64,000 bases of DNA from Rhizophagus irregularis (lineage: Eukaryota > Glomeromycota > Glomeromycetes > Glomerales > Glomeraceae): positions 124,001 through 188,000 of the forward strand of contig NC_089439.1 in the NCBI RefSeq assembly GCF_026210795.1. The letters run 5' to 3'. The translations under genes and the position numbers were made by a program. This document shows, piece after piece, positions 1 through 64,000 of this stretch. The notes below the pieces were generated by a model, which saw only the letters and a program-made list of their open reading frames with translations, did not search any database and was not told where the DNA came from. Each line of letters starts with the position of its first letter. Position 1 is the stretch's first letter.

Positions 1-1798
1 TAGAATCCTTATGGTGATAACAAGTTACTTGTTGTTGTCCCGACCCTTCTGGGTATGTTTGAACATGAGAATGTAAAAGACCACCCCCATATCCCATATT
101 CTTGACCGTAATTTTTGATCCATATGCCACCTCTAAATAAAACATTATAACTTATAAATTAATAAATTATAAAGAATAAAAATAATAAAATAATAATAAT
201 AAAAATGGTAAAGTAATTTTAACGAACCAAGAGGATTTTCCGAAAAGTCATTTCCATTGAGTCCAGCTTGAAAGAGAGAACTCATTTGAGCATCACCAGG
301 TCCACTATTAGTAAGGATTGAAAAATGAATAGAAAAGCTCAACATATAAATCAATATAGGTAGAATTATCAAACAAATTATTCTCGCTATCCAATGTTTT
401 AAATATATGGACTAAAAAATAAAAAAAAAAAGGTATTCCTTAAGAAATTTAACGCCCTTCCATTTCCCGTTAATGAAGAAAAAGAAACGAAAAAGAAATG
501 TAAACTATCATTGCTACATTGCATATATACCTTTGGAATGCTCAAATCTCCAAATTTATCCCAGAGATCCTCAATTGTATACAATCCAACAAGTGCTGTT
601 GCGAATAATCCGACCCATTTAATACTTTAATACAAATCAAGTCGTTAGATTAATTATAAGGGAATAAATAAATAAAAAAATATTAATATATTCTGATTAA
701 ACTTACCTTGAGACACACCCAATGGAAATTCCAGTCAAAATAAGCCATAACCACCAATCTATCGAAAATGGGCTATAATTAAAAAAATTGATTTAAATAA
801 CTTCAAACAGAGTCTCATATTAATTAATATTACAAAATAGTACACGTACTCATGTCTCTGATTATGAAATTTAACCATAAAAAATATAGTTGTAAAAGTA
901 AAAAATAATAACATTGAGTCTAATAGGATGAAACGGCTTATACAAAGATATGCGGTATCTAAAGTAAAAAATTGATATAGATAAATAAAAAAAATATACA
1001 GATAAAAATTTTAATAAATTTTAAAATTACCTAACAATACCATGAGAGTCGCCAAAATAACGGCATGTTGCGAAAAGTCCAATTCAATGGCCGTAAAATA
1101 AGCCAAAGGAACCAGCCATGCACCAAATGAAGCTAAAAACATTCTCATAACTGTATAATTAACATTTTCTGGATACTTTGCACCGGATGCAAAGTCAAAT
1201 CCTCCATTGTAACCAGCAATTAGTCCTGCCAATGCAACTATCATTTTACCAAGAGGTGGATGTACATCAAAGTAAAATTCTTGTTTGATATAATGTGATG
1301 CAAACTAAAAACAACAAAAAAACTATTTAAATATTAAAGTGAAAGATCAATTACTAAACAGGTTTTAGATTACCTTTCCAAAATGTGCCTCATCCCATAA
1401 TACGATATCTGAAAGTGAAATTAAATAAAACCTTGTCCAAAATGATAAGAAGGTGAAAAATAGAGGATGAATAATATCATAGTATTCCTTATAAAACGCT
1501 TGAATCTCTTGTAACTATATATGTATAAAATCAATTACAATACGGATCAGGAAAAAAACGACTATTTTACTTATTTTACCTTAGTAACGGGCAAACGAGC
1601 TGGCTTCTGAGTTTTACCGTTTTCATCGTAATCTAAAGGTTCGAAAGGCTCGTATCCCTCTTTTTGTGTTTGTAAGGTATTAGTATGTCTACGCTTTAAT
1701 TGATCCATTTCTGAAAGGTTATTTCCAATAAAAGAGCTATAAGAACGACTATCGTCGAAGTCGTCACTTGACAAAACGTCAAGACGAACAGAGCTCAT
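1..1798 (-). CDS. PMT2: Protein O-mannosyltransferase, PMT2 type (5' part, runs off left edge)
   Basis: Transfers mannose from dolichyl-phosphate-mannose to Ser/Thr of secretory proteins in the ER membrane. The start at 1798 opens a hydrophilic cytosolic N-terminus of about 75 residues. Spliced exons then give the family's first luminal loop, with DEAHFGKFASHYIK followed by [10 protein letters not shown], the acidic DE motif used in catalysis. Later exons encode membrane segments including [31 protein letters not shown] and [13 protein letters not shown]. The exon at about 1-125 reads [19 protein letters not shown], the start of the MIR domain. The DEAHFGK and YPENVNYT wording fits PMT2 better than PMT1 or PMT4. 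The rest of the MIR region and the C-terminal membrane part lie outside the window. At least eight exons are visible, with introns of about 60-130 bp. Confidence 0.93.
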
Positions 1799-2004
1799 AA
1801 AGTGAAATTGGTTTCCTCTTTGTATTGATTACAGAATAATAATATAAAAAGTAAGGCTATACTTGTAACATCTGATAAATGCATTTATTTTATGTAGATA
1901 ACAAACAAAAAACGTGTCCACGATCGACACGATCGACAGAGATATTCATTCGATTTCTACGACATGGACCAATAAGCGTCGACTCAAATTTATTAAAACT
2001 CATA

Positions 2005-3351
2005 TTACCAAACTTTCCAACCAATAATATGTTTTTGAAGAAATTGACCAACATATTGAAAATAATTTGGTTGTAAAACTGTGTCTAAATGACTACCATC
2101 ACTAAATTCGATCCATTCTTTACCACTACTAGTTCGAGCTAATTCAAATAATGTTTTCATATGGTATTGTGGTATAATTTCATCTTTTTTACCCGATAAA
2201 AATAATATTGGAATCGTTTTAATTTTTTTTATATTTTGTTCAGATGGCCAAATTTCTGAACAGAGAAAATTAAAATTTGGAAATATTTTTGGAAGGATCT
2301 TTGGCTTAAAAAAAAAAAATTTTTTTATGTCAAATTTATGTCAAAACAAGATAGAATGAGTTGAAAAGAATTATAATAAACTTACAATATTGAGAAAGGT
2401 ATTTTCTAATATTAATATATCAATTTTTGCTTCATTTTTTGCTATCAAATCAATTGCTACAGCTCCACCAAGTGCTTGTCCATATACTATTAATTTTGTA
2501 TATCTTAGAATCTCATCTTGTCTAATATATTCTAAAACAGCCTATTTGCATTAATATTAATTACAAATTTCATCAACAATTTTGTAATTATCATAAATCA
2601 ATAAAGCTCAATTTGAAGAGTAAATTTACCTTAGCGTCTAAACAAAGACCATTCTCTGTAGGTGTTCCTTCGCTGCGGCCATATCTATAATGTTAAAGAA
2701 GTAAACATATGATATTGTATTATTATCTAAGCAAATGCAGTAAATTGTGCTTACCCTCTGTAAGAAACCATTACAACATTACACTTAAAATCCTTGAAAA
2801 ATCTTTCAGCTATGGGTAATCGATGACCCTTCCAAATAAATTAATTAATTTAGAAAAAAACTATAAACATAATTGCGTAAAATATGTAATTACCATATTC
2901 CCTCCATTTCCCTGAAATAAATAATTTAATAAATCAATTAATTATTAAATTTAAAGATACAAGGTCACAATCTAATGCTTACATGAAACACTAAAACGGT
3001 AGGACGAGAACTTGCTTCATCATCGGTATGTCTTTTACAAACATAAATTCGAATTTTAACGTTATCTTGTGTAGTTAAAATGACAGGTGTATAAGGTATA
3101 CCATATTCAGAAGGTTTAGGTACCTACCATTTATATTATTATATTCATTTAGTATATGCTTAAAAAAAATTCAAAAGAAAATTCAAAAAATTAGCTTTTA
3201 CATGCTTTCTTGAGCCTTCAGGATAATTAGGAGTATAAATTAAATTACGTTGAACGGAATATAATATAGCTATACCACCACTAATAATTGCGGTTGTTCC
3301 TCCTATAATTAATAACGGTAAAATTGTCTTTGAATACCTTCCTGTTGACAT
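2005..3351 (-). CDS. BEM46/ABHD13-type alpha/beta hydrolase, nucleophile Ser replaced by Ala
   Basis: Membrane-anchored serine-hydrolase fold protein. Residues 1-35 hold one hydrophobic segment (ILPLLIIGGTTAIISGGIAIL), typical of BEM46 proteins facing the ER or plasma membrane. Seven exons are readable. A short exon of 18 bases (2894-2911) encodes GNGGNM of the HGN oxyanion motif. The nucleophile elbow reads YGQALGGAVAID: codon GCA (2473-2475) gives Ala where both neighbouring paralogues have Ser. The acid (SGKKDE) and histidine (GSHLDT) regions remain, though the His context differs from the GNHNNT of the next copy. The reading frame and splice signals are intact, so this looks like an expressed pseudoenzyme rather than a decayed copy. 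It is the first of three clustered paralogues. Substrates of the family are poorly known. Confidence 0.9.
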
Positions 3352-3660
3352 TGTACATATTATTTAAAAATTTTGTTAAAAAATCTAAGATCTACCAATT
3401 ATATTAATTATCAGGCAGAGAAATCGTGTAACATATCAATTAGCGAATCATATATAATATACCATATATGTGTCGTTACATTTAAATTTTATTTGTAAAT
3501 AAATAAAATAAATACTAAACCTATTTTATACTAAAAATATACAATTTAATAAATGTATATATATAAATCAACATATAATCTACAGTTTTCATTTTCACCT
3601 CATTTTGAATTTCCAAATTCCTTTCACTCTTTTAGTTCCTTTTACTCCTTTAATTGTTGC

Positions 3661-5014
3661 TTACGCTTCATCTAAATCAATATATCGTTTAACAAATTTC
3701 CTAATATATTGAAAATAACCAGGTTGAGAATTTGTATTATTGTGATTACCGTTTGAAAATTCTAGCCATTCTTTACCACCACTAGTTTTAGTTAATTCAA
3801 ATAATCCTTTCATATGTTCTTGTGGTATAATTTCATCTTTTGTTCCTGATAAGAATAATATTGGTATAATTTTAATTTTTTGTATAGAATTCTCTGAACG
3901 CCAATTTTGCCAACATAAAAATGAAAAATAACGTAAAAATGAAAATTTTGGAATTAAATGTGGAATTAACTTTTGCTAAAAAATCGATTGAGATAAGAAG
4001 ACAAGTCAATTTTTTTTTAATTCAAACCAAAAAAAAAAAAAAGAGAATATAATATTCGAGGTTAGAAAACTTACTATACTGAGAAATGTATTCTCAATAA
4101 TTAATGCACTAACTTTTGATTCATTCTTCGAGACTAAATCAATGGCCACAGCCCCACCCAATGACTGTCCATAAATTATTATTTTGGTTTCCTTAAATAT
4201 TTCATGTTTCGAAACATAATCCAATACTGTCTATCAAAATGAAAAAAAAAGAAAAATGAATTCAAAATTCAAAAAAAAAAAAAAAATTATTCTTGGCATA
4301 CTTGTGCGTCTATACGTAACCCCTTTTCTGCTGGTGTTCCTTCACTTCGGCCATATCTGAATTTCATATTATTTCAGTCAATGGATTTGCTAATTAGAAT
4401 ATAAATATCTTTTGACAACTTACCCTCTATAAGATAATAAAATTACATTATAATTTAACTCGAGATAAAAAATTCGTGCTATTGGTAATCGATGTCCCTT
4501 TTTTTAACAATAGAAATTAGAAAATTTAAGAAAAAGTTTTTTTTAAAAAAATGAATTTTTAATTACCATATTTCCTCCGTTACCCTAAAGTAAAAAAGAA
4601 GTAAAGTTAAAAGATGAAATTTAAATAAAATTCTAATTGCAAAGTTTAATATTTACATGAAACATTATAATAGTAGGTCGTTTTTTAGCTTCTCGATCTA
4701 TCGGTTGTTTACATACAAATGCTCTTAGACGAACATTATCTTTTGTAAATAATTTAATCTCCGAATAAGGAATTCCATATTCCGATGGTTTTGATACCTA
4801 ATATACGTACAATATATATACGCATATGGTTGTATAGGATTAATTGTTAATCGTTTTTCCCCTCAAATTTTTTAGACATAATATAAAAACTTACAAATTT
4901 CCTAGATCCCATTGGCCAATTAGATGGATAAAGCAATTCACGTTGTAATATATTATATAATAAGGCCACTCCACTAATTGTCATGATAGTAGTTGTTCCT
5001 GTGATAATTAACAT
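3661..5014 (-). CDS. BEM46/ABHD13-type alpha/beta hydrolase
   Basis: Second paralogue, same strand and exon plan as the copy just downstream. The start at 5014 gives MLIITGTTTIMTISGVALLY, a single N-terminal membrane anchor. Motifs seen are oxyanion HGNGGN (split by a microexon at 4567-4584), nucleophile YGQSLGGAVAID with an intact Ser, ENTFLSI after the nucleophile, and catalytic His in SNGNHNNTNSQPGYF near the C-terminus. The protein ends YIDLDEA. All three catalytic positions appear present, so this copy is expected to be active. The gene faces away from the plus-strand third paralogue; their start codons lie about 0.87 kb apart. Confidence 0.9.
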
Positions 5015-5878
5015 TTGATTTGATTTGCAAAAAAAAATACTATATATATATATATATGCGTAATTGCGTATAACAAAAATTAAAAAAATCTGATCTCAAA
5101 TAATTTAAAAAGAAAGTTTTAGAAAAAAGGGTAAAAAAAAGTACTTTTATATACAATCAGGATTTCCCACTTGATTTCTTATTTCCTGTCTACACATATA
5201 TAATAAGTGGGTGGATCATATGATCCATTCATGAATTTTATCGATAACACTAGCTGAAATCGGAAACAAAGTATTAGCACGTGACTATAGTGATTATTAT
5301 TTATATTAGCCATAACAAATAGACAAAGAACTTCCGAAAGGGTAAAAACTAAAATTAAAAAGATTAAAAATTACTATGGTTAGGCTTCAATGATCTACCG
5401 GTTTCACAAAAGAAAAACGCAATGATTGCGAATTAAATCTGATCAAAAAAGCATCCACCTAATCACGTGTAATAAAGAATCTAACTTTAATATAATGATT
5501 GTATTATAGTTAAAAAGAGACGAAGTTGGTTTATTTCTTTCATGATATTTTCGGATCGTACGAAATTCCGAACAACGGAATAACAATTCTTGGAGTATAT
5601 ATAATACTTTCGGATCGTACGAAATTCCGAACAACGGAACAACAATTCTTGGGAGTATATATATATAGAAAAAATAAATATTGGAATTATTGTGAGAATT
5701 TAAATAGGCTTAGTTTATTATCCACATGATCATGCTTTATTTCTTTATTCAGACATGGCGCAAATGATTACCCATGTTGTGCATTGTTATACAATTTTGT
5801 TTATGGGGTAAAGAATAACAGAATCTTTTTCCATTAAAAATAAAAATAAAAAATCAATTCATTTAATTTCATTTGAAG
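5015..5878. promoter_or_regulatory. Divergent intergenic region between two hydrolase paralogues
   Basis: This 0.86-kb space separates two divergently transcribed BEM46 genes and must hold both promoters. It contains TA-rich stretches and a 59-bp tandem duplication. No protein-coding exon is convincing; the short ORFs here are built from the duplication itself. Confidence 0.5.
5549..5667. repeat. 59-bp tandem duplication with internal palindromes
   Basis: Two adjacent, almost identical copies (5549-5607 and 5608-5667) begin TTTCGGATCGTACGAAATTC and run on through a CAACGGAA segment. They differ by only a few bases, so the duplication is recent. Each copy contains the palindrome TCGTACGA and inverted TCGGAA/TTCCGA arms. 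The location between two divergent promoters suggests a possible regulatory effect, which is inference. Confidence 0.85.
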
Positions 5879-7296
5879 ATGGTTTTATTGGAGAGTATAT
5901 TAATGGGAACAACAATAGCGATTGGTGGTGGGTCTTTGTTATATTATTATCAAAATGAATTACTTTATCCAGCAAAATATCGAAAGAAATCTCGTGAATT
6001 CGTAAGTTACATTTTATTTATCTATCTTTTATTCTCATAATCTCACTAACAAATAAATTATATAGATTGTTCCAAAATTTTCTGATGAAGAAATCCCTTA
6101 TACTGAAGTAATACTAACTACAAAAGATAAGGTTAGAATTCGCGCATTCTTATGCAAGAGAAAAAATGACGAAGAAGCGTGTCAACGGCCTACTGTATTA
6201 GCATTACATGTAAGAATTTTTTATTTGTTTATCAAATTTAATTATTTTATTAATTAATTTATTATTTATTGTTAATTTAGGGAAATCGTGGAAATATAGT
6301 TAGTAAATTTAAAGTCATATTATTTTAATAAAAGGTTTCGAAAATATAGAATTTTTCAATTTGTCTTTTTAATAGGGCAAACAATCATCAATTGCTCGTA
6401 ATTTTTATCAAAATTTAAAATGCAATATAATGCTACTTTCTTATAGAGGGTAAATTTAATGAATAATATATGGAAATTATTTTCTTTCGGCTTTTAAAAA
6501 TAATCGTTACTGTATTTTCAAATATCTTCTAGATATGGAAGTAGTGATGGAATTCCATCAGAAGAAGGAATTAAAATAGATGCACAGGTAACTGAAAATG
6601 TATTTTTTATTTTTAACGTTAGAAAAAATTTTGCGATCAACTCATATTCATAATTTTTTTAAGACCGCGTTAGATTATATAAAACAACATCCAATCCTAC
6701 ATGGTACAAAATTAATATTGTATGGAAGTTCACTAGGAGGTGCCGTTGCTATTGACTTGGCTGCGAAAAATGAAGATGAGGTAAATATACATTGCTATTA
6801 TTATTTTATCGAAAGAAATTTTAATGATGATAAAATTTTTTTTCAGGTTGATGCATTAATTGTAGAAAACACATTTCTAAGTATAGTAAGTTACACCTTA
6901 TTTAAATTTAAAGATTCTAAATTTACATACTCTCAAATTATTAAACTTATTTTTTTTCTTGCTGTACAGCCGAAATTATTACCAACATTTTTTTCTCCAT
7001 TAAAATATATAACATTTATATGTACACAAATATGGCCATCAGATGAACAAATTAAAAAAATCAAGAAAATTCCAATATTATTTTTATCAGGTAAATTAGA
7101 TGCTTTAGTATCACAACAACAGATGAAAGAATTATATGAATTATCAAATACTTTGGCCGGTAAAGAATGGAAAGAATTTCCTTATGGTAATCATGGTAAT
7201 ACAATTACTCAACCTTGTTATTGGAATGTTATTGAAGAATTTTTATTATGGGCAATTTTTGATAAGAACAATAAAAAAGAAATGAATAATCAGTAA
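5879..7296 (+). CDS. BEM46/ABHD13-type alpha/beta hydrolase (third paralogue)
   Basis: The start at 5879 gives MVLLESILMGTTIAIGGGSL, an N-terminal membrane anchor. Exons follow at about 5879-6001, 6066-6210, 6281-6298 (18-base microexon GNRGNI), 6376-6450, 6532-6588, 6663-6780, 6847-6885 and 6970-7296. The nucleophile is YGSSLGGAVAID and the catalytic His lies in PYGNHGNTITQPCYW. An extra intron (6781-6846) splits the exon after AKNEDE, where the two minus-strand paralogues are continuous, so it was probably gained after duplication. Reading through that intron is open, so intron retention would not truncate the protein. Ends with the stop at 7294-7296. Confidence 0.9.
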
Positions 7297-7928
7297 ATCA
7301 CATATGTATTTATAGTTCAGCATCATATTTTTATCAATCAAGAAATATTACATTAGATAGCATTCATCATAATACTCATATAGCCTCCTCCGATATGTAA
7401 TTAATATTTTACGCATTTTAATAAAAAAAATTGTTTGCAGGATTTTTGATAATCTTTCTAATAAATTATAAATATATCTTGTTAATATGTAATGATGACA
7501 TAAACTTGTATATCCGTCTTAGATTAACTTTACATTGTACATGTCTGGCTTTCAATATGTAACCTTCTGCATTTTTAACAACATCCCTATCGCTTTACTA
7601 CTAAATTATTTCTTGTATTATACCCTTGTTTAATTTCTGATTGCATTGTATTTACCTGAAATAAAAAATACTTATTTTAGCTTAGTTAAAATAGTTAAAA
7701 TAATCATTTTTGTTGATTAATCAGTAGTTGTAATCTTAATAGAATATTTGAAAATACGTTTGAAAGTTAAAGCTTTTTTTCTATTCTATTAATCCTTAAT
7801 TTTTTATTTTCTGAATTTACTCTACAGTAATTCGATATCGTATTTTTCTTTTATATGGTGATATAAATATTTCTCTTATTGTAAATTCTTCAAAAAAATA
7901 TTGTGTCATTAATAAGTCATTAATATTG
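7297..7928. other. Intergenic, nothing recognised
   Basis: AT-rich sequence between the third hydrolase and a small minus-strand ORF. No exon, RNA gene or repeat that I can support. Confidence 0.5.
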
Positions 7929-8240
7929 TCAATAATATGGTGTATATTTAATTTTTTCTCTTCTACTTCGAATTCTTTTAAGTTGGTTTTCTATTTGATT
8001 TTTCTGATTCGTAAGTTCTTTTTCGACAACTTCGTAATATTGGTCAATTTGTTGTTTTATATTTTCGTTGTGTTTTTCCAATTCTTCTACTAAAGATGTT
8101 CTATGATCAATGCTATGTTGTAACGCATTCATTTGTTCGTTCCAATCTTGAATTTCCTTTTTATAATGTGAAATTTTGTTTTCGTTTTGTTGGTACTGAT
8201 AATTTAAATCTTCGATTTTCTTTGATATTTGATTATCCAT
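7929..8240 (-). CDS. Small coiled-coil protein, function unknown
   Basis: An uninterrupted 103-codon ORF starting MDNQISKKIEDLNYQYQQ and ending KYTPYY. Almost the whole length is charged heptad-like sequence rich in Glu, Lys, Gln and Asn, predicted to be one long coiled coil. The final 15 residues are basic (RIRSRREK). I do not recognise a family. It has no signal peptide or membrane segment. It could be an intact small gene or the surviving exon of a larger one. The next feature upstream is a decayed Fanzor, so an origin in that element cannot be excluded, although Fanzor proteins do not have such a coiled coil. Confidence 0.5.
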   Translation of the reverse strand: MDNQISKKIEDLNYQYQQNENKISHYKKEIQDWNEQMNALQHSIDHRTSLVEELEKHNENIKQQIDQYYEVVEKELTNQKNQIENQLKRIRSRREKIKYTPYY

Positions 8241-8499
8241 TTGTTTCGATTTTATAAGGATTTTTTATTAATTTATTGTTTTACTACCTAATGTTCCATT
8301 TATTTTCGATTTTGAATGATCTTCAGATTGATTTACCTTTTTATTGAGCATCCCTGTTATTTAATTTCCGCTTACGCATTACGTCATTTACCAAATTAAC
8401 TGTTAAATGATACTATACTATATCGGATGGATTGTAATACATTAATAATAAGTATTACGCATGATCTCCGGAGAGAATCAAGGCTCAATCAAGCAAAGT

Positions 8500-9035
8500 C
8501 CGGAGAAAAATTCTCCGAGCGCCATATCTCTATCTATTTTTATATCATAATTCTTGCATTTGTACATTTTTTATCTTCCAATCTTCTGAATATTTCCACA
8601 CCAACTACATGTCTTTGATGTGTAAGCTTCATTTTGAATTATTACATAGATTCCTTTCTCTTCTGCTTTTGAAATCAAACGTTGCTTGAATTTGTTATGA
8701 GACCAATAAAGCATCTTTCTAACTGGTTTCCTTCTTATCTTTCGTGTTTTCTTTTCACCATATCTGAAACCTCAAAAGGGGGAATAATAATTACATCAAA
8801 TTCATCAGTTAAGAACTTGATTGTTTTTCGATGAATCTCATTCTGCAATTGTTTGATCTTTTTTCGCATATGAGAGATAGCATTGTTGACACGTAATGCT
8901 TTCTTTTTCTTCCGTTTTGAGGTTGAAGATGCTAGTTTGTCTTTTTTTGATATAAGATCATTCATATGTTTACATAAACGAAAGATACGTCCTATATCAT
9001 ATTCTCCCGAAAAGTTTTTTAGGTATCTAAAATTG
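8500..9035 (-). pseudogene. Decayed Fanzor/TnpB-type nuclease (OrfB zinc-ribbon family)
   Basis: Reading the minus strand gives a C-terminal Fanzor segment: NFSGEYDIGRIFRLCKHMND, a basic helix, TDEFDVIIIPPFEVSDMV, VRKMLYWSHNKFKQRLISKA, then the zinc ribbon AYTSKTCSWCG and KIDRDMA. These blocks match the RuvC-like and OrfB zinc-ribbon region of eukaryotic TnpB homologues, RNA-guided nucleases spread by transposons. The copy is broken. It is out of frame after KRKHE (about 8735) and again after the CSWCG block, one zinc-ligand Cys of the second pair is Tyr, and the N-terminal half is missing. No terminal repeats of the carrier element could be found. A strong 7-bp hairpin (CGGAGAA/TTCTCCG) lies at about 8503-8519. 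Confidence 0.82.
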
Positions 9036-9079
9036 GGATTTTATCTTTTCTTCCTATTAGTAAATTGGGTGGTTTAGCA

Positions 9080-11307
9080 ATTTGGGATTTCTGAAGATTT
9101 TTTAATAGCAAAATTTTTGAGAGCTGGCTAATATGTTTAATATATAAGATGAAGAAAAGTCTGAAAAGCTAGTTAATTTTCCAGTATTCAAGAGAGGGAT
9201 TAAAATAATGCTATGTAAACTTAAATTTTATTTAAAAAAAACAATTTAATTAAGCTTAAAAATTATGAAATATTATTTATTTATTATTAATTTATTCACA
9301 CTACTTTTTATATGAAAAAACAAATATTATAAATTTTCAAATATAAGCACCTCCTGAATATAAGCACCCCCTAATTTATATTTTACCTGAATATAAGCAC
9401 CTTTTTGAAAAATTTGTAAAAAAATAACCAATAATTTTACAAAGTATCATCAGTATCTGAAATTTCTAATTTTTTATAATCATTATCTAATGAATCTATT
9501 ATACCACAACTTATAAACTATAATATCTAGATCTCTCAAAATTTCTAGCATCTTGACTTATATAATTAAATAAGTTACAGTAAACTCCTATTTCCTTTGT
9601 TTAATTATTCAGTCATAGAGTACTTCAAATGATAAAAGTTATTTAAAAGTTGTTTAAAAAAGTTATATATATTTTAAGACTATTTTAAGGTTATGATTAT
9701 TATACTATGCATAAAAAATTGTGAAACTGCAATAATTGAAAATTATATTATAAATTAATTTTATTTGAAAGTTTAAATTAAAGATTCTTACTGGTACTAA
9801 GTTGATTTTAAAGGTATTTGGAATCAGTATTTTTCCTTTTAACTATCTAAAGTTCATTATTAATCACTAAGAAGTAGCTGTAATTAAAAGCAGAACTAAG
9901 ATATAGTTTACAAAGATGAATAGAAAACTTTAAGTAATAAGAATAAAGAGGACAAATTTTTTGAAAAAAAACATGTTTCAAAAACTTTTAAAGTAATGAA
10001 AAAAAAGTTGAATTGTAATAAAACTAGCAAATTTATCTTATTAGCAGAAATTAGAGTTTTATTTAGAAGACTTAAAAACTGATAGGATGACTGCTCAATT
10101 TTGACAAACTATAAAATGAATTAATAGATTACTATAGTAGGACTTCATACTTGAAGAATATTAATTTTTATTTGTTTTATTCTGAATTATTGTTTTACCT
10201 CTTTTTTTTTCTTTTTTTTTACAGTTTTAAATTTTAATCTTGCAATTACTTTAGGGTATTTATAATATAAACTGAAAGAAAGAGGCCTATCTAAAAAAGA
10301 ATACCTTTAAGATGAATTTATTTTCTAGTCTAAGTTCTTTACTAATAGTACATATATAGTAGTTCTTCAATGAGAGGTAACAGATATATAGTTTGAAATT
10401 TAATTATATTAGAATTTTTTCTTTTATAATATATGTATTATATTTACTTAAATATATTTTTAATAAAGTTTTAAATGTGTTGCAAACAACAAAAAATTTA
10501 ATAAAAAATTAAAGGTAATAATCTGTATTTTAGTTATTTTAGTTAAAACTTAAAAATCTTATCATAATATCTTATTATAATATTTTATTTTATTATAATA
10601 CAAAGATTATTATTAAAATTATTATACAACCCTTTATTTTGTATAATAAAATAAATAAAATTACTATAAATCACTGGTGTGATAGTATAATGATCATTAT
10701 AAATATTACATGATTTTTTATTTTTGGTTAAAATTAAGTGATTAACATGTGAATTTTCTTTTTTAAGATCTTATATAATATATTTCTCTATTTTTGATAA
10801 AAAATAAAATTGCCTATTTGGATTATATAATGTTATTCAGATGTCAAAAGAAAATTTCTATGTCAATTATTTAATTTTGACTAAAATTAAAAAATCCATA
10901 ATACTGATAATAAACTTTTAAAATAAAAACTAAAATTAGGTTTTTTTTATTAATTATCTAATTTCCTTTTTATATATATTTTAAGATACTACATTAGGTC
11001 CCTATGGAAATGATTTATTATCTTTTTTTAAATAATTGACAAATGGACTTTTTAGCCTTATCTTTTCAATCTGTATACATTAAAGGTAATCAAAAATCAT
11101 GATAAAGATATCAATATATTGAAATTTATAAAAATAGCTGCAATATATATTTTCTTTTTTCTTATACAATTTTTTGTTTATTTTAGCTTTTTACATTTTA
11201 TAAAATAGAGCTTTTGTTAGAATAAGTGATTTTGAAAGAGTTTGAGAAGATAGAACTTCAGTATCATTATTATTGGATTTCTTACAAAATGAATCTCTTT
11301 ATTGATA
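9080..11307. other. Gene-free AT-rich stretch with one degenerate transposon end
   Basis: No coding exon is supported. At 9340-9410 the phrase ATATAAGCACC occurs three times close together (AATATAAGCACCTCC and variants). This resembles the subterminal repeats of the CAGT-type DNA transposons found elsewhere in the window. The rest is low-complexity A/T sequence. Confidence 0.5.
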
Positions 11308-11309
11308 TA

Positions 11310-12749
11310 CAGTTGTCCCCCTCTAGCATAGCGAATATGCTTATTATCACATGCTGATCATTTGCCGATCATAATATATGTGACATCACATTAACTTTGA
11401 AGCATTATTTCAAACTATAAATGTGTAAAAAAATTACATTAAATTATTTTATTTAATAGTTTAAAGTATTAACAGTTTAATATAAAAATTTTGTGCCAAA
11501 ATAAAATGTAATGCCAAAGTTAGTTTTAGGCCAAATTTTTCAATTAATTAATATATGCCGATCATCTTCTAATCAGCACTGGGTGATACAGTTGTTGAGT
11601 TCGAAACTTAAAATTTTTATGAGTTATAGATTAATGTCTTTAAAATTAATGGCCGAAGTAACACAGCATAATTTTAGGTAATACAAAAGTTATGGCCAAA
11701 TTAATATTTGCAATTATTAATACTAATAATATTACTATTTAATTTAGTACAAAATTTTAAAATGCAATAACTTCGCCAATATGGATCTGATGGCAATGAT
11801 TTTACTACCATTCGAATCCTCTCACTGAGACCAATCTAATAGTATATAATTCATTAGAATATGTTCACTGGATCTTAAGATTATAAAATTTGAATTTTCA
11901 TTTTATTTATTAATTATAAAAATTTACATGTATTGATATAATTTCTGTTAATATTGATCAATTTTACCCTCAAAATTGTCAAATCAAACATCATTTCAGC
12001 TTTATATATTAATCAGATAGTATTTTTTTTATGTGACAATATTGAAAAGATGATTAATAAATGATCAGCAAATGATCGGCAATAATGTGACAATATAAAG
12101 GATGTTCGCTATTCTTCCCCCTCTACAGTCACACCCTTCGGGACCACCAAATGGTGTGACTATGGAGAGGTGTGCTTATAGTGAGGCTTTACATGTACAG
12201 TTACATCTATGCAAAGTTTTGATTCGGCGTGATTATATATAATTTTTTATTGTAAGTAAAATGAATGCTAACTTGATTATCAGATATAGAAATCATATTA
12301 TAAAAAAAAAAAATAATAATTTTAATTTTTCCTACCTTTCACTTTACCGAATTTGAGCTTATACAATTTTTTAGCCTACAGCATAAATTGACAAATGCAT
12401 ACATGAAAAAATGCATAAAGTTACCACTCCTTTTATATCCATTTTAACTGTATTTTAAGCAAATCTTATTGTTATTATGAAATTATACTATGAAACTGAT
12501 GAAATAATTATCTTCAGAACACGATATACATTTTTCAAATATAAATTCAATCACATAAAATGACTATAAGTGGGGAATTTTCCATATGTTAACTATTACA
12601 TCGGGGTCAACAATTGCTGTGATAGTGACTATAATCAATTTGTGACTATATAGGAGGCATTTTACTATATAAAAAATCAGGACTTGAAAGTGGTATGACT
12701 TAAGAGAGGGTATGCTTATATAGGGGGTGACTATAGAGAGGGATGACTG
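11310..12749. mobile_element. MITE with CAGT termini and TA target duplication, itself interrupted
   Basis: Left end CAGTTGTCCCCCTCT (11310), right end reading inward CAGTCATCCCTCTCTATAG (to 12749), flanked by TA at 11308-11309 and 12750-12751. TA duplication and CAGT ends are typical of the Tc1/mariner-pogo group. After removal of the nested element at 11325-12115, the left terminus continues in register as CAGTCACACCCTTC, parallel to the right end. No transposase is present. The net length is about 640 bp. A related right half lies at 47514-47708. Confidence 0.82.
11325..12115. mobile_element. Nested MITE (hAT- or Mutator-like) inside another MITE
   Basis: Termini are AGCATAGCGAATAT on the left and, read inward from the right, AGAATAGCGAACAT. 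Both continue into a shared ATCATTTGC/GATCATTTGC region, giving imperfect inverted repeats of about 50 bp. The 9-base direct repeat TCCCCCTCT flanks it at 11316-11324 and 12116-12124; an 8- or 10-base reading is also possible. A TSD of 8 would suggest hAT and 9 Mutator. No coding sequence. Confidence 0.8.
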
Positions 12750-13082
12750 TAATCACAATACCCTAAAAAGTAGATCAAGTCCATATAGCTTTACAATCCA
12801 GTCTTTATGTGCTATTTTAATCTAACTACTCCTGAACCTCTTTTTAAAGTTTACCTAGTTTTTTGAAGGATACTAATATAGATAGAAGCATATTTTAAAT
12901 GTTTATATATTTTGTTTTATTTTTCATTTTATTTTGTGTTTTCTTTTTATTTTTTTTTATTCAATTTGTAATTGACTAGCTGATTGTCCAGAGCGAAGCG
13001 AAGGACTATATTTGTCTATGCACTATGATGATCTATGGAAATAACGTGTAAATTTTCAATCACGTGAGTTTCTCTGTCCAGG

Positions 13083-13203
13083 AATTCCAAGGCGTTATGC
13101 TACTAATCAGCAGAAAATTACCAGAATTCCAAGGCATTATGCTGCTAATCAGCAGAAATTACCAAAATTCCAAGGCGTTATGCTGCTAATTAGTAGAATA
13201 TCA
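13083..13203. repeat. Three tandem copies of a 41-42 bp unit
   Basis: Units start at 13083, 13125 and 13166, each beginning AATTCCAAGGCRTTATGCT and followed by TAATCAGCAGAA. The copies differ at a few positions. They lie just downstream of a GAGCGAAGCGAAGGA motif (about 12992). No coding function is seen. Confidence 0.85.
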
Positions 13204-13209
13204 CTACAT

Positions 13210-15812
13210 CTTTATTTATTATACCTCGCTCCGGACTTACAACGGTTCCCATTTTCTAATTATAGTATAGTAATTTGGTTCCTGTTTCCTAACTCATGGA
13301 GTATATCTGCAGGCAGGTAGGTTGTAAATTGTTTAGCATAAGTTTGGTTTGTGTAACTTACAAGGAACAGCACTCTCTTTAAGCATAATAATAAATAAAA
13401 AAAAATAATAATTGGCAAATGATCAGCATAATGTCATTTTTATATATTAAATTCAGAAGAGTGAAAAATCACTTGGGCGAAAAAAAAGAAATAAAATTTT
13501 CAATATTATATATGCATTATTAATTTTTAATCAAAATTAATTATCTCAATTTCTCCTTCATTTAGATTTTTTAAATATTTTTTAGCTTTTTGACTTATTT
13601 AGGTCTTGAAAAAAAATCAATTAACCTCTTACACTCTTAAGATTAAGTTTTTGACTGGCATTAATTCCATGTGTGAAGTACAAGAAATCCATTTAATTCT
13701 ATTCATACTTTTTATACACTTTTTAATGTTACTCCTATTATTAGTTATTATTGAATGCACTTTAGATTACAAATTCCAAACATTTTTAAAGACTTCTTCA
13801 ATGGCATCTTTAATGTTTTCAGTAGTATGCAAGTATCCGATATAGGAAAGTGTTAGAGCAATTTTATGAAGACTATATTGTTAATTTAGAATTTTAATTT
13901 TCTATATTTAATAACGGATCATCCGAATTGATCCTTTTTTTATCCAAATTCATTTGTCATCTGACTGAAATCCTATTAATTTCGAATCAGATATCTGTCA
14001 GATTGATGGATTAATCTTGACCCAGATCATAACACTAACTACGTCTACGTCTTTCAAGTTAAAGGATTTGCTCAGTCGAAAGATCCATTAACTTAATGTC
14101 ATATTATATCAATGCACCAAAAATCAGTTCTAAGTTCTTCAATCCCTTCTTAGATTTTAAAGCTAAACCTGCTAACTGGATCAATTGGGATCTAGTTATA
14201 CCTATTATCTGTCATATTCATGAAATGTAGTGCGCTAGAGACAAGTAGTTAACCATATACATCTTCAACTAGCTTGCATTTCTGGTCCAAAAGCTGGATA
14301 TGCGCAGCTCACCAAGATGTAGTAAGATTATAATAACTGATTTTATAGGGGAGCGCGTCCTTGGGCTCACCTTTCTTGCGGGTTCTATCAAATGCTCTAT
14401 ATCATCCTTTTTTTGCAAATTAGACCTATTTGTCTTATGCGTTCCTTGACTTTCCAAGAATGTCTCATCACCTACTATTTTTTAACATGACACCTATTCT
14501 GTTCCCGTGTTGAAATTATCAGAAGTAAATTGTACCTACAAACCATATAAATTTCATATGCTTATTGCTTTAAAATGTTTTGTCATGGCATATTTCCTCT
14601 TATCATGTTACAATATCACATACCGTTGCCAGTTTTATCTCCATTTCTTTCTGCCTCATAGTCGCATTTACTTCCATTTCCTTTTTTTCTAAAACAACGT
14701 TTCGCCGGAAGGTTTAACTTCCTCTGTTTGTGCATACGAGACGAACTTAAATATCGCGTTATGCTCGATCGACTTATCGAACGAGTAGTCACTTTTACTC
14801 CGACGGAAAATTAGATTGAAAGGAGGTTGAGGCTGTCAGGATTTAGTTTCCCCAACGGCAACCTTTAAACTCTCGTGTGTCATAAACTCCATTATCTTAC
14901 AATATAGTATCGTATTTACGCCAAACCAAATAAGTACACATGTCATAAGATTTTCCCAGCGTAACCTGAAAAAAATGTCACGAAAAATCACGTAATATTT
15001 TTCATCACCCTTCCTTGTTTCTAAGTATCTGAGAGACGAAATTTTTTAGTAACAAAATCCTACTCGTCACGCACTATTCGTTCACATGTGCAGATTACGC
15101 TGGGGTAGTCTTATGATATAACTACTGCGCCAGACTTTTGCTGTGCCGTTGCATGTGATGTCTTTGATACTTTGCTACGCTGTGATGACTACTGTATAAC
15201 AAGCAAAATTTAAAGATTTGTTTAGCATATACGGAATCTCGAATGGCCAGTGCGTGCGCACCAGGCATACTATTAACTTTATTTGCACAGTTATTTTCAA
15301 TGTTTTGATTAATGATTTGATATAGCGGTAAAGATTTATAAATTTATTGAAGTTGGCAATTAAATTATTCCTCATCATATGATTATAACCGAGAATGATG
15401 ACTATCGGATTTCAACCTAATTCTTTACTCCGGACAGTTCGTGTGATCTTATTAACTTCTATTTTGTTTTACATTCATTGTGCGAGTTAGGTAACGTATA
15501 CAGAAATATAACATCGTAACGTGAAAATTCATTATAATTCCTAATTAAGTAATTTGTGATATACATTCTGGACTCTTTTGTCATACTTTTTTATGTATAT
15601 AAGGCTCTTAAAAAGGCAGAAAAAAAAGGTATATAAAGTTTTTTAAAGAAAAATTTTTAAAAACCGTCGTACTTTTTAAGAAACTTTTCTTTACGGTAAT
15701 TATACCTAATATACCTAACTCGCAACATTTTTTTTATATGCTTTATAAAAAATAGGTCATTTTATGTATTAATTTATCTTTATCAAACTCATATATATTA
15801 TTTTAAAAAGCG
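13210..15812. other. Gene-free region with a relatively GC-richer patch
   Basis: No convincing exon. Short ORFs at 13606-13845, 14269-14457 and 15175-15378 show no recognisable motif. The segment from about 14695 to 15140 has visibly more G and C than its surroundings and could be an old insertion or remnant gene, but I cannot identify it. A TATA-like TATATAAGG lies near 15595, about 215 bases before the LITAF start. Confidence 0.4.
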
Positions 15813-16304
15813 ATGTCAACAACCACAAAATCTCCACCACCATATTCTTCAGAACAACAATATCCGCAACAGCAAACGAATACACCTGTTGCAGGAAATC
15901 CCGTTCAAGCACAACCAATATATATGCAACCTATGCAACCACAACAACCTGGAATTGTATATATGGCGCAACCACAACTGCAACCACAACCACAACCTGG
16001 AATTGTATATATGGCGCAACCGCAACCGCAACCACAACATGTTATAAATATGGTACCCGCCGTACCAGCAGCTGCGCCAATTGGTTATTCTCATTACCCC
16101 GTTGTAGTTATTTGTCCTTATTGTCGTAATAACGTTACTACTATTGTAAATGAAACTCCTGGAAATACCGCTTACCTTTGGTCTTTTATTTTATTTTTGA
16201 TTTGTTGTCCTCTTATGTGGGTACCTTGCGTTATGTCTAGTTGTTTGGATAAAATTCACACTTGTCCTAGTTGTAGAAATGTTTTGGCGCAAGTTAAAGC
16301 TTGA
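15813..16304 (+). CDS. LITAF-domain membrane zinc-ribbon protein
   Basis: A single-exon 163-residue protein. Residues 1-95 are Pro/Gln-rich with PPPY and a near-exact internal duplication of QPGIVYMAQPQ, a typical LITAF N-terminal tail able to bind WW-domain or ESCRT partners. Residues about 98-163 form the LITAF domain: CPYCRNNV, a hydrophobic hairpin (LWSFILFLICCPLMWVPCV) that inserts into the cytosolic face of endosomal membranes, then HTCPSCRNVL. Both CxxC pairs and the conserved His are present. The start at 15813 follows AT-rich sequence and is the only in-frame Met before the PPPY motif. A role in endosomal or lysosomal membranes is inferred from the family. Confidence 0.9.
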   Translation: MSTTTKSPPPYSSEQQYPQQQTNTPVAGNPVQAQPIYMQPMQPQQPGIVYMAQPQLQPQPQPGIVYMAQPQPQPQHVINMVPAVPAAAPIGYSHYPVVVICPYCRNNVTTIVNETPGNTAYLWSFILFLICCPLMWVPCVMSSCLDKIHTCPSCRNVLAQVKA

Positions 16305-16802
16305 ATAACTTAAGATCTTTTAAAATTCTGATTAATGAGATTAATGAAAAAAATATATTATTTTTTATATGATGAAATCTTTAGACGTATTTTAACGAGT
16401 ACAAAATTAGTATCTCAGTTTTTTTTAGGACGTCACACAGTATGTAGGGTATTTGTCCATACATGCATATAACCTAAAAACAATACATATAATGTATACT
16501 TGGTTTTTGACCAAAAATCCATTGTATATAAATACTTAATATACGGTTAATTAATAAAAAATTTACATAATCATTTACATAAAAGAAATTTATAACATTT
16601 TAAAATTCAAAATTAATTTTCAGATTTCAAGTCTTCTTTTCATTTTCATATTTTCAAGCTCAAGTTTCGCAATTTCCGATATTGCTCGATTTAGATTACA
16701 ACATTATTATTTTTTGATATTTTTACTTCCATTTGTAGATAAAATCTGTCATCACTCTTTTCACTTATTAAGTAAAATAAATTTTAAATTACACTAAAAA
16801 AT

Positions 16803-16862
16803 TATAAAAAAGCAGCAGAGGATGGAAATGAAGTGGCAGTATATAATTTAGCTGGTTGTTAT
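16803..16862 (+). pseudogene. Sel1-like repeat fragment
   Basis: About 20 codons read YKKAAEDGNEVAVYNLAGCY, matching the AAxxGxxxAxYNLxxCY core of Sel1-like repeats. These are abundant in Glomeromycotina, often next to kinase domains. Only one repeat is present and stops follow, so this is a fragment of a former gene or a captured exon. Confidence 0.6.
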
Positions 16863-17014
16863 AATTTTTTGGTTATATAGTTATATCAACTTTTACTCCT
16901 ATCTCTTTAGGAATAAGGAACACCAGTATTATTAAAAAAATTTCAATGAATAAAATTTTGGATAGAGCAGATATGGTAATTTTTATAGTGATTTATTAAT
17001 AATAGAGTTTAAAG

Positions 17015-17440
17015 CAATTATAGGTTGGTTAAATGCATTTATGAAGAGGCATAATTTAATAAGGTGTCAGCATATAAAATATCACAAAAACTTCCTGAGC
17101 AATTAGAAAAAAAATTAAAAGAGTTTTACTAGTTTATTATTCATCTTAGAATCCAGAAATCATTTGAATTATATAACATATTCAATATGGATAAAACGCT
17201 TGTATAGTTCAATATAATCAGAAATTTTACCATTAATACAAAGGAGAAAAGAACCATTCACATCTGTAGAACAGGCAATGAAAACAACTGGTTTACTATT
17301 ATTTTGATATGTACTACAGGTAAAATTTTTGATAATTTAACAATTTTAATATAATTATTATTTTTTAATTCTTTTTTTATTACAGATAAAACTAGATTAC
17401 CATTAATTTGTATTTTTAAAGGTAAACAAATGCCACACAA
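17015..17440 (+). pseudogene. Degraded pogo/Tigger transposase (second lineage)
   Basis: Broken frames read GWLNAFMKRHNL (end of the CENP-B-type DNA-binding domain), ELYNIFNMDKT (first catalytic Asp region), FTSVEQAM and DKTRLPLICIFKGKQMP (the block after the first catalytic motif). The wording is close to a pogo-type family common in these fungi but clearly different from the transposase at 21.3-24.3 kb. The copy has multiple frame breaks and stops, and no C-terminal DDE residues were found. An intervening 17320-17385 segment may be an intron. Confidence 0.75.
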
Positions 17441-18734
17441 TAAAAGGTTCTGGTGTAGTTATATTGTTATCCTGTTAACAATTAAAGCTAACTGAAAAAC
17501 TTTAATGCTTTAACAGGTTAACTGGAGCTTAACTTAATAGAAGAGTCTTAAGTTGATTGCAAATAATCACATAAGATGACATTGGATATTCAGTTAAAGA
17601 AAATAGGTTTTTATTAAAATAATGTAAAACTTTAAATATAACGAAAATATAAATAATCTCTTAGTTGTGAAATTAACTATCTTGAATTATATTACTGGAA
17701 ATAATGCTCTTTTCATATAACTCAAATATTACAATACAATTCTTAAATACCAAACTATCTGTAAACTTGTCTCTAAATTATCCGTTCTTCAACTAAGTAA
17801 AATCTAACACTATTTATAATAAAATAAAAAAAATAAATATAATATATAATAAATAAATAAAATATAACAAATAAAATTAATAAAATAAATAAATTAATAT
17901 ATCAGATTTATCAAAAAATCAAGAGATCTACAAAATGATCTACAAAATGATCTACATAAAATTACTGTGCCGCATTTCTTATTTTAACAATATAGTTTCA
18001 TGGATAAATTTTAAATTGATAAAATATTATATAAATTATCTTAATCATATGAGAAGTTTAAACAGCCAATCCAGATTTTCAGCCATGATGGTTTTTAATT
18101 CTTTAGAGGATATTTGAAAGGGTCAGTTAAAGAATAATTTAATCAAAGCAATATTAATTTGGTAGTAATTTCTAATGGTTTAACTAGTAAATGTCAACCC
18201 TTTAATATTACTATTAATAAACCGTTTAATGATAACTTTTGTAAAAAGTAGCATTTTTAGATGTCTAATGATAATGCTAAATATATTAAAACAGAAAATT
18301 TTTAATATATAAAAATAAGTGATATTTACAAAATAGGTAAAGTATGCATAGAAAAGTATTTCTGACAATATTATTATCTATTCGTTTAAAAAATAGGACA
18401 TATTTAATGCAAATATGTTATTTATAAAATTATTGAAAAAAATACTATTATGCAAAATGCAAATCATTTAGTTAATATGTAAAATACTAATTAATATTTT
18501 GAAATATTTTACATAATAATATATACTAAAATTTTACAGACTATTTTATAACTTTTAAAAGTAATTATATATTAAATTTTATTAAAATTGAATAATTATT
18601 AAAATACTTTTACTATAACAACTTTTAAAAAATTAGTCAAATTATAAAATTTGATAAATATTTTAAATTATTTTATGAGTAATTTTAACACTTACCAGTA
18701 GTAAATAAAATTCACTAGAAGTAAATTCACAGAA
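17441..18734. other. Gene-free AT-rich sequence
   Basis: No supported gene, RNA or complete repeat. AT microsatellite-like stretches occur at about 17820-17900. Confidence 0.4.
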
Positions 18735-19108
18735 TTCTGCTTACTTATAAGATGGATGCTTTGCAGTAAAAAAGGACGAAACTACTAAAAAAAATTTAAA
18801 TTTTCTTTTATATGTCAAAAATATTCTAAATGCTATAATTTGTTCAAACTTTATATTAACTCATTTTTTATTTTTTTTTGGTAGTTTCATCCCTTTCTAC
18901 TGTAAAGTTTTCAGATAGATCACTTTCAGATTTAAGGTAAAAATTATATATAAAATTCTTTGCAAATCCTACTATAAAGAAAATTTTATATTATATTATT
19001 ATGATTTTTTCCTTTTTAATTAATTAACCAATAGAATTTAAGAAAAAGTAAGGTAAAAATCATTAGTAAAGGGCCAATTTTCTATGGTGACTTTTATTAT
19101 AAGTATGT
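18735..19108. mobile_element. MITE copy A (GTGAC/GCTTACTTATAA family), interrupted
   Basis: Left arm GCTTACTTATAAGATGG, right arm reading inward AAAGTCACCATAGAAAATTGG. The interior shares GGTAAAAATTATATATAAAA and AACCAATAGAATTTAAG with copies at 20497-20731 and 48126-48340. A smaller MITE sits inside at 18764-18902. Diverged ends make the exact limits uncertain. Confidence 0.7.
18764..18902. mobile_element. 139-bp nested MITE with CAGTA termini
   Basis: Termini CAGTAAAAAAGGACGAAAC and, inward from the right, CAGTAGAAAGGGATGAAAC. The flanks are TG on the left and TA on the right, consistent with a TA target duplication after one mutation. It lies inside MITE copy A, so it inserted later. Confidence 0.75.
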
Positions 19109-19489
19109 GAATTTTATGTACATATATTTATAAAATCAATAGTAATATTATTGTAAATATTATAAAAAAAAGTTTTTATTTGTTTTTCTTTAATAAGAAA
19201 ATTATTTTAATTTTTAAAAAACATTTTGTTATTTAACAATTGAGAATAGGCTATATATTAATATTTAATTTTGTATAACTAGGTAATTCAAAATATTTAC
19301 AAGACTAGTATAGCGTCACCATCATAGTGAAATTAGACAGAGTAAAATTTTGATTTGCATACAATTTTAGAATTTTTCATCTATAGTTAGATCATCAAGA
19401 TTGCGTATTTTTTATCAAAATTTTTATATGTAAAAAATTAGTTTGCGTATTTTTAGCTTAAATTTGGCCAATCTTATATATATAATATA

Positions 19490-19661
19490 CAGTCAATCCT
19501 TGTTATAACGAACCCTAGGTTCTAGATCTCAACTTTACTATAGGGCTATAGTGAAGATTTTAAGAGATTTGATTGGTTAATTCGTTATAGCAAGGGGAAA
19601 TTTATTATAGTTGTCTGAAAAATTCACTATATTAAAGATTCGCTATATCAAGATTTGACTG
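19490..19661. mobile_element. 172-bp pogo-like MITE
   Basis: Ends CAGTCAATCCTTGTTATAAC and, inward from the right, CAGTCAAATCTTGATATAGC. TA lies on both sides (19488-19489, 19662-19663). The AACGAAC/AGCGAAT subterminal motifs match those of the Tigger element starting at 20922, so this is probably a non-autonomous relative. Confidence 0.85.
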
Positions 19662-20496
19662 TATTTACTGTATGTATTTATTTAATTAACCGTATTGTAA
19701 TATTTAGTATTAATTGAAAGAAATTTCTAAAAGTTAAAAAGTGAAATTTTAGAAAAATATTATTAAAAAAATGGTAAATTCTATTTTTTCACATTAGTAT
19801 TTGATTTTATAAATAATATAAAAGCCATAATAAAATAATTAATAACTTAATGTCTGAAATTTTATTTGCGTATTTTTGCAGGATTTTTAATATCAGGTAT
19901 TAATTATGCGTACTATTCATATAAAAAGTCTCTGCATATAGTTCATAGTAAAAAAATTTTTCACTACCTAACCCCTATATATATATTTCTGTATATCACT
20001 AGTATTATCATTGTAATAGTTTACTAACTTGCTATAGAATAGTTTCTATTCATTATTGAAATACTACTTGATTAACTCCTTATTTATTTTTTATCTACAC
20101 TAAGGTAAGACTAACTCGAATTTATATATTACCCTGACTTATATTTTAGTTAGTAGAAAACTTTCATCAAATATAATGACAATTATTTAGATACTTTTTT
20201 ATACTAACTATTTATACTTTAGAATTGAATTAAGACTTCTTTAAGACCATTACAGCTCACGATTTCTTAATCCCAAGATATAGTTATGAATTTCTCAATA
20301 GTATAGTAATAACAACTGAGATAAAAAAACTACTGAGACAGAAAAAATAAGAGATAGTATAGACTCGCCTATTTGAAATTACCTTCAGTGGTACTATCTT
20401 ACCATTTAAGCTACCATTCAGTATCTTTTCTAGTGGAAAATTGAACTCCATACCTTATCTAATATATCTATCTATTCAGGAATATTACAGTTAGCC

Positions 20497-20731
20497 TAAA
20501 CAGGACCTTGCTTACTTATAATAAAGGTTACTGTAGAAAATTGGCCCTTTACTAATAGTTTTTACCTTACTTTTTTCTTAAATTCTATTGGTTAATTAGC
20601 TAAAAAGAAAAAAAATCATAACAATGTAACATAAAATTTCCTTTTATAGTAGGATCTGCAAAGAATTTTATATATGATTTTTACCTTAGGCCTGGGGTAA
20701 CCTATCTTATAAGTAAGCACGGTCCTGTTTA
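20497..20731. mobile_element. MITE copy B (same family as 18735 and 48126)
   Basis: Left end TAAACAGGACCTTGCTTACT, right end inward TAAACAGGACCGTGCTTACT. The interior is the family sequence in the opposite orientation to copy A. The near-identical 20-base termini indicate a recent insertion. No ORF of its own. Confidence 0.85.
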
Positions 20732-20824
20732 AACTTATTAGAAAATAAATTATTACAAAAATATTGCATTCAAAAATTTTACTATATATAATGACCATTT
20801 AATTACATTGAATTCTAATGATAT

Positions 20825-20857
20825 CCATAAATCATTAAAAAAAAAAAAAAAAAAAAA
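20825..20857. mobile_element. Tiny poly(A)-tailed retro-insertion with 15-bp target duplication
   Basis: The 15-mer GAATTCTAATGATAT occurs at 20810-20824 and again at 20858-20872. Between them is CCATAAATCATT followed by about 21 A. A 15-bp duplication flanking a short sequence with a poly(A) tail is the signature of LINE-type target-primed insertion, here 5'-truncated to about 12 bases. Confidence 0.8.
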
Positions 20858-21442
20858 GAATTCTAATGATATTATTTAAAATGATCATCCAGACAGAAAA
20901 TTACCTTAAAATATACAAGTACAGTCTACTCTCTCTACAACGAACCTCGATATAACGAATAATATGATATAACGGATCATCTAATGTAGTACCAATTTTA
21001 AATATAAAAAAAACCTTAGTATAACGAAGTCTAGTATTTATTTATTGTATAACGTAGTATGATGTAAAGTGTGTGAATTGCTTATATAAATATGCCATTT
21101 GGTATAACGGATTTTTTTATAACAAATTTTTTTTCCATTATAACGAAGAATTTTTGCGGTTTTTAATTGAACATTCTTTAGTAATACTGGTAAATTTTTT
21201 GTAATTTTCTATATAAGATAATTTACCCCTTGCTATTTTGTTAAATATGGTAATTATTTATATAAAAATGGATTTTTACACTATACTTATCATTACTTTC
21301 ATTTATTCTTCTTTTTGATATCAATAATATGCCAAAAAAAACTCCTAGAAAGCGTAAATCACTCATATCAGCCCAAAAAAAGGAGGTTTGTTTAAAAAAA
21401 ATATTCCCTCCTTTTTTAAAACAAAAGGACTTAGCAAAAGAA

Positions 21443-21944
21443 CCCTATAAAAAGTATTATACTTAAAATATATTTAAAATATATTTAAAATATACTTAAT
21501 TTAAAAATTGCAAAATACTTAAAATATATTTTTAATATATCTAAAATATATTTAAAATTATCTTAAAACATATGTCTAATATATTTAATTTTTGCCCATA
21601 TACTTAAAATATATTTAAATTATATTTAAATTAAACTTTAAGTATATTATAAGACTATTATAAGTATATTTTTTATGTATTTAAAATATACTTAAAATAT
21701 ATTAAGTATGTAAAAAATATATCTATAATATACTTAAATTTTGATTTAAGTATATTTTAAGTATATTTTAAGTATTTTGGCAAAAATTAAATATATTAGA
21801 AATATATTTTAAGATAATTTTAAATACATTTTAAGTATATTATAAGTATTTCGCAATTTTTAAATTAAATATATTTTAAGTATAATTTAAATATATTTTA
21901 AAAAGTTTTTAATTATATTTTAAATATAAATACTTTTTATAGGG
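21443..21944. mobile_element. 502-bp foldback element inserted in the transposase
   Basis: Both ends read inward as CCCTATAAAAAGTATT. Nearly the whole insert is one inverted repeat: TTTAAAAATTGCRAAATACTT and CTAATATATTTAATTTTTGCC recur on both arms. GAA flanks it at 21440-21442 and 21945-21947, a 3-bp target duplication. Its removal joins LAKE to YDVSEG in frame, so the boundaries are exact. It is built from a TACTTAAAATATATTT-like motif. The class is uncertain; 3-bp duplications occur in PIF/Harbinger and CACTA elements. Confidence 0.88.
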
Positions 21945-23051
21945 GAATATGATGTTAGTGAAGGAATGGTGAGTGATATTCTGAAAGAGAAAGACCAATG
22001 GCTTGCAATGATAGATAATGATTCATATCAAGCCAATTTAAAACGTGAAAAAAAACTCAGTTTCCTATTACTGAAGAAGCACTTACTGTCTGGATAGATA
22101 AAGCATTTCAAGCTGGACTTATTTTTACTGAAAGTATTTTGACAACAAAGGTATTACTAGATTTTGCCTTATTGTATAATGAAGAAAAATTCAAAGCATC
22201 AAATGGGTGGCTTGATAATTTTAAAAAGAGACATAATCTTAAGCAGTATAATATTCATGAGGAAAAGGGTAGTGCACCAATTCAAGATCTTGATTCAATG
22301 AGAGAAAAACTTTGTCAAACATTAAGAGATTATGATCCAAAAGATATTTTTAATTGTGATGAGACGGGTCTCTTCTGGAAAATAAAACCAAATCGTACAA
22401 TATCTAATAGTTCTGTGACCGGAACTAAGCAATCTAAGGAACATGTAACTTTTTTATTTACCTGTAATTCAACCGGAACTGAAAAATTGCGCCCCTATTT
22501 ATACATAAATATGAAAATCCCAGAGTGCTTAAAAATATTAACAAAAATTCCCTTCCGGTCAATTATTATTGGAATAAAAAAAGTTGGATGCAAATGTCTA
22601 TCTGGAACGATTATCTTAAAAAATTAGATTTTTATATGAGAGCACAAAATAGGCACATACTTCTACTTGTTGACAATGCTCCAATACATACTTTATTTGA
22701 AAATACAACTCTTACGAATATTGTCATTGAATACCTTTCTCCAAATACCACATCTCACCTTCAACCCTGCGATCAAGGAATTATTAATAGTTTTAAAGTA
22801 AGAAGTAAACTTTATTTGTTTACTGTAATTGTTTTAAATTTAATATTGATTTTTTTATTTTAGGTACAATATAGAAAGTTGTATTTGTGTAATCGGGTTA
22901 AAGCTTTTGATAATTTCAATGAACATAGCACTGAACTTGGTGAAATTAACATTAAAAAATATATCAAATATATTGCACGTGCATGGGATAATGTTATGAA
23001 TGATACAATCAAAAATTGTTGGCTAAAAGCAGGTATTATATCTGAATATGG

Positions 23052-23845
23052 TATATATGCTGCCCAAATTATTTTGGGATGTCATAATTATAATTTGGAA
23101 TGCCGTAATTTATTCAGTTTATATATAATTTACTATGTAAAGTGCCAAAATAATTTGGGATGCCATAATTGAATTTGGGATTTTACTTATAATTACGGCA
23201 GCCCAAAATAATTTGGGTGGCATTGTAATAACTGAAAATATAATAGATAAATGACGCAGTAAATCCTGTGGTGCAGTAAGTCACATGATATGGTTACACA
23301 AGAAGAAATAGTTGGGAATACAAAGTCACGTGACAAGTCACATGGCGCAGTAAGTAATGGATAAATATTTAGCTGATGGATAAATAATTAGCCAATAAAA
23401 TTATATTTATAGTTTAGTTTAGTGTAACGAGATAATTAAATATGATAATAGATCTTCAAATTTTATTAGAAATATTAGAAATATTAGAAATATTTTTCTT
23501 AAAAATGTATAAATACAAGTGGATTTCGATAGGAAATTCCGCAGTTCAATTTTTGGAAAATAAAAATTTTATTTCGTCTTTAATAATAAACAAACACATT
23601 CTTTTAGCCTTTTTCTTATGAGTAAAAAGTGCCACATTAATTATTTCATTTTAATTAATGGTTTATTGAAAATATAGAGAAACTATCGTAATTTAAAATT
23701 TCGGTAAGAAATAATGTTTTGTAATTTTTGTAACTAATTTTTATTTCTAAAACCAAGCATAAATATTATACGAACTCAACACGTCGGTGGCAACATACGA
23801 TATTTTATTTTAATATCCTATGGGCGGCATGTCACAGCATGTATA
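23052..23845. mobile_element. hAT-like non-autonomous element inserted in the transposase
   Basis: Terminal inverted repeats TATATATGCTG and TATACATGCTG, with the 8-bp direct repeat GAATATGG at 23044-23051 and 23846-23853. Removal joins GIISEYG to EPSDDES in frame. An 8-bp duplication points to hAT. The left part contains further inverted CCCAAATTATTTTGGG motifs. An LTR-like fossil occupies much of the interior. Confidence 0.82.
23224..23781 (+). mobile_element. Probable solo LTR fossil
   Basis: Starts TGTAATAACTG and ends CTCAACA (TG...CA ends). It contains a TATAAATACAAG promoter-like site and AATAAA motifs in the order expected of an LTR. It lies within the hAT-like element, hence younger than it. 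A GGTGGCA repeat occurs on both sides (23216-23222, 23786-23792), but a clean 4-6 bp target duplication is not certain. No internal coding region is present. Confidence 0.45.
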
Positions 23846-24624
23846 GAATATGGTGAGCCAAGTGATGATGAAAGTGTCAACCGTGAAGTTTATGAGAATA
23901 ATACTGATATACAACTTGAACTTGAACGCCTAAAGGAGTTGGAAGAAGTTCAAGTCTTAATAAATAAACTTGATTTCAAAGATTCTTTCACAGCTGAAGA
24001 ATTTGTTCTTTATGATGATTCTGAGGTAACAACGGAAATGATTTCTGATGATGAAATTTTAAAAGCAGTTCAACCTAACAATCCAAAAAAAAGAAGAAAT
24101 TGAGGAGGAATCTTTACCAACAATAACTCATAACGAAGTTATTAAATATTACGATAAAGTGATCTTATATTTACAACGTCAGGAAAATAATTATGGTTCA
24201 AATAATAAGGAAATTAAGTTTATAAAAAAATTAAAAAAAGAAGTTTTGAGAGAACGCTTTTGTTCTACAAAGCAAATCAATCTTGATAATTTTCAGTTAT
24301 TAATGTAATCGAATAATTCTATTAATAAAAATTTATAATTATATCGATTTTATACTGATGTAATTAATTTGCACTGTGACGTATTAAATTGTATTAACGT
24401 AATTAATTTTATATTTAGACATAATTATTCAATATGCTAATAAAATTTCAATATTTATATAAAATATAAAGTATTTTCTGATCAAGCAAATGGCATTATG
24501 TGGTTCTAGTTTTGATATCACTCAAGTATTCATTAATGGCTACAGCAAAATCATTTGAAATAAATATTTATTTCCGCTTTAATAAATCATTTGCTGATGA
24601 AAACATCATTGACTGATTCTTTAT

Positions 24625-27600
24625 TCATAACACTTCATCCACAATAGCTTTTTCAAGGTTATTCCCTATAAAAATAAAGAAAAAAGAAACGTTAGAACAT
24701 TTTTTTAAGTCAATTCACAAAAACTCCCTCCATTCAATTTATCTGAGGTTTTCAAAACTGTTCCCAAGTCATTTCCTACAAAAATAAAGAAAAAAGAAAT
24801 GTTAGAATGTTTCTTTTAAATTAATTTTATAAAAACTCCTTCCTTTCGACTTACCCGTGGTCTCCAAGATGTTTCCAAGTCATTCCTTACAAAAATAAAG
24901 AAAAAAAAAGAAATGTTAGAATGTTTCTTTAAGTCAAATCACAAAAATTCCTTCCATTCAACTTACCTGATGTCCTTCAAGACCGTTCTCAAGTCTTTTC
25001 CTACAAAATAAAGAAAAAAAAGAAATATTAGAACGTTTTTTTAAGTCAAATCACAAAAAATTCCCTCCATTCAACTTATCTGAGATCTTCCAAGACCGTT
25101 CCCAAGTCTTTCCCTACAAAAATAAAGAAAAAAAAGAAACGTTAAAATGTTTCTTTTAAATTAATTTCCAAAACTCCCTCCATTCGACTTACCCGAGGTT
25201 TTCCTGGTGTTTCCTGCAAAAATAAATAAAGAAAGAAATATTAGAACGTTTCTTTTAGGTTAATTCCCTAAACTTCCTCCATTCAACTTACCTGAGGTCC
25301 TTCAAGACCGTTTTCAAGTCGTTTCCCTGCCCGAACCTAAAAAAAAGTAAAAAACGGTTATTAGTAACTGTTCATAATATTAAAAAATATATATATATAA
25401 AAATATATAAAGATTCGTACTGTCACGTGATTGGTGATCCTGCCAATTTTATAGAACAAATGAACAATGTAGATCTATGTCACTAATATCACGAATGTCA
25501 TAGATGTATGACATATCATGAAAATCATATATAGTTGATAGGTTTAATATATTTATTTTATCTGTTATATATTATATGTATGATTTATTAGTTATATTAG
25601 TTATATATTATATAGTTATTATATTTATTTTATCTATTATTTTTGTTATATCAGAATATATAGTTAATTTTATATAAATACAATGCTGAAGACAAGTGAA
25701 AAGAAAAGGACGCTCAAGGTTGTTTAGTTTAGGAATCATGATGAAGTAATTTTGGTTTTAATGGATCCTTTATTCATATCTGATCGTATATGCCAGAGTG
25801 TTGCTATACTTTATTCATGTCTGATTGGATCATTATGATTGTTTAATTCTTTATTCATGTCTGATCGTATATGCCAGAGTGTTGCTATACTTTATTCATG
25901 TCTAATTGGATTATTTGTATTAGTTTATTGTCTTTCTTATTTTAATAAACCTTCTGCTTACCATTTTCATTTTGTTTACGTTTGTAAACACTAAAAGAAC
26001 TGACCTAACAGTACTTACGAATCTTTATCTTTGGGTTTTCATTTTTCAGAAGCCCACCCGAATCTAAAAAAAAAGAAAGAATGGTTAGTAAACCATTTGT
26101 AATAATAATAAATAAAAAAAAATTAAAAGATTCGTACTTACGAATCTTTATCTTTGGGTTTTCATTCTTCAGAAACCCACCTGAACCTATAAAAAAAAGA
26201 AATACAGTAACACCTCTCTAAGTGCACCCCCTTGGGACCATAGTAAAAAAATAGTAGAATGTGCACTTAGAGAGGGTGTGCATTTATAGAGAGTAAAATA
26301 TTAAGAGCTCTTATAAGTTGGGATCAGATCCACCGTGCACTTAAAGAGAATTTATATAGTGCGTGCACTTATAGAGGGTGCATTTATAGAGGTGTCACTG
26401 TAACGGTTATTAGTAACCGTTCGTAATATTAAAAAAAAAATATAAAAAAATAAACCAAGATTCGTACTTATGAACCTTGGTTCCTTTTTTCCCGAAGATC
26501 GGAAGCCCACTCTATTCGAACCTAAAAAAAAAAAAAAAGAATGATTATTAGTAACCGTTCATTAATATTACAAAAAATACAAAAAAAAACCAAGTTTCAT
26601 ACTTACAAATTTTGGTTTTCTGTTTTTCAGAACTCGGAACCCACCCAATCCTAAAAAAAGAAGAAAAGAATGGTTATTAATAACCATTCATAATATTAAA
26701 AAAAATAAAAAAAATAAAGATTTATACGTGTATCTTTGGGTTTTCATTCTTCGGAAGCCCACTGAACCTATAAAAAAATATACAAGAACGGTTAGTAAAC
26801 CGTTCGTAATAATAATAATAAAAAAAATAGAACCAAGATTCGTACTTACTTACGAATCTTGGTTCCTCCATTTTTCAGAAGCCCACCTGAAATACTGAAC
26901 CTATAAAAAAAAGAAAGAACAGTTAAGAATCCGTTCATAATATTAAAAAAATTAAAATTAAAAAAATTAAACCAAGATTCGTACTTATGAATCTTGGTTC
27001 CTTTTTTGCCAAAGGTCGGAAGCCCACCCGATCCTAAAAAAAAGAAAGAACAGTTATTAGTAACCGTTTGTAAAAAAAAACCAAAAAAAGAAACTAAGAT
27101 TCATACTTATATTTACAAATCTTAGTTTTCTGTTCATCAGAAGTTTACCTGAACCTATAAAAAAAAGAAAGGAACGGTTAGTAAACCGTTTCATAATAAT
27201 AAAAAAGAAAAAAAATTTAAGATTCGTAATATAATACTACTTACAAATTTTCACTTTCATTTTCCCTTTCACTTTCGTTTTACCCTTCCCTTTCATTTTA
27301 CCTTTTTCCTTTCTTTTTCATTTTACTCTTTCCCTTTCATTTTACCTTTTCCCTTTCATTTTCGTTTTACTCTTCCCCTTTCGTTTTACCTTTTCCCTTT
27401 CTTTTTTATTTACTCTTCCCCTTTCGTTTTACCTTTTCCCTTTCATTTTTCCTTTTTTTTCATTTTATTACTCTTTCCCTTCAGTTTCATTTTACCTTTC
27501 GTTTTTCCCTTTCTTTTTTTCCCTTTCTTTTTTGTTTTCCTTTTCCTTTTCATTTTTATCCTATCCTTTTCATTTTACCCTTTCCCTTCAGTTTTGTTTT

Positions 27601-27777
27601 ACCCTTTTGTTTTTACTTCCCTTTCATTTTTTCTTGCCCATTCATTTTCCTGCAAAACCTATATGAAAAATATGAACGGTTAGTAAACCGTTCATAATAC
27701 TAAAATAAAATAAAAAAACTGACTTCTCCCTCCCATTTACCTTATTATCCCTGGTGCGTAGTTTTGACTGGCATTCT
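24625..27777 (-). CDS. Putative repeat-protein gene made of ~15 mini-exons
   Basis: Read on the minus strand, repeated blocks each have an acceptor after a pyrimidine tract, a short exon, a GTAAGT-like donor and a CTAAC/TACTAAC branch site. The 5'-most recognised exon is about 27743-27777. Downstream come about eight exons of 38-50 nt (26019-27154) with open frame wording such as SGGLLKNENPKIKI, SGGLPTFGKKGTKI and SGKLLMNRKLRF. Six exons of 21-45 nt follow (24743-25336) with wording NDLGTVLKTS and KDLRTVLKDI. The last exon (24625-24665) reads NNLEKAIVDEVL then stop, overlapping AATAAA. Several exons are phase-preserving (45 or 33 nt); others are not, and some donors are ATAAGT. A first exon with signal peptide was not found. 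The plan resembles tandem-repeat secreted effectors of AM fungi (SP7-like), which is inference. It may be partly decayed. Confidence 0.5.
24743..25336 (-). repeat. 112-bp exon-intron tandem array (array 1)
   Basis: Exon blocks at 24743-24775, 24855-24885, 24967-25000, 25080-25113, 25193-25213 and 25292-25336 are spaced 112, 112, 113, 113 and 99 bp. Each intervening intron carries GTAAGT (ATAAGT or ATAAAT in two units), TTCTAAC, a pyrimidine tract and TTTTGTAG or a variant. The last block is a hybrid that begins GTTCGGG like array 2 exons and ends like array 1 exons, linking the two arrays. Confidence 0.85.
25421..26010 (+). mobile_element. Solo LTR fossil inserted in the mini-exon array
   Basis: Starts TGTCACGTGATTGG and ends GACCTAACA, flanked by the 4-bp repeat GTAC (25417-25420 and 26011-26014). 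It contains a TATAAATACAATG site, an internal tandem duplication of a segment with GATCGTATATGCCAGAGTG, and AATAAA near the end. No internal retroelement coding region remains. It interrupts a hairpin of the array at its loop, so it is younger than that unit. Family not determined; LTR-retrotransposon kin. Confidence 0.65.
26019..27154 (-). repeat. 120-136 bp exon-intron tandem array (array 2)
   Basis: Exon blocks at 26019-26063, 26142-26186, 26472-26521, 26608-26651, 26728-26767, 26854-26900, 26989-27033 and 27117-27154. Each block ends in AAGATTC or a variant, next to GTAAGT. The intron then starts with the reverse complement of the exon end, so the donor lies in a hairpin loop. Further in, a second hairpin such as AACGGTTTACTAACCGTT places the branch site in its loop. 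A transposon (26205-26400) lies in one intron. Confidence 0.85.
26205..26400. mobile_element. 196-bp pogo-like MITE in an array intron
   Basis: Ends CAGTAACACCTCTCTAAGTG and, inward from the right, CAGTGACACCTCTATAAATG. TA duplication at 26203-26204 and 26401-26402. Interior motifs GTGCACTTATAGAGGG and their complements repeat near each end. No coding sequence. Confidence 0.9.
27240..27655 (-). repeat. Purine/pyrimidine strand-biased minisatellite
   Basis: About 415 bp in which the plus strand is almost all pyrimidine plus the phrase CATTTTACC, and the minus strand repeats AAAGGGAAAAGGTAAAATG. Units of about 20 bp vary in length. It lies inside the putative mini-exon gene, directly 5' of array 2 in transcription order. 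All minus-strand frames meet stops, although stretches of Lys/Gly-rich codons (KGKTKLKGKGKMK) suggest it may once have been coding. Confidence 0.8.
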
Positions 27778-27779
27778 GA

Positions 27780-29302
27780 AAAGGAAAGATGAAGTCACAC
27801 ACGCACTAGAATTTTTTAAAAAAAAATAATAAAAAATATATTTTTTTTTTTCTGCGCCTATAGAGCCAAAAGACGAGGAAAAGAAGGAATAAAAGTTTAA
27901 AAAAGAATGCATGATTCTTATTTAAACTTTTGATATGCGTAATGTGTGACGTGACCATTTGACCAGTATGGTTAATTCGACCAATGTTTAATCATAGATC
28001 ATTGCTAATTGAGGTCAAATTTTTAATTTTAGTCAAATATAGGCCAAATTTTACTAAGACTGAATATTCTTTTTTCAACTAGTGTCTAATATAGATAAAC
28101 AAAAAAACATTATATTTTGACTAGTTTTGCGATTTAAAATTATTTATGACATCCAAATAGACATAATAATATTATTCTAATAAAAAAAAATTTTAACAAA
28201 ATTTATAAATAACAAAAAATCTGGTATAATAATCACCCTTCTAAGCTTAACAAAAGTTGTTTGTTTCGCCAAATTATAGCTAGAAATAAAATAATTAATA
28301 GTTAAAAAAAGCTTTTGCTAAAAGTTTTATTGAAATCAAAAAATTTTGTTTTTATTATAAAAATTAACTTTTTGCAGTTTACACAAAAACTACCTAAATA
28401 ACTACCTTTTTCAACTTAGTAAATCTTTTTCTTCTCATAAAATTGCATATATTTTTATTGTTTAAACTGTATTTTACATTTACTTTTAAGTGCATCTGGA
28501 GGAAAACTTCATTTTTAAGACGAACTTTCTTATATATGCAAAAAAAAATTATTATTACTAAAGAAGAAATGATGACGAAAATTTATAATACACATGATGA
28601 ACTATTAATTTACTTAATTTGTATAAGCGTTGTATTAAAAATTTCTTTTTTTAGCTACATGATGGAATATTCAATTATGGTTACACAAAATTATTTTAAT
28701 TAATGATCAGCAAGTGATCTGAAATAACCACTGACTGTTATTATTAGTCATGTTTATGATAACTGATTTACACTAGGATGTTACTCTATCATGTGACTTT
28801 CAGCTATATAATATACATAACAATTCTAGTGGTAAATTAGTTATTATCTACAATATAACTAATTTAATTATTTAATTATCAATAAAATTTTTGATAAATT
28901 TACTATTATAAATATACAGTACTATCTATTTGCAAAGTATTAGAAAGTTTTAATTAATTTAAAGATAAAGTATTTAGCAGATTTACAACTTACTTTTAAA
29001 GGATTTACAATTTTTTACAATTTTTAACTTGTTTTTTAATTTAATTTTATAAATAAATAATGCTAAAAACTATACTATTTGATAATCTAAAAATCAAAGA
29101 GAAAAACTTTGTTTAAGTTCATAGATTAAAAAATTTTTTTACTTATAATAAGTTGAATTCAAATTTAATGATTTTTACTATAATTTATATATGATTATAT
29201 GACTTAATATATTATATCCTTAAACTTATTACTATAGTGCCAAAAGTTTATACTTGATAATCATGTGATTTTATTTTAATTTTCTAAACTGATTCTATAT
29301 TA
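27780..29302. other. Gene-free AT-rich stretch
   Basis: Lies upstream of the mini-exon gene and should hold its promoter. No clear exon: a minus-strand ATG at about 27908-27910 opens a Phe/Ser-rich N-terminus (MHSFLNFYSFF) but has no proper donor. An ORF at 28443-28703 lacks motifs. Confidence 0.35.
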
Positions 29303-29597
29303 GGCCAAAGAAATAAAATTATTCGTTTCTCATAAAAAAACTGCGAATTTCCGAATTGCCGCCCGGAAAAAAAAATTTATTTTCAAAAAAAATTTTAGCC
29401 GATTCCTAGAAGATGATTGGTTGATTTAATAAATTTTTTGCCCTTAGGGTGGCCGGGTGGAAAAAAAATTATTTTTTTATGATATGATTGGTCAAAACCA
29501 AAATCACATGACCAAATAAAATAAATTTTTTTATCTTTTCGTAACATTTACATGACCCGCCCGGGCATGAGAAACGAATAAATTTATTTACTTGGCC
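29303..29597. mobile_element. 295-bp PIF/Harbinger-like MITE
   Basis: Inverted ends GGCCAAAGAAATAAAATTAT and GGCCAAGTAAATAAATTTAT, both continuing TCGTTTCTCAT. The 3-bp TTA lies on each side (29300-29302, 29598-29600). GGCC termini with TTA duplication are typical of PIF/Harbinger. The interior holds GCCGCCCGG and CCGCCCGGGC, unusually GC-rich for the window. Confidence 0.88.
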
Positions 29598-29600
29598 TTA

Positions 29601-32600
29601 TGTGATCTGGAATTTAGCTAATAAAAAACTGAGATTTTTTATGTGAAGTATTAATAAAATGTGGGTTTTAAAAATTTTTTATTACAAACAAGATAAAACA
29701 TAAGAAAAAGTAGATTTCAACAATAAATCGCAACTATCATTTTATAAAAGTCATATATTAATAAAAATTTTAAAAATTACATTTGATTCATATTATAATA
29801 AATCAGGCTGGCATTATCACAATACATGAAGTTGGCCCAAATTATCATAAATTCTGGCCAACATATTTTGTTTTAAATTTGGGCTGATCATATAAAAATC
29901 ATGCAATTATAACTTTTTATATAGCCCTTCTTTTAAAAAATCTGACTGGTAATTTGATAGAGTTTATTTCAAAGAATAAAGTTACCAGTTTATTTTTTTT
30001 AAAATTATATTATTTTTAAGAAGTTGAAAGATTTTTAAGTATTATATTATTATTGTTGAGTATAGACTTTCAGCACCATATTTGCTAAATTATATAAACT
30101 ATATACTAATTTAAATTCTATTTACTAAGATAACTAAACTATATTAAATCATATAATATAAATATGTCTAAACTTTATAAAGTTTTGACATTTGTTAAAC
30201 TGTTTGCAATTTTGCATTTTTTTAATAAAATAGTTTAAACAGTTTTGATTTTGACAATTATTTAAACTGCTAAGTTTTTTCCACAACTTTAGGTGGGACA
30301 TAATACTTATGATGAATATTTTTACTGTTATTGATAGTGAGTTTTTATAATGATTTTGGAAAAAATATTACTAGCATCACATTTCTCTGTATTTCCATTT
30401 TTTATTTAGATATTGTTCTAAAGTGGAGATAAATTATGTGATCTAATATAATATAAGTGAACTAATTTTTTTATAAATTAAGTTTAAAATAAACTTGAAA
30501 ATCATAAAATAGGTATATTTTAACCTACTCTACAAGTTTATTTAAGGAAAAAAAGTAGGTTTTAAATACTGTTACTTTTATTATATATGAGCAAAAGATT
30601 TTGCCAATCATATATAAAAATAGATAGACAAAAATGAAAAGTCAAATAAATCAAAAATGGCATTTAACCTCATTTTATACTCTAAGTAAACTTGTAAAGG
30701 AGGTCAAAATACACTTAGCATATATGTTTAAAAGGTTGTGTAAATATGGTGAAAAATTTTATTAGAAAAAAAATTTTCTGAAGTCATGTAATTTGCCTTT
30801 GCTTTAGATATCCTCTTCATCTGATATGTGATAAAATGTGTACTGTTTTATTCTATTACTCCATGTAAATATAATTTTAAAATATAAATATTTGCCAATT
30901 TTTTAATAATTCAGATAATATTAAAAGTATCCTATTATAAAAAGTATTAAAAATAATAAATTAAATTTTTTACTAAATTCATAATATAATTGTAATATGT
31001 AATTTTATTATAAATTGATACTGCAATATTATATTGTAATTTTACAAGTATATATGTATTGGCAATTAGTATTAGTTATCAATTAATTTTATATTAAAAA
31101 TGGTATAATATTTGGTTGGAAAAAGTTTACAAAGAAATCTTGAATGCATTTTAGCTTTTTTACATGATATTGTCTTTCTTAGGAATGTGATGATTTCATC
31201 AGTGAAAAGGGATCCTTGGTAAATTTCACAAATTTTCGGATTCTTAAATATGAGACAATTTAATTAAATTTGTAAATTCATAATTGGTTATTCTGCTGAT
31301 TTTCTACTCTAAATAAATAAATAGTAAATAAATATTCTTAATATAGACATTCGTTATTTAGGACAATGATCAATCGGAATATATCTTTGGAAAAACATTT
31401 AAATTGTGTAATAATATACTTGAATACTATTTATCTTTAATATATTGTATATATACTAAATATTGATCATTTATATTGAGTAATAAGTATTAAATGTACT
31501 GTATTTTAATATAATTGTTTTCTTATTCGTAATGTGCTTATCGTCTTTTTTCATTTCCATAGCTGCAGAAACTTCAATATCGTATCGCAATTCAGATCTT
31601 TCTTTTTTTGTATCCTAATTACTATTTTTAAATGGTTGATTGAAAAGTGAAAAATGGGTTATTAGATCCGCAATAGATAATCTAATCATTTTTTGGGCTT
31701 ATTCTTTTTCTTTTCATAATTTGATTGGTGGATAAACTGTTCATGCTGAATTACATTGAGTATTCGTTGAAAAGATATTCGAAGATTCATATTATTACGT
31801 GTGTCCAAGATGCATGATTGCACGTGATAATCAGAAAGGTGAAAATTTCGTTGTTTTACATTTTTTTTTTAAAATGCATTGAAAATAATTATCTGATTTC
31901 TTAACTGTTAATAAAAAGAAAATAATAAACATTTTTTCGTTTAAAATGAACGATCGACACATCACAAGATATTTTTTGTGTGGGGTTATTAAACTGTTTA
32001 TTCATAACTAACCAAAGTTGGTTAATTTGGGTACGTCAAAAAAAGTAGAAGCCAATTTATTAAGAATTTCAATCTTTGTGAATCGACCGAAAAAGCCACA
32101 AAATGTATGACACAAGAATTACAAATTATTAGGCGTTAAATCGCACATTGCACATGATGAAGTGACATCATTAAACTCAATACGCTTTATAAGGTATATT
32201 TGAGCCCTGGCTAAGCCAAAATCTCAACCCATTGAGCGTATAAATAAACAATCGTTCTTTTTGTTATCCATCTACAGCCAAAAAATCGGCAAAACAGGCT
32301 TTTTTTTTGCCCAAAATTTTGTTAATATGCTTAGCCAAAATTTTCATACACTATTTATCGTTACCCCCCTATGTTTCAAATGAAACTGTCAAGTGCATTG
32401 AACATTATAACAAATTATGTAATAAGCTCGGTTTAGTCAATCATAAGGTGAGTCATCAATGGAATTACTATATCATCAAAAAAATTATCATCCAATAGAA
32501 TTTTAATTTCTAATTTGAAAGTTTTTTTTTATTTATTTTTAGATTATAAGGGTTAAAAGTACACATTTTGTACTTCTTTCATTTCAAGGGAATTTTCCAA

Positions 32601-33337
32601 ATTGATTCTTATCAAAATTCAAATTTGGCAAAAGTAAATGTTTTGTTTATGATGTTACACGGAACGTCTCCTCTTCATTATTTTAAAAAGGATTCCAAAA
32701 GCCCAATCAATCATGCCGGTTAAAGAATTATTATTTTTTCTTAAAAGTTATATTATATTTATCATATCATTTACGGAAAAGTTTTTAAATCCCGTTTAAA
32801 CAATAATGTAGCAATAATTAATTCGATATATGCATGTACCCACATAGATTGTAGTCTTTGTAGATCAATTATTATTATTAAAAAGATTTCTTTATCTTTA
32901 AATCTAAGGTTTTGATAAATTTCACGAAATTTGTATTACTCTTTTGCCCATATGATCCAGTTATTAAACTTGCCTGTTTAACACGTGCGAGATGTTACTA
33001 TAATATCAAACTTAATATCGTGTCAATCCTCTTATGGATGTGTGATGTTATAATTGAAATCATGATATAAAAATACCTGAATCCTCCCAACCTCTTTTTT
33101 TTTTAAACAAAAAATTGTATAGTATAATTATTACTAATTATTACTGTTAAGAAACTTTAACTCGAATTTAACCAATATACAATATTTTTGTTCTTTCATT
33201 TAAGAATATCTCGGCAAAAGAGTCTTATTCAATTTTGTTTAAAAAGCGAACTTGCATTTTATTTTTATTTTTATTTTTATTTTTATTTTTATTTTTTTTT
33301 AAAAGAAAAAAAAAAATACCATATACAGTACATAACC
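29601..33337. other. Gene-free AT-rich stretch
   Basis: No exon or RNA gene that I can support. The final 100 bases before the cytidylyltransferase start contain a TTTTTA microsatellite (about 33255-33300). Small ORFs (for example 32307-32498) show no motif. Confidence 0.4.
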
Positions 33338-34767
33338 ATGTCACTTGCAAAACGTAAAAGGGTTGATACTTTGAATGGTCATCATAACGACAAGTTAACG
33401 ATTTCTGTTTCTGACGATTCAAGGGATGCTTCTGAAGAAGATAATGATATGCTTGATACACCTTCTTCAGTGTCTTCCTCTCATATTGGAAATGGTGTTA
33501 ATAATAATATTTCTATGCCAGCTCATAAGAAATCAAGAAGTGACATTACCGAAGATAATGCTGCAAGTTCTCCTGATATATCACCAGAAACTTTATTTGT
33601 TCAAAATACATCATTGTCTGGAAAAGAAAAGATTGAACAAATTGCAAAAATGTATCCATTCAAAATAAATCCTCCACCAACTGATAGGCCTGTTCGCATT
33701 TATTGTGATGGTATATATGATTTATTCCATTTTGGACACGCAAAGTCTCTAGAACAAGCGAAAACAGTTATTCCAAACGTTTACTTGCTTGTAGGAGGTA
33801 CTTTTTTATTTGATTTAATTACAATAAATTTTTTTTTTTCATAAATTAATATATTGGTCTTATTTAATTTTAGTGTGTGATGACGAGACAACTCATAAGA
33901 AGAAGGGTAAAACTGTTCTTAATGAGAAGGAACGTGCAGAATCAATAAGGCACTGTAAATGGGCGGATGAAGTTATTGAACATGCACCTTGGATAGTAAC
34001 TCAAGAATTTTTGGATCAACATGAGATTGATTACGTGGCACACGATGCTATCCCTTACTCTTCTGGTGACATATCTGATGTTTATAAATTTGTAAAGAAG
34101 CAAGGCAGGTTTTTACCTATACAACGTACTGAAGGTATATCCACTTCCGATCTCATAACACGGATCGTTAGGGATTATGATCAATATATTAGACGTAATC
34201 TCGAAAGAGGTGTTTCACCAAAAGAATTGAACATTGGTTTCTTAAAGGTATGTTAATTTTTATAGTTCTCTATAATGTTCTCTCGATAATATTTTTATTA
34301 CATTATCAATTTTTAGGAGAAAGAAATCAATATGAAAAAATCAATTTCCGATATTCGATCTTCGATTCATCAAAATTGGCATGGAACCAAAGTGGAATTA
34401 TCGAATGATTTTTCAGGATTTAAAAATGAGTTAGCACAAACGCTTGCAATTTGGGAAAATCGGAGTCAGGAGTATGTTAGGGGATTTGCGGGAATGTTTG
34501 GCGCCGAGGGTGTAATGGTACGTCAAATTTAATATTTTTATTTTATATAAAATTATTAAAATTTTTAATGACATTTTTTTTATTTAGTATAAGATTTTCC
34601 GCCGAAGTTCCCGGGGAGGATCTGTTACGGAGGAAGATTCACAATCAAATAAAAATAATTCTTCGGATGAGGATCGGTTACATCGTTCAAGAAGTGTCTC
34701 TCCCGTGAAGAGGGTAATTGACTATATCAAAGGAGACCAACAGGATCAACGGGAACAATCTGATTAA
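33338..34767 (+). CDS. PCT1: Choline-phosphate cytidylyltransferase
   Basis: Makes CDP-choline from CTP and phosphocholine, the rate-setting step of the Kennedy pathway to phosphatidylcholine. Four exons: 33338-33797, 33874-34247, 34317-34517 and 34588-34767. The N-terminal ~115 residues are acidic and Ser-rich with a basic KKSR. The catalytic domain has [20 protein letters not shown] (CTP-binding HxGH as HFGH), [22 protein letters not shown] and the signature [11 protein letters not shown]. An amphipathic membrane-binding helix region follows ([20 protein letters not shown]), then a Ser/Arg tail with SRSVSPVKR, probable phosphorylation sites. Start chosen at MSLAKRKR; the longer upstream reading frame runs through a T-rich microsatellite and is unlikely. 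Confidence 0.95.
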
Positions 34768-35693
34768 TCATTTCCTTAAATACTATTATTTTTTAAGTAA
34801 TTCATATAATTTAGAGACATTATTATTACACTTATAATATCATTATACTTTGTTCATTTTTATCAAATTATCAAATGGATTTTTGTGAATTATATTCATT
34901 ATTTAATTTTGTAAATTTTATATAAACTTAAAAGTATTTATTACTATTGTTTAAAGACAAAATTTAAAATTGTTAAAGATATTGTTCTTTTTGCAATACA
35001 AGTTTTTTTTTTTTGCATATATTTTATATTAAATGCATATGAAAAATCTGAAAATCCTAAAAAGAAAAAATTTTTATTCTGTAGATAATCTAATTTATTT
35101 ACTAAAAGTAACTTGTATTACCGATTGAAAATTACACCTAAAAAACTCACATTCTTTACCACCATTGCCCCAATTTTTGTCATATTTTTTCACATGTACT
35201 GTATTATGAAATTCAAAAGGTTACACATAGGTAGTGCGGTTGGGGTAGATCAGTTTTTCTTTTGGGATGATGATATTTTTTTTTGGTAAATGATTATCTA
35301 ATCAACTGACGTTTATGTATATTATCAATTATATCAATTTATTAATTATATCATGTGATTTATGTTATACAACAAAAATAAACTTTAACAAAAATGTAGA
35401 TCTAAAATTAATACTACGACATAAAAATTTTGGGGCAATTTATATTATTAACACGAATTAATTAACGACTTTTAAAATAATTTTTTTTGTTATAAATATA
35501 AAATGGGCTTTGATTTAAATCCCATCCAGAGAGGAAAAACCCTGTTACATTCATTAGCTAACTAACACGAATCGTGCCGATTTTTTTATGATATATTTAT
35601 AGGCTAAAATTTTTTTGATTACAATTTTTTTGATTATACTCCTTTGCTTTCTTTTTCTTCTTTCCCTTTTTTTCTACAAGAAAGTAAAAAATA
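34768..35693. other. Intergenic between two phospholipid genes
   Basis: AT-rich, with no exon recognised. It contains the 3' end of the cytidylyltransferase and the promoter of the acyltransferase. A pyrimidine tract precedes the next start (35640-35690). Confidence 0.5.
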
Positions 35694-37844
35694 ATGCCGA
35701 TGTTAGATGATTTCTTTTCAAAATTATCCACTTTAGCCGGTGGAGTTTCAACTGACCATTTAAAAATGATATTCACATTATTAGCATCATATCCAGTGGC
35801 ATTAATTTATAAACGTTTACCACATAATCCAAATCTTAAACACTTGTTTTCTATAATTATAGCAATTATAGTCTTATTTGAAGTTTTCGATTTATCAAAT
35901 GCTTTTTATGTGATGTTAGGAGGTTCTTTGATTTCTTATGCTATTATATATTTTGTTAAAGGTGTTTGGGGTCCAAGACTTGTTTTCTTGTATGCTTTGG
36001 GACACTTGAGTATTAAGTAAGTTAAATAATAAGACAAATAATTATGTAATTGTGTAATATCACGTGTTACAATTTGTTACACGAGTTTTTTTACCTACTA
36101 ATATATTATATTAATATATAGTCATATATACCGGCAATTTAACCACATAACATATGATAAATATGATACCACAGGTCCACAAATGGTGTTGGTCATTAAA
36201 TTAACATCATTCGCATTCAATGTATTTGATGGTCGTAGACCTAATAAGGTTTGTATGACAATTAATGAATTTTTAAATCAAATTATTATCCTTTCACATA
36301 CTTAAATAATATTACACGTTTTTTTAAATAGGAATTAACACCATATCAAAGAAGCAAAGCAATTACTTCAATGCCATCAATCTTAGAATATTTAGGTTAT
36401 ATATTCTTTTTTGGTGGATTTATGGTTGGACCAGCATTTGAATTTATGGATTATCGCCAATTCACTAATATGGAAATGTTCCGTGTTGATGAAAAAACCA
36501 AAAATCATTTACAACTTAAACCACTTCAACTTGTAAATGAACATTTTAATAAAAAATCAGATAATGTTACGGGCGGACCAATAAAATACTATGTACCAAA
36601 TGGAATGATTCCTGCTATGTGTAAATTAGGGTTCGGTATTTTTTTTATTCTTTGTATTGTAACATTTGGAAATAATTATTCAGTGGATTGGGCCTTAAGT
36701 GAAGAATTTAAAAATACATCTTTCTTTAATAAGTATGTTGATTATATCACATTTTTATAAAGAAATAATAATGATGAAATCTAATTTAATTTATTATTTA
36801 TTTATTTTGATTAGATTAATATATATACAAATAGCATCTTTCTGTGCTCGATTGAAATATTATATCGTTTGGTTACTTGCTGAAGGCGCATGTATTCTCT
36901 CTGGATTAGGATTCAATGGATATGATGATCATGGCAATGCAAAATGGTAAAAAATTTAACGCATATATTTATTTTTACACGGATGGTATGTCACATATGT
37001 AACACACTCTCTTATTTGCCCTTGTATAGGAATCGCGTGACAAATGTTGATATTATTGCGTATGAAACGGCCGATAACATCAAATCTCTTTTGGATACAT
37101 GGAATATGAACACAAATAAATGGTTAAAAAATTATGTATATCTTAGAGTAACTCCACCTGGAAAAAAACCAAATTTCTTTTCAACCATTGCTACTTTTGG
37201 AACGAGTGCTATTTGGCATGGATTTTATCCTGGATACTATCGTAAGCATATAAGCAAATAACTTTTTTTTTTCCTAAAGTAATATTAAAAAATTAATATA
37301 TAATTATTATTCTCGCGTTTAGTGACTTTTATAAGTGGAGCATTTGTTCAAAGTGTTCATCGAAGTAAGTATATTCTTATAAATATGAGATGAGTTCTTT
37401 TTAAAAAATGATTAAAAGGCTAATCCTTATTCTCTACCTTAAATAGCACTTCGTCGTAATATTCGGCCAATTTTCTTAACACCGAAATTTTCGTCATTAA
37501 AACCATTATATGATTTTTTTGGATGGTTATTCACACAAACCATGATTCATTATGTTGTTATACCATTTAATATTCTTTCGTTAAGAAATACTTTAACTAT
37601 TTGGAAATCACTCTATTTCTATGGACACGTTGCAATTATTTTAGTTAATGCAGCATTTTGGTTAGGTTTTAATAAAGTAATTGCTAATATTGTTGACGAA
37701 GATTTAAAGAAAAAGAAAGGACAAGTTAAAAAATGGAAAGTTGAAAGAAAAGAACGTGATGGTGAAGGGAAAGTTGCTATAAATGAAACTGGCATACCAT
37801 TAGAATTTGACAATAGTTCAGTTTGTCTTGAGAAGGAAGAATAA
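35694..37844 (+). CDS. ALE1: MBOAT lysophospholipid acyltransferase (ALE1/LPT1-like)
   Basis: Multi-span ER enzyme that reacylates lysophospholipids using acyl-CoA. About seven exons. N-terminal membrane helices (from about residue 20) are followed by NHIYRQFNHITYDKYDTTGPQM, FAFNVFDGR, and a cytosolic stretch after VGPAFEFMDYRQF. Active-site blocks are WNMNTNKWLKNYVYLR (conserved Asn) and GTSAIWHGFYPGYY (conserved His), the MBOAT catalytic pair. The C-terminus is Lys-rich (KKKKGQVKKWK) and ends CLEKEE. The wording matches yeast ALE1 and animal MBOAT1/2. It sits next to the cytidylyltransferase on the same strand, so two phosphatidylcholine-metabolism genes are adjacent. Confidence 0.92.
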
Positions 37845-38017
37845 TTTATTTCAGTGAATATACAATAAGGCTGAGTAACAGTATATTGGTACACGCGAAG
37901 AAATTGACGTGAACGTATAATAATGTTACATAATTTTTTGTATAATATATAATTTATCTATGTATATATATTATTGTAATTTTTCTTTTTTTTTTCCTTC
38001 TAAAAAATTATTAAAAC

Positions 38018-39378
38018 CTAATTAAGTCTCAACTTTGGCTGCCCATTTGTAATTTCCAAAAGTGCACGTTTGTTTTGTTCACGTTCTTTAATTTTATTTA
38101 ACCTCCATTCACAATTATCAGCAAATTCGCAATTTCTGAATGTTAACCAAATAAATTAATTAGAGAGAGTTGATCCAGTAACAATAAAAAAAAAGAGCGA
38201 GAGAGTTAAATTATACTCACTGGCATTTCCATGCATCTTCAATAGGAACACCTTCGGGTTTTCTATCACCTTTCCAATATTTTACTGTTTTCTCTAAATA
38301 GTTATCTAATTGATTTTCATCATAATCAAAATATTTAGAACCTAAATCACTTCCATCCTTTTGAAATTTATAATTAACTTCCAAAATATTACATGATTTC
38401 CAAACTTTTCCAAAACTATTGATTACAACCTTCATAAGGTTCCGTAAATTTGGTTTAAATTCCTTCATCTCTTTCTCTTTATAACTTATATTAACAATAT
38501 TAGCTAATTCTTTAGAAAATTCTAAATCAGGATTCAAATCTAATGTTTGAAAAATCTTCATTTCATCAAATGTTCCTTGTACAAGTTCATCAAATAGTTT
38601 TTTATAAAGCATTAATTGAAATTTCACTGATGGCGGAACATATTTTGGTATATATTGTTTTGTCCGAGTTTTTGTGTCGGATATGATCAATTCATCTCTA
38701 GATATATCATCAAAAACCGGTTTCATTTCAATTTGGTCAATGATTCCAAAAACGAATAAACCTGATACAAATCCAAAAATTGGTAATTCTCTCGTTTTTA
38801 AATTAATGAAAAGTGAGTCAATTCCAAATATTAAATTATATAACCTATGGGATAAATCGATAAATAATAATTTTTTGTTAATATAAAAGAAGTTTTTGAC
38901 TTCAATTAGAGAAAAGTAACTCTTACTTTATACCCCATATATCCTCTTTAGTATGAGTTGGTATTGAAATTATGTCATGTTCTTGTAATTCTAATTTATT
39001 ATGTATTTCAGAACCAATTTTCATAGCTAGTGTTTCTTTTCTTCCACCTGCGATAAAAAAATAGTGCTGTTGAAGTTCACACCAAGCAAGTGAAGAAAAA
39101 TCGGTAACAGATAAACTTTTAGAATCACGAAACCGTTCATGTGGTGATTTTTCTTCTTGATTTTTGATATCAGAAGGAACGTCGGAATTATTTCGTATTA
39201 CCATTATTTTTCTCATAAGTTTATACTTTTGAAAAAAATTCGGAAAATTTTTTTCTTTATTAGTCATATCTAGAGCTTTAAGTTTAATACGCTTTTTGTT
39301 ATTAATTAAGTTAGTGATATTATTATTATCACGGGGCCCGACTAACTTGCAGAGATAATTGAAACAGCATGTAAACAT
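38018..39378 (-). CDS. EXO5: Exonuclease V (EXO5/DEM1), Fe-S nuclease
   Basis: Single-strand DNA exonuclease of the PD-(D/E)XK/AddB type; the yeast form acts on mitochondrial DNA. Three exons: 39378-38927, 38844-38221, and a last one from about 38137 to 38018. Motifs are SVTDFSSLAWCELQQHY with the first Fe-S cysteine, AMKIGSEIHNKLE, ISDTKTR (metal-binding Asp and Lys), SVKFQLMLYKKL, and a C-terminal cluster WKCQNCEFADNCEW giving the other three cysteines of a 4Fe-4S cluster. The N-terminal ~80 residues are basic and could hold a mitochondrial targeting signal. The start at 39378 is the longest in-frame Met; an internal Met before TNKEKNF is an alternative. Confidence 0.9.
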
Positions 39379-39609
39379 ATAGTGATTAATGAGTGATATA
39401 ACTGAATAATGAAAGAGAAAAAATGTATCAAGATATGTAATTTGTACTGGTATGCGTGCATATACTATATACAGTACGCGTTTAAAGATCTATGATGTGT
39501 GAAATATTTCAGTCATGTGATTTGCATCTATTTTAAAAAAATTTTTTTTTTTTATGGAATGAAATTTCACATCTTAAATGACTTCATCTTAAGTGACTTT
39601 TTATTCATA

Positions 39610-41022
39610 ATGTTAGGACCACGGTTTAATAAAGTTTTTCGAATTAATCTTTTATCATGTCAAAACAATTTATCCAATCCTCGTTATTTAATTCGGAAAC
39701 CAAACACTTTGTTTCTTTTTACAAAAATATCTCTTGGACGAAATTATTCTAGTGAAGCAGAATTACGAGATTTACGAGAAACTTTAGAACGTATTGATCC
39801 TAGATATGTTCCAGACTTTGACTTTGGAATAATTGGTAATTAAAATTCAAAAAAAAAAAAATTATATTCATATATGTGCGAATAAATTTTTTAAAAAATA
39901 AAAATCTTTTTCTTAAAAAAAAAATGAAAAATATATATTTATAAAAAGATCCCTATTTCAAACCATTACAAATGCCATCTATTTTTTCTAAAAAATATTA
40001 TCGAATATTATACGAAAATTCAAAGAATACATTTAAAAATTTCATGTTGTAAATATATATATATTTCCTCTTTTTATACAAGTAAGATAAAAAAAAATGA
40101 TTTTTTTTAAAAAAAAAATTATCTTTTTTTATTATCTTATAGTGGTCTTAATATAGCATATTGTGAAAGAAAATATTCCGAATATAAAGATAAGCCCGCT
40201 GAATATTGGTCACCAAAATCGTTTAAATCAAAGGCTTTGAACCTTTATGTTGAAATGAATGAAAATTATGCATCGTAAGTTGATTGATTAGTTTAACTCT
40301 TTGAAATACGACGAATCTATATTTATATATATACTTTTTTATAGGAAAAATTTAAAAGCATTACAAAATCTTGTGGAGGATCGAATGTATAATGTATGTT
40401 TTCAAAAAAAAATATATTGTACATATATGAACGTCTAATTTTGATTTATTTATTATGATGAACTTCTTTAATGTTTTTTTTTCTTTTTATAAAAGAAAAT
40501 TAAATATGATTTGAAGCATAGAGAAGGCAAATTTATATGGAAATATCATGGACTTGTAGAAAAACCGAAATATATAAACGTTCGATGTATCCTTGGGCAT
40601 ACGCGTTCAACTGGAAATTATCTAGTTCAATTGACGATAAAATTACATACTAAACAGGTTAATTGTCATCATCTCTTTTCCGTCCTTTTTTATATATTAA
40701 ACGCTCACTCACTTTTCTTTCTAGAGTGTGGGATTATATAATAAAGCAGGTAAATTGATTGCTGGAGACCCAAAGAAGGTTAAGGATGTACTTGAATATG
40801 TTGTATTTCAACGTAAAATGTGGGATAAGAGTAAAGGGTGGACTATTTATGGATATTTTAATGATATTAATAACAATTTACTTACGCAAACTAATACGCA
40901 AACTAAGGTCAGTATGCTATATATTGTACTTCATTTGAATAATACCCACAAACTCGAAACACACTTATATTAAATTGCATATTTGTATTATATATTATTT
41001 TTAATAGATACAAGATGTTTAA
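39610..41022 (+). CDS. MBA1: Mitochondrial Mba1/mL45-type protein (Tim44-like domain)
   Basis: Binds the mitochondrial ribosome exit and helps insert proteins into the inner membrane. The start MLGPRFNKVFRINLLSCQ begins a basic, Ser/Arg-rich targeting sequence. Later exons give PRYVPDFDFG, AYCERKYSEYK, ALNLYVEMNENYA, the hallmark HREGKFIWKYHGLVEKPKY, GHTRSTGNYLVQLTIKL and VLEYVVFQRKMWDKSKGWTI, matching the Tim44-like fold of Mba1/mL45. The last exon is tiny (41008-41022, IQDV then stop). The junction between the first exon (ending about 39835) and the exon from about 40145 does not join perfectly in my reading, so a small exon may be missed there. Confidence 0.83.
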
Positions 41023-41093
41023 TTATATATTCATGATTATACTAAAAAAAAAATTTACACTAAAAGAATAGTTATTATGACAAAATTCATTAT

Positions 41094-41822
41094 TTAAATT
41101 TCTCCTACACCAGAACCCTCATAACTTCTGTAATGATCCATATTGTTATAATTATTATTATAATAATTAGATCCATACCCTTCCATCATTCCTCTTTGTT
41201 GTATTATCCCTTGTTTATTTTGAACATTATAATATTTATCATAAAATTCTTCAGGCATTCTTCCACCATTTCTTGCCTTATAATTTGCTAAAGCCTGAGC
41301 ACGTCTTTTCAGTTTTTCTGCTTTAATTCTATTATTTTCTTGTTCCTCATAAGCTAATTCATCACTTGTAGAAGAGATCAATAATTTAGTAATAACCTCG
41401 GAGAACCATCCTGCCATACCACCAACAAGGATTCCAATTAAAGCTGCTGACGTCAAAAACATATATAATGGATAAAAATAAGAATTTATCTTTTGTGTAA
41501 TAGTATAAGGTGTTAGAATAAATACGTTATATAAAATTCCTAATATCCAAAATACCGGACTTAAGACATAAAGAATGAATGTCCATATATATGATATTAA
41601 AGTGTAAATTATATTATAGACAAGAATAAATGGAAGTAATAATGACTTTAAATTTTCGGTGTTTATTTGATCCGAATTATTATTCTCGGCTTCTTCTATT
41701 AACGGAGGTGATACTTTTTTTGATGGTGGTAAATGTTCAGTGTCAGCGTTAACTTGAGTTATGATACAGAGAGTGAATGATAAGGTTATAATGCAAAGTA
41801 CAAAACAAATCTTTCCGGTCAT
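41094..41822 (-). CDS. Secretory-pathway membrane protein, unknown function
   Basis: Single-exon 242-residue protein. N-terminal signal peptide (ICFVLCIITLSFTLCIITQV), then a short acidic luminal segment. Three or four hydrophobic segments follow at about residues 60-135: LLLPFILVYNIIYTLISYIW, ILYVLSPVFWILGILYNVFI and PLYMFLTSAALIGILVGGMA. The C-terminal cytosolic tail has a basic helix (RIKAEKLKRRAQALANYKAR) and a Tyr/Asn/Gly-rich end. I do not recognise the family. It is tail-to-tail with the Mba1 gene, 71 bp apart. Confidence 0.75.
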   Translation of the reverse strand: MTGKICFVLCIITLSFTLCIITQVNADTEHLPPSKKVSPPLIEEAENNNSDQINTENLKSLLLPFILVYNIIYTLISYIWTFILYVLSPVFWILGILYNVFILTPYTITQKINSYFYPLYMFLTSAALIGILVGGMAGWFSEVITKLLISSTSDELAYEEQENNRIKAEKLKRRAQALANYKARNGGRMPEEFYDKYYNVQNKQGIIQQRGMMEGYGSNYYNNNYNNMDHYRSYEGSGVGEI

Positions 41823-42400
41823 CTTTTTTAATTGTTTAAAAAAAAAAAATTTTTTAGAAAGAAGAGATTAATTTTTTTTCTTCCTCTTAAAATTGAATAT
41901 TTTTTTAAATTAAAATGAATGGGGAAAACAATTTTAAAAAGGTTAGTATTAATTAATATCGTAACAACCTTTATGCAACCTTATTATATTGAAAATCACT
42001 AGGAAATCATATGTTTGTGATACGTAACTTTTCCCACATTATTTAATTACATAAATAATTTTGGGAGATAAAGCTTTTTTTATTAGTCAAATTTTTTTAT
42101 TAGTCAAATCGAGAAAATATAAAAGCAAAAGAGTATCCTTTTTTTTAAAAAAAACATTACATCATGTAGCGATTTCGTCATTTAATTAGTTATGTTTTTA
42201 GTATGACAATTTTTTTTGCCCAACTCACGTCATGTGACTTAGATTATATCAATAGGACGCGCCGACGCGGCTCCATTTTTGAGGCTTTTTTGTGTTTTAT
42301 CATTTTACCTTGTTAATTGTAATAATGATTTTATATTTTAAGCTAAGAGTATTGTACTCTTTCCTCTTGTCTATAAAATAAAAAATAAGCCATTTTTTCA
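41823..42400. other. Intergenic between divergent genes
   Basis: Likely promoter space for the membrane protein and the BTB gene. Contains CGCGCCGACGCGG at about 42257, a GC-rich motif standing out from the AT background. A first exon of the BTB gene may lie here. Confidence 0.4.
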
Positions 42401-43672
42401 GTGGATTTTGCTGAAGAAAAAACTTTTGCTCAATATTATTACCATAATTATCTAAATAAATTTTTTTTTACTTTTAAATATGATATCATTAATTCAAGTT
42501 GGAAATTATATATCAATCAAAAAATTTCTTCACAAAATGGAATTTTTATATCCCCAGTTTTTGCAACTTCTTCTTATCAAGCTTGGTTTTTACATATTGA
42601 TCTTGTAAGTTATTTATATCTATTTGGTTTGAAAAAAATCAACTATTATTGATTATCATAATTAAATAACAGTAATTAAGATTTCTTTGTTTGAATAGTC
42701 ATATCAGGAAGCACATTGCTTGTCTCATTGTAATTGTGCTTTTTCGTGTTTCTTGTCCGTATCGGTTGTTCCGTATTCATCGACTTTATATTCAATAGTA
42801 GATGGTATAGAACAATCGGATGAAAATCAATGTAGAGTATCAATTTTCTTTCAAACGGATTGCTTCGGAGAGGATCTTGCCGTAGAATCACAAATGGTTG
42901 AAGTTTCTAAACTACGGCATTTTGGTGATTATATTTTAATGTTTATAATTTTTCAAAGTGATCTTTATAATAATTTGTCTTTGTTAAATCAAAAAAATTA
43001 TCAATTTTTTTTTTCTCAGGTATCTCTTTTAAAAATATTTGTTCTCGTAGGTCAAGAAGATTAGGATATCTTTTTGATAATGTTCCTACTGCACCAAATA
43101 TTATATTTTGTATTAAAGGTAGATATTTATATGCTCATTCAGAAATTATTGAAAACGCAACCACCAAATTTAAAGAAATGTTAAAAATTGGAAAACCCCA
43201 TCAACAAAAAGAAAATGATACGAACGAAAAAAATTCAAAAAGATTTATACGTATCGAATTATCAAACATAGAATTTTTAACTTTTAAAACAATACTTTAC
43301 TATTTTTATACTAGTACAATATATGTTGATAAATCTTGGAATATACTTGATTTATGTTATTGGGCTAAAGAGTTTGAATTAAATGAATTAGTTGAAATAG
43401 CAAAAGCAGATTATAAACTTAGATTAAATATTGAAAATATTTTTGAAGAATTACTTAATGTTGGACTTTATTTAAAAGATATTAGAGATGAATCAATAAT
43501 TTTTATAGCAAAAAATTTTCCTTTAATACAATCTACTATTGGATTCAAAAAATTTATTTTGAATTTGAATCAATATCCTGGCGCGAGAGATATTTGGTTG
43601 GAAATTACGAATACTATAAAACGATTAGGCTACTCTAATTATTTATCCGTACCTCTCTTTAAAAATATGTGA
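42401..43672 (+). CDS. BTB/POZ-domain protein
   Basis: Exons about 42402-42605, 42699-42922 and 43019-43672. The N-terminal part (FTFKYDIINSSWKLYINQ, and later QCRVSIFFQTDCFG) is weakly like a MATH or other substrate-binding beta domain. The C-terminal part is a BTB/POZ domain: FDNVPTAPNIIFCIKGRYLY, AHSEIIENATTKFKEML, IELSNIEFLTFKTILYYFYT, then DLCYWAKEFELNELVEIAKA and a BACK-like tail. BTB proteins of this type are usually adaptors for Cullin-3 ubiquitin ligases. No ATG opens the first exon: the frame is preceded by TTTTTTCAG, an acceptor, so a 5' exon is missing from my model. Confidence 0.75.
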
Positions 43673-44145
43673 AAAAAATTTAAAAAAAACAATTTTTTTC
43701 TTGTGATGATGTGTACATTCCAATTAGCTTTAAAAAAAAAAAATTATTATACCAGACAGGAAATTTTTATAGTGGTTCTCTAATTTCAGCCAGAAGTAAT
43801 TTGCATAATTCTGGCCAAAGTAAGGTCCATTTATGCCTTATAAGTTACAACGCCTTATAATTATTTACTCCCATTTTTTCCATTAATATATACCCATACA
43901 CTGATCTTGGAGTTTCGATATCTTCAAAATTTATAAAAAAAAATAGACATCGAACATTGGATTCATTGGGATTTCTTCCTTTCTTCCTGAGCTGATAAAA
44001 CTGCGGCACACATCTAAACTCCCTTATAAATCTCGGTAAAATTCTTAAACGGAAAATGGATCACAAGCTACAAAAAACCGAGTGTCCTCCGGGGATTATT
44101 TGATATTTAGACAGGGGCATACGTGGTATGTAACGGTGCTTTCAG
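43673..44145. other. Intergenic, repeat-like fragments
   Basis: Contains CAGCCAGAAGTAATTTGCAT and TTCTGGCCAAAGTAAGG (about 43785-43830), resembling the TGCCA/CAGCC-ended small elements seen at 49129 and 29815. No gene. Confidence 0.35.
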
Positions 44146-45873
44146 ATGGAACGATTTTCATTAAGCTTGACCAAAAAGTACGTGAAAATATTTCTTCATT
44201 TTGAAAATGATTATTTTAATAATTATTAAAGAAATGTTTACTGAAATTTTTGGAAACAACAGGCTGAACAAGTTAAACTGATACTGTGTTCTTGTGCTTT
44301 TAAAAGATACACTCCAATGTATAATTCCTTAACGGAATGTCCCCAATGTAATTTAAAATTTAAATGTCCAGATAAATGGTGCTCAGATTGCGAAATCAAA
44401 AATTTTAAATCCAATTTTGGGAATTGGACTAGTAGGAATTGGAAGCTCGATAAAGTTATTCGACGTTCACAATCTAATGCTAAAGGGCCCCTGAATTATT
44501 TGGAATGGATTCCACTTACAGAATTTATTGATGTTAAATTCATTGCTGAGGGTGGCTTTGGATGTGTGGAATCAGCAATTTGGAATCTTGGTCCACGTTG
44601 GACTTATGAACCATCTTCAAGAAAGTGGGAAAGAAGCGGGCCATATAATGTTGCCTTGAAAACTGTCAATGATTCGCATCAATACTTACAAGAATTTTTA
44701 AATGAAGTAAATTATTAAGTGTTATATAAGACGCAAATGAATTTCTATATTTTGTTCTTAATTTCCTTATCCTATTTATATAGGTTCAAGCACATTACAT
44801 ATGCACTTCTGAAGATAATCACATACCACATTGCTTTGGAATTACTCAAAATCCAAAATCTAAAGATTATATTATGGTCTTGGAATATGCACATTATGGC
44901 AGTTTGCGTTATTAGTTGGGATGATCGGCTTGTTCTACTCGAAGGACAATTGCTAAAGGTCTTTATTATATTCATGAAGAAAACCATGTTCATCAAGATT
45001 TTCATAGCGGAAACATTCTAATTTATCAGAAGGATGGAAAATTATACCCTGCGATTGGAGATTTAGGATTATGTAAACCTTTGAATGAAACCAATGATGA
45101 AAGTAAAGTCTTTGGAATAATGCCATACATTGCACCCGAAGTGATCCGAGGTTTAGGAAATACTAAAGCAGCGGATATATACAGTTTTGGAATTATTATG
45201 TGGGAAATCCTTACGGGGGAAAGACCATATAAAGATCAACCTCATGATATTCACCTTGCATTTAAAATTCTTGATGGACTTCGACCAACTATTCCTGAAG
45301 GCACACCTGATAATTATAGAAATTTAATGCAAAAATGTTGGCATAAGAATCTAACAGAGCGTGCTAAAAATATTAAAAATGAAGTAATGAGTTTGAGAAA
45401 TTCATTAGATCTCGATCTTAAACATTTGAGGGGACCTGTTGGTAATAACGGTAAGGATTTAAGTTTTAGTACTTTATCAATTCATCCTGAAGCATGCTAC
45501 GTCAGTAAACATTTACCACTTGACGAATTGCGTGGAGAGTTTTGTCAGCATCCAGAATGGCCTGGAAAAGGATGGGACCTTCTTAAAAAAGAGCCTACAG
45601 TAAAAAATGGTATGTTATTATTATAATTTGACGAAATGTTTTAAGTAATGTTATTCATAATATATATATATATTTTTTAACAATAATTTGGATCAAGAAA
45701 TGCAAAAAACCCAACATAAATATATTAGTCGAGAATATGATTTATCACTTGATATTGAATTTTTGATTATAGATAGTTATCACCGAAAAGATCAAAAAGT
45801 TAGAAGGTATTATACCGTAAAAATTTGTTATTTTGTTTATGATAATATAGGAATAAAAGCTATTATTACTTAA
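44146..45873 (+). pseudogene. Glomeromycotina-type protein kinase with disrupted frame
   Basis: Zinc-ribbon leader CPQCNLKFKCPDKWCSDC, then a Ser/Thr-Tyr kinase domain: VKFIAEGGFGCVESAIW (glycine loop), YNVALKTVNDS (ATP Lys), HVHQDFHSGNIL (catalytic loop, HRD as HQD), IGDLGLCKP (DFG as DLG), MPYIAPEVIRG, ADIYSFGIIMWEILTGERPY, then LMQKCWHKN. Between GSLRY and SWDDRLVLLEG, and again before TIAKGLYY, the frame shifts by one base each way (about 44910-44955), with a stop at the first. Net frame is restored, so this is a young pseudogene, a sequencing error, or unusual splicing. A C-terminal extension follows with no clear family. The start is placed at a Met conserved in the copy at 46587; its splice to the next exon is unresolved. 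Confidence 0.75.
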
Positions 45874-46586
45874 TTGAGAAGATTGTATTGTAAAATTAGA
45901 TTACTGCATAAGTAAAAATCGTAAAAGTCTTCCGTTGATTCGTAACATCAATGAGTCAATGACTATATTGAAATATTCTGAATTTATGCGTAAGCGGTGT
46001 ATCAGATCGTGCAGATAATATACAGATGTTTGCATTTTTCTTTTAAATAAATTTATATGCGAAAACAGATTTAGTAAAATTTATAGATTTTTAAAATATT
46101 TTTTTATTTTATTAGTGTAAGGTATAAGAGCCATTACGGATGTTAAGTGTAATTTTTTCCAGTGTTGACCTTTAATGTTGTATTATTACCGTTATTACTA
46201 CTAGAGGGACTTTTTCCTTTCATGAATTCGCGTACCAATAGAATAATAAATGATATAATTATATATTTTAAATAAAATAAATTATATGCGCCATTGACGG
46301 AACTCGCGATCACGTGGTTAATGGTGCCGATTTGTAATTCCTTTCCATCTCTATGCCTTCTTCCGTTCCATTAACTTGAGTCCAAGCTCTAATGGACAAT
46401 ACATGCAGAATATGTCGTCAATTAACAGGATCTTGTTCGTAAAGCACGATCTGCTGTACAAAAAATTTTAATCCTATGTATATTTAGGTTAAACTGGTTG
46501 CTAAATGAATAATTGAATACAAATTTTAGCAGCTCTCGTTACTTAATAACCGAGTTATTATTATTTGATAAAAGGCAAAATAAATG

Positions 46587-47030
46587 GTAGATGGAAACGA
46601 TTTTCATTAGACTTCGTCACGTATTTCAACATAAGATAGATTTATTAGATTTTCTTAAAAGCAGAACATTTACGGATATATAGAATCTCGCCTTTTATAA
46701 AGAATATATACCAGTATGCTAAACAAAGATTCAAAGGTCCAGATAAATAGTGTCAGGATTGCGAAACCAAAAATTTCAAATCCAATTTTGGGAATTGGTC
46801 TAATGGAAATCAAATGCTTGATCAAATTATCCAACGTTCACAATCCGATGTAAAGGCCTCTGGATTATCTGGAGTGGATTCTATTTACAGAACAGAATTC
46901 AATGATTTTAACTTCATTGTAAGGGGTGAAATCAGCAATTTCCACGTTGGGCCTATAAACCATCTTCAAGAAAGTGGAAGAAATGGGGCATATAAAGTAG
47001 CTTTGAAAACTGTCAATGATTCGTATTGAC
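46587..47030 (+). pseudogene. Truncated copy of the neighbouring kinase 5' part
   Basis: Repeats the first exons of the kinase 2.4 kb upstream: a Met-leading GGAAACGATTTTCATTAGAC, the zinc-ribbon remnant (CQDCETKNFKSNFGNW), IIQRSQSDVK and YKVALKTVNDSY. It is broken by a stop in the ribbon, loss of the glycine-loop sequence and an end just after the ATP-lysine block. It arose by segmental duplication; the neighbouring untranslated sequence is also similar. Confidence 0.82.
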
Positions 47031-47513
47031 TTATTAGTTGGATATAAAAATCTAAAAGAAATGTTAATTATTAACAAATTCTGCTTTTTCCCATTACAGT
47101 ATAAATTTTTATATAAATTATATGATTGGAATAGAAAAATAAAACATGAATTATTATTAAAATTAATAAATATATAGTTTTAATAAATAATTGTTTTATA
47201 ATAAATAAATAAATAAATAATTGGTTTATTATAAAAATTAATTTTTTTAATAAATAAATAATTGTTTTATTATAAAAATTATTTTTTTTAATTAATATAT
47301 TTAATATTCTTAATATTTATTAATTAAAATAACTTTAATTTGACAAAAATTAAACTTATAACTTCAGATTGATAAAAAAATTTTTTTTTATTAAATATAT
47401 AGCAATATACTTAAAACCATTGAATTTTTGAAAAATAAAAAACTTAAATTTTTCCTCATAGTAAAACAACAAAATAATAAAATGAAATGCACAGTTATTT
47501 TATAAATCACGTG

Positions 47514-47708
47514 ATTTGTGTGCTTATGCAGGGGGAATTTTACATATATTTACTATAATATGGGACCGACGTTTAGTGTGATTGTACTTATAACTAATAA
47601 AGTGATTATAAAAGAGGTATTTTATATATAAAAAAATCTGGACTAAAAAATGTGTGCTTTAAGGAGGGGAGTTCTTATATGGGAGGTGCCTATAAAGGGG
47701 GTTGACTG
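47514..47708. mobile_element. Right half of a CAGT-type MITE
   Basis: Ends GGGGGTTGACTG followed by TA (47709-47710). Its interior parallels 12590-12749 (AGGAGGCATTTTACTATATA versus AGAGGTATTTTATATATAAA, then AAATCKGGACT). The left terminus is missing. Confidence 0.7.
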
Positions 47709-47805
47709 TATATTATAATATATAAATACTTTTTTGCATTAATATTGATTAAGATAGAACCCATAGATTACTAGTGAAAATTTTACTTTTATATGAAATC
47801 TTACT

Positions 47806-47962
47806 TTAGAATTTTTTAAATTCTATTGGTTAATTAATTAAAAAGGAAAAAAAATCATAATAATATAACATAAAATTTCTTTTTATAGTGGAATTTTTAA
47901 AGAGTTTTATATGTAAACCTTACCTTAAGTGATTAGACCATAGGGTAACCTGCTGATCTTTC
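47806..47962. mobile_element. Partial MITE copy C
   Basis: Contains AAATTCTATTGGTTAATTAA and the TTTATAGT...CTTACCTTAAG segment of the family at 20497-20731, without clear left terminus. Related to copies A, B and D. Confidence 0.65.
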
Positions 47963-48125
47963 TTAATAGTAAATAGAAGCCTATTAAGATTCTCATAATT
48001 TTGGTTAAAATTGTTATAATTTTAGTCAGAGATATTATTTTTACTTTTTGCAAAATATGGTAGATTATTTAAAAGTTATATTTTAAATCTATATCTTAAA
48101 AAAATATAAATAATAGTATTATTGT

Positions 48126-48340
48126 AATAGGACTTTATAATAAGTCACCCTCAAGCTTAAGATAAAAATTATATATAAAATTCTATCTTTGCAGATCCTA
48201 TTATAAAAAAAAATTTTATGTTATATTATTACTTTTTAGCTAATTAACCAATAGAATTTAAGAAAAAAGTAAGGTAAAAATCATTAATAAAGGGCCAATT
48301 TTCTATAGTGACCTTTATTATAAGTAAGCAAGGTCTTATT
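48126..48340. mobile_element. MITE copy D with possible 8-bp duplication
   Basis: Left arm AGGACTTTATAATAAGTCAC, right arm inward AAGACCTTGCTTACTTATAA. ATTGTAAT occurs at 48121-48128 and about 48338-48345, compatible with an 8-bp hAT-type duplication. The interior matches copies A and B. Confidence 0.75.
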
Positions 48341-48345
48341 GTAAT

Positions 48346-50005
48346 ATTAAATGTAATATTAAATTATAATATTCCTTTTTAATTATAGTATTTTTCTAAT
48401 ATAACATCTAAAAATTTAATTAATAATTTAATGTATTGTATTTTAAACATTATACAAAATATTTTATAAATTTAGGAAACTTTGAATTTTTTCAATATAT
48501 GAAATTTTATTTATATTTATTATTTATTATATACTTTACCACTTTTATTATTAAAATAGCAAAATTAGTAAAATACAAAATTAATGGATACCTTTATAAA
48601 GAAATACATATGAGGTATTATCCCAATAAAGTTAAGAAGCTATAAGCGTTACATTATACATAAGCAAAAAATTATTGGAGTAAGACTTTTTTTTAAAAAA
48701 AAAAAATAATAATAATAATAATGATAATAATTTTACTTTTTATTTATAATTTTATTTTATTTTACTTTTATTTCTCTTTTTAGTTTAATTTTGGTTTATA
48801 GTATGGTATTTTGGTTTAATTATTTTGGTTTACTTTCACTATTTAATTTTGTTCTTAATTTATTTGTGATATAATAGTTAATGTTTGATCAGACTGGCCA
48901 GGAGCTGGGAGTATCATTTACAGAATAGTTGTGATTATTATGTAGTCCAAATATATTCTAATAAAATGATACATGATTCAACATTTAAAAAAAAAAAAAG
49001 TAAAATACAAAATTTTACTATTATGTAGTTATATAAAAATAATTGTCACCTATATTATGCTCTTTACTTTTCATTCCAGGAATCTAGAATTTTTCAGTGT
49101 ATGAAATCTATTTGTTACCAATTACTAGTGCCAAAATACATCGTAATTCCAGCCAAATAATTATATTGATGCTGGGTAAAAATCATCACATGACTTTTAG
49201 CCAGAATTACTGTGAGGCATTTTAATAACATGATATGATTGATATCCATATCTGATATACCAAAAATTGTGATTGTTATGTACTATGGTATCAGGATTTG
49301 TGAAACTCAATATATATTTGAGAAAGTACAAACGATTGGTAAATATTTTGTATACTTAAAAAAGACATAATTTTATATTTTAATTGATTATTAAAATATT
49401 GGCGTTACATTTGATTAATACGTTAGACAACAATTTTAAATTTAATTCTGAGATAGAAGGGTGGATGTTTCGTTTTTTGATCTCTGGTCGAACAAGGATT
49501 AAAGAATATGTGAGCGCTTTGGCTTGTATTATTTAGTGTCTAAAGTTCACTTGTGGAGCTTGCGGGACGCATGTGATTTTTTTTTTCCACTTATAAAATT
49601 TAAAAATACATATGTAGATTTCGCAAGGAAATTTTTTGGATATTTCCACAAATTTCTGCAATATTTGCAAGTCCGCAAGTAAATTTTAAAAACTGATATT
49701 ATTAAGGTATCTAATATAAACAAAAAAATCAGATATAACCTAAACTTACCTTCTGATATAACAGATAATGGATTTTTTAAACAGCGCTTAAATTCAAATT
49801 CCGTTCCCGTTTAACGATATTTAATATGAAACATGAAAATCGTTGAAACAACCAATTGTGCACGAAAAGATAATCTCATCAGTGCTTAAAATAAATAATG
49901 TCAAATGTATATATTTTTTTTATTTTAATACAAAATATAAATATTATATATATATATATATTATATACTATATTAATTATAATTGATTACAATAATTACA
50001 ATAAA
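48346..50005. other. Gene-free stretch
   Basis: AT-rich with a TAA microsatellite (48700-48735). The ORF at 48436-48645 has no motif and is probably chance. A small MITE is listed separately. Confidence 0.4.
49129..49220. mobile_element. Small imperfect inverted-repeat element
   Basis: TGCCAAAATACATCGTAATT at the left and, inward from the right, TGCCTCACAGTAATTCTGGC. CCAGCC and TAGCCAG motifs are symmetric. Target duplication unclear. Confidence 0.45.
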
Positions 50006-51283
50006 TTAGATTAATTTGTTTATTTTAAATTTATCACAAATCTCACTTAAAAATTTATAATGAGCGCATAAAGTAACCATGCACTTGAATTCCACACACT
50101 CCAAACATCTTAATTGTAAACATTTGAACCTTTCAACAAATTTCTCACATTTCAATTCTTCTGATATATCATCATCATCACAATTCCCTATTAAAACATT
50201 AATACTTATTAATAATTTAGCCCAATCATTAATTGAAATCCAACTTTCCATCAAAGAATTAATAGAAATTACATAACAAATGATAAATTGTTCAATACGA
50301 GAAGCATAAGTAAATTTATGCTCACAATTTATCCAAAGTAAGAATAAACGATAAGAATTTAATAACATGGAAAGTTTTTGTGAAAGTGTAACAGAAAAAT
50401 GTTCTAAAGAAAGGATCAAATAAATTTGATTATAATAATCATTTTTTAAATTAAATAATTTTAAAGTGGTTTTTGTGAGAGATACTAAAGTAATTTTATT
50501 TAAATTATTTTTACTTTTTAATGAATTTAATAATTTTGAAGGGTAAAGATTAGATGAAGAGAAATGTGATAATATTGAATATTCGAGTGATTGAGTGATT
50601 GAAATCAAATCTGGATGATTATTCAAAAAATTTCTTTCTTCCAAAGAAATATTAAGAGAATTCAATTCAAAATTATCTAAATCATGAATATTTAATTTCT
50701 CTATTAATTTTTCTAAATAAAGTGAACGTAAAAAATTTATTTTAAAAGGGTCCAATTCTTTAGGGAATAATAAATTAAATTCATTAAATATTTCAAATAA
50801 ATTATCAATATTATTACATATTGATAATTCATCCCCCTCGTAAATATCTCTAAGAGCATATAATCCCAAATTTAATTCCTTGTTAATATATTTTTTGACT
50901 AAAAAACAATTGGGATTTTTCGAGAATTTAATGAAACAAGATAATTTTGATTGAGAATTTTCTATACCAGAACAAATATCGTAATATAAATCCGACTTTA
51001 ATATATTATCATTAAAGAAATGTTCACATGACTTTTTTGTGTGGCATGTGGTTGCGGTCGTGGTCGTAGCGCATGTATGATGAAGTATATATTGAAATTT
51101 TCGAAATTTGTGTTTTGATACTAATGTGAAATCACCTTGAGCTCTTTGAAAAACATATACTGAAGGATTTTTAGGTTTTTCATTAAGAAATTTTTCGTTC
51201 AAGATCTTTTCATTCGAAGAAGAAGTATCATATTCCTTCTTTCTCATTTGTTGACAAATATAAGGAAGCTTTTTAATAAACAT
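50006..51283 (-). CDS. SET-like domain protein, probably divergent
   Basis: Single-exon 425-residue protein. The middle holds the C-terminal part of a SET domain: SKLSCFIKFSKNPNCFLVKK (the NHSCxPN block, here FSKNPNC) and LGLYALRDIYEGDELSICN (the FALRDIxxGEEL block). The canonical RFxNHS wording is changed to CFIKFS, and the Tyr-containing strand after GDEL is replaced by ICNN, so methyltransferase activity is doubtful. The C-terminal 250 residues are helical, Leu/Asn/Ser-rich, ending with a Cys cluster (CLQLRCLECVEFKCMVTLC) that could bind metal. The SET3/MLL5 group is the nearest by wording. The start at 51283 is the first Met after an AT-rich leader. Confidence 0.65.
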   Translation of the reverse strand: MFIKKLPYICQQMRKKEYDTSSSNEKILNEKFLNEKPKNPSVYVFQRAQGDFTLVSKHKFRKFQYILHHTCATTTTATTCHTKKSCEHFFNDNILKSDLYYDICSGIENSQSKLSCFIKFSKNPNCFLVKKYINKELNLGLYALRDIYEGDELSICNNIDNLFEIFNEFNLLFPKELDPFKINFLRSLYLEKLIEKLNIHDLDNFELNSLNISLEERNFLNNHPDLISITQSLEYSILSHFSSSNLYPSKLLNSLKSKNNLNKITLVSLTKTTLKLFNLKNDYYNQIYLILSLEHFSVTLSQKLSMLLNSYRLFLLWINCEHKFTYASRIEQFIICYVISINSLMESWISINDWAKLLISINVLIGNCDDDDISEELKCEKFVERFKCLQLRCLECVEFKCMVTLCAHYKFLSEICDKFKINKLI

Positions 51284-53039
51284 GATGAATTTTAATTTTT
51301 CAAAAGAAATAAAAAAAACATAAATAATTAATTAGATAAATAAATAATTAGATGGATATATAAAAACTTTTGAATTTAAAGAAAAAAAAAGAGAAGAAAT
51401 GATACAAAAAAAAAATTTTTTTTAAAAAAAAATTTCTCAGGCTCAAAATTTTAACTTTAAATATTATATTTAGGTCATTAGTTTTATAGGTTTTTATTTT
51501 TTTTACAATATAATCAATATAAATTGGATGATCTAACTTAAAAAAAAATATTTATTTACGTATTCTTTTAAATGATAATTAAATGAAATTTGATGATCAA
51601 ATTTATTATAATAAAATTATATTCAACTGATATTCAACTGAACGATGTAGGCATCACCACAAAGTTTTTGGTATTTTAATCACATCCTTTAGATATATAT
51701 TCATGTGAAAGTTTATCCTTAAATGCTTAAATCATTTCTATCATTTCAAAACATTCCGCCAGATAATCACGTTATCCCAGAAAATCGTACCGTTTCCGTA
51801 AGATACAACAAATTAATTAATGATGACTAAATTGTGTAACATAATATTTTTTTGTTAGAATTTAAGAAGAATTTTCTCTTGATAAAAGAGATATCGTTTA
51901 AAATATATAAATAACAATAATTGTGCGCTCCGAATGGTCCGATGACAAACAAATATTAGTACAAAACTTTGTGCTTGTGTAAAAATAAACAATGTAAATA
52001 GTGGTACATGTTATATCGAACGCATCAAAAAATTTTTTCTCTCTTTTTTTTAGCCAATTATAAATTAAATACTATGTCTATCGAACTTATCTTTTTATAA
52101 TCAAACAACAAATAGTGAAGTTCCAAATATGTTAATTCATTGCGTAACAAAAAATTTATTTATTTTTCATTTTTCAATTTCCTTTTTGATGGGATTTTTG
52201 TATCGTACAGTATAACATAACGTGGTGCGACAATGAGAACATAAACGAATAGTATTAGTATCGGAAGTGCTTATTATCTAACGTTAGATCCTTAACACGT
52301 AAATTACCGAAAGACCAACGATCTTTTCAAGGGGCACCAAAATCCGCAGTCGTGCATACAGTAGGCTGCATAGGTTACACTGTTGATAATTTGAGGGGAT
52401 TTTTTTTTTTGCCAAAAAGTTGATGAATCAATGAATCATGCACAAAATTTATCTTTTCAATGGCGATATAAGAAGATTAAGCCGTAAAATTTGTCGCACA
52501 ATTGTATTTTTACTAAATCAAAAACAATAACGACTTTTTTATTTACAACTAAAAAACACCGATGATTTTTTTAGGCTAAGCTCTGGGGCTAAGAAAATGT
52601 CTATGATTTAATGGTAAACAATGGTAAACATAAAAAATACTTTTTCAATTTTTTTCGGTTAACAACAAATAACTTGCAGATCTTTGAAGACGATACAAAA
52701 AATAAAATTTGACGATTATATTTATCTTTCTCGTCAATTCTTTAAATATTTCTGATTCACGATTTAATAGTCATCTTCAATCATCTTTATAAACAGATAG
52801 ACCTCCCCAATATGAACATGTCGCAACCCAAGAGTGATTATGCCTCGACAAGAAGTGCTTCATACGTTATCATTCAATAGTAAATTCTCGCGTGTAATCT
52901 TTCCTTGATAAAACTTCGATTTAAGGTAATACCTATTTTCTGATCCTACATTTACCAAAATCAAGTAATACAAATGTTAAATATTTCGTTATTAATATGA
53001 AAATTTCAATAAACTAGTCATTTTTCATGAGATATCACG
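51284..53039. other. Gene-free stretch
   Basis: No exon recognised. Palindromic TTTTTTTAAAAAAAAA lies near 51418, close to the SET-like gene promoter. The remainder is mixed AT-rich sequence. Confidence 0.4.
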
Positions 53040-54961
53040 ATGATATTTATCCAAGATAATTTTATTATCTGCAAAATTCATGACAAACATATCGTGCAAC
53101 TTAATAACTGATGATACAACATTCGTTGTTTGATGCAATGAAAAATATATTTTTGATCAACAAAATACCAAATAATAACACTTGCTTCGTTATTAAATCC
53201 CGAGCTAACGCCCTTGTGAATACTATTCCACCATATTTTTGTTTTAAATAATATAGCCATCCCTTAATATAGTTTTATAAACCTTACCGGGCCTCCTTTA
53301 GCAAGAAATTAAACGTTTATATTCGATCCATTCATCATTTGTCGTTTAATGCAATTTAGTTTAATGAAAAATATATTTTTATACGTTATTATACCAAAAT
53401 TCACGTATAAAAATATTTTACCATCAGCTTCAAACCGGTAAAGCTCCTTAATTTTTATTTTATTCTATCTATTCTATCATACTCATTCTTCAATATAGTT
53501 TTATAAACCGTGCCGATCACCTCCCTTAGCAAGAAATTCAAATATCTCATAGTAGAAGTGATAAGTTATTCGTTGTTTGATGCAATTTAATCTAATGGAA
53601 AATGTAATAAAATACGGTTGTGTACCATCTTTACCTCATATAAAATTCCGAGCTAATGCCTTGTGTACCACCGATTTCTTTATCTGTATTATATCTACCC
53701 TATAAAAAAAAAGTCGATCCGTGTTTTATATTCCCGTAAAAGGCTCATATTTCCGGAATTAATAACATTATATCATGGAACTTATCGAATAGTTTACATT
53801 TTCCGTGAATGGATCCGTGAATTACAGAAATAACGGATAAAATTGTTATAGGGCTATTCCATCATACATGTTTCAAATTCCATGAACATCCTTTTACTAT
53901 AATTTTATAAATCGTACCGAGCTCTCTGTGTTTGTGTACCAGAAATAATAATGAGGCCGTCTCCCCTCTATTTTTGAAAATTTTAAAAATAATTTACTTT
54001 TTGTTCACATATGTTTAAAGCACCCCCTCTCTTTTCCGAAATTGAGTGGTATCGAATATTTCCGATTTTACCGAAAACTTTCGAAATTTTTTAATGTTTT
54101 AAATACCATGTTTGTTTAAATTATTCCCTCCTTCCCCAAATTTTTCAGCCGGAAAGGACGTTAAATTAATTATTAGTTTGGAATGGCCTAATCTTTACCT
54201 TGTAAAAAATTCTGAGTTAATGCCTCGTGAATCTTTAAATGATACTATTTTACCATCAACTTCTTAATCTTTATATTTACATATCTGTGTCAAGTAATAT
54301 AACGCATCTTTAATTACAGTTTATAAATCGTCCTCCCTTAGCAAGAACTTCAACGTAATATATAACTATCCTTCAATATAGTTTTATAAACCGTACCGAT
54401 CTCTTCCTTCACAAGAAATTTAACGTATAAATATCTCATATTCGATTTATACGTCATTCATTGTTTAATCTAATGAAAAATATATTTTTGATTAATAAAA
54501 TACATTTTTATACCAAAATAATAATCATCTTTACCTTGTCCGAGTTAGTGCCTTGTGAATCTTCAAATAATCTATTTTACCCGTCATCTTTTTAATCCTT
54601 ATATATATGCCAAGTAATATAAACATCCTTCATACAGTTCATAAACCGTACCAAGCCCTCCCTTGGCAAGAAATTCAACGTAATATAACCATCCTTTAAT
54701 ATAGTTTTATAAATCATACCGATCCCTCTCTTAGCGAGAAATTCAACGTTATAAAATAACTCATATTTGATCCTCATGCAATTTAATCTAATGAAAAATA
54801 TATTTTTGATTAATAAAATATGTCTGTATACAAAAATAAGAATCTTTACCTCGTATAAAATTCTTGTGTGTAAATAATGCTATTTTACCCTCATTCCATC
54901 AACTTCATAATTTTTATTTTATTCCATCATACTTATCTTTCATTACAGTTTATAAACCGTA

Positions 54962-55453
54962 CCAAGCCACCCTTAACAAGAAATTCAACCATCCTTCAAT
55001 AAAGAAGCCACCCTTAACAAGAAATTCAACCATCATTCAATATAGAAGCCACCCTTAATAAGAAATTCAATCATCATTCAATATAGAAGCCACCCTTAAC
55101 AAGAAATTCAATCATCCTTCAATTTAGAAGCCACCCTTAACAAGAAATTCAATCATCATTCAATTTAGAAGCCACCCTTAACAAGAAATTCAATCATCCT
55201 TCAATTTAGAAGCCACCCTTAACAAGAAATTCAATCATCCTTCAATTTAGAAGCCACCCTTAACAAGAAATTCAACCATCATTCAATATAGAAGCCACCC
55301 TTAATAAGAAATTCAATCATCATTCAATTTAGAAGCCACCCTTAACAAGAAATTCAATCATCCTTCAATTTAGAAGCCACCCTTAACAAGAAATTCAATC
55401 ATCATTCAATTTAGAAGCCACCCTTAACAAGAAATTCAATCATCCTTCAATAT
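54962..55453. repeat. 41-bp minisatellite, 12 copies, born from the kinase glycine-loop exon
   Basis: The unit starts AGCCACCCTTAACAAGAAAT and continues TCAATCATCCTTCAATTTAGA, repeated 12 times with single-base variants (C/T and A/C at fixed places). The reverse strand reads EFLVKGGF then LKD, so the unit is a deletion derivative of the flanking glycine-loop repeat. One minus-strand frame (LLRVASKLKDD) is open in several units. Confidence 0.9.
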
Positions 55454-56216
55454 AGTTTTATAAGCCATACCGATCCCTCTCTTAGCAAGAAATTGAAAGT
55501 TATAAAAAAACTCATATTCGATCATCATTCGCAATTTAGTTTAATGAAAAATATATTTTTGATTAATAAAATACGGCTGTATACAAAAACAAGAATCTTT
55601 ACCTCGTATAAAAAAATTCTTGTGAATAATGCTATTTTACCCTCATTCCATCAACTTCATAATTTTTTTTTTATTCCATCATACTTATATTTCAATAATA
55701 CAACCATCCTTTCATTACGGTTTATAAACCGTACCAAGCCACCTCTAACAAGAAATTCAACCATCCTTCAATATAGTTTTATAAGCCATACCGATCCCCC
55801 TCTTAGCAAGAAATTCAAAGTTATAAAATAACTCATATTCGATCATCATTCACAATTTAGTCTAATGAAAAATATATTTTTGATTAATAAAATACGGCTG
55901 TATACAAAAATAAGAATCTTTACCTCGTATAAAATTCCGAGTTAATACTTTGTAAATAATGCTACTTTACCATCATTCCATCAACTTCAACCATCTTTCA
56001 TTACTATTTATAAACTGTACTGAGCCCTCCCTTAGCGAGATATTCAAAGTGATATAACTATCCTTCAATATAGTTTTATAAGCCATACCGATCCCTCTCT
56101 TAGCAAGAAAATCAACGTTATAAAATAACTCATATTCGATCCATTCAAAAGTTATACGTCATTCGCAGTTTAATCTAATGAAAAATATATTTATGATTAA
56201 TAAATACGTTTGTATA

Positions 56217-56409
56217 CCAACCACAGAGACGTGTTGTTCAACAAGCGGATTACGAAGATTATGATGAGCAACCTGATGACATTGGTGATGATCCAGGTGC
56301 CGCTGATTGGGGTAATCCTCAAAATAGTATTGATCTTATTATGGGAACTGGAGCGTCCAGAATAATTGCGAAAGAGTTTAAGAAGATTAAAGTAATGGTC
56401 TTTACCTCG
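56217..56409 (+). other. Unidentified exon-like fragment inside the kinase array
   Basis: A plus-strand frame of about 63 codons reads QPQRRVVQQADYEDYDEQPD, then DPGAADWGNPQNSIDLIMGT and ASRIIAKEFKKIK. Base composition is richer in G and C than the array around it. I do not recognise it. It is bounded by normal array sequence on both sides, so it is an insertion of coding-like DNA from elsewhere, or a captured exon. Confidence 0.5.
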
Positions 56410-56460
56410 TAGAAAATTTCTAGCCAATCCCTTATAAATCTTTATTAATACTATTTTACC

Positions 56461-56858
56461 ATCAAATCCTTTACCCGTATCGTATATCTATTCTATCATT
56501 TACCACGCGTCCACGCCACAAGCTTCTTAAAGTTATTTCTGCTCGTCCAAATACAGGATTACAGGATTGACATAAGATCAACAATTGATTAATGAAATTT
56601 AATATGTATATGGTTTATTTATTAAAAACGAATGAAATCATTAAAATGTTTTTTACTTTAGAAAGGCGACTGCTATGGTCAACATTTTAGAGGTTACATA
56701 AAGAAACATAAAATCTATCTAAATAATTTGACTAATCACGTATACTCCATACAGAATGTCGAAAGCAAACCAAAAAAACAAAAAAAGTTCTACATTTGTC
56801 ACGTGACTAATATCGATCGTGATTTAAAATTAAACACGAAAATTAAATCTTTAAAAAT
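56461..56858. other. Intergenic between the kinase array and an F-box gene
   Basis: No gene seen. Includes the 3' flank of the F-box gene. Confidence 0.4.
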
Positions 56859-57569
56859 TCAACCTCTCATTTCTACACATTGAACCACCTTAATCTTCTC
56901 CCTTGCTTTAGCCAATAATTCAGGTTTGATCTCACCAATAGTTGTAATAATTAATTTATTACAAGTAAAACCATTATCCAAACATTTAAGAATTTCTTTT
57001 AAATAATCATTATCAAACCAAATATTTTTAGTAAATTCCAATACATGTAAATTTAAACCTCTATTTTTTCTAATATTATTCACCAAAAATTTCGATAAAG
57101 TAAATTCCGAAAATATAAAATTTCCTCTAATACCAAAATATTTTAAATTATCAAAATTAATTTCTGATAAAATAGATAAACATTTAGCGAAATTATTATT
57201 TTCTTCATAATTATCTAAAATAATAGATTGAATATAATAACTATTATAAGATAATAAACTTATAAAATGATTATTTTCAAAAGGTAATAAATCACATTTA
57301 AGAAATTTAATATTAGAAAAATTTGTTGAAATGAATTGAATAGGATTAAAATTTGAACCAATTAATGAATATTTTGAATATCTTTTCCCAATATCTAAAT
57401 ATTTTAAATTTGATGAACAAATTTGTAATAAATATTGTAAGAATTGATGAGGAATAAAAGAATTATTTAAATCAATCTTCTTAAGATTAGGTAAATATAT
57501 TTTTTCTTTAATAATAAAATCGAAATTATTATCATTATAAATATCATTATCATTATCATTATTATTAAG

Positions 57570-57613
<44 letters not shown>

Positions 57614-59096
57614 AATTACAATTATATAATAAAAGTTTTTGTAGTGATGAAAAAGCTCCCAAATGAAAAAAAATCTTTTGATCCTCAAATTTAATTCCAA
57701 TTAAACTTAAAGATTTTAAATTTTTTGCATGAGATTCTTTTAATTCTTCCATAACTAAAGAAAAATCCACTGGACAATTATGTAATATAAAATGTGATAA
57801 ATTTTTTTGTTTATGAATTAATTTAATTAAATTTGCAACTTCTTCTCTTAAAAAAGAACTTTCTCTTGATAAAAGCCAATTTAAATAATTTGCTTCAACT
57901 GAATGATCAATATTTATTTCCAATTTATCAAGATTATGTACATATTTTGATAATGATAAAAAGAAATTTGACATATTTCTCTTTGTCGTACAAATCAATT
58001 CCCTAATATTTGATAAACAATTTATCGCGTTAAAATATTTAGGTAATGATAAGTAAATTTCTGCCACCTTATATTCAGGATTATCTCTTACACCTCTCTT
58101 ATATAATGATAAAGCCGTTGAATACCGTTGATAATCTTTACATGGATTAAAAATAGATTTGTGATAAATTTGATTTACGTCGAATGAAAGTCGTCGTAAA
58201 TTATTTTTACATTTTCTCATAAAAAAATTCAAAATAATTTCTGATATAATTTGATATTGAGAAATAGTATTTCTTAATTCCATCAATACTTTTGGATCGG
58301 CCAAATATTTTATTATTTCCGAATAATCTAATTTTTCAATTATTTCGGTTGATGTTGATTGATCTGATTGAGTCGTATCATTTGTCTCATTCGTCACATT
58401 TGTCGCATTCGTCGTTGCATTTGTCACATTTGTCTCATTCGTCTCATTCGTCTCATTCGTCTCATTCGTCTCATTCATCGCATTCGTTACATTCGTCTCA
58501 TTCGTCTCATTTGTCGTATTCGTCTCATTCGTCTCATTCGTCTCATTCATCGCGTTCGTCGTATTCGTCGCATTCGTCACATTTGTCTCACTCTCATTTG
58601 TAGTATGATAATCAGATGTAATTTCTTCAAAAAAATTTTCCGGTATAATTGGATCAATATCATTATCATTTTGAATCTTTTCATTAAAATTTATTTCATA
58701 AAAATTATAAAAATCAATTATAGCCAAATCAAATTCATGTATATCAATATTTCTTAAAAAATCAATATAATTATGCATAGGATTTAAAATTTGTCCTTGT
58801 TTAATAATATTATTATCAATTAAATCTTGTTCATTTTCTAAAATTATAAAAGTAATATAAATATTAATTAATGAAGAAGCTTGACGTCTTCTAGTTAAAA
58901 ATTTACAGTTACAAGTAGGTGAATCCTCTAATTTTGAAATACAAGAATAAAGTAGTCGAAATGGTTGACTCCAAAGAATATCAATTGTTTGAGACCACCA
59001 TGTTTTATTCACTAATAAACAACGAAAGAGCGATGCTTTATCGTCTTTTATATACAAAATTATATTTCGAATTATATCTGAATTCAATAATTTCAT
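56859..59096 (-). CDS. F-box / leucine-rich-repeat-like protein with Asn/Thr/Glu tract
   Basis: Single-exon 745-residue protein. The N-terminus MKLLNSDIIRNIILYIKDDK, CLLVNKTWWSQTIDILWSQP is an F-box, which would link the protein to Skp1 and an SCF ubiquitin ligase. Residues about 165-235 are an NET/NAT/NVT repeat coded by tandem hexa- and nonanucleotides (58383-58600). A poly-Asn run lies near 57565-57610. The rest has irregular Leu/Ile/Asn-rich repeats (LKSLSLIGIKFED, LQKLLLYNCNF, LKYLDIGKRYS), a substrate-binding solenoid. Expanded families of such intronless F-box genes are typical of these fungi. The start at 59096 follows an A/T-rich leader. Confidence 0.85.
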
Positions 59097-59369
59097 TATT
59101 TTTATTTTAAAAATTCAGAGAGAGAGAACAAAAAGAAAAAGAGAGAAAAAAAAATTTCAAAGGAAAAAAAAAGTGGAAAGAAAAAGGTAAAGAATAGAAT
59201 GTGAAGATGTGCAAAATACATTCAATTTATAATGATAGGCTTAGTACAGTTTTCCGGATTTCCCGAAACAGGTTCAATTTTGTGTATTGTGTACCAAAAA
59301 AAAAGGTGATCTTACTGCGGAACGGAAATTCGGAAAATACTGAAAATACCGCGACGGTATAACGTCATA

Positions 59370-59473
59370 TAGTTATGTCAGCTAGTTATGTCGGTTAATT
59401 ATGTCGGTTAGTTATGTCGGATAGTTGTGTCGGATAATTATGTCGGATAGTTATATCGGATAGTTATGTCGGC
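59370..59473. repeat. 13-bp tandem repeat, 8 copies
   Basis: Unit TAGTTATGTCGGT with variants (TAGTTGTGTCGGA, TAATTATGTCGGA). It lies about 270-380 bp upstream of the F-box gene start at 59096, and also downstream of the next F-box gene. Confidence 0.9.
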
Positions 59474-59550
59474 AAAGAAAAGTATATCAAAAGTATATCG
59501 AGAGTAAAATATATCGATATTATAAATTGATTTTACTATCTGTAATGAAA

Positions 59551-59945
59551 AAAAAATATAAATTAGAACTTTTTTGTTGCCACCCAAAATTAGATTAGAA
59601 CTTTTTCGTTATCCCTTCCCCATAAATACATAAATCAGAACTTTTTTCGTTATCCTTTCCCATAATTATATAAATTAGAACTTTTTGTCATCACTTCCCC
59701 ATAAATACGTAAATTCGGTATCACTTCCCCATAAACACATAAATTAGAACTTTTTCGTTACCACCCACGCATAAACATATAAATTAGAACTTTTTTCGTT
59801 ATCCTTTCCCATAATTATATAAATTAGAACTTTCTCGTTATCACTTCCCCATAAACACGTAAATTAGTTATCACTTCCCCATAAATGCGTAAATTCGTTA
59901 TCCCCTTTCTCATAAATACATAAATTTTAGAACTTCCCTTCCCTA
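59551..59945. repeat. Irregular ~36-60 bp tandem repeat
   Basis: Units contain ATAAATTAGAACTTTTTCG and TTATCACTTCCCCATAAA in changing combinations, about eight copies with internal deletions. Followed by CATTCACCCATTATTCACCC repeats (59970-60015) that reach the 3' end of the next F-box gene. Confidence 0.85.
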
Positions 59946-60010
59946 TATATATATATATCTCTAATCGCCCATTCACCCATTCACCCATTATTCACCCATT
60001 ATTCACCCAT

Positions 60011-60625
60011 TCACCACTTACCTAGAAAATTATATATTGGATAACATATTAAAGGTATAATTGATTTCGCTTCATTCATATTATCTTTAATGATCTCATC
60101 ATCAAGATTTCCAAACCAATGTAATTCTTTTAAATTATTATTATGAATTTTTGCATATTTTATAATAATTTCTAAATGATCATTCTTAATCATATATTTA
60201 TCAATAATTCCTAATATTTTTGGTTTTGCTTTCATTTCATTTAAAAAATAATCTAATTGATTAGGAAGTAAAGTAAAATTAATATAAAGGGAAATAACAG
60301 TTGAAGGAATAGAATTAGTTAAATCTATTAAAACATCAGAAAAATTATAACCAAAAATATCAAGATATAAATGATTAAGAGGTAAATTATAAATTAAAGA
60401 AGGTAAAATTTCAGGAAATGAAGTGTTAAATAAACCCAAAGATAAATTTTGAATATTTGGACAAAAATTTTTAATAATTTCTAATAAATTATTATCAATA
60501 ACTTTATCAATAGCAAGAGTAATTAAAGAAAGATTAATCATTTTTAATAATAAACCCATATCATTAATATCAAGATATGAAGGTACATCCCAACTATATA
60601 AATGTTTAATTGGTAAATTAATCAA

Positions 60626-60663
<38 letters not shown>

Positions 60664-61645
60664 AATTAAAATTAAAATTAATATTTTCTTCCATTTGAGC
60701 AAAACCTTTTAAATTTAAAATTTCCAAATTATTACAATAAATTAAAATATTTAATAAAGGAACAAAATTTTTTAAACCTTCTAAATAAAGATATTTTAAA
60801 GATTTTTTTTGTGATTTAATAGCATCAAATATTGGAGAGAATTTTCTTGGATCCCAAAAATCATTAATTTCTAAAATTTCAAGATTTTTTTGTGATTCAA
60901 TAAATTGAGATAATAAAATTATTACTTGAGAAGAATATCTTAATTTATTACCAAAATTAATTGAAATAATTAAATGACGTAAATTTAAAACATATTGTTT
61001 TAATAAATTAAATAATTTTGATAATTCATTAACGAATAATAATTCCACACCTTTTTTAACTTGATAATTAAAATTCAATTTTTGTAAATTTATTATTGAA
61101 AATTTATTTTGTAATAAAGATGAATAATTTAACCAATTATTATAATAATTATCAAAATTATTATAATTATTATTATAATTATTAGGTTGAATAATTAAAA
61201 TTTTAAATCCTTTTGTACGTTTAAAAATTAAATTAATTAAACCTTGATAAAGAATTTCAAATTTCATTATATCATTATTAATTTCTGGTAAATTATTAGA
61301 GATCCATAATTTAAATGTCATCCTAAAATTATATACGTGAAAATTTCGTAAATATTTTGGATAATCAATTAATGATTTTTTTTTTAAAATATGATTTTCA
61401 AGTTGAATCTTTTCTTTATTATAAAATTCTTGAATTTCTTCATCTTCAAAACAACTTAATAATGTTTTAATAATCGTTATTGATTTTTTTGAGGTTATTT
61501 CTTCATTAAATGGTTTATACCATAAAATTGGAATCGTTTGATAACACCATAATTTATTAATTAATGAACATGAATATAATGTTGAATATTCATTTTTTAA
61601 ATTTTTCAATACTTCTAAAATACAATCAGCTTCCAAAGTTTTCAT
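60011..61645 (-). CDS. F-box / leucine-rich-repeat-like protein
   Basis: Single-exon 544-residue protein. The N-terminus MKTLEADCILEVLKNLKNEY, CSLINKLWCYQTIPILWYKP is an F-box of the same type as the neighbour. An Asn-rich low-complexity stretch (NNYNNNYNNFDNYYNNW, about residue 155) and a poly-Asn run (about 330-345) interrupt an Ile/Leu-rich solenoid (LEILEINDFWDPRKF, LKYLYLEGLKN, LEILNLKGFAQ). Likely an SCF substrate receptor; substrate unknown. It is the upstream tandem neighbour of the 745-residue F-box gene on the same strand. The two share layout but little detailed sequence, so the duplication is old. The stop lies within the CATTCACCCATT repeat zone. Confidence 0.85.
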
Positions 61646-62365
61646 TTTTGATTTAAAAAAAAAAAGGAAAAAAAAAGGGGGTGTGGAGAAATGATTTCAT
61701 TATTTATAAATAATTTATATAATTATATAATTATGTAAATCAACGTATGACCAAAAAATTAACGCATGGTATTAGATGATCTAATGGTTGGATATCATAT
61801 GAATTGTAACATTTGTTCGAAACCATTATAAATTTTTATGAATTTTATGTGGAAAATAGAAAAATGATCATAAATAAATGTGTGGTTACGCTGAAATGTT
61901 GAAAATGTTGAAATAGTCATATAATAGTCATTTTAAAAAAGGTTATTTTATTTATTTATTTATTTTTTTGAAAAAAAAAAAAAAAAAAAAAAAAATCTAT
62001 AAATTTCATAGCCAATCATATTCGATAAAAAAATAAATAAATAAATAAAAAAAAACTGCTAACTGCTAAAATACTTTATTTTCTTAAAATATCCAATTTT
62101 TATTTAATTCGGAAGATCTGGCTAAATTTTGGTTAACTCAGCCGAAAGTAAGACAGTATTACATAAAGGGTAATGTGTAACAGGTCAGCGATCATTTGAA
62201 GTCCAAATTGTTTACTTTTAATAAATTTCGTGAGATAAAATTTTTTTTTTAAATGAAAAACCCCACAAACTCCAAAACTTTGATAATTAATTTTTAGTTT
62301 GAATCATTTTACCCATTTATTTAACCCCTGATTAATTTCTTTTATTTGGTCTTTAAATAGAAATA
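61646..62365. other. Intergenic between divergent genes
   Basis: Promoter space for the F-box gene (minus) and the HMG-like gene (plus). It holds an A-run of about 25 bases (61971-61995) preceded by TTTATTTATTTATT. No flanking duplication was seen, so I do not call a retro-insertion here. Confidence 0.45.
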
Positions 62366-64000
62366 ATGGATAACAATAACAATAATACCACGAATATTCA
62401 AGAATTAAATGAAGCTATTCGTATCGAACTTGATAGGCAAGACTCCGTAATAAAGCAACTTTCTGACAAGTTTGGAATGACTGAAAATGTTATCAGGGTA
62501 GATCTAAGTTAAAATATTTGATAGATCAAAATCAACTTTGATCATGTTTGTAAAATTTTTTGTAAAAAAAAAATAATAATTTATATTTATTTATTTTTTT
62601 TTATTTTTTTTTTTTATTTTATAGAATATAATGAAAGAGAAAAGACCGGTTGTTAGGAAAGAGAAAAATTTTACCGCATTTAACATGTTTGTTGAAGATT
62701 CAAAGTTACGAGGAAAAAGTGATTATAATGATTATATTAATTATACAGTTTTAAAAGTATATATATACAATATATTTTCATTATATAATATTTATATTTT
62801 ATTGATTTTTTTAGATAATTATGAATCACGGTTAATGTGGGACCTGATGTCATCGGAACAAAAGTTATCATATCAAGCAGAAGCTAATAAACGTAATCTT
62901 GAAAATTGTTATTCCGAAGTTAAATATATCCAAAATTCTGATGAAAGAATAAGTGTATTAAAAGATGGTTTAAGAGAATTAAAGTATCAGGTATAAAAAA
63001 AAAAAATGTATTATTATAAATGTAAATTTTAAATTTATGAATGTAAATATGTATATATATATATTTCTATATACATTTTTTTTTTTTTTTTGAAAAAAAT
63101 AAATGGGTATTTTATTATAGTGCTGTCGATTAAATCAAGAATGTGGTTGGGATTTCTTAGTTATTACTATTGAACCAAACGTGATGCCAAATTCTTCATT
63201 TGGGTTTGGAAGTTCGTTGACAAATGATTTTTGTATTGAACAATCTGATGATATTTTACAACTTAGTAAAAAATTATATCAATATGGCGAATCAAGGAAA
63301 TACCGTATGTTTATTTTTATTTTTTATTTATTTCTTTTTTTTTATTCATTCTTTGCAAAAAAACCTAACTTTACTTCTTATCTTTTAGAAATAATATCAA
63401 AACAACAAATTGATACAGAAAACGATAAATTAGAATCCTTAATATCTCAAACGCCATCATTGAATTGTCAATCATCGTTTACAAGTGAAAGTGCAATTGA
63501 TAATAATGATGATATTGATTCCGAATATTCTACTTCTTCTTTATCTTCTATGTGTATGAATTCCGACGAATTCGATGAAAATTTAGATATGGATTCCGAA
63601 TCATCATCTACGGATTCTGAGGATTTAGATGAAAGTTTTGTAACTGAAACCGATAAAGAAACAGAAGATGATGATAAGACTGTTTGTGATGATGAGACAG
63701 ATTTAGCCGATGATCCTACATATAAATTACTTTCTCAAGATTATATGAATGTTCATCTTGATAATAAATTAAAATCTGCCGTTAGAAAATTCTTAAAAGC
63801 AAGATTTTGTAAGTATTTTATAAATGTTTAATATAATTTTTTCTTTTTAATTAATTTTATTAATTTTATAGGTGCTGATACTGGAAAAAACATCAATATT
63901 CCTTACAAAGATTGGAAAAAACAGACAAAATATTCGATATCTGGATGGCCTGAAAATATAAAGTTTGAAGATTGGGCAAAGGTTAAAGAAAAAAGAGAAG
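62366..64000 (+). CDS. HMG-box-like protein with acidic Ser-rich centre (runs off right edge)
   Basis: The start at 62366 gives MDNNNNNNTTNIQELNEAI and ends its first exon at QLSDKFGMTENVIR, which looks like a helix-turn-helix. The second and third exons read RKEKNFTAFNMFVEDSKLRG, then LMWDLMSSEQKLSYQAEANK, the AFxxF...W..LS..EK..Y..A spacing of an HMG box. The following exons contain CCRLNQECGWDFLVITIEPN, then a long Asp/Glu/Ser segment (about 63430-63720, DSEYSTSSLSS, DMDSESSSTDSEDLDESF) and KYSISGWPENIKFEDWAKV near the edge. Probably a nuclear DNA-binding protein. The exon 2-3 junction near 62755-62815 is not certain. The C-terminus is outside the window. Confidence 0.65.

Follow-up and report, generated by a model that had tools for sequence, protein, structure and literature searches.

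A mini-exon array of Rhizophagus irregularis is probably a decayed fusion of exon-intron module arrays from two transposons

In a 64,000-nucleotide window of Rhizophagus irregularis DNA (contig NC_089439.1, positions 124,001 to 188,000; positions below are counted within this window), short blocks with the borders of exons recur on the minus strand between 24,625 and 27,777, raising the question of what such a chain of miniature exons is and whether it encodes a protein. A sequence-only reading had described it as one array of about 15 mini-exons. The array does exist, with 14 mini-exons of 21-50 nt that lie downstream of a 5' block and are followed by the terminal exon, but it is composed of two fused repeat families, referred to here as array 1 and array 2. 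The 112-113 bp spacing of array 1 was confirmed, and so was its terminal exon, in which the stop codon TGA overlaps AATAAA. Matches to the repeat units, far above chance in number, amounted to at least 431 for array 2 and at least 79 for array 1 genome-wide. Within the window the two arrays are joined at a single hybrid exon, which has one genome match at three or fewer mismatches.

The exon borders assigned earlier hold on the acceptor side, a T-rich tract and then AG preceding all 14 mini-exons; the donor GT follows 10 of the 14, is replaced by AT in the other four, and one further mini-exon is followed by GTATAA. Since four of the 14 mini-exon donors are without GT and two transposons interrupt the array, the copy in the window has most likely lost its function. 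The unit reaches beyond the recurring blocks, up to a transposon end at 28066-28084 and down to the end of another element at 20922-20945 (Table 1). As the best explanation for the whole, we consider it likely that the window feature is a decayed chimera, in which two transposon-borne module arrays have been fused. The probabilities given to this and to the other readings below overlap, and are not meant to sum to one.

Table 1. Features of the fused array and of its two carriers, in window positions
Position	Strand	Feature	Basis
28066..28084	-	5' terminal inverted repeat (CACTAGTTGAAAA...) of the CACTA-type element carrying array 2	copies with both ends compared
27741..27775	-	First exon of the CACTA-type unit; start region shared with published model P0100; the window version is shorter and meets stops early in the P0100 frame	
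27244..27657	-	Long low-complexity exon, purine-rich, donor GTAAGT	
27117..27154	-	Array 2 mini-exon, 38 nt, donor GTAAAT	
26989..27033	-	Array 2 mini-exon, 45 nt, ATAAGT (donor lost, palindrome retained)	
26854..26900	-	Array 2 mini-exon, 47 nt, donor GTAAGT within 15-bp inverted repeat	
26728..26767	-	Array 2 mini-exon, 40 nt, GTATAA (weak donor)	
26607..26650	-	Array 2 mini-exon, 44 nt, donor GTAAGT	
26472..26521	-	Array 2 mini-exon, 50 nt, ATAAGT (donor lost)	
26205..26400	.	MITE-like insertion, inverted ends CAGTGACACCTCTATAAATGCACC / GGTGCACTTAGAGAGGTGTTACTG, TA flanks	
26142..26186	-	Array 2 mini-exon, 45 nt, donor GTAAGT within 11-bp inverted repeat	
26019..26063	-	Array 2 mini-exon, 45 nt, donor palindrome cut in two by insertion	
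25421..26010	.	Solo-LTR-like insertion, TG...CA ends, GTAC flanks	
25292..25336	-	Hybrid exon: acceptor and first bases from array 2, body from array 1 exon	
25193..25213	-	Array 1 mini-exon, 21 nt, donor GTAAGT	
25080..25113	-	Array 1 mini-exon, 34 nt, ATAAGT (donor lost)	
24967..25000	-	Array 1 mini-exon, 34 nt, donor GTAAGT	
24855..24885	-	Array 1 mini-exon, 31 nt, donor GTAAGT	
24743..24775	-	Array 1 mini-exon, 33 nt, ATAAAT (donor lost)	
24625..24665	-	Array 1 terminal exon, TGA overlapping AATAAA	
22139..23172	+	Broken pogo/Tc5-like transposase pieces of the array 1 carrier	HTH_Tnp_Tc5 and DDE_1 over cut-off, third DDE_1 piece below
20922..20945	-	3' terminal inverted repeat (GTTCGTTGTAGAGAGAGTAGACTG) of the pogo-like element, adjoining TA	

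Array 2, which extends in the window from 26019 to 27154, is one of at least 40 such arrays in the genome. Using queries taken from array-bearing copies, CACTA-type ends were detected near 38 of the 40 arrays examined: 27 lie within 4.5 kb of such an end (on either side and in either orientation), and 11 of the remaining 13 have a variant CACTGGTCG end upstream in the correct orientation. These counts are lower bounds, the end searches having scored 40 of 89, 40 of 78 and 40 of 127 candidates. Where two ends lie less than 6 kb apart, 16 of 19 pairs enclose a listed array. As in the CACTA/CMC/EnSpm elements (Plavaka group), the terminal inverted repeats start with CACTA or CACTG, and identical 3-bp target duplications (CTA, TAT, GAG and GAT) were found in all four copies with both ends visible. 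Array 2 forms the body of a DNA transposon of CACTA type that is apparently non-autonomous and differs from the known group in that the copies read are filled with an array of splice modules. Among the matches listed for PF02992 (Transposase_21; at least 155 in the genome), none was located inside the array elements when coordinates were compared by eye, and no autonomous CACTA partner sharing these ends was identified. Plavaka elements are described as prevalent in strain DAOM197198 in the accessible part of PMC11075540, the main text of which does not contain the words "tandem", "satellite" or "intron".

The best-preserved CACTA-type copy that we read (C13) has the layout of a single transcription unit: its first exons are followed by a purine-rich exon and a row of mini-exons, and the terminal exon carries polyadenylation signals. 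In this copy 16 introns of 75-100 nt are predicted in series, with GTAAGT donors in 11 of the 16, CTAA branch sites and T-rich tracts. Other positions of CACTA-type copies include C2:1790229-1792254 and C11:4914897-4918242, beside C13:728690-732013. The number of units differs between copies, from 11 to 20 model matches per region, some regions being incomplete.

The carrier of array 1 (24625-25336) is a pogo/Tc5-like element. In regions L071, L072 and L076 the array lies between inverted CAGTCTCCTC... ends with TA on either side; in L073 the two ends are 7.5 kb apart and possibly unrelated to each other, and the window copy retains one end. Both DDE_1 and HTH_Tnp_Tc5 (Tc5/CENP-B type DNA-binding domain) were detected, in the window copy only and in broken pieces; this transposase stretch is common to L073 and L076, where it lies within the element. 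These elements resemble the pogo/Tc5-like family in their TA flanks, inverted ends and transposase pieces, and differ from it in carrying a mini-exon array, antisense to the transposase, with six to nine model matches in L069-L074 and L076. In L075 and L077, array 1 sits in a small element with different inverted ends.

The two arrays are without clear homology, because the best match of the array 1 model to array 2 regions (E = 0.00023, outside the window's own array 1) is close to that obtained with reversed sequence (E = 0.0021). In array 1 regions the array 2 model matched the end of array 2 within the window itself and, in L070, a separate array. Two DNA transposon families have the same tandem architecture of exon-intron modules.

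One feature on which the earlier reading was silent is that donor and branch site lie within perfect inverted repeats in most array 2 units. The array 2 model gave 273 matches, 223 of them full-length; an acceptor was found in 198 of the 223 and a GT donor in 179 of the 198. Arms of at least 7 bp surround 154 of these 179 donors, as against none of 26 GTAAGT control sites elsewhere in the window, and 155 of the branch sites in the 209 of 223 modules whose CTAA sits far enough inside, as against 6 of 63 CTAAC sites. None of 51 array 1 donors lies in such a repeat. Branch sites are palindromic in both families and donors in one. Across diverged units of array 2, the A/T positions of the palindromes are 98-100% conserved except for a co-varying pair (38-53), while the exon centres vary. 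Decay consists mainly of CpG transitions, alike on both strands: the donor G is changed to A in 18 of 213 modules, and its palindromic mate C, dispensable for splicing, to T in 19 of 200.

Selection for RNA hairpins is not supported, because the palindromes decay equally on both strands; the count of G-U against A-C states likewise gives it no support, being 39 against 36 in the ten core donor pairs of array 2, 34 against 56 in its eight branch pairs, and 21 against 57 at the array 1 branch. A looser stem at the array 1 donor (G-U 114, A-C 12) was discounted, as it showed no two-sided change and had Watson-Crick pairs in only 409 of 677 cells.

These palindromes might instead act at the level of DNA, as arrays of paired protein-binding sites, for example for transposase or accessory proteins, the likeness to introns being a by-product. 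CACTA elements have subterminal repeats, an analogy for such sites. The near-perfect Watson-Crick pairing in array 2 and the strand-symmetric decay agree with this reading, as does the terminal unit, still palindromic (GATTCGTATATACGAATAC) though its donor is gone. We regard it as unlikely: donor, branch site, T-tract and AG stand in the correct order in most units of both families, other introns of the C13 copy carry palindromes of different wording with donor and branch placed alike, and published gene models splice at these very sites. It is similarly improbable that the arrays are a neutral minisatellite without a function of its own, derived by tandem expansion within transposons from a fragment of exon and intron captured there. 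The prevalence of CpG transitions, the broken state of the window copy and the variable unit number would fit such an origin; the conservation of palindromic A/T positions beside variable exon centres argues against it, as do the recurrence of the same architecture in two transposon families and the location of array 1 between two kinds of ends.

That the modules are spliced into isoforms had been proposed for the window itself. Its copy is decayed and interrupted, and it is for the family that published models at one sister locus indirectly support the proposal. Four models from RNA-seq-guided pipelines, OCT59_003532 and RIR_jg29739.t3,.t4 and.t6, fit C11:4914302-4917467 almost free of mismatches; the mapping covers that one locus except for its 5' part, the fit beginning at residue 26 or 37. 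The models use the module borders, skip exons and shift donors by 4 nt. Because published models cut a sister copy at such junctions, the array units are most likely spliced, giving several isoforms, although these models are indirect evidence and junctions within tandem repeats are prone to mis-mapping. According to the part of PMC6123716 available to us, the pipeline behind the RIR_jg models was AUGUSTUS with RNA-seq intron hints, and there are 43,675 isoforms for 41,572 gene models genome-wide; among the 120 array 2 protein matches listed, an isoform label of t2 or higher occurs at 6 of 8 RIR_jg loci. An exact-pattern search for TACTAAC introns gave 77 against 87 in the reversed control, no excess, and was not used.

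The repeats had also been taken to keep reading phase. This is generally not the case, because only 6 of the 14 mini-exon lengths in the window are multiples of three. The arrays might nevertheless represent a fast-evolving protein family of short basic repeats with skippable exons, possibly effectors. Part of the spliced array 2 translation matches 160 annotated proteins (E ≤ 0.01), the 120 listed all being from R. irregularis, and four proteins match the exon wording of array 1 (best E = 4.6e-14). Among the 198 acceptor-bearing modules, on which the exon counts are based, stops number 175 against 231.9 (sd 9.4) in dinucleotide shuffles, 87 exons are open in three frames against 51.2 (sd 5.2), and 96 lengths are multiples of three, more than one third; the exons are related copies and not independent in any of these counts. 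The start exon wording VETTHRTLDNK recurs, and in some near-identical copy pairs exons diverge more than introns. On the other side, 102 of the 198 lengths are not multiples of three, and indels of 3n make up no larger a share in exons (55 of 299) than they do in introns (56 of 281), sizes being measured against the model and including length changes common to related copies. A 563-nt exon of the C13 copy is stopped in all three frames; one exon type is read as SGGLPKNENPKIR, FGWASEERKPKDS and VGFRRTKTQRF across published models, and in near-identical C5 and C13 copies the models read the matching exon in different frames. Pfam families over cut-off were found in none of six models. We therefore consider such a protein family very unlikely, and the RNA probably does not give rise to a conserved protein.

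The suggested kinship with SP7-like effectors was accordingly abandoned as the best explanation, since the arrays travel as transposon cargo and do not keep frame, exons of a single type being read in all three. The organism is the same and short hydrophilic repeats are shared; SP7-like genes, as described in the accessible part of PMC11333574, form a small family (five core genes plus paralogues) with a signal peptide and a conserved intron ahead of the first repeat. In contrast, nearly every unit here has its own intron, and there are at least 40 arrays. Inspection of 23 models by eye revealed no clear signal peptide; their starts are mostly hydrophilic, P0004, P0006 and P0116 having F-, P- and L-rich stretches near the start.

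In schistosome micro-exon genes exons are skipped and the mini-exons keep reading phase. Introner-like elements have marked secondary structure, and are single introns inserted at numerous host-gene sites. The arrays share short-exon chains with the former (PMC10526429, in the part available), but they do not keep phase, their introns are short as against up to 5 kbp, and they are transposon cargo. Introner-like elements and the repeated stwintrons of fungi, in the partial accounts at hand, likewise comprise many near-identical spliceosomal introns per genome; here introns and exons move jointly as parts of larger transposons. In the open-licence literature searched, arrays of this kind were not described in any title or abstract start.

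We propose that array units are chains of exon-intron modules that would be transcribed as one unit and spliced into several isoforms. The palindromes at donor and branch sites probably fold as hairpins in the transcript and render the choice of splice sites variable. The chain of removable introns may allow the element to be transcribed cheaply within or beside host genes, the weakest step of the proposal; its most likely role would be to make the element a cheap passenger in transcripts. Clearly unlikely, though wider in reach, is a class of transposons with a programmed splicing substrate as its body, in which exons often readable in any of three frames, with hairpin-locked donor and branch sites, would yield a large, partly random set of isoforms that could serve the element or the fungus; such RNAs or peptides could, for example, evade RNA-based genome defence or be adopted by the fungus.

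If spliced as the models suggest, the arrays would readily supply alternative splicing, and perhaps new introns as well, to a fungus whose genome consists of repeats to about one half. Transposon exons may also account for many of the symbiont's annotated 'uncharacterized' proteins, a point relevant to catalogues of effectors. The arrays also offer a natural test of the effects of hairpins at donor and branch sites on fungal splicing.

The array unit of the window is a chimera, its 5' half belonging to a CACTA-type element and its 3' half to a pogo-like element. In the genome carrying the window (146.7 Mb, 32 contigs; the window is C11:124001-188000), the unit's hybrid exon has a single match when up to three mismatches are allowed. 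Among the 14 mini-exons of the unit the donor is GT in 10 and AT in 4, and the length is a multiple of three in 6. One MITE-like and one solo-LTR-like element lie inside the array.

Coordinates of the array unit, related copies and other features
Feature	Position	Strand	Remarks
Fused array unit	window 24625-28084	minus	first exon, purine-rich exon, 8 array-2 mini-exons, 1 hybrid exon, 5 array-1 mini-exons, terminal exon
Hybrid exon	window 25292-25336		
ORF	window 15813-16304		LITAF-like zinc ribbon domain, Q/P-rich start
Tandem array	window 54964-55455		period 41 bp
Tandem array	window 58373-58590		period 9 bp
Tandem array	window 59594-59924		period ~149 bp
Near-identical array copies compared	C5:1898807, C30:101923, C30:127948, C13:729162, C10:5096875		
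CACTA end pairs without an array among those listed	C31:79931-83805, C20:1399777-1402341, C25:3476543-3477922		arrays may still exist there
Diverged array-2-like array	L070:6083-7613		array 1 copy a few kb upstream of it
Remote array 1 relative	L078 ~3905-4091		donor GTATGT

Array 2, the first of the two repeat families in transcript order, has at least 431 matching stretches genome-wide; at least 40 arrays, the window included, were defined among the matches listed. They are flanked by the end sequences CACTAGTCGAAAAAGG... and ...GACTAGTG, and identical 3-bp repeats flank 4 of 4 copies showing both ends. Searches with each of the two ends found at least 40 places apiece, and the ends listed form 19 pairs less than 6 kb apart, 16 of which enclose a listed array. 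Of the 40 arrays, at least 27 have an end no further than 4.5 kb away (either side, any orientation), and at least 11 of the other 13 have the variant end CACTGGTCG upstream in the right orientation, against a chance expectation of about 0.0006 per array. Such ends, their pairing and their 3-bp flanks are typical marks of a CACTA-type transposon. Array 1 has at least 79 matching stretches. Its element ends resemble CAGTCTCCTCTCGATATAACGAAC and are flanked by TA (sister regions L071, L072 and L076), and pogo/Tc5-like transposase pieces occur in the window within the stretch common to sister copies. Array 1 is also carried by a smaller element with different ends (L075, L077).

Splicing of the arrays into isoforms is indicated indirectly, by published gene models. 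Part of the spliced translation of the C13 copy (C13:728690-732013), the best-preserved CACTA-type element read, matched 160 proteins, with 120 of 120 among the matches listed coming from Rhizophagus irregularis; the array 1 wording matched four. The model P0100 (OCT59_011799) agrees with the copy on contig C2. At C11:4914302-4917467, OCT59_003532 and RIR_jg29739.t3,.t4 and.t6 align from residue 26 or 37 onward at near maximum score. Their exon starts fall within 3 nt of an independently found module exon in 11/15, 9/12, 8/11 and 10/13 cases, and their donors coincide exactly with module donors in 8/14, 6/11, 6/10 and 7/12, or in 10/14, 9/11, 8/10 and 9/12 when a shift of 4 or 8 nt is allowed. 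The four differ from one another in which exons they skip and in their donors, which are displaced by 4 or 8 nt. As outlined in the source papers, RIR_jg models were made by AUGUSTUS with RNA-seq intron hints (PMC6123716), and OCT59 models by BRAKER with RNA-seq and Nanopore cDNA refinement (PMC10234402).

On the question whether the mini-exons encode protein, 96 of 198 array-2 exons have a length divisible by three, above one third, but these exons are related copies. Stops are fewer in the exons than in shuffles (175 vs 231.9, sd 9.4), which favours coding. No frame is privileged, since 128, 152 and 165 of the 198 are stop-free in the three frames. Indels of 3n length account for 55 of the 299 indels seen in exons and for 56 of the 281 in introns, and in the spliced C13 transcript a 563-nt exon is stopped in all three frames. 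Published models use all three frames for exons of one type; P0001 and P0073 read the corresponding exon differently in the near-identical C5 and C13 copies. In Pfam, all 6 models tested scored below every cut-off. The name of P0063, a model of this transposon family, 'TRIO and F-actin-binding protein-like', is most likely a chance label.

Small indels cluster at exon centres in some near-identical copies. Outside CpG, C5 differs from the two C30 copies at 9-10 of ~415 exon sites and 2 of ~620 intron sites, partly through alignment shifts at indels; against C13 and C10 it shows no exon and 2-4 intron differences. The exon-centre differences may reflect errors in the long-read consensus or a hot spot of mutation.

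In 18 regions, 223 array-2 modules are full-length; their best-kept columns form two inverted repeats, AAGATTCGTAAGTACGAATCTT centred on the donor and GAACGGTTACTAATAACCGTTC on the branch site. Arms of at least 7 bp are present at 154 of 179 GT donors vs 0 of 26 GTAAGT sites elsewhere in the window, and at 155 of 209 branch sites vs 6 of 63 CTAAC sites in the rest of the window. The C13 copy has palindromes, in several wordings, at 16 of 16 donor regions and by computation at 15 of 16 branch regions (one with TTACCAG replacing the CTAA site); in the last of the 16 branch regions a palindrome of the usual kind was recognised by eye. The palindromes persisted through subfamily divergence, as some pairs changed on both sides (columns 38-53 in 16 modules, 34-57 in 73 and 90-105 in 45). 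Present copies decay as DNA does, through transitions at CpG, rather than as RNA hairpins under selection, since half-way states with RNA-tolerated G-U are no commoner than those with untolerated A-C (donor 39 vs 36; branch 34 vs 56; array 1 branch 21 vs 57). In array 1, a palindrome of at least 7 bp occurs at the branch site in 21 of 54 modules and at the donor in 0 of 51; its looser donor stem holds 114 G-U and 12 A-C cells, mainly fixed G-U pairs, and showed no two-sided change. One window module folded far more stably than its shuffles (z -7.0), and two others gave z of -2.8 and -2.4.

The best reading is that of a transposon built as a chain of removable introns, a layout from which the element may gain. 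Splicing of the arrays is likely. Expression of the arrays is plausible, because PMC11075540 lists CMC-EnSpm and Plavaka among the superfamilies that have a larger number of families expressed in colonised tissue.
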